NCBI GenBank assembly: GCA_011191975.1
Contig: DUFA01000109.1
Location: forward strand, 28,045 to 69,026
Source: Dehalococcoidia bacterium
GTDB lineage: Bacteria; Chloroflexota; Dehalococcoidia; Dehalococcoidales; UBA2162
DNA length: 40,982 nucleotides
Direction: 5' to 3'
The translations under genes were made by a program, and so were the position numbers. This document shows, piece after piece, positions 1 through 40,982 of the stretch. Every line of letters starts with the position of its first letter. The first letter of the stretch is position 1. The notes under the pieces are model-generated. The model was not told where the DNA came from, searched no databases, and worked only from the letters and a program-made list of their open reading frames with translations.

Positions 1-407
1 TGTCGTATGTAGGAAACGAAATCGCCGAAGTTACCGGCTGGGATTCCAGTTTTGTGGGAAGTATTTTTCTTGCTGTCAGCACCTCAATGCCTGAGTTGAT
101 AGTCGCCATATCCGCTTTCAGGATGGGCGCGATCGACCTAGCAGTGGCGGATATCCTTGGCGCTAATATGCTTGATGTTACATACGTGTTCGTACTTGAT
201 GTATTATATTCAAAAGGTTTGTTAATGTCATCGGTTTCCCGTTCACATACTGTTAGTGCCATTATTGCTATTATCATGACGGTCGTTATACTCCTAGGGA
301 TAAAATTTAAACGAGATAGAAAACTCCTCAGGATAATTAGCTGGTACGGTCTAGTGCTTATTACGCTTTATATCACCGGTGCGTATATATTATATGCATC
401 ATCATGA
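1..407 (+). CDS. Na+/Ca2+ exchanger-family (CaCA) antiporter, C-terminal part, 5'-truncated by the window
   Basis: The open frame runs from the window edge (first full codon at base 3), so the start is missing. The visible part begins with a GNxIAExTGW-type segment followed by SFVGSIFLAVSTSMPEL and an RMGAIDLAVADILGANM stretch. Together these form the second alpha-repeat of calcium/sodium:proton antiporters, where the acidic and Ser/Thr residues line the ion path. Three hydrophobic segments follow, and the protein ends in the last membrane helix. The family exchanges Ca2+ or another cation for Na+ or H+ across the cytoplasmic membrane; the ion cannot be told from this fragment. It is separated from the ATPase operon by about 230 bases and is probably an independent gene. 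Confidence 0.85.
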   Translation, partial: SYVGNEIAEVTGWDSSFVGSIFLAVSTSMPELIVAISAFRMGAIDLAVADILGANMLDVTYVFVLDVLYSKGLLMSSVSRSHTVSAIIAIIMTVVILLGIKFKRDRKLLRIISWYGLVLITLYITGAYILYASS

Positions 408-445
408 CAGTGGTATAAATTCTTGGCAACCGAACAATATTTCAC

Positions 446-474
446 TTTCAACTCACGAGCGTATTTGATATAAT
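446..474 (+). promoter_or_regulatory. Possible sigma70-type promoter for the ATPase operon
   Basis: A perfect TATAAT lies at 469-474, about 160 bases before atpH. The -35 region (TTTCAA at 446-451, 17-bp spacing) is a poor match, so the -10 box carries most of the weight. No other good candidate is visible between 408 and 634. Confidence 0.3.
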
Positions 475-634
475 ATTGACGGTCATTTCCGAATGTACAA
501 TCGTTGAATTAAAGATTATGGCAGGAATATCCCGGGTTTCTTTTTATCAAAACTTTTAAGCATGTGGTGTATCGGGTTGTTTACTATCCTGCAGAGTATT
601 CCAGCGACTTGGTACATTATAGGAGGTAAAGATT

Positions 635-940
635 TTGGAGAAAGTTACAAGTAATATCGAAAACCTTGAAATTGAGGCCGAAAAATTCCTTGATGCAGCC
701 AGGTCTAAAGCAAATGAAATACTCTCCGAAGCAAATAAAAAAAGCCAGGAACTTTTGTCATCTCCGTTATCGTACGATGGAGCGAAAGCTGAAGGTCAAA
801 AAATTATAGAAAAAGCTCAACAAGAAGCTGATGAAGAAGTTAAGGGTGCAAAACAACAGGCAGAAGAGATAAGAGCTAAAAGTGAAAAAAAAGTCAACGA
901 AATTATTGATCGCATGGTGAAACTTGTAACCGGGGTATAA
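635..940 (+). CDS. atpH: A/V-type ATP synthase subunit H (peripheral stalk)
   Basis: This 101-residue protein is almost entirely charged heptad-like helix rich in Glu, Lys, Ala and Gln, as expected for the H (G) subunit that forms the peripheral stalk heterodimer with subunit E. The start is a TTG at 635, chosen because an AGGAGG lies about 8 bases upstream and no better in-frame ATG exists. It is the first gene of the operon, four bases before atpI, the usual place of ahaH/atpH in archaeal and anaerobe operons. Assignment rests on position and coiled-coil character more than on a diagnostic motif. Confidence 0.8.
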   Translation: MEKVTSNIENLEIEAEKFLDAARSKANEILSEANKKSQELLSSPLSYDGAKAEGQKIIEKAQQEADEEVKGAKQQAEEIRAKSEKKVNEIIDRMVKLVTGV

Positions 941-944
941 ATTC

Positions 945-2930
945 ATGGCGTCTTTCCTGATCAACACAACCGAACCGATGGTTAAAATGAGAGTAGTCAC
1001 GGTTAGAGATGACTCTGATCGCACGTTAAAAATCCTGCAAATTATGGGTGTGCTTGATATAGAAGAAAGTGAAGAACTCGACCCGGTAGACAGAACAGCC
1101 ATCGAACAGGCGCACAGGAAAGTGAATGAACTTGCTTCATATATCACAAAAATACTCAGCTATCTTCCCGAAAAGGATGTAGTAACTATTGACGAGGATG
1201 TTGAAGTCATATACACGCAGCCGTTTGGTGAAATTACTGATGAAGTCAAACGGATTTACAACAAGACAAGCAGGCTTCAGGAACGTATTCAGGAAATTAC
1301 CGAAAAACATCTCCATTTAAATGAGATCATCACCTATCTCGAACCGATTGCTGAAAAGATAAACCTTAGTCTACGAGACCTTAATTACTCAGGAAAACAC
1401 CTTATATCCAGGATTATCGTTATCCCGACCGAGTCCGCCGATTACCTGCGGAACTCACTGGCAGAATTTATCACTGAGAATATTACAGTGACAGCAGGTA
1501 ATGAAACTGTCATCCACGCTATTGCTGACACGTGGCAGATTGAAAAGATACAATCAGTTATTTCAGGTTTCGGCGGAAGAATACTGTATATTCCATCCGA
1601 TGATATTTCAGTAATGGAATTCCTTGAAAATTCTACTCGGGAAATAGCTGAATATGAACAGGAAAAAGAAAAATTTACAGAAGAATTGTTCAATCAGATC
1701 GATACTGATCTGAAGCGACTCGTACTGCTTAGAGAAGCATTAATAGCTGAAAATGAAAGACTGTCAGTACTGGAGAAAGCCAGCGAAGCAAAATTTATTT
1801 CTGTATTAGAAGGCTGGCTGCCTAAAAATACAGCCGAGAATACCTCTGGGGAAATTAAGGAGAAAATACCCTATGTTTTCGTCGATACCAGGGAACCTGA
1901 TATTACAGAGGAGCCACCGACAAAATATAAAAATCCCAGTGGATGTAAACCCTTCCAGATAATTGTCAACCTGTTTGCGACTCCTAGGTATCGTGAATGG
2001 GATCCAACTCCCATTGTGACATATTCGTTCGCATTTTTCTTCGGTTTGATGATTTGCGATGTACTTTATGCTCTCGGATTGATGCTACTTGGGAAATTTC
2101 TCCTGAGTAAATTTATCGATGATCCTTCTACTGAAGTTTTTAAACAATTCCAGCGTTTGCTTTATATTTGTGGAGGAGTCGCTCTGGTCGGTGGGTTACT
2201 AACAGGACAATACTTCGGCAATATATATGAATTCATTGGCATTGAGAATCTCGCCCTGGTTAAGAGCGTTCAGGAAGCCCTTCAGGATCCTGTCATGTTT
2301 ATTGGTATCGCTCTGGGAATAGGCTTTATCCATGTCAATCTGGGTCACATACTTGCATTTGTTAAAGCCGTAAAAGAAAGAAATAAAGGCGTTATCATTG
2401 CTAAAATAGGACTTGCTATGATTCAGTTAGGTATTCCTACCATATTGAATTCGTTAATGGGCTTAGATATACCGGGGTTTACACCAGCAATCTATTCGAT
2501 ACTTTCGTATTTTCTTATTGCGGGTATCGCACTGGTTGTTATATCCAGCATTATGATCAGTGGAGGGCTAGGTGCTATCTTGTGGCTTTTCGATATCACA
2601 GGCCTGTTAGGAGATATAATGTCCTACGCCAGGTTAGCCGGTGTAGGTCTTGCCACATATTATCTGGCCTTCACTTTTAACCAGATGGCAACAATTTTTA
2701 CCGAAATGATGAACAGTGGTATAGCTGCGGTTTTAGGAATTATTCTTGCTGTTATAATAGTCATATTCGGACATACAATTAATCTCGTGTTGACTGCAAT
2801 AACAGGATTTATGCATTCACTCAGATTATGTTTCGTGGAATTCCTCTTTAAGTTTTATGAAGGTGGAGGAACCGAATATAATCCTTTCAGATTAAGGAAA
2901 CGCACTACCATACCTTTAGTAATGAAGTAA
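945..2930 (+). CDS. atpI: A/V-type ATP synthase subunit I (membrane stator, a-subunit)
   Basis: This 661-residue protein is of normal length for the family. Residues 1 to about 345 are soluble and partly coiled-coil, reaching toward the peripheral stalk. From about 355 on there are seven or eight membrane helices. The last third holds LLGDIMSYARLAGVGLA and the HTINLVLTAITGFMHSLRL segment with FVEFLFKFYEGGG. This is the conserved half-channel region with the essential membrane arginine and the family's C-terminal signature. The subunit carries the ions past the rotor ring of AtpK, the next gene. Clear A/V-type subunit I; the exact helix count is an estimate. Confidence 0.95.
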   Translation: MASFLINTTEPMVKMRVVTVRDDSDRTLKILQIMGVLDIEESEELDPVDRTAIEQAHRKVNELASYITKILSYLPEKDVVTIDEDVEVIYTQPFGEITDEVKRIYNKTSRLQERIQEITEKHLHLNEIITYLEPIAEKINLSLRDLNYSGKHLISRIIVIPTESADYLRNSLAEFITENITVTAGNETVIHAIADTWQIEKIQSVISGFGGRILYIPSDDISVMEFLENSTREIAEYEQEKEKFTEELFNQIDTDLKRLVLLREALIAENERLSVLEKASEAKFISVLEGWLPKNTAENTSGEIKEKIPYVFVDTREPDITEEPPTKYKNPSGCKPFQIIVNLFATPRYREWDPTPIVTYSFAFFFGLMICDVLYALGLMLLGKFLLSKFIDDPSTEVFKQFQRLLYICGGVALVGGLLTGQYFGNIYEFIGIENLALVKSVQEALQDPVMFIGIALGIGFIHVNLGHILAFVKAVKERNKGVIIAKIGLAMIQLGIPTILNSLMGLDIPGFTPAIYSILSYFLIAGIALVVISSIMISGGLGAILWLFDITGLLGDIMSYARLAGVGLATYYLAFTFNQMATIFTEMMNSGIAAVLGIILAVIIVIFGHTINLVLTAITGFMHSLRLCFVEFLFKFYEGGGTEYNPFRLRKRTTIPLVMK

Positions 2931-2945
2931 TTTCAGGAGGATAAT

Positions 2946-3428
2946 ATGTTGTTCGATCCATCCGCTTTGGCGACAATCGGCGCTGCCCTGGCTCTTATCG
3001 GTGGACTTGTAGGTTCTTCGATAGGCATCGGCATTGCCGGTTCTGCAGGCACAGCCACTCTCGCTGAAGATTCAAGTCAATTCAGGAATGTCATAATCTT
3101 CGCGTCATTACCTATGACGCAGACATTTTACGGGCTTATAGTACTTATACTAATCACTACGGTGATATCCAAGATGGATTCAGTTGTTGCGAGTGTTGGA
3201 GAAGGTGCTGGAGCAATGATTCTTGGTATCGGCCTGATGGCCGGTGCAGCCGAATGTTTCTCCGCAATATACCAAGGTCATGTTTGTGCCTCCGGTATCT
3301 CCCTTTTGCCGAAGACAAAGGGAAAGATTCTCACAAACGGTATCATGCTTGCCGTGTTCGTAGAGCTTCTCGGTGTACTTGGTTTTGTGTTTGCGATTAT
3401 GGCACTGTCAATGCTTGGATTGATGTAA
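2946..3428 (+). CDS. atpK: A/V-type ATP synthase subunit K (rotor ring proteolipid), Na+-type
   Basis: This 160-residue protein has four membrane helices, formed by two fused hairpins, like NtpK of Enterococcus hirae. Residues matching the NtpK sodium ligands are all present: Leu55, Thr58, Gln59 and Tyr62 in LPMTQTFYG, Gln110 in SAIYQG and Glu140 in FVELLGVLGF. Only the second hairpin has the ion-binding carboxylate, as in NtpK, so there is one site per four helices. From the E. hirae structure this pattern means Na+ rather than H+ coupling; that is an inference from residue identity. An AGGAGG sits just before the ATG. Confidence 0.95.
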   Translation: MLFDPSALATIGAALALIGGLVGSSIGIGIAGSAGTATLAEDSSQFRNVIIFASLPMTQTFYGLIVLILITTVISKMDSVVASVGEGAGAMILGIGLMAGAAECFSAIYQGHVCASGISLLPKTKGKILTNGIMLAVFVELLGVLGFVFAIMALSMLGLM

Positions 3429-3440
3429 GGATATTTTGTT

Positions 3441-4022
3441 ATGACTATGGAAAAAATCAGCGAAGCCGTATTGGAAAAAGTAAAAGCTGAGGCTGAAGAT
3501 ATAATCAGACAGGCGGAATTGACAGCTGAAGAAAGATTAAGAAAAGCCAGAGAACAGCAGAATGCCAAGTACGAGGAAGAGAAAGCCAGAATTACCGAAG
3601 AAGCCGAAGTTGAAGCTTCCAGAATCCGGGCACAAACCAAGATCAGCATAAGACAGGAAATTCTGCGGGTAAAGAACGAAGTAATCGAGAAAATCATGTC
3701 TGGTCTCAAGTCCAGGCTTACTGATCTACCCAATAGCGATGAATTAACTGTGAACCTTATCAAAGAAGGCATTAAGGTTATAGGCACGAGTGAAGTAATT
3801 GTGTATGTTCCAATCGGGCATATCGACAGAATTCAAAACCTGGTTAAAAATGATACAGAACTGTCATCAGTAATCAAAGATTATCAAGAGATAAAATGCA
3901 CAGGTGGTGCTGTTATCGAGGATATTAAAAGCAGTTTAAGAATAGATAATACCCTCGATACAAGAATTGAGACTCTACTTCCACAAATTTTACCTGAGAT
4001 AAATAAAGAATTATTCGGTTAA
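3441..4022 (+). CDS. atpE: A/V-type ATP synthase subunit E (peripheral stalk)
   Basis: 193 residues, the usual size for subunit E. The first 100 residues are a long charged helix with many Glu, Arg and Ala. The second half is globular, with the TGGAVIEDIKSSLRIDNTLD segment that matches the conserved C-terminal GG-x-RIDNTLD pattern binding the catalytic head. It pairs with AtpH to form the stator stalk. The start ATG at 3441 follows a weak AAGGA; a second ATG two codons later (3447) is also possible. It lies between atpK and atpC, the canonical order. Confidence 0.93.
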   Translation: MTMEKISEAVLEKVKAEAEDIIRQAELTAEERLRKAREQQNAKYEEEKARITEEAEVEASRIRAQTKISIRQEILRVKNEVIEKIMSGLKSRLTDLPNSDELTVNLIKEGIKVIGTSEVIVYVPIGHIDRIQNLVKNDTELSSVIKDYQEIKCTGGAVIEDIKSSLRIDNTLDTRIETLLPQILPEINKELFG

Positions 4023-4034
4023 TACCAGGAGACA

Positions 4035-5078
4035 ATGATTTTGGCGGGGATAGGATACGCTTTTATATCGGCATATTTAAAGGGAGAGGAAGCAAAAATG
4101 TTTTCCTCAGATGACCTTAATGCTCTTCTGCAAGCAGATAATGTTCAAGAGATTATCGATTCCATTAGAGACACAGACATCGGGAGTTACCTGGAAGGGC
4201 TTGATATCAACACATTCGTTAATGTGGATGAAAAACTCTGGAAATATCTAAACGATTGTCTAGTGCGTATCGTCTGGTTTCAAAATGTACCGAAAGCCGA
4301 CCGGAAAATATTACAGGCATATGTATACAAATATGACATCCTTAATATTAAAACAGCTCTACAAAATATTCTTTCAGGCGAAAAAACGAAAGGTATCCCC
4401 GCCGGAACCATATATAATAATGGATTGCTTGAGGATTTGATTAATGCAGAAAACCTCGATGAGGTAGTTAGGTTACTGCACTCAGTGAAGCTGGGTGAAT
4501 ACGCAAATGTATTGGAAGAATACAGACTCGAAGAAGGATTCAGAAAAGAAGTCCTGACAAATACGATTATGGAAGACATATACTATGGTAACCTGATCGG
4601 AATGACCGGCAAGTTGAAAGACGGAGCCGTGTTATCCAGGATTTTCAAGATCACGCTGGATATGACGAACCTGCAGACAATTCTCCGCACAGTAGTTAGC
4701 GAATCTAATCCAAGCTCAGCAGGGCAGACAATAAGCGGTGGTTACATGTTGAGTGACGAATTGATCAGAGATATGTTATCGATCAAACTGCAGGATATTC
4801 CGGCCAGGCTTAATTATCCCGTGTACCAGTCAGTAGTCGAGGAAATAATCGCCGGTTATAAAAAAGACGGTGATATTTCGATTATTCATGAATCGATAGA
4901 GAAACTAAAATTTTCAATAATACGGGAAATCCTTTCGCCAAAGATAATGTCTCCTGCTGTCATAATCTGGTACGTGATTTTAAAGGAAATTGAAATACGG
5001 AACATCAGGCTGATACTTAAGGCTGTAATGGATAATGTCCAGCTTGAAGAAATAAGGAATTACCTGGTAACAGCATAA
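4035..5078 (+). CDS. atpC: A/V-type ATP synthase subunit C (rotor-to-ring adaptor)
   Basis: This 347-residue helical protein matches the size of the C (d-type) subunit that caps the rotor ring and joins it to the central stalk. I keep the ATG at 4035, which has AGGAGA close upstream. The N-terminal YAFISAYLKGEEAKMFSSDD lines up with the family's opening segment (Y-x-x-x-R-x-R-A-M-x-x-x-L-L), which would be lost with the alternative ATG at 4098. The C-terminal ending, KEIEIRNIRLILKAVMDN, is typical of the family. The stop overlaps the atpF start by one base (TAATG), implying translational coupling. Confidence 0.9.
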   Translation: MILAGIGYAFISAYLKGEEAKMFSSDDLNALLQADNVQEIIDSIRDTDIGSYLEGLDINTFVNVDEKLWKYLNDCLVRIVWFQNVPKADRKILQAYVYKYDILNIKTALQNILSGEKTKGIPAGTIYNNGLLEDLINAENLDEVVRLLHSVKLGEYANVLEEYRLEEGFRKEVLTNTIMEDIYYGNLIGMTGKLKDGAVLSRIFKITLDMTNLQTILRTVVSESNPSSAGQTISGGYMLSDELIRDMLSIKLQDIPARLNYPVYQSVVEEIIAGYKKDGDISIIHESIEKLKFSIIREILSPKIMSPAVIIWYVILKEIEIRNIRLILKAVMDNVQLEEIRNYLVTA

Positions 5079-5431
5079 TGACGATAGACAGAAAATCGAG
5101 TATAGCGGTTGTCGGCGGGTCGAATCTCACGACCTTGCTTAGACTCGCGGGTGTGGGAAACTACCACACGATTGAGGATGATAGTGCGCTCGATACTAGT
5201 ATAAGGGAAATAATGGCCAAGCTTGTAAATAATCCAGCCGTCAGTATCATCGCTATACAGTCTGATTATGCTGTTCATATCAGGGATATGATCGACCAGG
5301 TAATTGAAGATAAACGCCTGAAACCTATAATAATCGAAGTGCCATCTGGAAGCGGTGCAACAGAGGAAAGCGCTGCTGAGCATTACAGAGCGTTCGTCAG
5401 GAAATTTGTAGGATTTGACATAGAAATTTAG
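5078..5431 (+). CDS. atpF: A/V-type ATP synthase subunit F (central stalk)
   Basis: 117 residues with the compact alpha/beta fold pattern of subunit F: an N-terminal IAVVGGSNLTTLLRLAGV strand-loop-helix and a C-terminal PIIIEVPSGSGATEESAAEHYRAFVRKFVG. The latter resembles the I-x-x-IPS segment and amphipathic tail that contact subunits D and B. Subunit F sits on the central axle beside D. The start overlaps the atpC stop. Position between C and A is standard for the archaeal-type operon. Confidence 0.9.
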   Translation: MTIDRKSSIAVVGGSNLTTLLRLAGVGNYHTIEDDSALDTSIREIMAKLVNNPAVSIIAIQSDYAVHIRDMIDQVIEDKRLKPIIIEVPSGSGATEESAAEHYRAFVRKFVGFDIEI

Positions 5432-5455
5432 GTTCATTCAAGGAGGAATCCTGAT

Positions 5456-7204
5456 ATGGGTGAGATATGGAGAATTTCAGGTCCCGTTATTATCGCCAAG
5501 GATATGAAAGGGACACAGGTATATGAAGTTGTGGAAATCGGGAATGAGGGATTGATCGGTGAGATCATCGGTCTTGAAGGCGACAGAGCGATTATCCAGG
5601 CACACGAAGAGACCCAGGGCCTTACACTTGGTGAAAAGGTTAGAGGAACCGGCTCCATCCTGACGGTTGACCTTGGGCCTGGTATCGTCGGCTCAATTTA
5701 TGATGGCATTCAGAAATCTCTTACGGTATTAATGGAACAAAGCTCTTTCCTGAAACGCGGGGTAAAAGCCTCGGCAATTCCTTTGGATAAAAAATGGGAT
5801 TTCACGCCAACGGTTAAGGAAGGCGATATTGTAGGAGAAGGCGACATTATCGGAACCGTTCCGGAGACTTCACTCATCGAACACAAAATAATGATACCGC
5901 CAGGAATGGGCGGCACGGTAAAAGATATACGAAAAGGTGAATTTACCGTAGAAGAAACAATAATACGACTAGAATCTGAAGGTAAAATGATTGAACTACC
6001 CATGATGCAGAAATGGCCGGTAAGGAAACCCCGTGTATATAAACAAAGGTTCAAAGCCTCACAGCTTCTAGTCACAGGAATGAGGATCCTTGATTATATG
6101 TTCCCGCTGGCACTTGGTGGCAAAGCCGCCATCCCAGGTGGTTTCGGCACGGGAAAGACAGTCTCGCTTCAGCAGCTTGCCAGGTGGGCACAGACTCACC
6201 TGAATATTTATGTCGGCTGTGGAGAACGGGGAAACGAAATGGCCGACGTACTTTATAGCTTCAGACAGCTTGAGGATCCTACTACCGGCAGACTTCTCCA
6301 GGAAAAAGAGGTGTTCATCGCCAATACCTCCAATATGCCGGTTGTAGCCCGTGAAGCCAGTGTATTTGTCGGCATCACGATGGCAGAATACTACCGGGAC
6401 ATGGGTTACGATATTCTCATGGTAGCGGATTCCACTTCGAGGTGGGCAGAGGCAATGAGAGAGATTGGCGGCAGGCTTGAAGAAATGCCCGGTGAAGAAG
6501 GGTATCCGGCCTATCTTGGTTCACGCTTATTCTCATTCTATGAGAGAGCCGGATTGGTTGAATGTCTTGGCAGTCCGCACAGGAGGGGCTCAGTAACGGT
6601 AGCCGGAGCCGTAAGTCCTCCCAGCGCCGATTTCTCCGAGCCAGTAACTCAAAATACACTGAGAATCGTTGATGCTCTTTATTCACTCGATGCATCACTG
6701 GCTAACAGGAGACATTTTCCGGCTATCAACTGGCTTTCGAGTTACAGTTTATACGCAGAAGCAGTGGAAGGCTGGTGGTCGGAAATCAGTCCAGACTGGG
6801 CTACTACGAGATCGACAGCCTTAAGAATCCTACAGCAGGAGTCTGAGCTTGAAGAGATCGTGCGACTGGTTGGTCCTGAAGCGCTGCCCGACGGTGATAA
6901 ACTCTTAATGGCGGTAGCAAGAATGATACGTGAAGATTTCCTGGCGCAGAGTGCCTATCATCCTATAGATACATATTGCGTTCCAGCTAGAGCCCATCAA
7001 ATGCTTAAAACTATCATCAGGTACTACGAGTTAGCCCAAGAATCATTGAATGCGGGAACCGACATAGATGAGCTACGCACTTCGCCAATTGTAATACGGA
7101 TCTCCCGATTAAAAGATATACCCAACGCGGAATTCGAAGGTAAGGTAAAAGAACTTGTATCAGATATGGAATCCAATCTCGTAGTCGAAAAAGGAGGTGC
7201 GTAA
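5456..7204 (+). CDS. atpA: A/V-type ATP synthase catalytic subunit A
   Basis: 582 residues, full length. Order: N-terminal beta barrel (1-75), the A-subunit-specific bulge domain (about 115-190), the nucleotide-binding domain with P-loop GGFGTGKT at residues 228-235, and a helical C-terminal domain. Conserved catalytic-site segments are present, including GERGNEM, which holds the general-base glutamate, and [13 protein letters not shown]. It hydrolyses or makes ATP in the A3B3 head. A good AGGAGG precedes the ATG. The stop overlaps the next ATG by one base (TAATG), consistent with equal synthesis of A and B. Confidence 0.98.
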
Positions 7205-8613
7205 TGACAGATTCTCCTTTATATATAAAAGAAACAAAGTCATTTCAGCGAGCAAAGGGATCATTACTGGTAGCTGATTATATTCCCGGTATTCAGTATG
7301 GCGAGATTGTCGATGTCCAGCTGGCATCCGGAGAGATCAAGCGAGGTGAAGCGATCGATATCAGTGAAGAGTCAACTATCGTACAGGTGTTCGGCGGAGT
7401 CAGCGAAGTTGACCTCGCCGGAAGTAAACTAAGGTGCCGTGGTGAAACCTTGAAGCTGCCTGTTTCACCGGATATTCTCGGCAGAATGTTTGACGGTATG
7501 GGTAATCCCATGGACGGAGGACCGGAGATCATACCTGAAGTATATATGGATATCAATGGAGAGCCGATAAATCCCGCAAAAAGAGAACCACCGGCTGAGT
7601 TTATCGAAACCGGTATCTCCTCTATCGACGGACTGAACGCACTGGTGAGAGGTCAGAAACTGCCCATCTTCAGTGGTTCCGGGATGCCCCACAACAGGAT
7701 TGTTGCCCAGATTATCAGGCAGGCTACCGTAAAAGGTCTTGATGAAGGTTTTGCGATTGTCTTTGGCGCAATCGGCGTCAGTTATGACGATGCTGCTTTT
7801 TTTATCCAGAACCTGGAAAGAACAGGCGCCAGAGAAAGAACAGTTGCCTTTATAAATACAGCTTCTGATCCGGTGATCGAAAGAATGTCCACACCGAAAC
7901 TAGCACTCACCGCCGCAGAATACCTGGCGTTTCATCTTAACATGCATGTGCTTGTGATACTCAGTGATATGACAAATTATTGTGAAGCCTTGAGAGAACT
8001 TTCTGCAATGAGAGAGGAAATCCCTTCACGAAGAGGGTATCCCGGTTACATGTATACCAATCTTGCCACCTTATACGAACGCGCTGGTAGGATAAAAGAC
8101 CAGGAAGGCTCGGTTACTATCATGCCCATTCTCACCATGCCTGATGATGATATCAATCATCCAATACCTGATCTCACCGGCTACATTACCGAAGGGCAGA
8201 TTGTCTTATCGAGAAATCTTGAAAGAAACAGCGTGTACCCGCCTATCGATGTATTTCTTTCTCTTTCGCGAATGATGAAAGAAGGAATCGGACCAGGAAA
8301 AACGCGTGAAGACCATAACAATGTCTTCATGCAGTTGTATTCCGCCTATGCCGAAGGTTGTGATCTCAGGGAAATTTCCACTATTATCGGAACTGACGCT
8401 CTTTCTGACCGTGACAAGATTTATCTGGAAGTCGCCGACCGGTTTGAGAATGAATTTATTTCCCAGGGCGAAAACGAGAAAAGAACCATTGAAGAAACAC
8501 TGGATATTGGCTGGAGACTTTTCTCTACCTTACCGGAAGAAGACCTTAAACTTGTCAGTCAGGACTTGATCAAGAAATATCTACCGAAATACAGGGAAAC
8601 TCCAGGAAACTAA
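7204..8613 (+). CDS. atpB: A/V-type ATP synthase regulatory subunit B
   Basis: 469 residues, normal for subunit B. It shares the fold of subunit A but lacks a Walker A motif; the equivalent loop reads FSGSGMPHN, the hallmark of the non-catalytic subunit. Further family segments are [13 protein letters not shown], the [19 protein letters not shown] stretch, and [20 protein letters not shown] with the arginine that completes the catalytic site in the neighbouring A subunit. Three A and three B subunits form the head. Starts within TAATG at the atpA stop. Confidence 0.97.
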
Positions 8614-8616
8614 TAT

Positions 8617-9255
8617 ATGACTCAGCAGCATACCAGAAGACTTACAAAGATAGAATTGATACGAATGCGTAAGCGTCTTACACTTGCTTCAAAAATACGC
8701 AGGATACTCAAGGACAGGCTTTCCATACTGGTAATGGAGTTTCTTAGTATCGCCAGGGAAACTATTGAAGCAAAGCAGACTATGCTGGATGATTTTTCTG
8801 GTGCCTATAGGTCTCTGTCCATAACAGCCGGATATCATGGGTACCTGGCACTTGGTAAAGAACTTGCAGGGGCAGAAAGAGAATTGGAGATAGTTTCCGG
8901 TTCCAGAAATATTGCTGGTGCTCGCGTACCGGTATTGGAAATGAAAGACTCTGGAAAGAAAGACGGATACAGCCAGACAGACACCTCAGCTTATCTGGAC
9001 AGGACATCTCAGCTTGCCGAAAAATGCCTGAATGCTATAGTTACTCTGGCCGAGCTGCAAACGACAATGGAGATTCTTGGAAAAGAGATCAACCGCACGA
9101 AACGTATCGTCAATGCTCTTGAATACAAGGTTATTCCTAACCTGGAAGAGACTATCAGGTTTCTCACCATGAAATTTGAAGAAAGAGACAGAGAAGAAAA
9201 AGCCAGACTCAAAAGAGTTAAAGTAATTCTGGAGCAAAAAGAAGCAAATGCTTGA
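8617..9255 (+). CDS. atpD: A/V-type ATP synthase subunit D (central axle)
   Basis: 212 residues forming two long helices with a short middle domain, as in subunit D, the gamma-like axle turning inside the A3B3 head. The N-terminal PTK-x-x-L-type segment (here RRLTKIELIRMRKRLTLA) and the C-terminal EINRTKRIVNALEYKVIPNL are diagnostic. The latter matches the conserved R-R-V-N-A-L-E-x-x-x-I-P pattern. The ATG at 8617 lies three bases after the atpB stop. The last eight bases overlap the next gene. It is the last recognised ATPase subunit gene. Confidence 0.95.
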   Translation: MTQQHTRRLTKIELIRMRKRLTLASKIRRILKDRLSILVMEFLSIARETIEAKQTMLDDFSGAYRSLSITAGYHGYLALGKELAGAERELEIVSGSRNIAGARVPVLEMKDSGKKDGYSQTDTSAYLDRTSQLAEKCLNAIVTLAELQTTMEILGKEINRTKRIVNALEYKVIPNLEETIRFLTMKFEERDREEKARLKRVKVILEQKEANA

Positions 9256-9685
9256 TAACAATCGATATGACAGATTGCTTCAGGAATCGGTAAAACACGA
9301 ACTCAGAGTATTAAACTCTCAGCTTCCTACCTCGCAGAAATCGCTTGATGTACTTTTAAAGGAAGAAATACCTTTCGTTACACTTCGTGATGGCGAACGA
9401 CATATATTCAAGAAAAAAGAGTTGAAATACCTGAGTGAAATTACTGATTCGAGTTTGTGGAATAATTTACTCTTACCGGTTATAATAGAAATAAATCCCG
9501 GTGAGGATGAATATTCAGTTGTCTGCCGCGGTGAAGTGGAAGAGAAAGTCTTTTCAGCAATCCTCGGCATGCCGGTCACGAGAAGGCATCACAGGATTGT
9601 GATATATAAACCCCAACTGACCGTAATACGAAAGATCCTCAAAACGACAACTCAATACCTTTTTTCACCTAAAATACTCCCGTAA
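9248..9685 (+). CDS. UPF0216 (DUF61)-like protein of unknown function
   Basis: 145 residues, with no membrane segment. The pattern resembles the UPF0216/DUF61 family known mainly from archaea. An N-terminal helix leads into LNSQLPTSQKSLDVLL, then EEIPFVTLRDGERHIFKKKEL, then LLPVIIEINPG, and the C-terminal TTTQYLF. No catalytic residues are known for the family. It overlaps atpD by eight bases, so it is probably translated with the ATPase operon. That link could mean an accessory or assembly role, or only that the block moved together. A largely archaeal family next to an archaeal-type ATPase hints at joint inheritance. Family call from recalled sequence patterns only. Confidence 0.65.
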   Translation: MLDNNRYDRLLQESVKHELRVLNSQLPTSQKSLDVLLKEEIPFVTLRDGERHIFKKKELKYLSEITDSSLWNNLLLPVIIEINPGEDEYSVVCRGEVEEKVFSAILGMPVTRRHHRIVIYKPQLTVIRKILKTTTQYLFSPKILP

Positions 9686-9747
9686 CACACCTGAACTTAA
9701 TAATCCTTGATTACAGACGGGGTGATGCATTATATTATTAGTGTCCT

Positions 9748-9820
9748 GCCCCTGTAGCTCAGGTGGATAGAGCACCAGCCTCCGGAGCTGGGTGCGGGCG
9801 TTCGAGTCGCCCCAGGGGTA
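9748..9820 (+). tRNA. tRNA-Arg (anticodon CCG)
   Basis: A complete cloverleaf folds here. The acceptor stem GCCCCTG/CAGGGGT has a G-T first pair and discriminator A. The D-stem is GCTC/GAGC. The anticodon stem CCAGC/GCTGG encloses the loop CTCCGGA, giving anticodon CCG. The T-stem is GGGCG/CGCCC with loop TTCGAGT. CCA is not encoded. A T-run follows at once and may end the transcript. Confidence 0.95.
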
Positions 9821-9879
9821 TTTTTTATATACCCAAAACAAAATCATAGGGATACTATTTCTTAGAACAGGAGGACAAG

Positions 9880-10449
9880 GTGATTCAAACAGCGGAACTC
9901 TTTGAGGTAAGATGGCACGGCAGGGGAGGTCAGGGCGCCGTAACATCTGCTGAACTCCTTGCCAGAGCAGCAATTGCAGAAGGTAAATATGCTCAGGCAT
10001 TTCCCAGTTTCGGCCCGGAACGAAGAGGGGCACCGGTCCTTGCCTTTGACAGAATCAGTAAGAATGAGCCCATAAGAGTAAGAGCCGAGATTCTGGAGCC
10101 GGACGCTATTGTAGTACTCGATTCCGGCCTTGTTTCTATCGTAAACGTAACATCAGGTCTAAAGGATGGCGGAACTATTGTTCTTAACACAAAGCGTCCA
10201 CTTTCCGATGTCGCTGCTGAATTTGACAGAAAATGGCGAGTTGCCGTAGTGGATGCGACTCATATCGCCCAGGAACTGCTGGGAGTCAATATTGTCAATA
10301 CTACGATGATCGGTGCCTTATTAAAGGCAACCGGTGTTGTCGATATCGAGTCACTTACCGAACCACTGGAAGTCCGGTTTGGGAGACTCGCTGAACGCAA
10401 TATCAACGCAATGAAAAAGGCGTTCGAAGATACTCAGATAAAGGAGTAA
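9880..10449 (+). CDS. porC: Pyruvate:ferredoxin oxidoreductase, gamma subunit
   Basis: 189 residues, the usual length. The N-terminus has the family pattern R-x-H-G-R-G-G-Q-G-A-V-T-SAELLA, followed by FPSFGPERRGAPV, both diagnostic of the gamma domain of 2-oxoacid:acceptor oxidoreductases. The gamma subunit joins the alpha and beta subunits, and in multi-domain enzymes shapes the coenzyme A pocket. The start is GTG at 9880 with AGGAGG nearby. It opens a tight four-gene operon, porC-porD-porA-porB, of the archaeal heterotetrameric type. The enzyme interconverts pyruvate plus CoA with acetyl-CoA, CO2 and reduced ferredoxin. Confidence 0.93.
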   Translation: MIQTAELFEVRWHGRGGQGAVTSAELLARAAIAEGKYAQAFPSFGPERRGAPVLAFDRISKNEPIRVRAEILEPDAIVVLDSGLVSIVNVTSGLKDGGTIVLNTKRPLSDVAAEFDRKWRVAVVDATHIAQELLGVNIVNTTMIGALLKATGVVDIESLTEPLEVRFGRLAERNINAMKKAFEDTQIKE

Positions 10450-10455
10450 AGCAAA

Positions 10456-10752
10456 TTGGCATTCAAACATGAAACTGAAGTTACCTGGAAAGACCTGGAA
10501 ATCGGTTCTATCGTAACCGAACCCGGAAGTGCCGAGCAGTATGCCACTGGTGGCTGGCGTTCGCAGAAACCGATTTCCGATTATTCCAAGTGCATTAAAT
10601 GCGGTATGTGCTATATATTCTGTCCCGAAGGCTGCATAGAACAGCAGGAAGACGGCTTGTTCGTGGCCAATCTTTTTTACTGCAAAGGATGCGGCATTTG
10701 TGCACAGGAATGTCCTAAAAATGTAATCAGCATGGTAGAGGAGGAAAGCTAA
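10456..10752 (+). CDS. porD: Pyruvate:ferredoxin oxidoreductase, delta (ferredoxin) subunit
   Basis: 98 residues with two classical [4Fe-4S] motifs: CIKCGMCYIFCPEGC and CKGCGICAQECPKN. The N-terminal GGWRSQKPISDYSKC segment is typical of PorD. It passes electrons from the TPP site to soluble ferredoxin. The start is TTG at 10456, supported by AAGGAG about 10 bases upstream. The stop overlaps the porA start by one base (TAATG), so the two are probably translationally coupled. Confidence 0.93.
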   Translation: MAFKHETEVTWKDLEIGSIVTEPGSAEQYATGGWRSQKPISDYSKCIKCGMCYIFCPEGCIEQQEDGLFVANLFYCKGCGICAQECPKNVISMVEEES

Positions 10753-11927
10753 TGGCAAAAAGAGTTGGAATGGAAGTTTCTCTTGCTATCGGTGAAGCCG
10801 CCAAACTTGCTGATGTCGACGTTGTTGCCGCTTATCCAATCACTCCACAGACTCATATAGTCGAGCATCTAGCCGAACTGGTAGCCGAGGGTGAACTTGA
10901 CGCTTCTTATATCCCTGTCGAATCCGAACACTCTGCAATGAGTGCCTGTCTTGGATCTTCAGCAGTCGGTGCAAGAACGTTTACAGCTACAGCCGGACAG
11001 GGGCTTGAACTGATGCACGAGGTATTATACTGCGCGGCATCGATGCAACTCCCTATAGTTATGACAGTTGCCAACCGGGCTCTTTCGGCTCCGTTAAGCG
11101 TCTGGGGCGATCATTCGGACGCAATGGCTGTCCGGGACACCGGATGGATACAGATATTTACCGAGAACGGTCAGGAAGTATTCGATAACGTTCTTTGCGC
11201 ATTCAGAATCGGCGAAGACAAACGAGTATTGCTGCCGGTAATGGTGCATCTCGACGGATTCCATTTATCCCATATGATAGAACCCATACTTATCGAGGAA
11301 AAGGCCGAGGTAGACAAGTTCCTTCCACGTAACAACTATCCTCTTCCTCTTGATCCCGATAAACCTGTCTCTATGGGCACCTTCGCTCCTCCGATAATCT
11401 ACTCTGAAGCACGCCGGGCACAGGAAGAAAATCTCCAGAACTCGAAGAAAGTCGTTCTCGAAGTCTGGAAAGAGTTCGGGGAACAATTTGGTCGACAGTA
11501 CGCTCCGATTGAGACCTATCGGACCGAAGGTGCAAAAATCCTTCTTCTCACAATTGGCAGTTACAGTCAGACGGCTATGTCTGCGATCGATAAGATGCGT
11601 GACAAAGGTAAGGATGTCGGATTGGTAAGAATAAGGTTATGGCGTCCTTTCCCGACCGATGAATTAAGACAAGCTGTAAAAGGACCCGAAACGCTGGTTG
11701 TATTCGACAGGGCGTATTCACTCGGGGGTCAGTCAGGACCTGTCTGTGCTGAGGTACGATCTGCGCTTTATAACCAGGCAGACAAACCCAAGGTAACAAA
11801 CATTATCGGCGGTATTGGCGGACGTGACGTTACTGTTGCCGGTTTTGAGGAAATAATAAATAAGGGTATCGAAATTGCCGACAAGGGAAGTGGTCGTGAA
11901 TTCGAGATATACGGGGTGAGGGAATAA
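10752..11927 (+). CDS. porA: Pyruvate:ferredoxin oxidoreductase, alpha subunit
   Basis: 391 residues. The N-terminal [17 protein letters not shown] and the [19 protein letters not shown] segment are the hallmarks of the alpha subunit, including the glutamate near the TPP aminopyrimidine. The segment [19 protein letters not shown] is characteristic of pyruvate enzymes rather than 2-oxoglutarate or indolepyruvate ones, so pyruvate is the likely substrate. The C-terminal third is the transketolase-C-like domain with [16 protein letters not shown]. Coupled to porD by TAATG and to porB by TAATG. Confidence 0.93.
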
Positions 11928-12862
11928 TGACAGAGAATTATATCAATTATGGTAAAAGACAGGTTACAAAAGAGGAATACCTTGCTCCGGGTCATCGCGC
12001 CTGCATAGGCTGTGTCGAGGTACTTGCCGTAAGACAGGCCATGAAAGCCCTGGGGCCTGATACAATAGTCGTATCAGCTACTGGCTGCATGGAGATCGTA
12101 TCTTCACAACTTCCGTGGACATCCTGGCGTGTGCCCTGGATTCACACCTTGTTTGAGAATACTGCTGCGGTTGCTTCAGGAATAGAATCCGGACTTAAAG
12201 CGATGCAGCGTAAAGGTATTAAGCCTGAAAAGAAGGTGAATGTAGTCGCTACAGCCGGTGACGGCGGCACCAGCGATATCGGTCTCCAGGCTCTTTCGGG
12301 CGCTCTTGAGAGAGGACATGATTTTACCTATATCTGCTGGGATAACGAGGCCTATATGAATACCGGCATCCAGCGTTCATCAGCAACACCGTATGGCGCT
12401 TCCACGACGACCGCGCCGGCAGGTAAAAAGAGCATAGGTCAGGTTACCTGGAAAAAGAATATGCCTTTAATAGCAGCAGCTCATAACATTCCGTACGTCG
12501 CTACTGCCTGTCCCAGCTATCCTTTCGATCTTATGGACAAGGTAAAGAAAGCAGCGGATACGGACGGTCCTGCCTACGTACATATCTTCTCAGTGTGTCC
12601 CACCGGCTGGAGAACTTCTCCTGAAATGGGAATCGAAATAGGCAAGCTGGCAGTGCAGACAGGTGTTTTCCCCCTCTATGAAGTTGAGAATGGCAAGTAT
12701 AAACTGAGCATGAAAGTAGCTAACCGCAAGCCTGTCCAGGACTATCTGAAACTACAGGGCAGGTTCCGTCACCTTACCGAAGATGACATAAAGTTGATCC
12801 AGGAAAGAACCGATGAAGAGTACGAAAAACTAATGAAACTGGTAGAAGAAAGCCAGGGATAG
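11927..12862 (+). CDS. porB: Pyruvate:ferredoxin oxidoreductase, beta (TPP-binding) subunit
   Basis: 311 residues. [17 protein letters not shown] supplies the first two cysteines of the proximal [4Fe-4S] cluster, ATGCMEIV the third and FSVCPTGW the fourth. The TPP/Mg2+ motif is [19 protein letters not shown], followed by [20 protein letters not shown], the usual PorB sequence. With PorA it forms the active site. The operon ends here, 24 bases before a strong hairpin terminator. Confidence 0.94.
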
Positions 12863-12885
12863 TAACCACAATTCATTATGACTTT

Positions 12886-12917
12886 AAGAGTCCCGATTGT
12901 TACGGGACTCTTTTTTA
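12886..12917 (+). terminator. Rho-independent terminator after porB
   Basis: Stem AGAGTCCCG/CGGGACTCT (arms 12887-12895 and 12903-12911) with a 7-base loop and a run of six Ts. A strong intrinsic terminator closing the por operon and separating it from tRNA-Pro. Confidence 0.9.
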
Positions 12918-12959
12918 TAGGAATAGAAATGTTCTTATGGTAAAATAAGAATTGTTCAA

Positions 12960-13033
12960 CGGGGTGTAGCGCAGTCGGCTAGCGCGCAGCGTTTGGGACG
13001 CTGAGGTCGGAGGTTCAAGTCCTCTCACCCCGA
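12960..13033 (+). tRNA. tRNA-Pro (anticodon TGG)
   Basis: Complete cloverleaf: acceptor CGGGGTG/CACCCCG with discriminator A, D-stem GCGC/GCGC, anticodon stem CAGCG/CGCTG around loop TTTGGGA (anticodon TGG), and T-stem GGAGG/CCTCT with loop TTCAAGT. The C1-G72 first pair is typical of bacterial tRNA-Pro. CCA is not encoded. A TTTTT follows. Confidence 0.95.
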
Positions 13034-13363
13034 TTTTTCGTTCCATCCCCAAAGCTAATGGACACGTTTCTTAACAAATCCTTACTATCTCCATGAGTTC
13101 ACAAATTACAGGATTCATATGAGTGCAGGTCAGACATTTTGATCATATTTATTGTGAAATGTGTCACAATTCATTAGTATCCGAATGTAAGAATCTATGG
13201 CTGAAAGCGTATATCTATAAATCCTGTCATGAGTATTCGATTTATGTTCCTTATTAACAAGGCTAAAGAAAATCTTAATAAAATATTAATGCAAAGCTTA
13301 TAAATATTTTATGAATTCCTGTCACTTCAACAGATGACGGTTATATAATGTGTTTAAGGATAA
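13034..13363. other. AT-rich intergenic region, no gene seen
   Basis: 330 bases between tRNA-Pro and the pseudo-receiver gene. It is much richer in A and T than the por operon. No ORF, RNA fold or repeat stood out to me. An AAGGA at 13356-13360 is the ribosome binding site of the next gene. Confidence 0.6.
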
Positions 13364-13369
13364 ATGATT

Positions 13370-14941
13370 GTGAGTGAAACTAAGTCGGAAATTATTAACA
13401 TCATTCTGGCAATACAACAACAGTTTTTGTGTAATGGTGTTAAAGCCGTTTTCGATCCGTTTGATGATATACACATAATCGGAGAACTCGACAAGCTTGA
13501 AAATCTTATTGATTCTATAAAGGATAGTGTACCAGAAATTGTAATAATTTCAACGGGTGAAAATAATACCGGTGTTTTTAATTATATTAAAACTATCAAA
13601 GCAACATATCCCGGAGTGTCGGTAATAATAATACTTGAAAATGTTGAAGATGAATTGATATATACTGCGTTAGGTTTAGGTGTAAGTGCATACTTGTCCA
13701 CTGGAGTACTTGAAGACGAACTCATTAATTGTGTCCGGAAAGTTTCGTATGGTGAGTATCCTATAATTGACACGTTAACAAGACCAGAAATCGCCCAGCT
13801 AATTTTCAAAGACATGGCTTCAAATATCGGCGATGATACCATTGATGCAACCAATGCGAAAAAAACTCTCTCAAATGAAGAATCAGCACTATTAAGTCTG
13901 GTTGCCGGAGGTTATACCTTCGATCAATTAATCTCAAGCGAGAAAAACAGCGCAAGTAGCGTCATGCAACATCTTACAAACATATATGGTAAATTAGTCT
14001 TTAACAACTTCTGTGAGTTTTTAGATCAACCTTCTGAAAAACCTATTACACTTGACCAATCAACTAATTTCAATTCAATTGAAGCTAATACTACTGTACA
14101 AATAATCAATCAATACACTCCTAAGCAAAGTACTGAAAAAGTAGACAATATTAACGTAAATGATATCAATATCGATTATCCTTCCATATGGGATGGTTTC
14201 GAAATACTAAATAAAGAATTTCAGAAGACTCTGGAGAAACTAGCATCCATTGATGATAATCCTGTAGGTTTATCAGAAGAGGAACATACTGAAATCTCCG
14301 GAAATATTAAAGAGAATATTATAAAGAATGAAAGCACTGACAAATCTTTATTGGAGGTAATGACGGAAACTCACAACCAGAGTGTTGATGACTTTGACAT
14401 AGTCGACAAGGAACATGGTTTACAATCCGATAATATTTCAGAAGAGATGCCACCAGTAAATGAAAATGAAAATAATAATTCTGAAAGTGAAATCAATAAA
14501 TTTGTAATAAACAAAGTTGAAGAATCCGGTAAGGTTTCAAAAGATACGCTTGAATCAAACTCAGTAATAACTCCTACTGACTTAGCGAAAAATGAAAAGA
14601 AAGCTCCAAAGAGGATAAACGGGGATAGCAAAGATATAACACAGAATGACCACAAGCACAGTCAGGAAGAAATATTGTCCGCAGTTAAAGGGTTAGGAGT
14701 GCCTGTATTTATCCAAACACCTGTTGACCGGAAACAATTAGAGAAACTTGAGTCAATTATTAAAAACACAGATGGCATCAATATAATTCTCCGTAAAGGA
14801 ACTTCCCGTGAGCATATTCTTGTGATTTCAGGAAAGGATCCTCATGCTCTTCTCAAAATCCTTAGCGAATTTCCTTTAGTGGAAAGCACCTCTGATGAAA
14901 ATGGAACAATCAATATTAAATTGCTGCCTATGACTGACTGA
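13370..14941 (+). CDS. Pseudo-receiver/LuxR-like regulator with long disordered middle
   Basis: About 523 residues. The GTG at 13370 sits 9 bases after AAGGA; an ATG at 13364 is possible but too close to that site. The first 125 residues fold like a response-regulator receiver, but the phosphoacceptor Asp is replaced (VIIST around residue 61) and the conserved Lys region reads AYLSTG. Phosphorylation is therefore unlikely. Next comes a degenerate LuxR-type helix-turn-helix (LSNEESALLSLVAGGYTFDQL). After it lies a 250-residue stretch rich in Asn, Ser, Glu and Asp that looks disordered, then a compact C-terminal domain of about 85 residues starting near GVPVFIQTPVD that I do not recognise. Base composition is more AT-rich than the flanks. 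Convergent with the coiled-coil gene. Specific function unknown. Confidence 0.65.
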   Translation: MSETKSEIINIILAIQQQFLCNGVKAVFDPFDDIHIIGELDKLENLIDSIKDSVPEIVIISTGENNTGVFNYIKTIKATYPGVSVIIILENVEDELIYTALGLGVSAYLSTGVLEDELINCVRKVSYGEYPIIDTLTRPEIAQLIFKDMASNIGDDTIDATNAKKTLSNEESALLSLVAGGYTFDQLISSEKNSASSVMQHLTNIYGKLVFNNFCEFLDQPSEKPITLDQSTNFNSIEANTTVQIINQYTPKQSTEKVDNINVNDINIDYPSIWDGFEILNKEFQKTLEKLASIDDNPVGLSEEEHTEISGNIKENIIKNESTDKSLLEVMTETHNQSVDDFDIVDKEHGLQSDNISEEMPPVNENENNNSESEINKFVINKVEESGKVSKDTLESNSVITPTDLAKNEKKAPKRINGDSKDITQNDHKHSQEEILSAVKGLGVPVFIQTPVDRKQLEKLESIIKNTDGINIILRKGTSREHILVISGKDPHALLKILSEFPLVESTSDENGTINIKLLPMTD

Positions 14942-14971
14942 TATATATTATTGATCTTAGGTTTGTAAAAA

Positions 14972-15030
14972 AACTTCATCTGACATTCGCCCTCTTCTTA
15001 TTTGCCATATTTAAGATGTCAGATGAAGTT
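14972..15030. terminator. Inverted repeat between convergent genes, likely bidirectional terminator
   Basis: Perfect 15-bp arms AACTTCATCTGACAT (14972-14986) and ATGTCAGATGAAGTT (15016-15030) around a 29-base loop. On the minus strand the stem is followed directly by TTTTTT, so it would stop the coiled-coil gene's transcript. The plus-strand side has only a weak T-run. The long loop is unusual for a simple terminator. Confidence 0.6.
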
Positions 15031-15056
15031 CTGTTCAGTATAAATTATACGATTAC

Positions 15057-16310
15057 TTAGGATGGCTTTACCGATTGATTGTTTTTAGTATTTGTAGATG
15101 AATGTTCTTTACTCTCGCTACCGTTGTTCTGGGCTTTTGTTTTTGATTCTTTTTCGTTCGTCTCATCTACCAAACCATAGTCATCTGTCAGATAATACCC
15201 ATCGAATTGTTTTACTGTATCCTCAAGTTGACTTGATATACTTTTTGCCTTCTGCCTGGCAGCTTTGATTTCTTCCTGTAATTTATCTGTAAAAGCTAGA
15301 GTATCTTGATAGGCTTGTATTGACATTTCAGCTCTGGCTTTAATTTCCAGAACCTTTTTGTTCATCTTTTCAGTTCTATCTATGGTATCCTTTGAAATTT
15401 CTATTGATTCTTTGATTGCCTCTTCCGCACCTTTTACAGCCGCTTCAGCCACCTGCCTGATATTATTCTCCGTTGAAATGACCGAATCTATAACTTCAGC
15501 TTGCACCTTTTCTGTTTTTTCCAGAGCTTCTTGAGAAACTGTAGTTAACGATCCTATTAGTCCCTCAACTTCATTACTTATCTTTTCAAATACACCATCA
15601 ACTTCTTGTGAAGATTTTTCTGACAGTTCTGTGATTTCTTTCCTCATCTGTTCAACGGACTCAAGTAACGTATCTGTTTTTTGGTTGGCTATTTGCTCAG
15701 CTTCTCTTGATGCTGACACCGCCGAATCTACAGCTTTTAAAACTTTATTTGTCATATTTTCGACAGTTGTTTTTGCTGATTCGTTTTCAAGTTCACTTTT
15801 TTCAAGAGCTTCTGTCATAGCTTTAAGTGATTCCTCAGCAATTTTCGTAGTCGCTTTGCTCGTATCATTGATTGATTCTGCCTTATCTAATAGCTGAGAG
15901 AATTCCGACACGATTGAATCCGCCGTCTTTCTGGACTCAACGGATTCTTTTTGTACACTTTCAACCCGAATCAATATTTCGCTAAAAGCCTTTTTTATCT
16001 CTTCAGTTGTTTGCTTTGCATCTGAAATTGCTTTTTCGATAGCTTCAAGAATTGATTTCCTTGTACTCTTTATCGTTTGTTGTGATAAACTATTAACTTT
16101 CTCTGCCCTTTCCAGAGCTTCTTTAATATCGGACATGGGAAGCCCGGTCAATTCAGGCATTTCTTCATGTTGTGAACGGGTGGTATTAACAGGCGACTCA
16201 ATATCATCGATCAACATTTCTCTATGTTCTTCTATGTTATGTAATGCCGATTTTATTATCTCGTTTTCACGAGACATCATCCTGTAGTCAGATTGCTTAT
16301 CTGTATTCAT
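15057..16310 (-). CDS. Long coiled-coil protein of unknown function
   Basis: About 417 residues. The ATG at 16310 is preferred because AAGGTGG lies 7 bases upstream; the in-frame TTG at 16316 is too close. Nearly the whole protein (residues 60-370) is heptad-rich helix made of Glu, Lys, Ala, Ser, Thr and Val. It contains loosely repeated AVEKAEE-like units with 11- or 22-residue spacing, resembling apolipoprotein- or methyl-acceptor-like helices. There is no signal peptide or membrane segment. The N-terminus (30-65) and Lys/Ser/Asn-rich C-terminus look disordered. It faces the pseudo-receiver gene across a shared terminator. A structural or scaffold role is possible but not shown. Confidence 0.7.
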   Translation of the reverse strand: MNTDKQSDYRMMSRENEIIKSALHNIEEHREMLIDDIESPVNTTRSQHEEMPELTGLPMSDIKEALERAEKVNSLSQQTIKSTRKSILEAIEKAISDAKQTTEEIKKAFSEILIRVESVQKESVESRKTADSIVSEFSQLLDKAESINDTSKATTKIAEESLKAMTEALEKSELENESAKTTVENMTNKVLKAVDSAVSASREAEQIANQKTDTLLESVEQMRKEITELSEKSSQEVDGVFEKISNEVEGLIGSLTTVSQEALEKTEKVQAEVIDSVISTENNIRQVAEAAVKGAEEAIKESIEISKDTIDRTEKMNKKVLEIKARAEMSIQAYQDTLAFTDKLQEEIKAARQKAKSISSQLEDTVKQFDGYYLTDDYGLVDETNEKESKTKAQNNGSESKEHSSTNTKNNQSVKPS

Positions 16311-16752
16311 GATCAAACCACCTTACAATAGAAAAATTCGTCTGTATTTATGCTAACTGATGCCATCCAATTTTTTAACATACAAAAGAATATTAGTTGA
16401 TAACTATTGATACAAATAACTGATACTAAAGTTAGCGTAAGAGAATAGATTGTTTTGAGACTAGCCAAAACAACTAAATGATACATAACATAACCAATTG
16501 TTCTAATACATCGATTTTCTAAGTACCATTCATTTTTTGATCTTTCTCATTTTTCTTATTACTCTGTATTTAATATACACGTGCGGTATTAAAAACAGAT
16601 TAAGAATGAAAGCAAAGTATTAAAAAAACATTACAAACGACTTACAAAGAGGTTCGGATTGATTAAAATGATCATGAGAAAACCTAAAGAATCAGTTCTA
16701 TTAATAAATAACACGATCCTTCTGTTATCTCACCGTTTATAAATTTTTTCCT
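16311..16752. other. AT-rich intergenic region, no gene seen
   Basis: About 440 bases with many A/T runs between two minus-strand genes. It holds the ribosome binding site of the coiled-coil gene (AAGGTGG near 16318-16324, read on the minus strand) and presumably its promoter, though no clear -35/-10 pair stands out. No coding potential or RNA fold was recognised. Confidence 0.55.
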
Positions 16753-17589
16753 TTATTCAGGTTTATCGTAATAATTAAGGGTAGTCCAGTCCGACGTATT
16801 CGTTTCATATACCGGAAACGGCATATTTATGAAACCTCCGTCTATCACCAGTTCAATACCGTTGACATAACTGGATTCGTCGGAAGCGAGGTATAAAATA
16901 CCGTATGCAATATCTTCCGGGGTTCCCATGCGGTTCAGGGGATTTGTCACAGATAACATATGTACGGCATGATAGAGTCCCTGAGGATCTACTTCATCTA
17001 CCAGTTTTTCGAAGAGCGGAGTTTTGATATTACCAGGATGAACAGAATTAAATCTGATCTTGTCCCTCGAGTAAAGAATGGCGTCCGACTTCGTCATGGC
17101 TCGAATGCCACCTTTGGAGGTATCATAGATCGGGACATCGGAAGCCACGATGCCGTATATCGAAGCGATATTAACGATACTGCCGGGACCGGTTTTCAGG
17201 ATATAAGGTATGGCGTGCTTGGTACAGATAAATGTCCCTTTCAAGTTTGTATCCATAATCCTGTCGAAGTCTTTAACAGTGGCTTTATGGGCAGGTACTC
17301 GTGCACCGGCAATTCCAGCATTGTTCACCAGTATGTGAAGCTTGCCATACTTTTCATAAAAATTCGCAAACGCCTGCGCGACTTCTTCCTCTTTGGTTAT
17401 ATCTGCATGTCTGTATACTGCTTGGCCGCCCAAGGATATAATTTCTTCGACTACCCTCCCCCCATTTTCATCGTCAATATCTACAAACGCCACACTTGCT
17501 CCTTCTTTTGCCAGTAGTTTAGCGGTCGCTTCTCCTATACCATTGGCTCCGCCTGTCACAATTGCTACCTTCCCCTTAACTCTTTCCAT
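16753..17589 (-). CDS. Short-chain dehydrogenase/reductase (SDR)
   Basis: 278 residues of the classical SDR type. The cofactor loop TGGANGIG is at residues 12-19, and Asp37 at the end of the second strand (FVDID) favours NAD(H) over NADP(H). NNAG is at 89-92. The catalytic triad is Ser143 (NIASIYG), Tyr155 and Lys159 (YDTSK). VNGIELVIDGGF near the end is the usual C-terminal dimer segment. The last 25 residues are longer than in minimal SDRs. It oxidises an alcohol or reduces a ketone; the substrate is not visible. It is divergent from the aldehyde oxidoreductase cluster, with 244 bases between, so the two could share control. Confidence 0.9.
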   Translation of the reverse strand: MERVKGKVAIVTGGANGIGEATAKLLAKEGASVAFVDIDDENGGRVVEEIISLGGQAVYRHADITKEEEVAQAFANFYEKYGKLHILVNNAGIAGARVPAHKATVKDFDRIMDTNLKGTFICTKHAIPYILKTGPGSIVNIASIYGIVASDVPIYDTSKGGIRAMTKSDAILYSRDKIRFNSVHPGNIKTPLFEKLVDEVDPQGLYHAVHMLSVTNPLNRMGTPEDIAYGILYLASDESSYVNGIELVIDGGFINMPFPVYETNTSDWTTLNYYDKPE

Positions 17590-17833
17590 AGTTCTTCTCC
17601 TTATAGGTCATATCAATTAATTACCGCATTAATCATTTTAATGAATATAAGATTATATGCCAACTCATTTATTCATGATTGGGTGAAGCCCTATTTCATA
17701 AAAACTTGAGACAACCAAGTATCTGTGTAAAAATAGGGATAATAAATGAGCAGGATATCAAGCTAGGTTTATAAAAGTCTATCAATTCGATCAAAAGAAG
17801 CTAAAATATTATTAATAATATGAGGAGGTCAAA

Positions 17834-19657
17834 ATGTTAAAAGGTTATGCAGGAAAGCTTCTATTCGTCAATCTAAGTACTGGAGTAATAGAGGAGGAAG
17901 TCCCCGATGAAAGTCTCTACCGCGACTATATCGGTGGATACGGCCTGGGAGCAAGAGTACTATACGACAGGATGAAACCAGGCGTAGACCCCCTTGGTCC
18001 GGATAACATGCTGGGAATCGTAACCGGACCTCTTACCGGCACACCAACTCCTACCGGGGCTCGGTACGTGGCGGTAGCCAAATCTCCGCTGACGGGCGGC
18101 TGGGGTGATGCAAATTCCGGAGGAATATTCGGTCCGACACTGAAGTTTGCCGGCTATGATGCGGTATTTTTCACCGGAATATCCGAAAAACCGGTCTACC
18201 TGCTGGTCAACAATGGTAAAGCGGAATTGGTCGAAGCTGCAGAGGTCTGGGGTAAAGACTGTTATGAGACCGAAGAAATGCTGAGAAATAAACATGGAAA
18301 AGGTACGGAAGTCATCTGTATCGGCCCCTTCGGCGAAAAAGTGTCTCTTGTCTCCTGTATCGTCACCGAGAAAGGAGCTGCTGCAGGACGTTCCGGACTG
18401 GGCGCAGTGATGGGCTCAAAGCGGTTGAAGGCCGTGGTAGCAATAGGCGACCAAAAGAGTCTTGAGCTTGCCGACAGAGAACGAATGATGGCGGCAAGAA
18501 AGCAGCATGTCGATGCTTTACGACGACCTGGGCCGGGAGGAGGTTCTTTTATCGACAGTTTCCATACATACGGTACTTCGTCGATAACAGCCGGTTCAAC
18601 GCACAGCGGAGATACTCCGATAAAAAACTGGGGAGGTATAGGTGTAGTCGATCTCCCTGATATATCTACACTCACCGGTGATGCGACAATAGAAAACCTG
18701 GACAAGCGGTTTGGCTGCTGGCAGTGTCCTATTTCCTGTCAGGCTTCTCTAAAAGCAGGAACCGGTGAATATAATTACCCGGCTGGTAACCGACGCCCTG
18801 AATACGAAACTCAGGCTACTTTCGGGCCGTTATGCCTGAACAACAATAGAGAATCTATCGCAATGGCGAGTCATATCTGCAACCTATACGGAATCGATAC
18901 TATTTCCGGTGGCTGCGTGATCGCTTTCGCAATGGAATGTTATGAGAACGGTATTCTCACCAAGGCAGACACTGATGGTATCGAACTAACCTGGGGCAAT
19001 CACAAGGCAATAGTCGATATGACATGGAAACTGGCAAAGAGGGAAGGACTTGGAGACATCCTTGCTGATGGTGTAAAAGTTGCCGCAGAAAAAATCGGTA
19101 AGGGATCCGACCAGTACGCCATACATATCGGCGGACAGGAACTTGGTATGCATGATCCGAAACTGTTCGGCATGGGTGGTGAGACAGCCACTGCGAGATT
19201 CCATATCGAACCTACCCCAGGACGACATACACAGAATTTCGGCCCGTCAAGCTTCTCAACACACATCGTAAATGCGGTCGGCTGCTGCCTGTTCGGCTTC
19301 ATGGGACCCACCACCGGGTTAATACCTGAATATATGGCAGGAGCTACCGGAGCAGACCGTTCAATGGAAGAACTGCTGAAGTGCGGTGAGAGGATTCTGG
19401 TAATGCGTCACCTTTTTAATCTTCGTGAAGGTATCAACCCGCTTGAATTAAAAGTCCACCCAAGAATTACCGGCAATCCACCCCAGAAAGAGGGCCCTCT
19501 GGCAAATGTGACCGTCGATGCTATGCAGCAGGCCTACTGGGCTCTCGGTGCGCTTAACTGGGACATGAACACCTCAAAGCCTAAGAAAGAAAAACTACTC
19601 GGTTTGGGGATGGAGAAAGAAGCTAACGAACTCTGGCCTGGTGGCAGGACTTTCTAA
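17834..19657 (+). CDS. Tungsten-type aldehyde:ferredoxin oxidoreductase (AOR family)
   Basis: 607 residues, full length for AOR. The N-terminal YIGGYGLGARVLYD, the GPLTGTPTPTGARY segment, and SPLTGGWGDANSGGIFGP lie in the pterin-binding domain 1. The [4Fe-4S] cysteines are in GCWQCPISC (Cys295, 298, 302), with the fourth at the AVGCCLFGF site (Cys484 or 485). AOR enzymes convert aldehydes to acids with ferredoxin as acceptor, or run in reverse, using tungsten bis-pyranopterin. AGGAGG precedes the ATG. It is 30 bases ahead of the TGA-containing selenoprotein gene, so both are probably on one transcript. The subfamily (AOR, FOR, GOR or another) cannot be fixed by eye. Confidence 0.95.
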   Translation: MLKGYAGKLLFVNLSTGVIEEEVPDESLYRDYIGGYGLGARVLYDRMKPGVDPLGPDNMLGIVTGPLTGTPTPTGARYVAVAKSPLTGGWGDANSGGIFGPTLKFAGYDAVFFTGISEKPVYLLVNNGKAELVEAAEVWGKDCYETEEMLRNKHGKGTEVICIGPFGEKVSLVSCIVTEKGAAAGRSGLGAVMGSKRLKAVVAIGDQKSLELADRERMMAARKQHVDALRRPGPGGGSFIDSFHTYGTSSITAGSTHSGDTPIKNWGGIGVVDLPDISTLTGDATIENLDKRFGCWQCPISCQASLKAGTGEYNYPAGNRRPEYETQATFGPLCLNNNRESIAMASHICNLYGIDTISGGCVIAFAMECYENGILTKADTDGIELTWGNHKAIVDMTWKLAKREGLGDILADGVKVAAEKIGKGSDQYAIHIGGQELGMHDPKLFGMGGETATARFHIEPTPGRHTQNFGPSSFSTHIVNAVGCCLFGFMGPTTGLIPEYMAGATGADRSMEELLKCGERILVMRHLFNLREGINPLELKVHPRITGNPPQKEGPLANVTVDAMQQAYWALGALNWDMNTSKPKKEKLLGLGMEKEANELWPGGRTF

Positions 19658-19687
19658 AACATAGATGTTCTGTAATGAGGAGGATGA

Positions 19688-21457
19688 ATGGCAGAGAAGG
19701 ACAAAGTATATAAGTATTTGAATCCTGTTGGAATCCAGGAACCAGTTAAGATGCACCCACTGGCACCGCGACTCGATACGCTGGAAGGCAAGAATATTAC
19801 CATGAGCGTCGGTGCCGGTGGAGAACAGGGAATTCTTATCCCGCTGGTCAAGATGCTTCCGGAACGATTCCCGCAAGTAAACTGGAATATCAGCTACGCC
19901 GCGGCTCATATGACAAAAGAGGGCAGTGTGGCACTCACGGAAGAGGAGATGAAAACCACGGATGCACTCATTCGTGGCGTGGTATGGTGACATGGTGCCA
20001 TATGGGAGCAGTTGCCCCACCTGTCATCAATAGAGAAAGCTGGAATTCCGACTGTTTTTATCATTTTCGAAGACCAGGATGAGTGCTGGAAACAGGCGTG
20101 CTGGCTAAACGGTATGCCTAACCTTAGGCGTGTATGGGGTTCACGCCATATACCCGGGCCTGAGGATGTAGAGTCATGGATCGACAATTTGCTGGACGCC
20201 CTGGTGCGACCTCTGACGGAGGAAGAGAAAAATCCACCGACATTGGATATATCCAATCCGCGTTATATTTTTAAAGGTACACTACTGGAAGCCCAGGAAT
20301 TTTTCAAACAGACCGAGGATATCCCTCAATTGTATAACAATGCTCCTATATGTAAATACACAGACGGACTGCCTATTGTTCCCCCGACCGAAGAACTAGT
20401 CGAAAGAATGCTTAAAGGAACCCGCCATAAACCGGACGAAATAATCACCTACCAGGCTAGTCACCAGGTCGGAGACCGACTAAGCCAGATGGGCAGTTCC
20501 GGTGTCAGGGGTGAACCGGTGTACTTCATGCCAATGAGACGCAAGGCAACGGTCGAGAAAGTCGCCACTATCGGTGTCATGGCTGGATGTGAGCCGGAGC
20601 ACATGCCACTTCTTCTCGCTATAGCTGAGGCAGGCGGCGGCTGCGGTGACGGACGTGGGGGTATGGCGTATATAGTCAGCGGTCCATACGCCAAAGAGAT
20701 CAGAATGAACTTCGATACCAACGTGATGGGTCCAGGTAATCCAGCCAACCGCAGCATAGGAAGAGCTGCCGAACTCATGTGGAGAAACCTGGGGGGTAAT
20801 ATACCGAATGTCACCAATTGCGGTGTCTGGGGTAACAGCCTGCATAACTGCTTCCCGGAGAACGATGATGCCCTCCCGCCGGGGTGGGCTACTATCAGAG
20901 AAGAATATGATTTCGGTAAAGACGAAAGTGTAGTTGTTGCGATAAGGATCGGTGAGACCATGCACCGAACCGAGTTCATGCCCGGCGGCTATCGAGAATT
21001 CCAGAAGAGCGGTCATGGTGGTATCGGAAGACGGCTGGGAGTTAAGGGAATACCTGGTTCCCACAACTGGCTGGAATACTTCGTCAAAAGCCTGTGGGCT
21101 AACTGGGAGGGCGGTAAAACATTTTTCATGCTTCCTGAGATGGCACGCGACCTGCAGTTGTACGGTTTCAAGACCAAGGACGAGGTATACGAATGGCTAT
21201 ACAAGCAGAGTTTCATGACGGTCAGGGAATACCGCACTCACCAGAGACCCGATGTTACGACCAATGCCTGGAAAGGGATCGAACCTACTTCCGGTAAACC
21301 ATGGAAGGAACTGGATGAGGACTACATGGTTCCGGCATGTTCGGATCCCTTTGAAAACTGTATCATCGTCACCGGTGGCGGTGAAGAGCAGGCTCTCTGG
21401 ACAGATGGCAGAGGAGCCAACGCTAACCCGGCGTACAGCATAGACCTCTGGCAATAG
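19688..21457 (+). CDS. UGSC-family selenoprotein with internal TGA (selenocysteine at residue 101)
   Basis: One frame runs from ATG 19688 (AGGAGG upstream) to 21457, interrupted only by TGA at 19988-19990. Read through as Sec, it gives 589 residues. Residues 1 to about 200 match the UGSC (seleno)protein pattern: LNPVG, then LAPRLDTLEGK, a Rossmann-like half, the Sec at the end of a strand (RGVVW-Sec-HGAIW), and the KAGIPTVFIIFED strand after it. The usual resolving Cys three residues after Sec is Ala here. From about 210 a second domain begins with YTDGLPIVPPTEELVERML and later has TVEKVATIGVMAGCEPEHMP and HNCFPENDD. The part after the TGA has no ribosome binding site of its own, and its first in-frame start is a TTG. 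A hairpin starts at the TGA. No enzyme activity is established. Sec readthrough is inferred, but the same arrangement recurs in a second gene. Confidence 0.85.
19988..20026 (+). promoter_or_regulatory. Candidate bacterial SECIS hairpin at the TGA
   Basis: The TGA forms the base of a 39-base hairpin. TGACA (19988-19992) pairs with TGTCA (20022-20026). After one bulged T, GGTG (19994-19997) pairs with CACC (20018-20021). After a 6-base bulge, GGG (20004-20006) pairs with CCC (20015-20017) around the 8-base loop AGCAGTTG. Size, position, bulged T and a G in the apical loop about 20 bases from the TGA resemble the E. coli fdhF SECIS. The fold was drawn by hand, without an energy calculation. Confidence 0.65.
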
Positions 21458-21475
21458 CGTAAATCAGAAATTGAA

Positions 21476-21514
21476 AAAGGCTATCGGTTATGCATAACAT
21501 GATCGATAGCCTTT
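21476..21514 (+). terminator. Hairpin terminator after the selenoprotein gene
   Basis: Arms AAAGGCTATCG (21476-21486) and CGATAGCCTTT (21504-21514). The loop contains the perfect palindrome GTTATGCATAAC. Only a short T-run follows, so readthrough into the FmdE-like gene 29 bases on is possible. Confidence 0.7.
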
Positions 21515-21548
21515 CATATTATAATCATTCAACAGGAGGTGAATGAAA

Positions 21549-22073
21549 ATGGGGGAACAAACTGATTTCGAAGAAGTTGTGAAATTTCACGGGCACACCT
21601 GCCCGGGAGTAACAATCGGTTACAGGATGGCAAAGGCTGCTATGGAACGTCTCTCGGAAAAACGGTCTGAAGAAGAAGAGATCGTAGCCATTGTTGAGAA
21701 TAATGCCTGCGGAGTTGACGCGGTACAGGTTTTGACTGGGTGTACCTTCGGTAAAGGGAATTTCATCTTCAGAGATTATGGGAAGCAAGTCTATACCTTT
21801 TACAGCAGGAACACAGGAAAAGGTTACCGTGTGGTTTTTCACGGGAATAAAATCCCTGAAACAATACGCGGAGATCGGGAAGAGATGACCCGATGGCTGC
21901 TCGAGGCCGAAGAAGAAGATATCCTCGATGTTACCGAAGTTGATATCGAAGAGCCTGATCCTGCCGAAATGGTGCCAAGTATCAGGTGTGAATACTGCGG
22001 TGAAACGGTCATGGAAACGCGTACTCACAAACTTAATGGCAAGATCGCATGTATTCCATGTTCAATGAAATAA
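21549..22073 (+). CDS. FmdE-like protein with C-terminal zinc ribbon
   Basis: About 174 residues. The ATG at 21549 is preferred (8 bases after AGGAGGT); the in-frame ATG at 21543 is too close. The N-terminal FHGHTCPGVTIGYRMA (metal-binding His14, His16, Cys18) and NNACGVDAVQVLTGCTFGKG are the signature of the FmdE domain. That domain is named after a protein found with molybdenum formylmethanofuran dehydrogenase and is common in anaerobic bacteria. Residues about 147-172 form a zinc ribbon with two CxxC pairs (CEYC and CIPC). Function in bacteria is unsettled; a link to Mo/W enzymes has been proposed. Its place after the tungsten-type AOR fits that idea. Confidence 0.88.
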   Translation: MGEQTDFEEVVKFHGHTCPGVTIGYRMAKAAMERLSEKRSEEEEIVAIVENNACGVDAVQVLTGCTFGKGNFIFRDYGKQVYTFYSRNTGKGYRVVFHGNKIPETIRGDREEMTRWLLEAEEEDILDVTEVDIEEPDPAEMVPSIRCEYCGETVMETRTHKLNGKIACIPCSMK

Positions 22074-22110
22074 CATAACAGTTCACTTTTCTAATTATTC
22101 TCGCACTGCT

Positions 22111-23400
22111 CTATCTACGTATTGGTTTATTAGCAAAAGCGAAAAAGAATGTGCCGGCAGCGGTATAGGCAGCCAGGATAGAAAAAGCAAAATGGTAATC
22201 TCCCTTCAGGTCGGCAAGCCAGGCTGTGAAGATTGGTGAAACAACGATAGCAATCACTACGGGTATGGAGGCGATACCCAAAATAGAGCCGATGGATTTA
22301 CGGCCGAAATATTCAGCCCGGATTGAATTCTGTATGAGACCTCTGGCTCCCCAGGCTACACCATGGAATATCGTAAAGAGTACGATCTGAAACATTGTCG
22401 TTGCATTCGCAAGCAGCAGAAGGCCAATGGTATGAGATACCATGCTGCCAACCAGCAGCCACCGTTTATCCATACGGTCGGCAAGAATACCTCCTACCAC
22501 CCTTCCTGCTATCGACATGAACAGAAGAAGGCTGACAATCGATCCGGCGGCTTCAAGCGACATATCCATACGCTGAACAAGATGAGGTGCCAGGTGGAGT
22601 GATACAGCAGATATCGTTAACACAGCGGAAGCATGCCCTGCCGCAATCAACCAGTACGAACGCGTCCTAAGGGCTTCCTGGACGGTGAAGTCATCAGCAC
22701 CTGGCAGGTTCATATCTAGGTCTGCTTTTTGTGCTTGAGTTTCAGGTTCACCGGATTTCCTCGATACAGGTTTATCACCATCAGGTAAATACCCGTATTT
22801 TTCAGGTCGCTGACGAAGAATGAGTGAACACAATGTCCCGATAACAAGTATCGCAATACCGGACACGAAAGCGGTCGGTCGCCATCCGTTGGTTACTACA
22901 CTCCAGGCAACCAGAAGAACAAGCAATCCACCCAGCCCGTGGCCGGCAGAAGCTATTCCAAGCGCAAGGCTGCGTTTCCTGACAAACCAGTTGAGGACGG
23001 CAACCGATATCGGTAAGTAACCTCCCAAGCTAGCCCCGCAGGCTATTAGTGCGAATGAAAGGAAATAGGATACGATCGAGTGTACTGAGCTTAAGAAAAT
23101 AAAGCCTGTTCCTAGCATCACCATTCCAGATAAAACCAGTCTTCGAGGTCCGAACTTATCGGAAAGCCATCCTTCGAAAGGAGCCAGTATACCGTTAACG
23201 ATGTTGCTTAAAGAAAAACCGGTACTCAGGAGAGTCCTGCTCCATCCGAAGTCTTCCTGAAGTTGTAAAAAATAGACGGTAAATCCCTGGCCGAGTAGAC
23301 CTGAATGCAGAGACTGTAATATACAGCCTGAGACAACAATCCACCAACCGAAAAAGACACTCTGAGTTTTACTTTTAACAAGTGTTAATAGATTAGTCAT
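22111..23400 (-). CDS. MFS transporter, oxalate/formate or monocarboxylate type
   Basis: 429 residues with about twelve membrane helices in two halves joined by a hydrophilic loop near residues 195-235. The loop between helices 2 and 3 reads GWLSDKFGPRRLVLSG, the MFS motif A, and the matching loop in the second half is GGILADRMDKRWLL. The opening FFGWWIVVSGCILQSL segment is typical of the oxalate/formate antiporter and monocarboxylate-porter group. The substrate is probably an organic anion, but this is a family-level guess. It converges on the FmdE-like gene with 37 bases between and may serve the AOR/selenoprotein pathway. Confidence 0.85.
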   Translation of the reverse strand: MTNLLTLVKSKTQSVFFGWWIVVSGCILQSLHSGLLGQGFTVYFLQLQEDFGWSRTLLSTGFSLSNIVNGILAPFEGWLSDKFGPRRLVLSGMVMLGTGFIFLSSVHSIVSYFLSFALIACGASLGGYLPISVAVLNWFVRKRSLALGIASAGHGLGGLLVLLVAWSVVTNGWRPTAFVSGIAILVIGTLCSLILRQRPEKYGYLPDGDKPVSRKSGEPETQAQKADLDMNLPGADDFTVQEALRTRSYWLIAAGHASAVLTISAVSLHLAPHLVQRMDMSLEAAGSIVSLLLFMSIAGRVVGGILADRMDKRWLLVGSMVSHTIGLLLLANATTMFQIVLFTIFHGVAWGARGLIQNSIRAEYFGRKSIGSILGIASIPVVIAIVVSPIFTAWLADLKGDYHFAFSILAAYTAAGTFFFAFANKPIRR

Positions 23401-23563
23401 AGTGAGAGCAGTTTGATAATCGGGAAAGATACTCTATGCTATCACAGATGACTTTAGTGTGCATAATTCGGATGAGGAGTTCGCTAGTGTCACTCAAATA
23501 TTCACACAGGGATACTGGTATGTAAGTTAAGGTAAGATAATCATTTGACATAGTCAGAACCAT

Positions 23564-24110
23564 TTAGGCAGTAGACTTTAATGACGCGTTCACTTGAGAA
23601 TACTCATCCAAACAGGATGGAGGACATTCTTCAATGCATTTTCAACACAGCGTACAACTTTGATCATCGGACTCCGGTATACCCCTACCTGTATTGAAGG
23701 TAATAGCATTATATTCGCAGGCGTTAAGGCATTTTCGGCAGTGGATACAACCGGAATCGCATTTCTTTCTACCCGGCAGGTCTCTCAATATCTGACAATT
23801 ACAGAGTAAAACGGCCTTTGTTTATGGTAGGATAAGATCTATCATACTTTGAGGGCATGCTAAGACACACAATCCGCAGCCAATACACTTTTCCTGATTT
23901 ATAACGGCAATTCTTTTTTCGGGATTTATACTTACTGCATTGTGAGTACAAATTACCACATAGTCGCCGAAACCAAGACGGGCATAAGCACACTTATCAT
24001 ATCCTCCGAGAAGCTGGACTGCACCTTTACAGGTAGCATCTCCTGAGCAGTCATATATGAGTTCACATTTGCCAAAACACCATATCTGTTCGAGACTAAT
24101 TGGAATCTAG
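23564..24110 (-). pseudogene. Decayed RnfB-like polyferredoxin
   Basis: Read on the minus strand, two frames together give an RnfB-type ferredoxin. First frame (about 24110 to 23820): a Cys-rich start, then TCKGAVQLLGGYDKCAYARLGFGDYVVIC, here split as TCKGAVQLLGGYDKC plus AYARLGFGDYVVIC, and CIGCGLCVLACP, ending in TAA. The second frame continues with VLCNCQILRDLPGRKKC, then CIHCRKCLNACEYNAI and finally CTLC-stop-KCIEECPPSCL. Damage includes a frameshift near 23810 and a TGA at 23642-23644 where Gly is expected. Two cluster cysteines are also changed, to Arg and Tyr, in the CxxxCLGxGDC-like motif, and a CP has become CT. No intact start was found. It was probably an electron-transfer protein; no other rnf genes are in the window. 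Confidence 0.75.
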
Positions 24111-24215
24111 AAAACAGGTAAAGCGCTACCAACAATGGTTGACGAAAGTTAGAATGAAGGTATATAAAAATAAAAAGTTCTCATTGGTCAAATGAATCGT
24201 TGAAGGAGAATACAC

Positions 24216-24713
24216 ATGGAAAAGAAAAAATACTGGAGAAACATTATCAAAGGACCGTTTTACAAAGATACGGAACCGGGCATGACAGGGATGTCCATAT
24301 TTGCTCATCACAATGAGTTTAGGAACGGAACTACCCTCGGGTACCATTGCATAAACACGAACTATGAAGCACCGATACCGCACTCGCATGATTTTCATGA
24401 GCTGCTTTGCTTTATCGGTGGAAATCCTGAAAACATAGACGATCTGGGTGCGGAAATCAGTATCTGCCTTGGTGAGGAGCAGGAAGAACATATAATCACC
24501 AGTGCAACGATTGTTTCGATTCCACCCGGTTTAATGCATTGCCCTCTTAAGGTTAAGAAAATTTCCAAACCTTTTGTGTTTCTGGAAATATCGACTACTA
24601 CGGGATATTCAAATAATATGGGTGAATCTTCCGAAGTTCTGCTAAATCCTCCCACTGAATCACGGAGTAAGGTTAAAATCGTCGAGGAAGAGAAAGCCGA
24701 TTCTGAGAGTTAG
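24216..24713 (+). CDS. Small cupin-fold protein
   Basis: 165 residues. HSHDFHE (His56, His58, Glu62) fits cupin motif 1, and PPGLMHCP (His108) fits motif 2, so a metal-binding beta-barrel is likely. The N-terminal YKDTEPGMTGMSIF and the acidic tail are unassigned. A good AAGGAG lies before the ATG. It stands alone between the decayed polyferredoxin and the kinase gene. Cupins range from dioxygenases and isomerases to sensors; nothing here fixes the reaction. Confidence 0.7.
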   Translation: MEKKKYWRNIIKGPFYKDTEPGMTGMSIFAHHNEFRNGTTLGYHCINTNYEAPIPHSHDFHELLCFIGGNPENIDDLGAEISICLGEEQEEHIITSATIVSIPPGLMHCPLKVKKISKPFVFLEISTTTGYSNNMGESSEVLLNPPTESRSKVKIVEEEKADSES

Positions 24714-24899
24714 AGATAAACACTCGAAAGACGAATACGAGCGGACTTACCGAAAAGGACACGCCCGCTTAGGGTATTTACTGGTTAGTACTAAAATAAA
24801 TCAGGTAAAACCCTGAGTATTATCACTATTCTGGTACGCATGTCCCAAGGAATTTTTCTGTTTATTCGACACTGGTAATTATACAGGGGCTTTTACTTA

Positions 24900-24928
24900 T
24901 TGACGTATTGTATTGATTGAGATATTTT
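24900..24928 (+). promoter_or_regulatory. Sigma70-type promoter for the kinase/regulator pair
   Basis: TTGACG (24900-24905) and TATTTT (24923-24928) are spaced by 17 bp, about 30 bases before the kinase ATG. It is the best promoter match in the window. Confidence 0.55.
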
Positions 24929-24959
24929 GAACTCAGGAATACAGTAGTGGGGTAGTACA

Positions 24960-26597
24960 ATGGAGAGTACTGGAAGTACGGTTCAGAAGTTTACTGAAAG
25001 TGCTGAATTGGAAGTAATCCTCCAGGATGTCCTCGATGCTATCGAAGATGAGATAGTCATCATTAATACTGAACATAAAATAATCTATACTAATTCAGTG
25101 CTTCGTAATAGGGTTCAGAACGGAGAAGAATCTTTCATAGGTCGGCGCTGCTATGAAGTACTCTACAACAGGAACAGCCCTTGCAGCGAACCTCTCTGGG
25201 ATTGCCTTCTGAAGAAAGTCATAGAAAAAGGAAAACAGTCTACCGTTATTCACCCGGTCTCATTCACTGATGCGATTAAGTATTTCAAGATTACAGCGTT
25301 TCCTCTTCACGATCAACACGGAAATATTACCGCTGTCATAGAGTTACGAAAAGACGTGACGGCAGAAAGAGAACTTGAAACTCAGATTGTCCGGCGTCAT
25401 CACCAGCTACTGGCACTCAGCCAGATATCAAGTGCGCTCAGCGGATTTCAAGACCTAGATACTACCCTTACCAATGCACTGGACAGTGTTCTCGAGCTTA
25501 TTAATGGTGATCTCGGTGGAATACTACTCGTCGATGCAAACACAAAATCTCTACATTATCATGTGTATCGCGGACTTTCGACGAAATATGCCGAGACGAT
25601 TAGAATTTCAGTTGGTGATGGAATTGCCGGGACAGTTGCTGAAACCGGCGAACCTATAATTCTGGAAGATATTTCAAAAGATAAACGTGCCGCTAATCCT
25701 GACCTGATAGATTCCGAGGGACTCAGAGGTTTTGTGAGTATACCTCTGAAATCAAAAGACCGTGTCGTAGGAGTAATGAACATTGCCAGTCACGTGGCAG
25801 GTAGATTCAGCGTTGATGAAATGTCATTGTTAAGCTCGATCGGTGATTATCTTGGCAGCACTATCGAACAGGCACGGCTTCACGAACGATTAGCCAGACT
25901 GGGCGAAAGGTATAGAACGCTTTTGAGATTTTCACTGAATGCTCAGGAAGATGAGAGAAAAAGAATAGCCAGGGAACTGCATGATGATACGAGTCAAGCG
26001 ATTACAAGTATGACATTAAGTCTGCAGGCAATAATGACGCTTGCAGAAATGAAAGGCATTGATGATAAAGAGTTTCTCAAGATGGTGAAAGAGACCCATG
26101 CTTTTGCAGTCCATGCAGGTTATGAAGTTGTCAGAATAATGAAGGAGTTACGACCTACTCTCCTGGATGAACTGGGAATGGCTGCAGCAATACACCGATA
26201 TGCGAAAGATACACTGGAGTCACTCGGTATTAAAGTATCAGTTGACTTTATAGGTACAGAGGGCAGGTTTCCTTCCGAGGTGGAGATTACTATGTTTCGC
26301 GTCGCCCAGGGTTTGATCGGTAATATTATGGAACATTCAGAGGCAAAGAACGTATCCATCAGGTTGCACTGTGACGAAAACCAGTGCGAAATGGTTATCC
26401 AGGATGATGGAAAAGGATTCGATGTCAGTAAACTTACCAGGGTTGAGAAGAGTGGGAGAGGTGCTGGGTTGTTTACAATGAGAGAAAGATTACACCTTGC
26501 GGGAGGCGAAGGATATGTAGAATCGGAACCTGGAAAAGGTACGAAAGGCATCGCCAGACTTCCGATACACAAGGACGACGAACATGAAGAAAATTAA
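24960..26597 (+). CDS. PAS-GAF sensor histidine kinase (NarX/LiaS type)
   Basis: 545 residues, with no membrane helix, so it is a cytoplasmic sensor. Order: PAS domain (about 20-135, with cysteines in the CSEPLWDC loop that might bind a cofactor), GAF domain (about 150-300), and HisKA_3 dimerisation helix with ERKRIARELHDDTSQ, giving His341 as the phosphorylation site. The ATPase domain follows with QDDGKGFDVS and GRGAGLFTMRERL. This architecture goes with NarL-type regulators, and such a gene follows with a 14-base overlap. The signal is unknown; redox or a small ligand is plausible from PAS plus GAF. Confidence 0.93.
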   Translation: MESTGSTVQKFTESAELEVILQDVLDAIEDEIVIINTEHKIIYTNSVLRNRVQNGEESFIGRRCYEVLYNRNSPCSEPLWDCLLKKVIEKGKQSTVIHPVSFTDAIKYFKITAFPLHDQHGNITAVIELRKDVTAERELETQIVRRHHQLLALSQISSALSGFQDLDTTLTNALDSVLELINGDLGGILLVDANTKSLHYHVYRGLSTKYAETIRISVGDGIAGTVAETGEPIILEDISKDKRAANPDLIDSEGLRGFVSIPLKSKDRVVGVMNIASHVAGRFSVDEMSLLSSIGDYLGSTIEQARLHERLARLGERYRTLLRFSLNAQEDERKRIARELHDDTSQAITSMTLSLQAIMTLAEMKGIDDKEFLKMVKETHAFAVHAGYEVVRIMKELRPTLLDELGMAAAIHRYAKDTLESLGIKVSVDFIGTEGRFPSEVEITMFRVAQGLIGNIMEHSEAKNVSIRLHCDENQCEMVIQDDGKGFDVSKLTRVEKSGRGAGLFTMRERLHLAGGEGYVESEPGKGTKGIARLPIHKDDEHEEN

Positions 26598-27237
26598 AGT
26601 ACTGATAGTCGATGACCATACGCTGGTTCGGGCGGGAGTCCGTGCTTTGTTATCGCTTTCATCAGACATCGAGGTAATCGGCGAAGCTTCTGATGGTCTC
26701 GAGGCTCTTGAAAAAATCCGGCAAAATCCTCCGGATGTAGTTCTGATGGACCTGGCAATGCCGGTTATGGGAGGACTTGAAACGACAAGACGGATAAAAA
26801 AAGAATATCCCGGCATCCAGGTTATAGTCCTGACCCAGTATGACGACAGCGAGTATGTGATACCGGTTATCGAAGCAGGAGCACGTGGCTTTGTTACGAA
26901 AATGGCGGCTTTTTCAGAACTTGCTACAGCGATACAGACTGCCTATAACGGTGATTCGTATCTGTCTCCTGAAGCTGCTACTGTCCTGGTTAAAGATTAT
27001 CAACAAAAAACATCCCTCGATGATGAACGTGACCCATACAAACTTCTAACTGACAGAGAAAAAGAAGTTCTCAAACTGGTAGCCGAAGGACATACTGCAA
27101 AAGAAATCGCATCCTTATTGGTGGTCAGCCCGAAGACCGTTGAATGGTACAAAACCCGCCTGATGAATAAACTGAACATTCATAATAAAACCGACCTTAT
27201 CAGGTATGCTATTCGCAAACGCATAATCCTCTCCTGA
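26584..27237 (+). CDS. NarL/LuxR-type response regulator
   Basis: 217 residues. Receiver domain with the acidic pair Asp10/Asp11, phosphoacceptor Asp56 (VVLMDLAMP), a Thr in VLTQYD and the conserved Lys in FVTKMA. A LuxR-type helix-turn-helix (about 150-215) begins LLTDREKEVLKLVAEGHTAKEIA. All catalytic residues are intact. It overlaps the kinase gene by 14 bases and is surely its partner. Target genes are unknown; the MetF cluster downstream is the nearest candidate. Confidence 0.94.
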   Translation: MKKIKVLIVDDHTLVRAGVRALLSLSSDIEVIGEASDGLEALEKIRQNPPDVVLMDLAMPVMGGLETTRRIKKEYPGIQVIVLTQYDDSEYVIPVIEAGARGFVTKMAAFSELATAIQTAYNGDSYLSPEAATVLVKDYQQKTSLDDERDPYKLLTDREKEVLKLVAEGHTAKEIASLLVVSPKTVEWYKTRLMNKLNIHNKTDLIRYAIRKRIILS

Positions 27238-27354
27238 TAGCGAAAGGCATTCGTTTCATCCTCCGGCAGCCGGTATTTTCCCTAATATATATTCAGGGTC
27301 TTTTCCTAGCGATGAATCCGGTTACAATTCCTTTCTCTTCCCTGTAATAACCCA

Positions 27355-27382
27355 TTGAATAAATATCTCCCATAAATATCAT
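27355..27382 (+). promoter_or_regulatory. Possible promoter for the MetF cluster
   Basis: TTGAAT (27355-27360) and TATCAT (27377-27382) with 16-bp spacing, about 40 bases before the oxidoreductase start. Each box differs from consensus at one or two positions. Confidence 0.35.
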
Positions 27383-27419
27383 AAGACTAGACAAAATGTT
27401 TTTATCAAGGGGGAGAGGA

Positions 27420-29540
27420 ATGAGTTCGGACGTAATAAATGAAAAAAAGGTTATTGCTGCCGGTCGCAGGGAAAAGAATACCGATAACAGCCTAGTACCT
27501 CCCTGCCAGGCTGCTTGTCCGTTGAAAATGGATATCCGTGAATACGTTGACCTTGTTGCTCAAGGCAAAGTGATGGAAGCCCTCCAGGTAATCAGAAACG
27601 GAAATCCGTTCCCATCGATCTGCGCTCATGTGTGTACTCATCCCTGCGAAGATAAATGTCGTCGCGCCCAGGTAGATAGTCCGATAGCAATCCGCTCTTT
27701 AAAGAGATTTGCCGTGGAATTCGGCGGTGACCGTATGGTACAGGCAGAGGCTGAAACAAAGCACCTAGAAAAGGTGGCGATAGTGGGATCTGGACCGGCA
27801 GGGCTTTCCTGTGCGTACTATCTCAGGACTTTAGGGTATTCGGTAACTGTCTTTGAAGCACATACAGAGGTTGGCGGAATGCTTAGAGTGGGAATACCTC
27901 AATACAGACTTCCGAGGGAGGTACTGGAAACGGAAGTATATCGACTTAACCAGATTGGAGTAGAAATCAGGACGAATACGCGAGTAGTATCACTCGATGT
28001 TCTGTTCGAACTTGGTTATAAGGCAATATTTATCACCATAGGTGCACATCAAAGTCTGAAAATGGGAATAGCCGGAGAGGATAGTCCTGGAGTGATAGAC
28101 GGAGCGACGTTTCTACGAGAAGTAAACTTAGGTCTTCACCCGGCACCGGGTGACAGTGTTGCGATAGTAGGTGGAGGTAATGTCGCAATTGACGCGGCAC
28201 GCACCGCGGCAAGACTCGGTGCAAAAAAAGTGACCATCCTCTACCGCAGGAGTAATAAAGAAATGCCTGCAGATCCACAGGAAGTGAAACAAGCACTGGA
28301 AGAAAAAATACGAATCCAATACCTGACGACACCAACCAAGATTACGAGGAATGAAGGAAAGCTTCACCTTACTTGCGTAAAAATGAAACTCGGTGAACCG
28401 GATACCAGTGGACGCCGACAACCTATTCCTGTTGAAGGAAGTGAAAAGGAAAAGGTATACGATTCTGTTATTATTGCCACCGGACAGGCACCGCAGACTC
28501 CGGGTGATTTCGGAGTAAGTATAGGAAGAGGGAGTACCATACAGGTTGACCCGGTTACCCTTACCACTAACCGACAAGGAGTATTTGCCGGCGGAGATGC
28601 GGTAACAGGTCCGGCGACAGTGACCGAAGCGCTGGCTGCAGGCAGGATGGCAGCTCATCGTATTGACGATTTCCTTCAGCACAGGTATCCGACAAATCCA
28701 AGAGATGAACGAGGTAAGGTAGACACTGAACTAAAACCCGAGACAATAAATGCAATAAGAACGATAGGCAGAAATGAGCCCCATGTATTGTCTCCTGAGC
28801 TTCGAACAAAAGATTTCCAACCGATAGAGTTAAGTTACAGCTGGGAGGAAGCGATAAACGAAGCCAGGAGATGCTTGCGATGTGGAATCGGTGCGGAAAT
28901 TCTTTTCCAGGATAAGTGCGCTACCTGTTTAACTTGTTTACGGGTCTGCCCATATCATGTCCCGTACCTGGACGAACGTGGAACCATTAACATTCCCGCC
29001 GACCAATGCCAGGCTTGTGGTATTTGTGTAGCAGAATGTCCGGCAAACGCCATAGTTCTAAGAAATACCAGAGAAATCAGGCTTATCGACGAGGAATTAG
29101 ACCATGTCTTCAGGTCTGCGGCAGAATCAAAACGTGAGTCGATAATGATAGGATTTTGCTGTCAGTACGGACTATTCGGTACTGGTACACTTGCTGGTCT
29201 ATGGAGGGGAACAAAATCAGGGGTCTGGATAGTGCCGGTATTATGTATCGCAAAAGTGGAACCTTCGCATTTGTTAAAGGCTTTTGAAGGCGGGGCGGAA
29301 GGTGTGTTCATTGCCGGATGCGGAGACCAGTGTGCAAGAGATAATACCGCGTCACAGGTTATAAAACGGGTTAATAAAGTCAAAGGTGTTCTTAAATCAA
29401 TAGGTGTCGAACCCGAACGTCTTAAGTTATTCATCCCCGGGACTGCCGATTTCGATCCGGTTACAGAGATTAACCAAGCGTTTGAAGAGATCTCAGGTTC
29501 TTACCTGGCATCCATAATAAAACAGGAGGTGAGAGATTGA
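27420..29540 (+). CDS. FAD-dependent GltD-like oxidoreductase fused to ferredoxin and MvhD/FlpD-like domains
   Basis: About 706 residues from the ATG at 27420, chosen because GGGAGAGGA precedes it; an in-frame ATG at 27396 lacks such a site. Order: a GltD-type N-terminal Fe-S region (CQAACP, then CAHVCTHPCEDKCRR), the FAD site VAIVGSGPAGLSCAYYL, the NAD(P)H site VAIVGGGNVAIDAARTA, the closing GVFAGGDAVTGPATV, and two [4Fe-4S] motifs (CATCLTCLRVCP and CQACGICVAECP). The C-terminal 140 residues are MvhD/FlpD-like (GFCCQYG, then IAGCGDQC). It likely moves electrons between NAD(P)H, ferredoxin and MetVF. An electron-bifurcating role is an inference. It overlaps metV by four bases. Confidence 0.88.
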   Translation: MSSDVINEKKVIAAGRREKNTDNSLVPPCQAACPLKMDIREYVDLVAQGKVMEALQVIRNGNPFPSICAHVCTHPCEDKCRRAQVDSPIAIRSLKRFAVEFGGDRMVQAEAETKHLEKVAIVGSGPAGLSCAYYLRTLGYSVTVFEAHTEVGGMLRVGIPQYRLPREVLETEVYRLNQIGVEIRTNTRVVSLDVLFELGYKAIFITIGAHQSLKMGIAGEDSPGVIDGATFLREVNLGLHPAPGDSVAIVGGGNVAIDAARTAARLGAKKVTILYRRSNKEMPADPQEVKQALEEKIRIQYLTTPTKITRNEGKLHLTCVKMKLGEPDTSGRRQPIPVEGSEKEKVYDSVIIATGQAPQTPGDFGVSIGRGSTIQVDPVTLTTNRQGVFAGGDAVTGPATVTEALAAGRMAAHRIDDFLQHRYPTNPRDERGKVDTELKPETINAIRTIGRNEPHVLSPELRTKDFQPIELSYSWEEAINEARRCLRCGIGAEILFQDKCATCLTCLRVCPYHVPYLDERGTINIPADQCQACGICVAECPANAIVLRNTREIRLIDEELDHVFRSAAESKRESIMIGFCCQYGLFGTGTLAGLWRGTKSGVWIVPVLCIAKVEPSHLLKAFEGGAEGVFIAGCGDQCARDNTASQVIKRVNKVKGVLKSIGVEPERLKLFIPGTADFDPVTEINQAFEEISGSYLASIIKQEVRD

Positions 29541-30220
29541 TAGTTGCAGAACAGAAGCCGCTGGATGAAATAGTCAGGATGATTTCACCATATGAGAACG
29601 TCATGATTATTGGCTGTGGAACATGCATGACAGTGTGCGATGCCGGTGGCGAAAACGAGGTGTCTTTTCTCCATGATGCGTTACGACTGGCACAGACACG
29701 AAGCGGTACTTCCAATCATAATTTTTATGAACTGACCCTGAAAAGACAGTGCGATCCGGAGTTCCTCGAGCTTCTTGAAGAGAGAGTGAATGGTATCGAT
29801 GCCATACTCTCTCTTGGTTGCGGAATAGGAGTTCAAGCAATAGCAGAGAAGCTCGCAGATATGGTGGTGCTGCCGGGTGTGAATACCTCATTTATGGGAA
29901 TGACCAAAGACACCGGTATCTGGGACGAGAGATGTGCTGCCTGCGGTGCCTGCCGCCTGGAAGATACTGCCGGAATTTGTCCAATTACACGATGTACAAA
30001 AGGAATACTGAATGGACCCTGTGCCGGAACAAAAAACGGGAAATGTGAAGCCAACATGGAGATGGATTGTGCCTGGATACAGATATATGAACGTCTGGAA
30101 CGTCTCCATCAGCTTGAAAAAATAAGACGCTATTACCCTCTCCGAAATTTCAGGGCAATACCGAGGCCAAGAAGAATCGTGAGTGTCGCCGGTGACGCAG
30201 GAGGTGATAATAATGGCTAA
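29537..30220 (+). CDS. metV: MetV-like Fe-S/zinc subunit of methylenetetrahydrofolate reductase
   Basis: 227 residues, starting with TTG at 29537 (AGGAGG about 8 bases upstream). An N-terminal IIGCGTCMTVCDAGGENEV is followed by CGIGVQ. The Cys-rich C-terminal part has CAACGACRLEDTAGICP, then TRCTKGILNGPCAGTKNGKC and MDCAWIQIYERL, the pattern of the MTHFR C-terminal (MetV) family. In acetogens MetV binds Fe-S clusters and joins MetF to its electron donor. Here it lies between the flavoprotein and metF, overlapping both by a few bases, so the three probably form one complex. Confidence 0.9.
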   Translation: MIVAEQKPLDEIVRMISPYENVMIIGCGTCMTVCDAGGENEVSFLHDALRLAQTRSGTSNHNFYELTLKRQCDPEFLELLEERVNGIDAILSLGCGIGVQAIAEKLADMVVLPGVNTSFMGMTKDTGIWDERCAACGACRLEDTAGICPITRCTKGILNGPCAGTKNGKCEANMEMDCAWIQIYERLERLHQLEKIRRYYPLRNFRAIPRPRRIVSVAGDAGGDNNG

Positions 30221-31115
30221 ATCATTATTCGAAGAAAAACTAAATTCCGACGAATTCGTTATCACCACTGAAATCGGTCCTCCAAAAGGGGTAGACCTTA
30301 CCGAAATGATCCACCATATAGATTTACTCAAAGACAAAGTCGACGCTATCAATGTAACCGATCACCAGAGTTCAGTGATGCGCTATCCCTCACTCGGTGG
30401 CTGTCTGCTGGTAAAAGAACACGGCGGCGAGCCTATTTTCCAAATGACATGCCGTGACAGGAACCGTCTAGCACTACAGGCAGATTTAATGTTCGCCTAT
30501 TCAAGAAATGTCGTAAACGTTCTGTGTCTTACCGGTGATTCCGTTGATGTTGGCGACCATAAGGAAGCCAAGCCGGTGTTCGACGCGGATTCAGTACAAC
30601 TCCTGGAAATAATAAAAACTCTTGAATCCGGATATGATACTGCTGGAAATGAGCTTAAAGGAGTACCGCAATTCTTCGCAGGAGCATCAGTCCACCCGGA
30701 GGCTGATTTTATTGAACCACAGCTGGTTAAGTTCGATAAGAAAGTATCATCGGGAGCCAGATTTTTCCAGACCCAGGGAATTTTCGACCTGGCGAGTTTC
30801 CGGAGATTTATGCAGTATGCGTCCCAGTTCGAGGTTAAAATACTGGCAGGAATAATTGTGCTGAGTTCTGCAGGAGCAGCAAGGTATATGAATAAGAACG
30901 TTCCCGGTATCTTAGTCACCCAGGAAATCATCGACGAACTGGCATCAGTTGAAAAAGGCAAGGGACTGGAAAAAGGAATGGAAATAGCTGCACGATTCAT
31001 CAGGACGATAAGGGAAGAGAAGTTATGTGATGGCGTACATATAATGGCAGTTGGAAATGAACAGATCGTTCCGGAAATTATAGCAGCATCCAGCACTGTA
31101 AGTATCCCTTCCTGA
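30213..31115 (+). CDS. metF: Methylenetetrahydrofolate reductase
   Basis: 300 residues from ATG 30213, which follows AGGAGGT; the upstream in-frame GTG at 30183 lies inside metV and has no site. The TIM-barrel pattern of the family is visible: FVITTEIGPPKG with the catalytic glutamate, INVTDHQSSVMRYPS, VVNVLCLTGDSVDVGDH for flavin binding, and FFAGASVHPEAD. It reduces methylene-THF to methyl-THF, the last step of the methyl branch of the Wood-Ljungdahl pathway and the source of methyl groups for methionine. With MetV and the flavoprotein, the reductant is probably not simple NADH. Confidence 0.92.
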   Translation: MAKSLFEEKLNSDEFVITTEIGPPKGVDLTEMIHHIDLLKDKVDAINVTDHQSSVMRYPSLGGCLLVKEHGGEPIFQMTCRDRNRLALQADLMFAYSRNVVNVLCLTGDSVDVGDHKEAKPVFDADSVQLLEIIKTLESGYDTAGNELKGVPQFFAGASVHPEADFIEPQLVKFDKKVSSGARFFQTQGIFDLASFRRFMQYASQFEVKILAGIIVLSSAGAARYMNKNVPGILVTQEIIDELASVEKGKGLEKGMEIAARFIRTIREEKLCDGVHIMAVGNEQIVPEIIAASSTVSIPS

Positions 31116-31179
31116 TCACCCAATCAGACCAGGATCAGGGTTGACATAATCTTGAGTAAGTGAAAGGAGGCAGAAGAAG

Positions 31180-32049
31180 ATGACTGAGAAAACAGTAAAA
31201 AGACGAAAAAAATCCGCTCGTACAGGAGTAACGGGGAAAAAACCAGTTACAAGAAAAAAGAAAGAAAAGATACTGATTATCGATGATGAACCAGCCTTTG
31301 TCGAATCCTGCCGCAGAACTATGGAGGCAAAAGCATATAGGGTTTTCACTACCTCAGATAGAGAACACGCGATGGAGATGATGGAGACTGAACCGGATGT
31401 AATCATTCTGGGAACCCTGGCACCTGCCGGTCAAACCTTTGCCATGTACAAGTGGCTGGAACAACACCCCAGGTACAAGGATATTCCTCTCCTGGTAATC
31501 GATGCAAGACAGGGCGAACAGAATATCAGGGGGCTGCGTACTTTTGAGAACATCCAGGTGGACGGTGACGAATACCTGTCCAAACCGATCGAACCGGTGT
31601 CGCTTGTACCCAGAATCCAAAGTCTGCTTGACGCTAAAACAAAGACTATTAAAATACTGGTCGTCGACGATCATACGATGATACGAACAGGAATATCAGC
31701 AGTGATAGCGCTTCAGAAAGACATGGAGGTAATCAGTGAAGCGGTAAACGGGCAGGACGCGGTAGATAAGGTAATGAGGTTCTCACCCCATGTTGCTCTG
31801 GTGGACATCTTTATGCCAGTGATGAGTGGCATCGAAGCTACCAAATTGATAAGTGAGAAGTATCCAGGAACGAAGGTCCTGATTCTTACTCAATACGACG
31901 AAGAGGAGAATATGATTGTTGCCAAACAGTCAGGAGCTTTCGGATTCATACCCAAGAAGGCTGCCAGTTCCGACCTTATCAGAGGTATCAGGTATGTCAG
32001 TCAGGGCAAGTATTTCCCGTCGGAATTTGCTGAACTGGTGGTAAATTAG
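31180..32049 (+). CDS. Double-receiver regulator without output domain
   Basis: 289 residues. A Lys/Arg-rich N-terminus (1-30) precedes two receiver domains. In the first (about 30-150) the acidic pair Asp35/Asp36 and the Lys (LSKPIEP) remain, but the phosphoacceptor is Gly78 (VIILGTLAP), so it cannot be phosphorylated in the normal way. The second (about 157-285) is intact, with Asp209 (VALVDIFMP) and Lys in FIPKKA, and resembles the NarL-type receiver upstream. There is no DNA-binding domain; the protein ends with the receiver. It may act by protein contact or as a phosphate sink. AAAGGAGG precedes the ATG, 64 bases after metF. Confidence 0.88.
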   Translation: MTEKTVKRRKKSARTGVTGKKPVTRKKKEKILIIDDEPAFVESCRRTMEAKAYRVFTTSDREHAMEMMETEPDVIILGTLAPAGQTFAMYKWLEQHPRYKDIPLLVIDARQGEQNIRGLRTFENIQVDGDEYLSKPIEPVSLVPRIQSLLDAKTKTIKILVVDDHTMIRTGISAVIALQKDMEVISEAVNGQDAVDKVMRFSPHVALVDIFMPVMSGIEATKLISEKYPGTKVLILTQYDEEENMIVAKQSGAFGFIPKKAASSDLIRGIRYVSQGKYFPSEFAELVVN

Positions 32050-32133
32050 TGTGAGGGAAAGTATATGTGAGAATATATGCGGTAATTATCGTTTATCCCT
32101 CTGAAGGTATTTAAGTATCTTGAGTATCTTGTG

Positions 32134-32174
32134 AAAAACTCCCGGTGACACAACATCGGGGGTTTTTCTTTTTA
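32134..32174 (+). terminator. Rho-independent terminator after the MetF cluster
   Basis: Arms AAAAACTCCCGGTG (32134-32147) and CATCGGGGGTTTTT (32154-32167) with two G-T pairs and a 6-base loop, followed by a T-rich tail. Strong. Confidence 0.88.
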
Positions 32175-32259
32175 ATATTATCCAGAAAACAACTTGATTT
32201 ACATGGCATTAACCTAGTAACTTTTCAGCCAGTTAAGGTATCAATTCAAACGTTCACTT

Positions 32260-32289
32260 TTGGAATTTCAGGTTTTACGAGTGTATAAT
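32260..32289 (+). promoter_or_regulatory. Candidate promoter of the second selenoprotein gene
   Basis: TTGGAA (32260-32265) and a perfect TATAAT (32284-32289), spacing 18 bp. Transcription would begin close to 32296, at the edge of the inverted repeat described next. Confidence 0.5.
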
Positions 32290-32293
32290 ATTT

Positions 32294-32337
32294 TTCAGGT
32301 TTGAACACTTAAAAACCAGAATATGTTCGAACCTGAA
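32294..32337 (+). repeat. Inverted repeat in the 5' leader of the second selenoprotein gene
   Basis: Arms TTCAGGTTTGAAC (32294-32306) and GTTCGAACCTGAA (32325-32337) pair over 13 positions, one as G-T, with an 18-base loop. It lies between the promoter and the ribosome binding site. It could be an operator or a leader hairpin. There is no T-run, so it is not a standard terminator. Confidence 0.6.
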
Positions 32338-32356
32338 AATATCAGGAGAGCTGTGT

Positions 32357-34036
32357 ATGAACGATTCTAAGATCACCGTGCTGGATCCCAGGGGGCAACC
32401 CACCGGAAAATTCGGCAGGCGTGGAGAGCCGGGATCGGAAATGATGTCCATATTTGATCCGAAGACTCAGCCCGTCATCGACATCAACGATCTTCCGAGA
32501 CAAATGGCCGAACGCCTGGATACTCTGGAAGGCAAGACGATTTATCTTGTTGACACCGGATTTGCCGGTTCAAATGATTTTTTACAGGAAGTCCAGGAGT
32601 GGTTCGCTAAAAATATACCTGTTGTGAAAACAGTACTTCACGTCAAAGCAGGTAATACCTTCGCGGATGATCCTGAAACATGGATGTTGTTGAAAAAGGA
32701 GGCCGATGGTGTTGTGTTCGGAGTCGGTGGCTGAGATGGTTGTTCGGCGAGTCTCGCCGAATTTGCCAGAACGATAGAAGGAGATTACAACCTTCCTACG
32801 GCACCTATCGTAACTTCACGTTTCGCCGATTATGTGCTGAGAGATGGCCGATCGCATGGTATGCCGTTGCGATGGTCATTTCCTCCGTATCCTGTTGCAT
32901 GGGTACCGAGAGAAACACTTCATGAATATGTTCACGGTAATGATCCGATTACAGGCGTTCCGCTGATGCAGGAGATAGTTAATGCTCTAACCAGACCTTT
33001 AAATAACGCTGAAAGGAATCCGGTCATACCCAGGAGAGAGAAAAGACCTCGCTTACTGGAACCGGATACCGAAGCTAACCTTCACAGGTATTTCCTTGAG
33101 AATGGCTGGACAGACGGTCTTCCGATAATCCTTCCTACTGAGGAAAGAGTTGCAGAAATGCTGACCGGCACAGACCATGATTCCCAGGAAGAAGTAGGAA
33201 TGATGACGGTAACGACTCATGAAGAGATGAACTCCTATACCGTGGAAAAGGTTGCGGTTTGTGCGGTAATGGCTGGAGCCAGGTCTGAGCACCTGCCGGT
33301 TATCCTGGCAATTGCGGAAACGAAACATCCCAATATGCCAAGTTCCACCGGCTCATATGGAAGTATTGTAATGGTAAACGGTCCAGTGAGGAATATAATC
33401 GGCATGAACTGCGGTGGAGCAGCTCTGGGTCCCTTTAACTACTCCAATGGCGTGATTGGCAGGGCATGGACGCTGATGACGATCATTTTCGGCGATGCCC
33501 GGGTTGGCGATACATTCATGGCGACAATAGGCAATGGTCTCAGCTTCACCAATCAGTGCTGTGGTGAAAATGAGGAACGAAGTCCTTACGAACCATTCCA
33601 TGTCAGGAGAGGCTTTAAAGCGGAAGAAAGCACGGTGAGTATCTTTCGGGGATGGAACGTTATGACGCTTGGAATGGGCAACGGTGAACAGATACTCCAA
33701 AGGATCAAGAACATGGGTGGAATGGGTACCTATACTTTCGTTCTTGATCCGCTGTGTGCCAATACGTTAAAGAATGACGGATATGAAACCTTGGAACAAC
33801 TCAGTGAATGGATAAGCAAAAAGGCGGATTCACCATGGCTGAAACCCGAAGGAATCAACTTTATCGTAGTAGGGGGAGAAACAAATCCGATCTGGCAAAG
33901 TACTGATTACCGGCATTATGCGATAACCGGGGTAGACAAATGGATTCCTGAAACCGGAATAAAACTCGACGAAAAACCTCTTCGTATGCCGCTCGGCTTG
34001 AAGTGCGCGGACGGCTCTTGTGGAATAGACCTGTAA
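32357..34036 (+). CDS. Second UGSC-family selenoprotein with internal TGA (selenocysteine at residue 126)
   Basis: One frame runs from ATG 32357 (AGGAGA upstream) to 34036 with a single TGA at 32732-32734. Read as Sec, it gives 559 residues. The N-terminal domain has AERLDTLEGKTIYLVD, as in the first selenoprotein, and the strand VVFGVGG leads into Sec-DGC. This is a Sec-x-x-Cys redox pair like the UGSC motif. The second domain starts near residue 235 with WTDGLPIILPTEERVAEML and has TVEKVAVCAVMAGARSEH, then CCGENEE and GRAWTLM, ending in CADGSCGIDL, another possible Cys pair. The region after the TGA carries conserved domain sequence at once, with no start signal. A strong hairpin lies nine bases downstream. 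The SDR gene follows after 23 bases. Enzyme function unknown. Confidence 0.87.
32732..32767 (+). promoter_or_regulatory. Candidate bacterial SECIS hairpin after the TGA
   Basis: TTCGGCGA (32743-32750) pairs perfectly with TCGCCGAA (32754-32761). If the last A-T pair opens, the apical loop is AGTCT, similar to the GGTCT loop of the E. coli fdhF SECIS. Outer GGT (32738-32740) can pair with GCC (32765-32767) across an internal loop. The apical loop lies about 17-20 bases from the TGA, the range known for bacterial SECIS elements. Drawn by hand. Confidence 0.7.
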
Positions 34037-34059
34037 ATTAGAGTGAAGGAGTTGACATA

Positions 34060-34998
34060 ATGGAAGATGTAAAAGGAAAAATTGCATTTATTACTGGTGG
34101 TGCCAGCGGTATAGGACTCGGTACTTCAAAAGTATTCGTTAAAAATGGTATGAAGGTATGTATCATCGATATGAGGCAGGATGCTCTTGATGAAGCGATG
34201 GCATATTTCAAAGAAAAAGGTACTGCTGATTCCGTATATCCGATAAACCTCAATATTACCGATCGTGAAGCCTATGTAGCAGCAGCCGATGAAGCGGAGA
34301 GAATATTCGGAAAGATACATGTACTTTTTAATAACGCTGGCGTTGGTTCAGGCGGTTCCGTAGTAACATCCACCTACAAAGACTGGGACTACAGCATTAA
34401 CGTGAATGTCGGCGGCGTCATTAATGGTATCGTCACAATTCTTCCCCGCATCTTGAAACATGGTGAAGGCGGACATGTCGTCTCTACTTCTTCTACAGTC
34501 GGTCTTTTTGCGATGATAGGGTGCGGTATTTACACAACCACCAAATTTGCAGTAACCGGACTGATGGAAAGCCTGGCTTCAGAACTCGAAGGAACAGGAG
34601 TCGGCGCTTCGGTACTCTATCCAGGCGGGACAACGACGAACCTTGGTTATTCCAGTATGGTTAACCGGCCAGACGAGCTAAAGAATGAAAATGAACCTGA
34701 GATGCCGCCACCGCCATCAGGCGGTGCCAGACCTCCTATGATGGATACCAGTACTTTCATGGATCCGGTAGAAGTTGGCGAAAGAGTGCTGCGTGGTATT
34801 AAACGGAATGATATATTTATCCATACCCATCCGGAATTCAGGGACGGTATCATCTGTCGCCAGGAAGCAGTATTGAGGGCTATTCCGGATGAGCCGCCCA
34901 GTGTAAAACGTGCAGCCGTACTGAGAGGATTCGGTACACTCGTTTATAATCCTATATATGAAAGGCAGACAACTCCGGGTCCGCCAGACTGGGATTAA
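34060..34998 (+). CDS. Short-chain dehydrogenase/reductase (SDR), extended C-terminus
   Basis: 312 residues. TGGASGIG at 12-19, Asp37 after the second strand (CIIDM) suggesting NAD(H), and NNAG at 91-94. The catalytic residues are Ser144 or Ser145 (VSTSST), Tyr158 and Lys162 (YTTTK). After the core there is a Pro-rich insert (MPPPPSGGARPP) and a tail of about 90 residues, DIFIHTHPEFRDGIICRQEA and on, seen in some SDRs of anaerobes. It follows the second selenoprotein gene by 23 bases and is probably in its operon, mirroring the SDR beside the first cluster. Substrate unknown. Confidence 0.9.
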   Translation: MEDVKGKIAFITGGASGIGLGTSKVFVKNGMKVCIIDMRQDALDEAMAYFKEKGTADSVYPINLNITDREAYVAAADEAERIFGKIHVLFNNAGVGSGGSVVTSTYKDWDYSINVNVGGVINGIVTILPRILKHGEGGHVVSTSSTVGLFAMIGCGIYTTTKFAVTGLMESLASELEGTGVGASVLYPGGTTTNLGYSSMVNRPDELKNENEPEMPPPPSGGARPPMMDTSTFMDPVEVGERVLRGIKRNDIFIHTHPEFRDGIICRQEAVLRAIPDEPPSVKRAAVLRGFGTLVYNPIYERQTTPGPPDWD

Positions 34999-35022
34999 TA
35001 AGAATTAGTATAGTTAAGAATA

Positions 35023-35046
35023 GCCCCGGTGATAAATCACCGGGGC
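35023..35046. terminator. Hairpin between convergent genes
   Basis: GCCCCGGTGA/TCACCGGGGC with a 4-base loop TAAA: a perfect, GC-rich 10-bp stem. T-runs are weak on both sides, so it may work in both directions but imperfectly. Confidence 0.65.
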
Positions 35047-35118
35047 CGTCATTATTGCAGAAGTTACGTTCTCAATGATCGATATTACTTTCGTTACCCA
35101 TATTGATTATCGGACATT

Positions 35119-36630
35119 TTATTTTTGTTTACCCTTCTGTGATTGGTTTTTATTATCACTTTGGTTATCAGCTGAGGTGTCAATATCAGACTGTCCGTTA
35201 TTATCACCTTTTTCGACCTTCTCAGGTTTTGCTTCTTTTTTGCTATTATCGATATCGGTTGTGTTTTCGCTGCTGTTTTTGCCAGGAGGATCTTCTTTAA
35301 CTTCTTTATCCTTCACGACTTTTTCTGGATTGTAACCTCCCATTGGTTTCACCATAAACTTACCTATTTCTATCGATTCCTCGGTCACTTTCAGGTTAAA
35401 ATCCAGAATGTAATCTTGTTCTTTCTCCGGATCAAGACTACCATCGAAATTGAGGACTACTTCTCCTTTTAACTTACCTTGAACAAGATATTGTACCGTA
35501 CTTTCAGCCAGACCTCTTAAAGCTATTTTGTAATTACCATTTTTAGGATTAGTAACTGTGATTACCTGGGTATCCACACCGGACATGGATAACTGCGAAC
35601 CCTGTATCTGGTTGAATTCAGTACCATCTGGTAATTTTCCCGTGCTCGAGCCAGTCGGGTCGACTAAAGAACCGACAGCCAAACCGGTGATGAAAATTGA
35701 TACTTCTGACTCAGGTTCAGGGATATCCTGAGGTTTGGAAGGTTTCTTCCCCTTTGATACTTTCGTCTGTTGATTGGCTGCTACGAAAACTTCTTCATCA
35801 TCTGCAGTCACGCTTACCAGACCTTCAGTAGTAGATACAGTAGTTTCTCCTTCTTTGGTCACTTCCGTTGTAAACAGCGTTCCGTGGACAACTGCCGTGG
35901 CTGAAGGAGTATCGATTTCAAACCTGGAGTCAGTATCTGTCATGTCTACGACACTACTCCACGTTCTGCCGATCAATTGACTCAAGATAATAACCGGTGC
36001 TCCTTCTTCATTAATCTCAAGGTGGGTTATTTCAAGAATCGTTTCGGGTTCAAGTTTTATCGTGCTTCCATCATTAAATGTAAGTAAAGCGTGTGAGTCA
36101 CTATCTGTCTTCACCTGTGTGCCCTTTTCCAGTATCATTCCGTCTAAACCGGTTTTAAAAGAGCCTGTATCCACATCACTGACGTTGACTTCTCCTGAAA
36201 GCACCTGAAGGATACAGGTTGAAGCCATAACTGGAGACGATTTGAAGAACACGAACTGTCCCAGACTGGCAAAAAGCACAACGACCACTACAGCAGTAAC
36301 GGCAACAGACCATTTTTTCGGTGTGGAAAAGGTCTGCCAGAAATCACCAATTACAGACGAAAGTTGGCGAAAGGCAGAAAGAATATCAAATCCAGATATT
36401 GTTTTAGATTCGGTAGACTTTATCTCTCGCAGCAGGTTAATTTTCGAGGTACTTATGTATTCCGGTGACGGTTCTATTTTCGGCAGATGACTGATATCGA
36501 GTGCGGTACGTAATAAGGGTGCAAGAAACTCTCTCTCATCAGGATACCTGGCGAGGATACTATCGATTGACTCGCCACTTAGGACGAGTTTTATCGATTC
36601 ATCCAGAATATTTTCAAAATCTTTTTTCAT
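35119..36630 (-). CDS. FecR-domain membrane protein, likely anti-sigma partner
   Basis: 503 residues. The cytoplasmic N-terminus (1-105) begins with FENILDESIKLVLSGESID and the YPDEREFLAPLLRTAL helix pair common in ECF-linked proteins of this type. One membrane helix lies at about 107-129. Next is a FecR domain (about 140-270) with FNDGSTIKLEPET and TPSATAVVHGTLFTTEV, then a beta-rich region. The final 75 residues are a low-complexity Lys/Glu/Asp/Ser/Asn tail. It starts 6 bases after the sigma gene's stop. The likely job is to hold the sigma factor at the membrane and release it on an outside signal. The signal is unknown. Confidence 0.85.
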   Translation of the reverse strand: MKKDFENILDESIKLVLSGESIDSILARYPDEREFLAPLLRTALDISHLPKIEPSPEYISTSKINLLREIKSTESKTISGFDILSAFRQLSSVIGDFWQTFSTPKKWSVAVTAVVVVVLFASLGQFVFFKSSPVMASTCILQVLSGEVNVSDVDTGSFKTGLDGMILEKGTQVKTDSDSHALLTFNDGSTIKLEPETILEITHLEINEEGAPVIILSQLIGRTWSSVVDMTDTDSRFEIDTPSATAVVHGTLFTTEVTKEGETTVSTTEGLVSVTADDEEVFVAANQQTKVSKGKKPSKPQDIPEPESEVSIFITGLAVGSLVDPTGSSTGKLPDGTEFNQIQGSQLSMSGVDTQVITVTNPKNGNYKIALRGLAESTVQYLVQGKLKGEVVLNFDGSLDPEKEQDYILDFNLKVTEESIEIGKFMVKPMGGYNPEKVVKDKEVKEDPPGKNSSENTTDIDNSKKEAKPEKVEKGDNNGQSDIDTSADNQSDNKNQSQKGKQK

Positions 36631-36636
36631 CGATCC

Positions 36637-37230
36637 TTATTCTTTATTGAGTGTCTTTCTCAATGTTTCAAGAGCCCTCATCTGCAATATTCTTATTGCT
36701 CCGGTACTCTTCCCCATAGTTTCAGCTATTTCTTGATTGTCCATGTCTTCTATAAATTTCATCAGTATTACCTGCCGCTGGTTCGGTGAAAGAATATCTA
36801 TTACCTTCAACAGGTCTCTTTGTTCAAGACTTATTTCCATCCTGTCCGAAGTATCGCTGACATCTTCCGGTAGTTCCGCTTCATGAGATGACTGCTTCTG
36901 GCTTTTTCTAAGTTTGTCAATAATAAGATTATGGGCGATTCTATAAAGCCAGGACGAAAATGTCTTCTCTTTTCCTTTACAACTTCCTATTGCCTTCCAC
37001 GCTTTAAGAAAAACCTCCTGAGTTATATCCTCCGTACGTTCTTTATTATGAACGTTATAATAAACATAACGGTATATTTTCGTCACATGAAATGTATATA
37101 ACTCACCGAAAGCCTCATTATCACCATTAATTGCCCGGATGACAAGATTTTCTATTTCCGAGCTTTCATTTTCCAGAGAAACCTCTGGTTCATTTATGTT
37201 CTCCTGTCTTGTATTACGTATATCATCCAT
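36637..37230 (-). CDS. ECF-type RNA polymerase sigma factor
   Basis: 197 residues. Region 2 spans about 30-110, with DITQEVFLKAWKAI and FSSWLYRIAHNLIIDKLRK. Region 4 spans about 140-195, with LSPNQRQVILMKFIEDMDNQEIAETM and a helix-turn-helix, here quoted in part as NQEIAETMGKSTGAIR. Regions 1.2 and 3 are absent, as in all ECF factors. The start is ATG 37230. Its partner is the FecR-like gene six bases downstream. Promoter targets are unknown; self-regulation is usual for such pairs. Confidence 0.93.
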   Translation of the reverse strand: MDDIRNTRQENINEPEVSLENESSEIENLVIRAINGDNEAFGELYTFHVTKIYRYVYYNVHNKERTEDITQEVFLKAWKAIGSCKGKEKTFSSWLYRIAHNLIIDKLRKSQKQSSHEAELPEDVSDTSDRMEISLEQRDLLKVIDILSPNQRQVILMKFIEDMDNQEIAETMGKSTGAIRILQMRALETLRKTLNKE

Positions 37231-37292
37231 TATTTGTTACGCTGATATTTTTAGATTTTGGGAACTCCATTACAGATTATTCTCAAATGTAG

Positions 37293-37321
37293 ATTCTAAC
37301 ATAATGACTATACGTGCACAA
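37293..37321 (-). promoter_or_regulatory. Possible promoter of the sigma/FecR operon
   Basis: On the minus strand, TTGTGC (37316-37321) and TAGAAT (37293-37298) are spaced by 17 bp, about 60 bases before the sigma gene start. Only the -10 box is a good match. Confidence 0.35.
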
Positions 37322-37326
37322 AATAG

Positions 37327-37351
37327 AGCCCCGATAAATAATCGAGGCTAC
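37327..37351 (-). terminator. Hairpin after the rhodanese gene
   Basis: On the minus strand, AGCCTCGAT and ATCGGGGCT pair around TATTT with one mismatch, followed by CTATTTT. It lies about 45 bases after the rhodanese stop and would end that transcript before the sigma operon. Confidence 0.5.
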
Positions 37352-37396
37352 TCATTATTGTCATTACGGCGGAACACGTCCGCCAGTTTACATCTA

Positions 37397-38542
37397 TCAG
37401 GCCTTACACTTTAAAACACGGCCAGGGTTCCATCCTTTTACGATCGGGTAATCCATACAATCTTTTTCTTCGTTGTAGTGGTTAAACTTTTTTGTATCAC
37501 CCTCAGGCTTTAGTGACCAGCCACTCATACCCCATTTGAGATTAACCGCTTCATACCCAAGTATATTCAGCAGGGCAACGATATGAGCGCTGGTGTGTCC
37601 AGTTTCGCTGCAGACTACAATCCGCCTGTCAGGCGGAAGTTTCCTGAGGTATTCAGCCTTAAAAACATCGTACCAGGGGATATTCATGCTTCCCGGAATA
37701 TGTCCTTTCAGGTAGATGTCAGAGTCCCGTACATCGAGGATGTAAGGCCAATCAAACCATTCTTCATTTTCACTCGGTTGATAACCGAAAGGTATCACCA
37801 GCATATCTTTACCATCTTCTTCATACGGAGAGACAGCAAAAGGACCGAAGTATTCGAACAGCGGATCATACAATGCTGTTGCTGATATGTTTGCCGGTCG
37901 ATATTCACCAAGATAATCATCAGCGGCAGACCAGATAACCGCTGAAGGTGTTTTCCCATCGGTACGAACTGTTGGTAAGGGATATGTTTCATCTGATTCA
38001 TGATTGATGGAAACGGTATTGCGGTACGACCGATTTTGCCAAATAACATCTCTTTTTTGATCGTACCTATCAGGAGCAGCTTTTACCTCTCCGGTCCAGG
38101 CAGTCATACCCCACTTTAAGTTAACGGCGTCATATCCCATCACGCCAAGCATGGCTGCTGCCTGCCCTCCGGTTTGTCCGGTATTGCTGTAAACGACTAT
38201 CTTCCTGTCCTTGGGCAAAGTGGTTAGCATCTTGAGTTGTGTTATTTTCCTCCATGGAATATGAATTGCACTCGGGATATGACCGTGGTAATATTGTTCC
38301 GGCATTTCTGAATCGGGGCTGCGGAGATCGACAATAACAGGTCCTTCATGAAAATCCGGATTATATGTCTCCATTTCCAGTCTGGCCATGTAGCTGGTTT
38401 CAACTATACTGCCACATAAATCTTTCGCTGTGATGTATAGCCGTTTGCCTGAAGAAACATAATCGTCGGCTGCCTTACGGATTATTTCGAAAGCAGAATG
38501 CGTCTCATGGGTTTTTTTCGGTTGACGCGTCTTTATGGTCAT
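37397..38542 (-). CDS. Tandem rhodanese-like protein with Ser at both catalytic positions
   Basis: About 381 residues from ATG 38542, which follows GGAGGT; the in-frame TTG at 38557 overlaps that site. Two rhodanese domains lie at about 60-155 and 260-360, each with a DLRS/DVRD strand, GHIPSA or GHIPGS, and the ending NLKWGM-x-x-W. The active loop is C-x-x-G in sulfurtransferases. Here the first loop is YSNTGQTG (Ser119) and the second is CSETGHTS (Ser312, with Cys311 one place early). Normal persulfide transfer is therefore doubtful, unless Cys311 substitutes. There is no signal peptide. It stands alone between the sigma operon and the PurF-like gene. Confidence 0.85.
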   Translation of the reverse strand: MTIKTRQPKKTHETHSAFEIIRKAADDYVSSGKRLYITAKDLCGSIVETSYMARLEMETYNPDFHEGPVIVDLRSPDSEMPEQYYHGHIPSAIHIPWRKITQLKMLTTLPKDRKIVVYSNTGQTGGQAAAMLGVMGYDAVNLKWGMTAWTGEVKAAPDRYDQKRDVIWQNRSYRNTVSINHESDETYPLPTVRTDGKTPSAVIWSAADDYLGEYRPANISATALYDPLFEYFGPFAVSPYEEDGKDMLVIPFGYQPSENEEWFDWPYILDVRDSDIYLKGHIPGSMNIPWYDVFKAEYLRKLPPDRRIVVCSETGHTSAHIVALLNILGYEAVNLKWGMSGWSLKPEGDTKKFNHYNEEKDCMDYPIVKGWNPGRVLKCKA

Positions 38543-38911
38543 GCCTGTTACCTCCAACCATAAATTTCACACCGGTATGTAAATGTATTAGTAATACTAG
38601 CACAAAGTAGCGCTATTATTAAATATAATTTGCAATGAACAGCATCTTCAAGGAATCCAAACAACACGGTACGCGATAAAATGATATCTCGTTTGACCTA
38701 TTATTGAAAACTATTAACCCTTAAATAGTCAGAGAATTTGTGTTTAAATATCTGCCGACTCCACATTCACCAGTAATGTCAATACTTCATCACTCGAAAT
38801 TATACTATTTCGTTCTAATCTGAGAATATATTTCGAAGTAAGGTATTTATGGGGTATAATCATGGAGGTTAACTTTTTCGATTTTGTGAAAATTTACTTT
38901 GGAGGACGCTG
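38543..38911. other. Divergent intergenic region
   Basis: About 370 AT-rich bases between the divergent rhodanese and PurF-like genes. It holds the rhodanese ribosome binding site (minus strand, near 38549-38554), a TATAAT at 38855-38860 and the GGAGGA before the PurF-like gene. No other structure was recognised. Confidence 0.6.
38832..38860 (+). promoter_or_regulatory. Possible promoter of the PurF-like gene
   Basis: Perfect TATAAT (38855-38860) with a weak -35 TTCGAA (38832-38837) at 17-bp spacing, about 50 bases before the gene. Confidence 0.4.
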
Positions 38912-40276
38912 ATGCCTGGATTCTTTGCACTTAGTATTGATTCAAAAGAGTACAAAGGTCAATTTCTTGAAGACCTGTTCTGGTTAACTTTCTACCAGCA
39001 GCATATGGGTGAGAGTTATGCAGGTCTGGCAACATATAATGATGGTAAGATCAGGATCAGGACTCATAGAGGATTGTTCAGGCCCAACTTCAGTCAGGAT
39101 ATGGGTGGGCTCGAAGGGACAATGGGTGTAGGTTATTGCGGTGATAACAGAGAACCTATTCTAGTTGACTCAAAACTGGGTGAATTTGCTATCTGTTTTT
39201 CAGGAAATATAATTAACCATGCGGAATTAGTGAAAGTATACAAAGAACGAGGTCATTCTTTTGCCTGGGGAGGAACTGATGTCGAGATAATAGCCAAATT
39301 GATAGCCGAAGGTGACGGATTTGTCGATGGAATCCAAAAAATGAATGAGAAAGTAAAGGGATCTTTCTCGATCGCCGTACTAGCCCATGAAGGTATATAT
39401 CTTGCCTGCGATCCCAGTGGTCGCTGGCCTCTGATACTGGGTGAAAAACAGGGAGCCACCGCGGGTACAATCGATCCCATCGGCTTTGATAACTGGGGAT
39501 TCAGCTATAAACGCGATATTGATCCTGGAGAAATTGTCTTGCTTAGAGGAAGTAACGTAGAGACGAAGGGTAAACTGGAAGGTTCAAAAAGTCAGATCTG
39601 TACTTTTGTATGGGTCTACACAAATTACCCCAATTCAGTCTTCAAAGGGATACCAGTTTCCGCAGTACGAAAAAAGCTTGGGGCAGTGCTAGCTAAACGT
39701 GACATCGAGAAAGGTTTTATACCGGATATTGTCGCTCCTGTTCCTGACTCCGGAAGATTCTGCGCTATCGGGTATCACCAGGAATTCTGCCGCCAGATAA
39801 ACGAAGGTAAGATAAACAAGATTCCTGAATATGACGAGGTAGTGATGAAATACCCTTACGCAGGTAGAAGCTATCCTCGATTAAGCCAGGATGAAAGAGA
39901 TCTTGAAGCACATATTAAGCAATTGAGAAGTGGAGAAAAATATGATGGGAAGAAGCTTGTAATCTGTGATGACTCGATAAGACGGGGCACACAGATAGAG
40001 AAAAATCTTGTTCCGAAACTCCGTGCGCTAGGAATCAACGAGATCCACTTCAGAGTGTCTAATCCAGATTCAATTACTTACTGCAAATGGGGAAAAACAA
40101 TTCAAAAAGGGGAATTAATCGCTACTCGGATTCCATCGATGACGAGAAGGACAGAATTCCTCGGTCTCGACAGTCTGGAATACCCGACTGTCGAAGAACT
40201 GGCAGAAGCGATTGGTCTTCCACTCGAGACGCTTTGCGTCGACTGTGATCTGCCCGGACAGCAGGAATTGATATAG
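38912..40276 (+). CDS. PurF-like (class II amidotransferase plus PRTase) protein lacking the catalytic cysteine
   Basis: 454 residues from ATG 38912 (GGAGGA upstream). The N-terminal 230 residues have the Ntn-hydrolase pattern of class II glutamine amidotransferases (GVGYCGDN, then FSGNIINHAELV, then GTDVEIIAKLI). The phosphoribosyltransferase half follows, with PVPDSGRFCAIGYH, RSYPRLSQDERD and the PRPP loop VICDDSIRRGTQI at about 350-362. In active enzymes Met is followed by the nucleophilic Cys (MCGI). Here the protein begins MPGFF, so glutaminase activity should be absent. It may use ammonia or serve another role. No purine genes are next to it. PurF itself is usually 460-500 residues. Confidence 0.85.
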   Translation: MPGFFALSIDSKEYKGQFLEDLFWLTFYQQHMGESYAGLATYNDGKIRIRTHRGLFRPNFSQDMGGLEGTMGVGYCGDNREPILVDSKLGEFAICFSGNIINHAELVKVYKERGHSFAWGGTDVEIIAKLIAEGDGFVDGIQKMNEKVKGSFSIAVLAHEGIYLACDPSGRWPLILGEKQGATAGTIDPIGFDNWGFSYKRDIDPGEIVLLRGSNVETKGKLEGSKSQICTFVWVYTNYPNSVFKGIPVSAVRKKLGAVLAKRDIEKGFIPDIVAPVPDSGRFCAIGYHQEFCRQINEGKINKIPEYDEVVMKYPYAGRSYPRLSQDERDLEAHIKQLRSGEKYDGKKLVICDDSIRRGTQIEKNLVPKLRALGINEIHFRVSNPDSITYCKWGKTIQKGELIATRIPSMTRRTEFLGLDSLEYPTVEELAEAIGLPLETLCVDCDLPGQQELI

Positions 40277-40296
40277 ATATGCCCACCGCAATATCA

Positions 40297-40329
40297 AAAA
40301 AGTCCCGATGAAATCTATCGGGACTTTTT
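40297..40329. terminator. Bidirectional terminator between convergent genes
   Basis: AAAAAGTCCCGAT (40297-40309) and ATCGGGACTTTTT (40317-40329) form a perfect 13-bp stem with a 7-base loop. A-runs and T-runs at the two ends make it work on both strands. Confidence 0.88.
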
Positions 40330-40350
40330 ACATTCAACGAATACAGCGTT

Positions 40351-40982
40351 TTATTCGATTGTAATTCCACAGGTTCCGTCGGCACAGGTTACGGGTACTG
40401 GCATGCGAAGAGATTTTTCATCATGCTTTATCCCGTCTTTGGGAATCCACTCTCCTATCGAGACGGTTTGGAAGTAACTAAAATCGGTTGTAACCCACAT
40501 CGGATTGGTTTCTCCTCCGACAACTACGAAGTTGATTCTCTCCGGACTCGCCATCGGCGACTGTAAATTACCGGCAATGTATTTACTCAGTTCTATTGGA
40601 TCGTTGTAGCCCTCATCATGTTTCAAACTCTTGGCTACCAGGGGATCGAGGAGGAAGGTATATGAACCCCCGAAAGGTCCACCCAGGTTTTTCGCTACCT
40701 CCATCATTCTTTGAGCAGGTCCGATACCCTGAGTAAGTACATTCCAGCCACGGAAAAGGCTGACAGTACTCTCATTGGGCTTGTAACCTTTCCGCACGTG
40801 GAACGGTTCCCAGACGCTATTCTCCTCATTCTCCGCACAGCACATATTGTTGTAATTGATAGTCGTGCCGGTAGTAGCGGTGAAGGTTGCTCCGGGACGC
40901 ATATCGCCGAAGCAAATACTCATCAGCGTCCAGGCACGGCCGATTACCGAGTTGGCATAGTTGACCGGGCTAAGGGCACCAA
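40351..40982 (-). CDS. Third UGSC-linked family member, C-terminal part (5' end outside the window)
   Basis: The frame is open from the right window edge on the minus strand to the stop at 40351, giving at least 210 residues. It aligns throughout with the second domain of the selenoprotein at 32357-34036. Shared segments include NYANSVIGRAWTLM, CCAENEE, EPFHVRKGYKPNESTVSLFRGWNV, split here as EPFHVRKGYKP and ESTVSLFRGWNV, then FVVVGGETNPMW and the ending CADGTCGI. By eye the two are much closer to each other than either is to the first selenoprotein. Whether this copy also has an N-terminal Sec domain cannot be seen. It converges on the PurF-like gene across a bidirectional terminator. Confidence 0.9.
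   Translation of the reverse strand, partial: GALSPVNYANSVIGRAWTLMSICFGDMRPGATFTATTGTTINYNNMCCAENEENSVWEPFHVRKGYKPNESTVSLFRGWNVLTQGIGPAQRMMEVAKNLGGPFGGSYTFLLDPLVAKSLKHDEGYNDPIELSKYIAGNLQSPMASPERINFVVVGGETNPMWVTTDFSYFQTVSIGEWIPKDGIKHDEKSLRMPVPVTCADGTCGITIE

Follow-up and report, generated by a model that had tools for sequence, protein, structure and literature searches.

The description of UGSC proteins as selenoproteins dates from 2008 and includes one fusion to an unknown domain; a Trx-like fold was proposed for UGSC (PMC2398784, available part of the text). The gene studied here is therefore of a kind already known. The UGSC/Unknown_1 fusion of the Global Ocean Sampling selenoproteome (Fig. 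S1A of the same paper, available part) also joins UGSC to a conserved domain of unknown function; its Unknown_1 can be likened to the C-terminal domain of the present gene by description only, and the available part of that description contains neither a genome-scale expansion nor a link to GrdB. No function for UGSC proteins and no report of a UGSC expansion was found in the available parts of the literature examined (PMC2398784, PMC13188914, PMC12013277, PMC1088965 and PMC10838667); the expansion may have been noticed earlier in two Haft papers (PMC12013261 and PMC9879109). GrdB-related proteins have been linked to fluoroacetate defluorination in the part of PMC10838667 that was available.

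The present gene, named gene 2, lies in a window of 40,982 nucleotides (the whole stretch of DNA that was analysed) from a draft genome of 3.33 Mb in 164 contigs, estimated as 92.7% complete with 8.3% contamination. The features of the window discussed below are listed here.

19688..21457, + strand: paralog gene 1, 589 aa, of the W-U-H-G-A type with no Cys at +3
19988..19990, + strand: TGA of gene 1, predicted to be read as selenocysteine
20003..20020, + strand: SECIS-like stem-loop of gene 1 with a CAGTTG apex and an imperfect stem, failing the strict scan described below
32292..32339, + strand: inverted repeat just 5' of gene 2, with 16-nt arms that are 94% complementary and a 16-nt spacer
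32357..34036, + strand: predicted selenoprotein gene 2, encoding a UGSC domain and a C-terminal domain in 559 aa that include one Sec
32486..32932, + strand: UGSC domain (PF24696, 60.2 bits, cut-off 25), a probable remote relative of the GrdB Sec domain
32732..32734, + strand: TGA codon very probably read as selenocysteine, motif U-D-G-C, from the comparative alignment
32743..32761, + strand: bacterial SECIS-type hairpin with an 8-bp stem (9 with a G-U pair) and a GTC loop, 16 nt after the TGA
33059..33946, + strand: C-terminal domain, confidently modelled (pLDDT 95.1)
34060..34998, + strand: short-chain dehydrogenase/reductase (SDR), 23 nt 3' of gene 2
40351..40980, - strand: third paralog, of which the contig end leaves only the C-terminal part

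With the TGA taken as a residue, gene 2 runs from the ATG at 32357 to the TAA at 34034-34036 and encodes 559 aa. The sequence-only reading, made earlier from the letters of this DNA, had placed the TGA inside such a frame; its coordinates were correct and both sides of the codon are in frame. It had also named a Sec-DGC motif with a Cys, and the residues around Sec 126 do read G-G-U-D-G-C. Translation table 11 breaks each of the two genes into two ORFs at the TGA. As had been claimed for two genes about 12 kb apart, the interruption is shared: the TGAs are 12.7 kb apart, and that of gene 1 (19988-19990) falls in the alignment column of the gene 2 TGA. The description of gene 2 as a second, independent paralog was right about the paralogy and wrong about the independence, as the two proteins are 28% identical and are thus paralogs, not separate inventions. 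The truncated third copy at 40351-40980 had gone unnoticed in that reading. The inverted repeat ahead of gene 2 is a possible operator or leader hairpin. Further upstream, window positions 31180-32049 encode two receiver domains, with no output domain found by Pfam, and positions 27396-31115 encode an HdrA/FlpD-like protein (HdrA label assigned by eye) with methylenetetrahydrofolate reductase genes.

Gene 2 resembles the UGSC selenoproteins (PF24696; NF041046) in its domain match, in the predicted Sec of a U-x-x-C motif and in a UGA followed by a bSECIS-type hairpin. It differs from them in having UDGC in place of UGSC, in being fused to a C-terminal domain of about 300 aa, and in sharing one genome with so many TGA-bearing relatives (32 ORFs in all). 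Against the NCBIfam UGSC equivalog NF041046 it scored 38.9 bits, below the cut-off of 125, and is related to that equivalog without belonging to it; the UGSC region of gene 1 scored 18.3 bits, which is below the Pfam cut-off. At the motif position, defined in this family by Sec or Cys, gene 2 has a TGA, and its homologs mostly have TGA and some have Cys, with L, S, N, M, A and Q as exceptions. Paralogs of the gene-1 type have the same architecture and UGA column as gene 2, and differ in lacking the Cys at +3. In the model of the whole gene 2 protein (pLDDT 81.6), Sec 126 is located after a strand (118-122) and just before a helix (127-143). Foldseek found no match at E<=0.001, either for the C-terminal domain model against the PDB or for the whole protein against solved structures. 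The best relative in a sequence search of the PDB had an E-value of 0.035, and Pfam searches of seven pieces at E up to 10 returned, besides UGSC, sub-cut-off matches only.

The genome was searched for the selenocysteine machinery, and matches under the family cut-offs were left unused. One match over the cut-off was found for each of tRNA-Sec (68 bits), SelA (569), SelB (337) and SelD (371), and the SelD gene has an in-frame TGA of its own. Among 14 named control genomes, matches over the cut-off were found for tRNA-Sec in 5, SelB in 2, SelA in 1 and SelD in 2. Homologs were collected by a contig scan, in which 80 loci were kept of 567 confirmed, and 109 homologous ORFs were aligned. The residue at the Sec column of these ORFs was U in 73, C in 21, S in 4, L in 2, N in 2, and M, A and Q in one each, with a gap in 4. 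The C rows were sorted by eye into 11 genuine Cys homologs and 10 misaligned rows, which were left uncounted. The genuine Cys homologs have a single open frame through the site (e.g. L086, 574 aa), Cys is the commonest residue there after Sec, and no Trp occurred among the 109 ORFs. Within the 80 loci the TGA is kept at this column in records of several phyla, including the closest relatives kept, which are from Deltaproteobacteria MAGs (68%). An alignment around the TGA had been proposed as a check, and it bore the earlier reading out, with a TGA in the same column of 32 of the 36 site-covering paralog ORFs of the genome and of 73 of the 109 homologous ORFs. Selection was likewise retained 3' of the TGA: six comparisons of gene 2 gave pN values of 0.18-0.28 with pS saturated (0.18 and a saturated 0.85 against the best relative), and dN/dS was 0.051 between gene 1 and its 85%-identical C45 paralog, dS being saturated in most of the pairwise comparisons.

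The published bSECIS model (PMC13188914, available part) has a loop of 3-9 nt, a stem of 4-16 bp, a G in the first two loop bases, a spacing of 16-37 nt and an MFE <= -7.5. The gene 2 hairpin agrees with all of these constraints, having a GTC loop, a stem of 9 bp, a spacing of 16 nt and an MFE of -12.2 kcal/mol. It consists of TTCGGCGA (32743-32750), the loop GTC (32751-32753) and TCGCCGAA (32754-32761). The perfect 8-bp stem of the sequence-only reading was thus confirmed; the AGTCT loop given with it was not, since that loop belongs to a 7-bp stem and the 8-bp stem leaves the 3-nt GTC. By single-sequence folding, the hairpin was only moderately better than chance: the MFE was -17.9 kcal/mol, which 7 of 200 dinucleotide shuffles matched (z -2.04), and z was -2.24 (p 0.02) against 200 synonymous shuffles. 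Folding of single sequences was dropped as sole carrier of the SECIS claim because it was too weak. Over 28 TGA sites of the genome the mean synonymous-shuffle z was -0.98, and along these genes the lowest mean values were at -6 and 0 codons (-1.18 and -1.07; next -0.80).

The comparative evidence for the gene 2 hairpin is far stronger. Synonymous conservation was calculated for 11 gene-2-type genes, three from this genome and eight from records of Deltaproteobacteria, Firmicutes/Bacillota, Terriglobia, Acidobacteria and Spirochaetes. Codons +4 to +8 ranked 2, 3, 1, 6 and 4 of 469 columns, and the synonymous-site conservation suggested for a check is thus present in all five hairpin codons; the z-scores behind these ranks ignore shared ancestry, and the ranking sets columns of the same genes against each other. 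In a 13-row alignment, 13 of the 15 bases of the hairpin core (CGGCGAGT to TCGCCG) were invariant, one was conserved at >=90% and one, a loop base, was variable. A strict scan was also applied, requiring an ungapped stem and a loop starting with GG or GT, which is tighter than the published model. It was passed by 10 of 28 TGA sites of this genome and 36 of 73 related TGA sites, compared with none of the 9 Cys sites that were picked by script, 1 of 23 sites with other residues and 226 of 16,298 other codon positions.

The 18 sites of this genome that failed the strict scan include gene 1. For this type, the CAGTTG apex was invariant in 18/18 sites, and the Leu codon at +8 was TTG in all 16 complete genes and in 18/18 sequences of the wider DNA alignment; TTG makes up 164 of 1,317 Leu codons. 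The +8 column was the most constrained of 561 (16 genes). Column pair 19-30 of the alignment was GC, AU or GU in 18/18, and the two outermost stem pairs were mostly broken. Covariation provides partial support only for this stem, because sliding the 3' partners by +1 gave a higher score (0.362) than the proposed stem (0.300).

Searches of the genome with gene 2 and gene 1 gave 50 and 49 match rows, respectively. The retrieved stretches contained 43 matching ORF rows, of which 2 were duplicates, leaving 41 ORFs. At the Sec column, 32 of these have a TGA, 2 have Leu, another 2 have Ser and 5 have no residue. Eighteen of the TGA-bearing ORFs are of the gene-1 type, nearly all with the motif W-U-[HS]-G-A, and 14 are of the gene-2 type, including a UGSC ORF without the rest of the protein on C7 and one copy cut by a contig end; 30 of the 32 lie outside the window. 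The paralogs are not strain duplicates, because the closest pair among the 31 compared (28 of the 32 TGA-bearing genes plus 3 without a TGA) was only 80% identical in DNA. The tetranucleotide profiles of 36 stretches of the genome, two of which overlap the window, correlated with that of the window at 0.69-0.93, the lowest being C106. This stretch (L043) contains a broken UGSC copy, the remainder of which enters glyoxalase/VOC-like sequence (label by eye), and the break may be due to decay or to misassembly; its UGSC match has no internal stop, lies in another ORF than the aligned one and is outside the 36 site-covering ORFs. Three tandem paralogs at positions 4900-10470 of L039 (C41) have Leu, Ser and Ser replacing Sec. 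Since Leu, Asn and Ser versions recur in other records (L079, L082 and L117), a branch of the family without Sec may be conserved.

Of two genomes of the same family, G002 yielded 24 rows and G004 yielded 16; a single TGA was present in 23 and 12 of these, respectively. Strong matches of the gene-1 type were confined to these two and the present genome; four other relatives searched gave weak matches only (<=68 bits). PF24696 was present in 10 of the 61 genomes of the relatives search and in at least 42 of the 400 genomes of the phylum search, the present genome being counted in both. As at most 8 candidates were scored per genome in the phylum survey, its copy numbers are floors. Separate halves, which the earlier reading had named as evidence that would speak against it, do exist in four alphaproteobacterial records (L140, L143, L145 and L147), where the C-terminal domain is a gene of its own followed by a small UGSC gene with an internal TGA. 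These records do not refute Sec, because the break falls between the domains and the UGSC gene keeps its TGA. The existence of this split pair hints that the two domains act together. All four records have a selB-cluster gene near the pair; L143 and L147 also have one of the selA cluster. In the L140, L145 and L147 proteins a CxxC segment, Trx-like by eye, precedes the C-terminal domain; Pfam returned nothing for L140 or L145, and for L147 a TraF match below the cut-off.

A profile of UGSC (17 domains of this genome) was compared with a profile of the GrdB Sec domain (17 sequences) by hhalign, giving 92.1% and a score of 48.6 over 49 columns, with Sec aligned on Sec and an E-value that holds for one comparison only. 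The reversed control scored 17.9 and the best of 60 column shuffles 19.3; the score was 40.0 with the Sec column masked and 34.7 with both Cys columns masked. GrdB/PrdB proteins (PF07355) share with UGSC the aligned Sec and an E...G-[IL]-P-T stretch, and many short members have a Cys at +3, as in U-x-x-C. Unlike them, gene 2 has a different partner domain, and hmmscan found no PF07355 match in it at E<=0.001 or, with filters on, at E<=10. The PF07355 model ends just before the Sec, and a UGA was present right past its end in all 18 GrdB-type loci read (20 retrieved). The short proteins of L155-L168 match the GrdB model in their C-terminal part only, with a UGA just beyond its end, and a match of this short type is also present in the own genome (C75). 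The profile comparison indicates that UGSC and the Sec domain of the glycine reductase protein GrdB are probably remote relatives.

The SDR gene downstream of gene 2 has counterparts elsewhere: genes of its cluster come after the C26 paralog and after L077, a homolog from Spirochaetes, and in all an SDR lies directly downstream in 3 of the 11 gene-2-type loci listed. In 9 of 117 stretches, UGSC-type genes had a member of a thioredoxin-reductase-like cluster no more than 2.5 kb away; the C92 member of this cluster scored 309.6 bits, below the thioredoxin reductase cut-off of 343. In a Rhizobiaceae MAG (L098), the genes run UGSC-selD-TrxR-selA, with a selB-cluster gene that is cut.

On these comparisons gene 2 is, with little room for doubt, a working selenoprotein gene in which UGA 32732-32734 is decoded as Sec. 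If the TGA were a true stop, a 125-aa protein and a separate downstream protein starting at GTG 32834 would be made, and table 11 yields exactly those two ORFs. TGA does also work as a stop in this genome, because 2 of the 31 paralog genes analysed end in it. However, homologs conserve the sequence encoded by the 33 codons that separate the TGA from the GTG, genuine Cys homologs have one uninterrupted frame, no Shine-Dalgarno-like sequence was seen by eye before 32834, and the genome has a Sec machinery and hairpin codons under synonymous constraint, all of which makes a true stop highly improbable. A pseudogene or a sequencing error would be easier to imagine in a draft of this fragmentation and contamination, where one paralog (C106) is visibly broken. 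It has even less probability than a stop, given the same TGA in 32 ORFs of the genome, in both same-family genomes and in records from several phyla, the purifying selection found 5' and 3' of the codon, and the DNA divergence even of the closest copies; the earlier judgement that sequencing error or chance decay was unlikely is upheld by these data. Reading of the UGA as another amino acid (of Trp type, code 4 or 25, or by leaky readthrough) is compatible with a frame that is open under any UGA-reading code, and is just as hard to credit as an error: Cys and never Trp is the usual alternative at the site, two paralog genes end in TGA, and both the Sec machinery and the SECIS constraint are present.

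An explanation with more weight accepts the Sec and takes gene 2 for a general thiol oxidoreductase or antioxidant. The U-x-x-C motif, the thioredoxin-reductase-like neighbours, the Trx-like fold proposed for UGSC (PMC2398784, available part) and the Trx-like CxxC segment ahead of the same C-terminal domain in several records are consistent with such a role, which has an appreciable, if minor, chance of being correct. Against it stand the similarity of the UGSC profile to the GrdB Sec domain, the absence of a Cys at +3 in the gene-1 type, and some 30 divergent copies, which might indicate a diversity of substrates. In its likely role, gene 2 would supply the Sec nucleophile for a reductive enzyme resembling GrdB, with thioredoxin reductase as the recycling partner.

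For this GrdB-like role, the following mechanism is proposed. Sec-tRNA bound to SelB and directed by the hairpin 16 nt after the codon would decode UGA 32732-32734 as Sec, and translation would then proceed to the TAA at 34034-34036. The product would be a UGSC-family selenol domain (U-x-x-C) fused to the conserved C-terminal domain. As in GrdB, the selenolate may attack or reduce a substrate that the C-terminal domain helps to hold. Once oxidised or adducted, the Sec may be resolved by the U-x-x-C cysteine and recycled by a system like thioredoxin reductase. Reductive cleavage adjacent to a carbonyl is a guess at the reaction. The approximately 32 genes might constitute a substrate-diversified set of reductive enzymes and not one housekeeping antioxidant. 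A bolder and rather unlikely proposal is that about 30 divergent selenoenzymes of one architecture, in which a GrdB-like selenol domain is linked to a C-terminal domain without an assigned fold, are a battery of paralogs that cleave carbon-heteroatom bonds adjacent to carbonyls reductively and anaerobically. The ketone would come from the neighbouring dehydrogenases, and Sec would be a protein-borne nucleophile.

New here, as far as the literature examined goes, is the size of the expansion of the known UGSC family, which is unusually large with 32 ORFs of one genome sharing the TGA column; new as well are the map of SECIS constraint, the probable UGSC-GrdB link and the split gene pair near selB in four alphaproteobacterial records. 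A 2026 review puts the largest bacterial selenoproteomes that it names at 57 and 63 genes (PMC13188914, available part). Beside these, the 32 TGA sites that a single family has in this incomplete draft genome are a large number. As table 11 splits the two window genes at the TGA, ordinary gene calling would hide this enzyme family.

Sec decoding is close to certain on the comparative sequence evidence; the enzymatic role is a proposal. The tie to GrdB, the gene runs with selA, selB, selD and thioredoxin reductase, and the split form offer a testable route to UGSC function. Glutathione-dependent ether cleavage serves as a comparison for Sec-based reductive cleavage. If the genes do form the battery of cleavage enzymes proposed above, the family would be a Sec-based counterpart of that reaction or of GrdB-linked defluorination, and its expansion would amount to a selenium-driven catabolic radiation.
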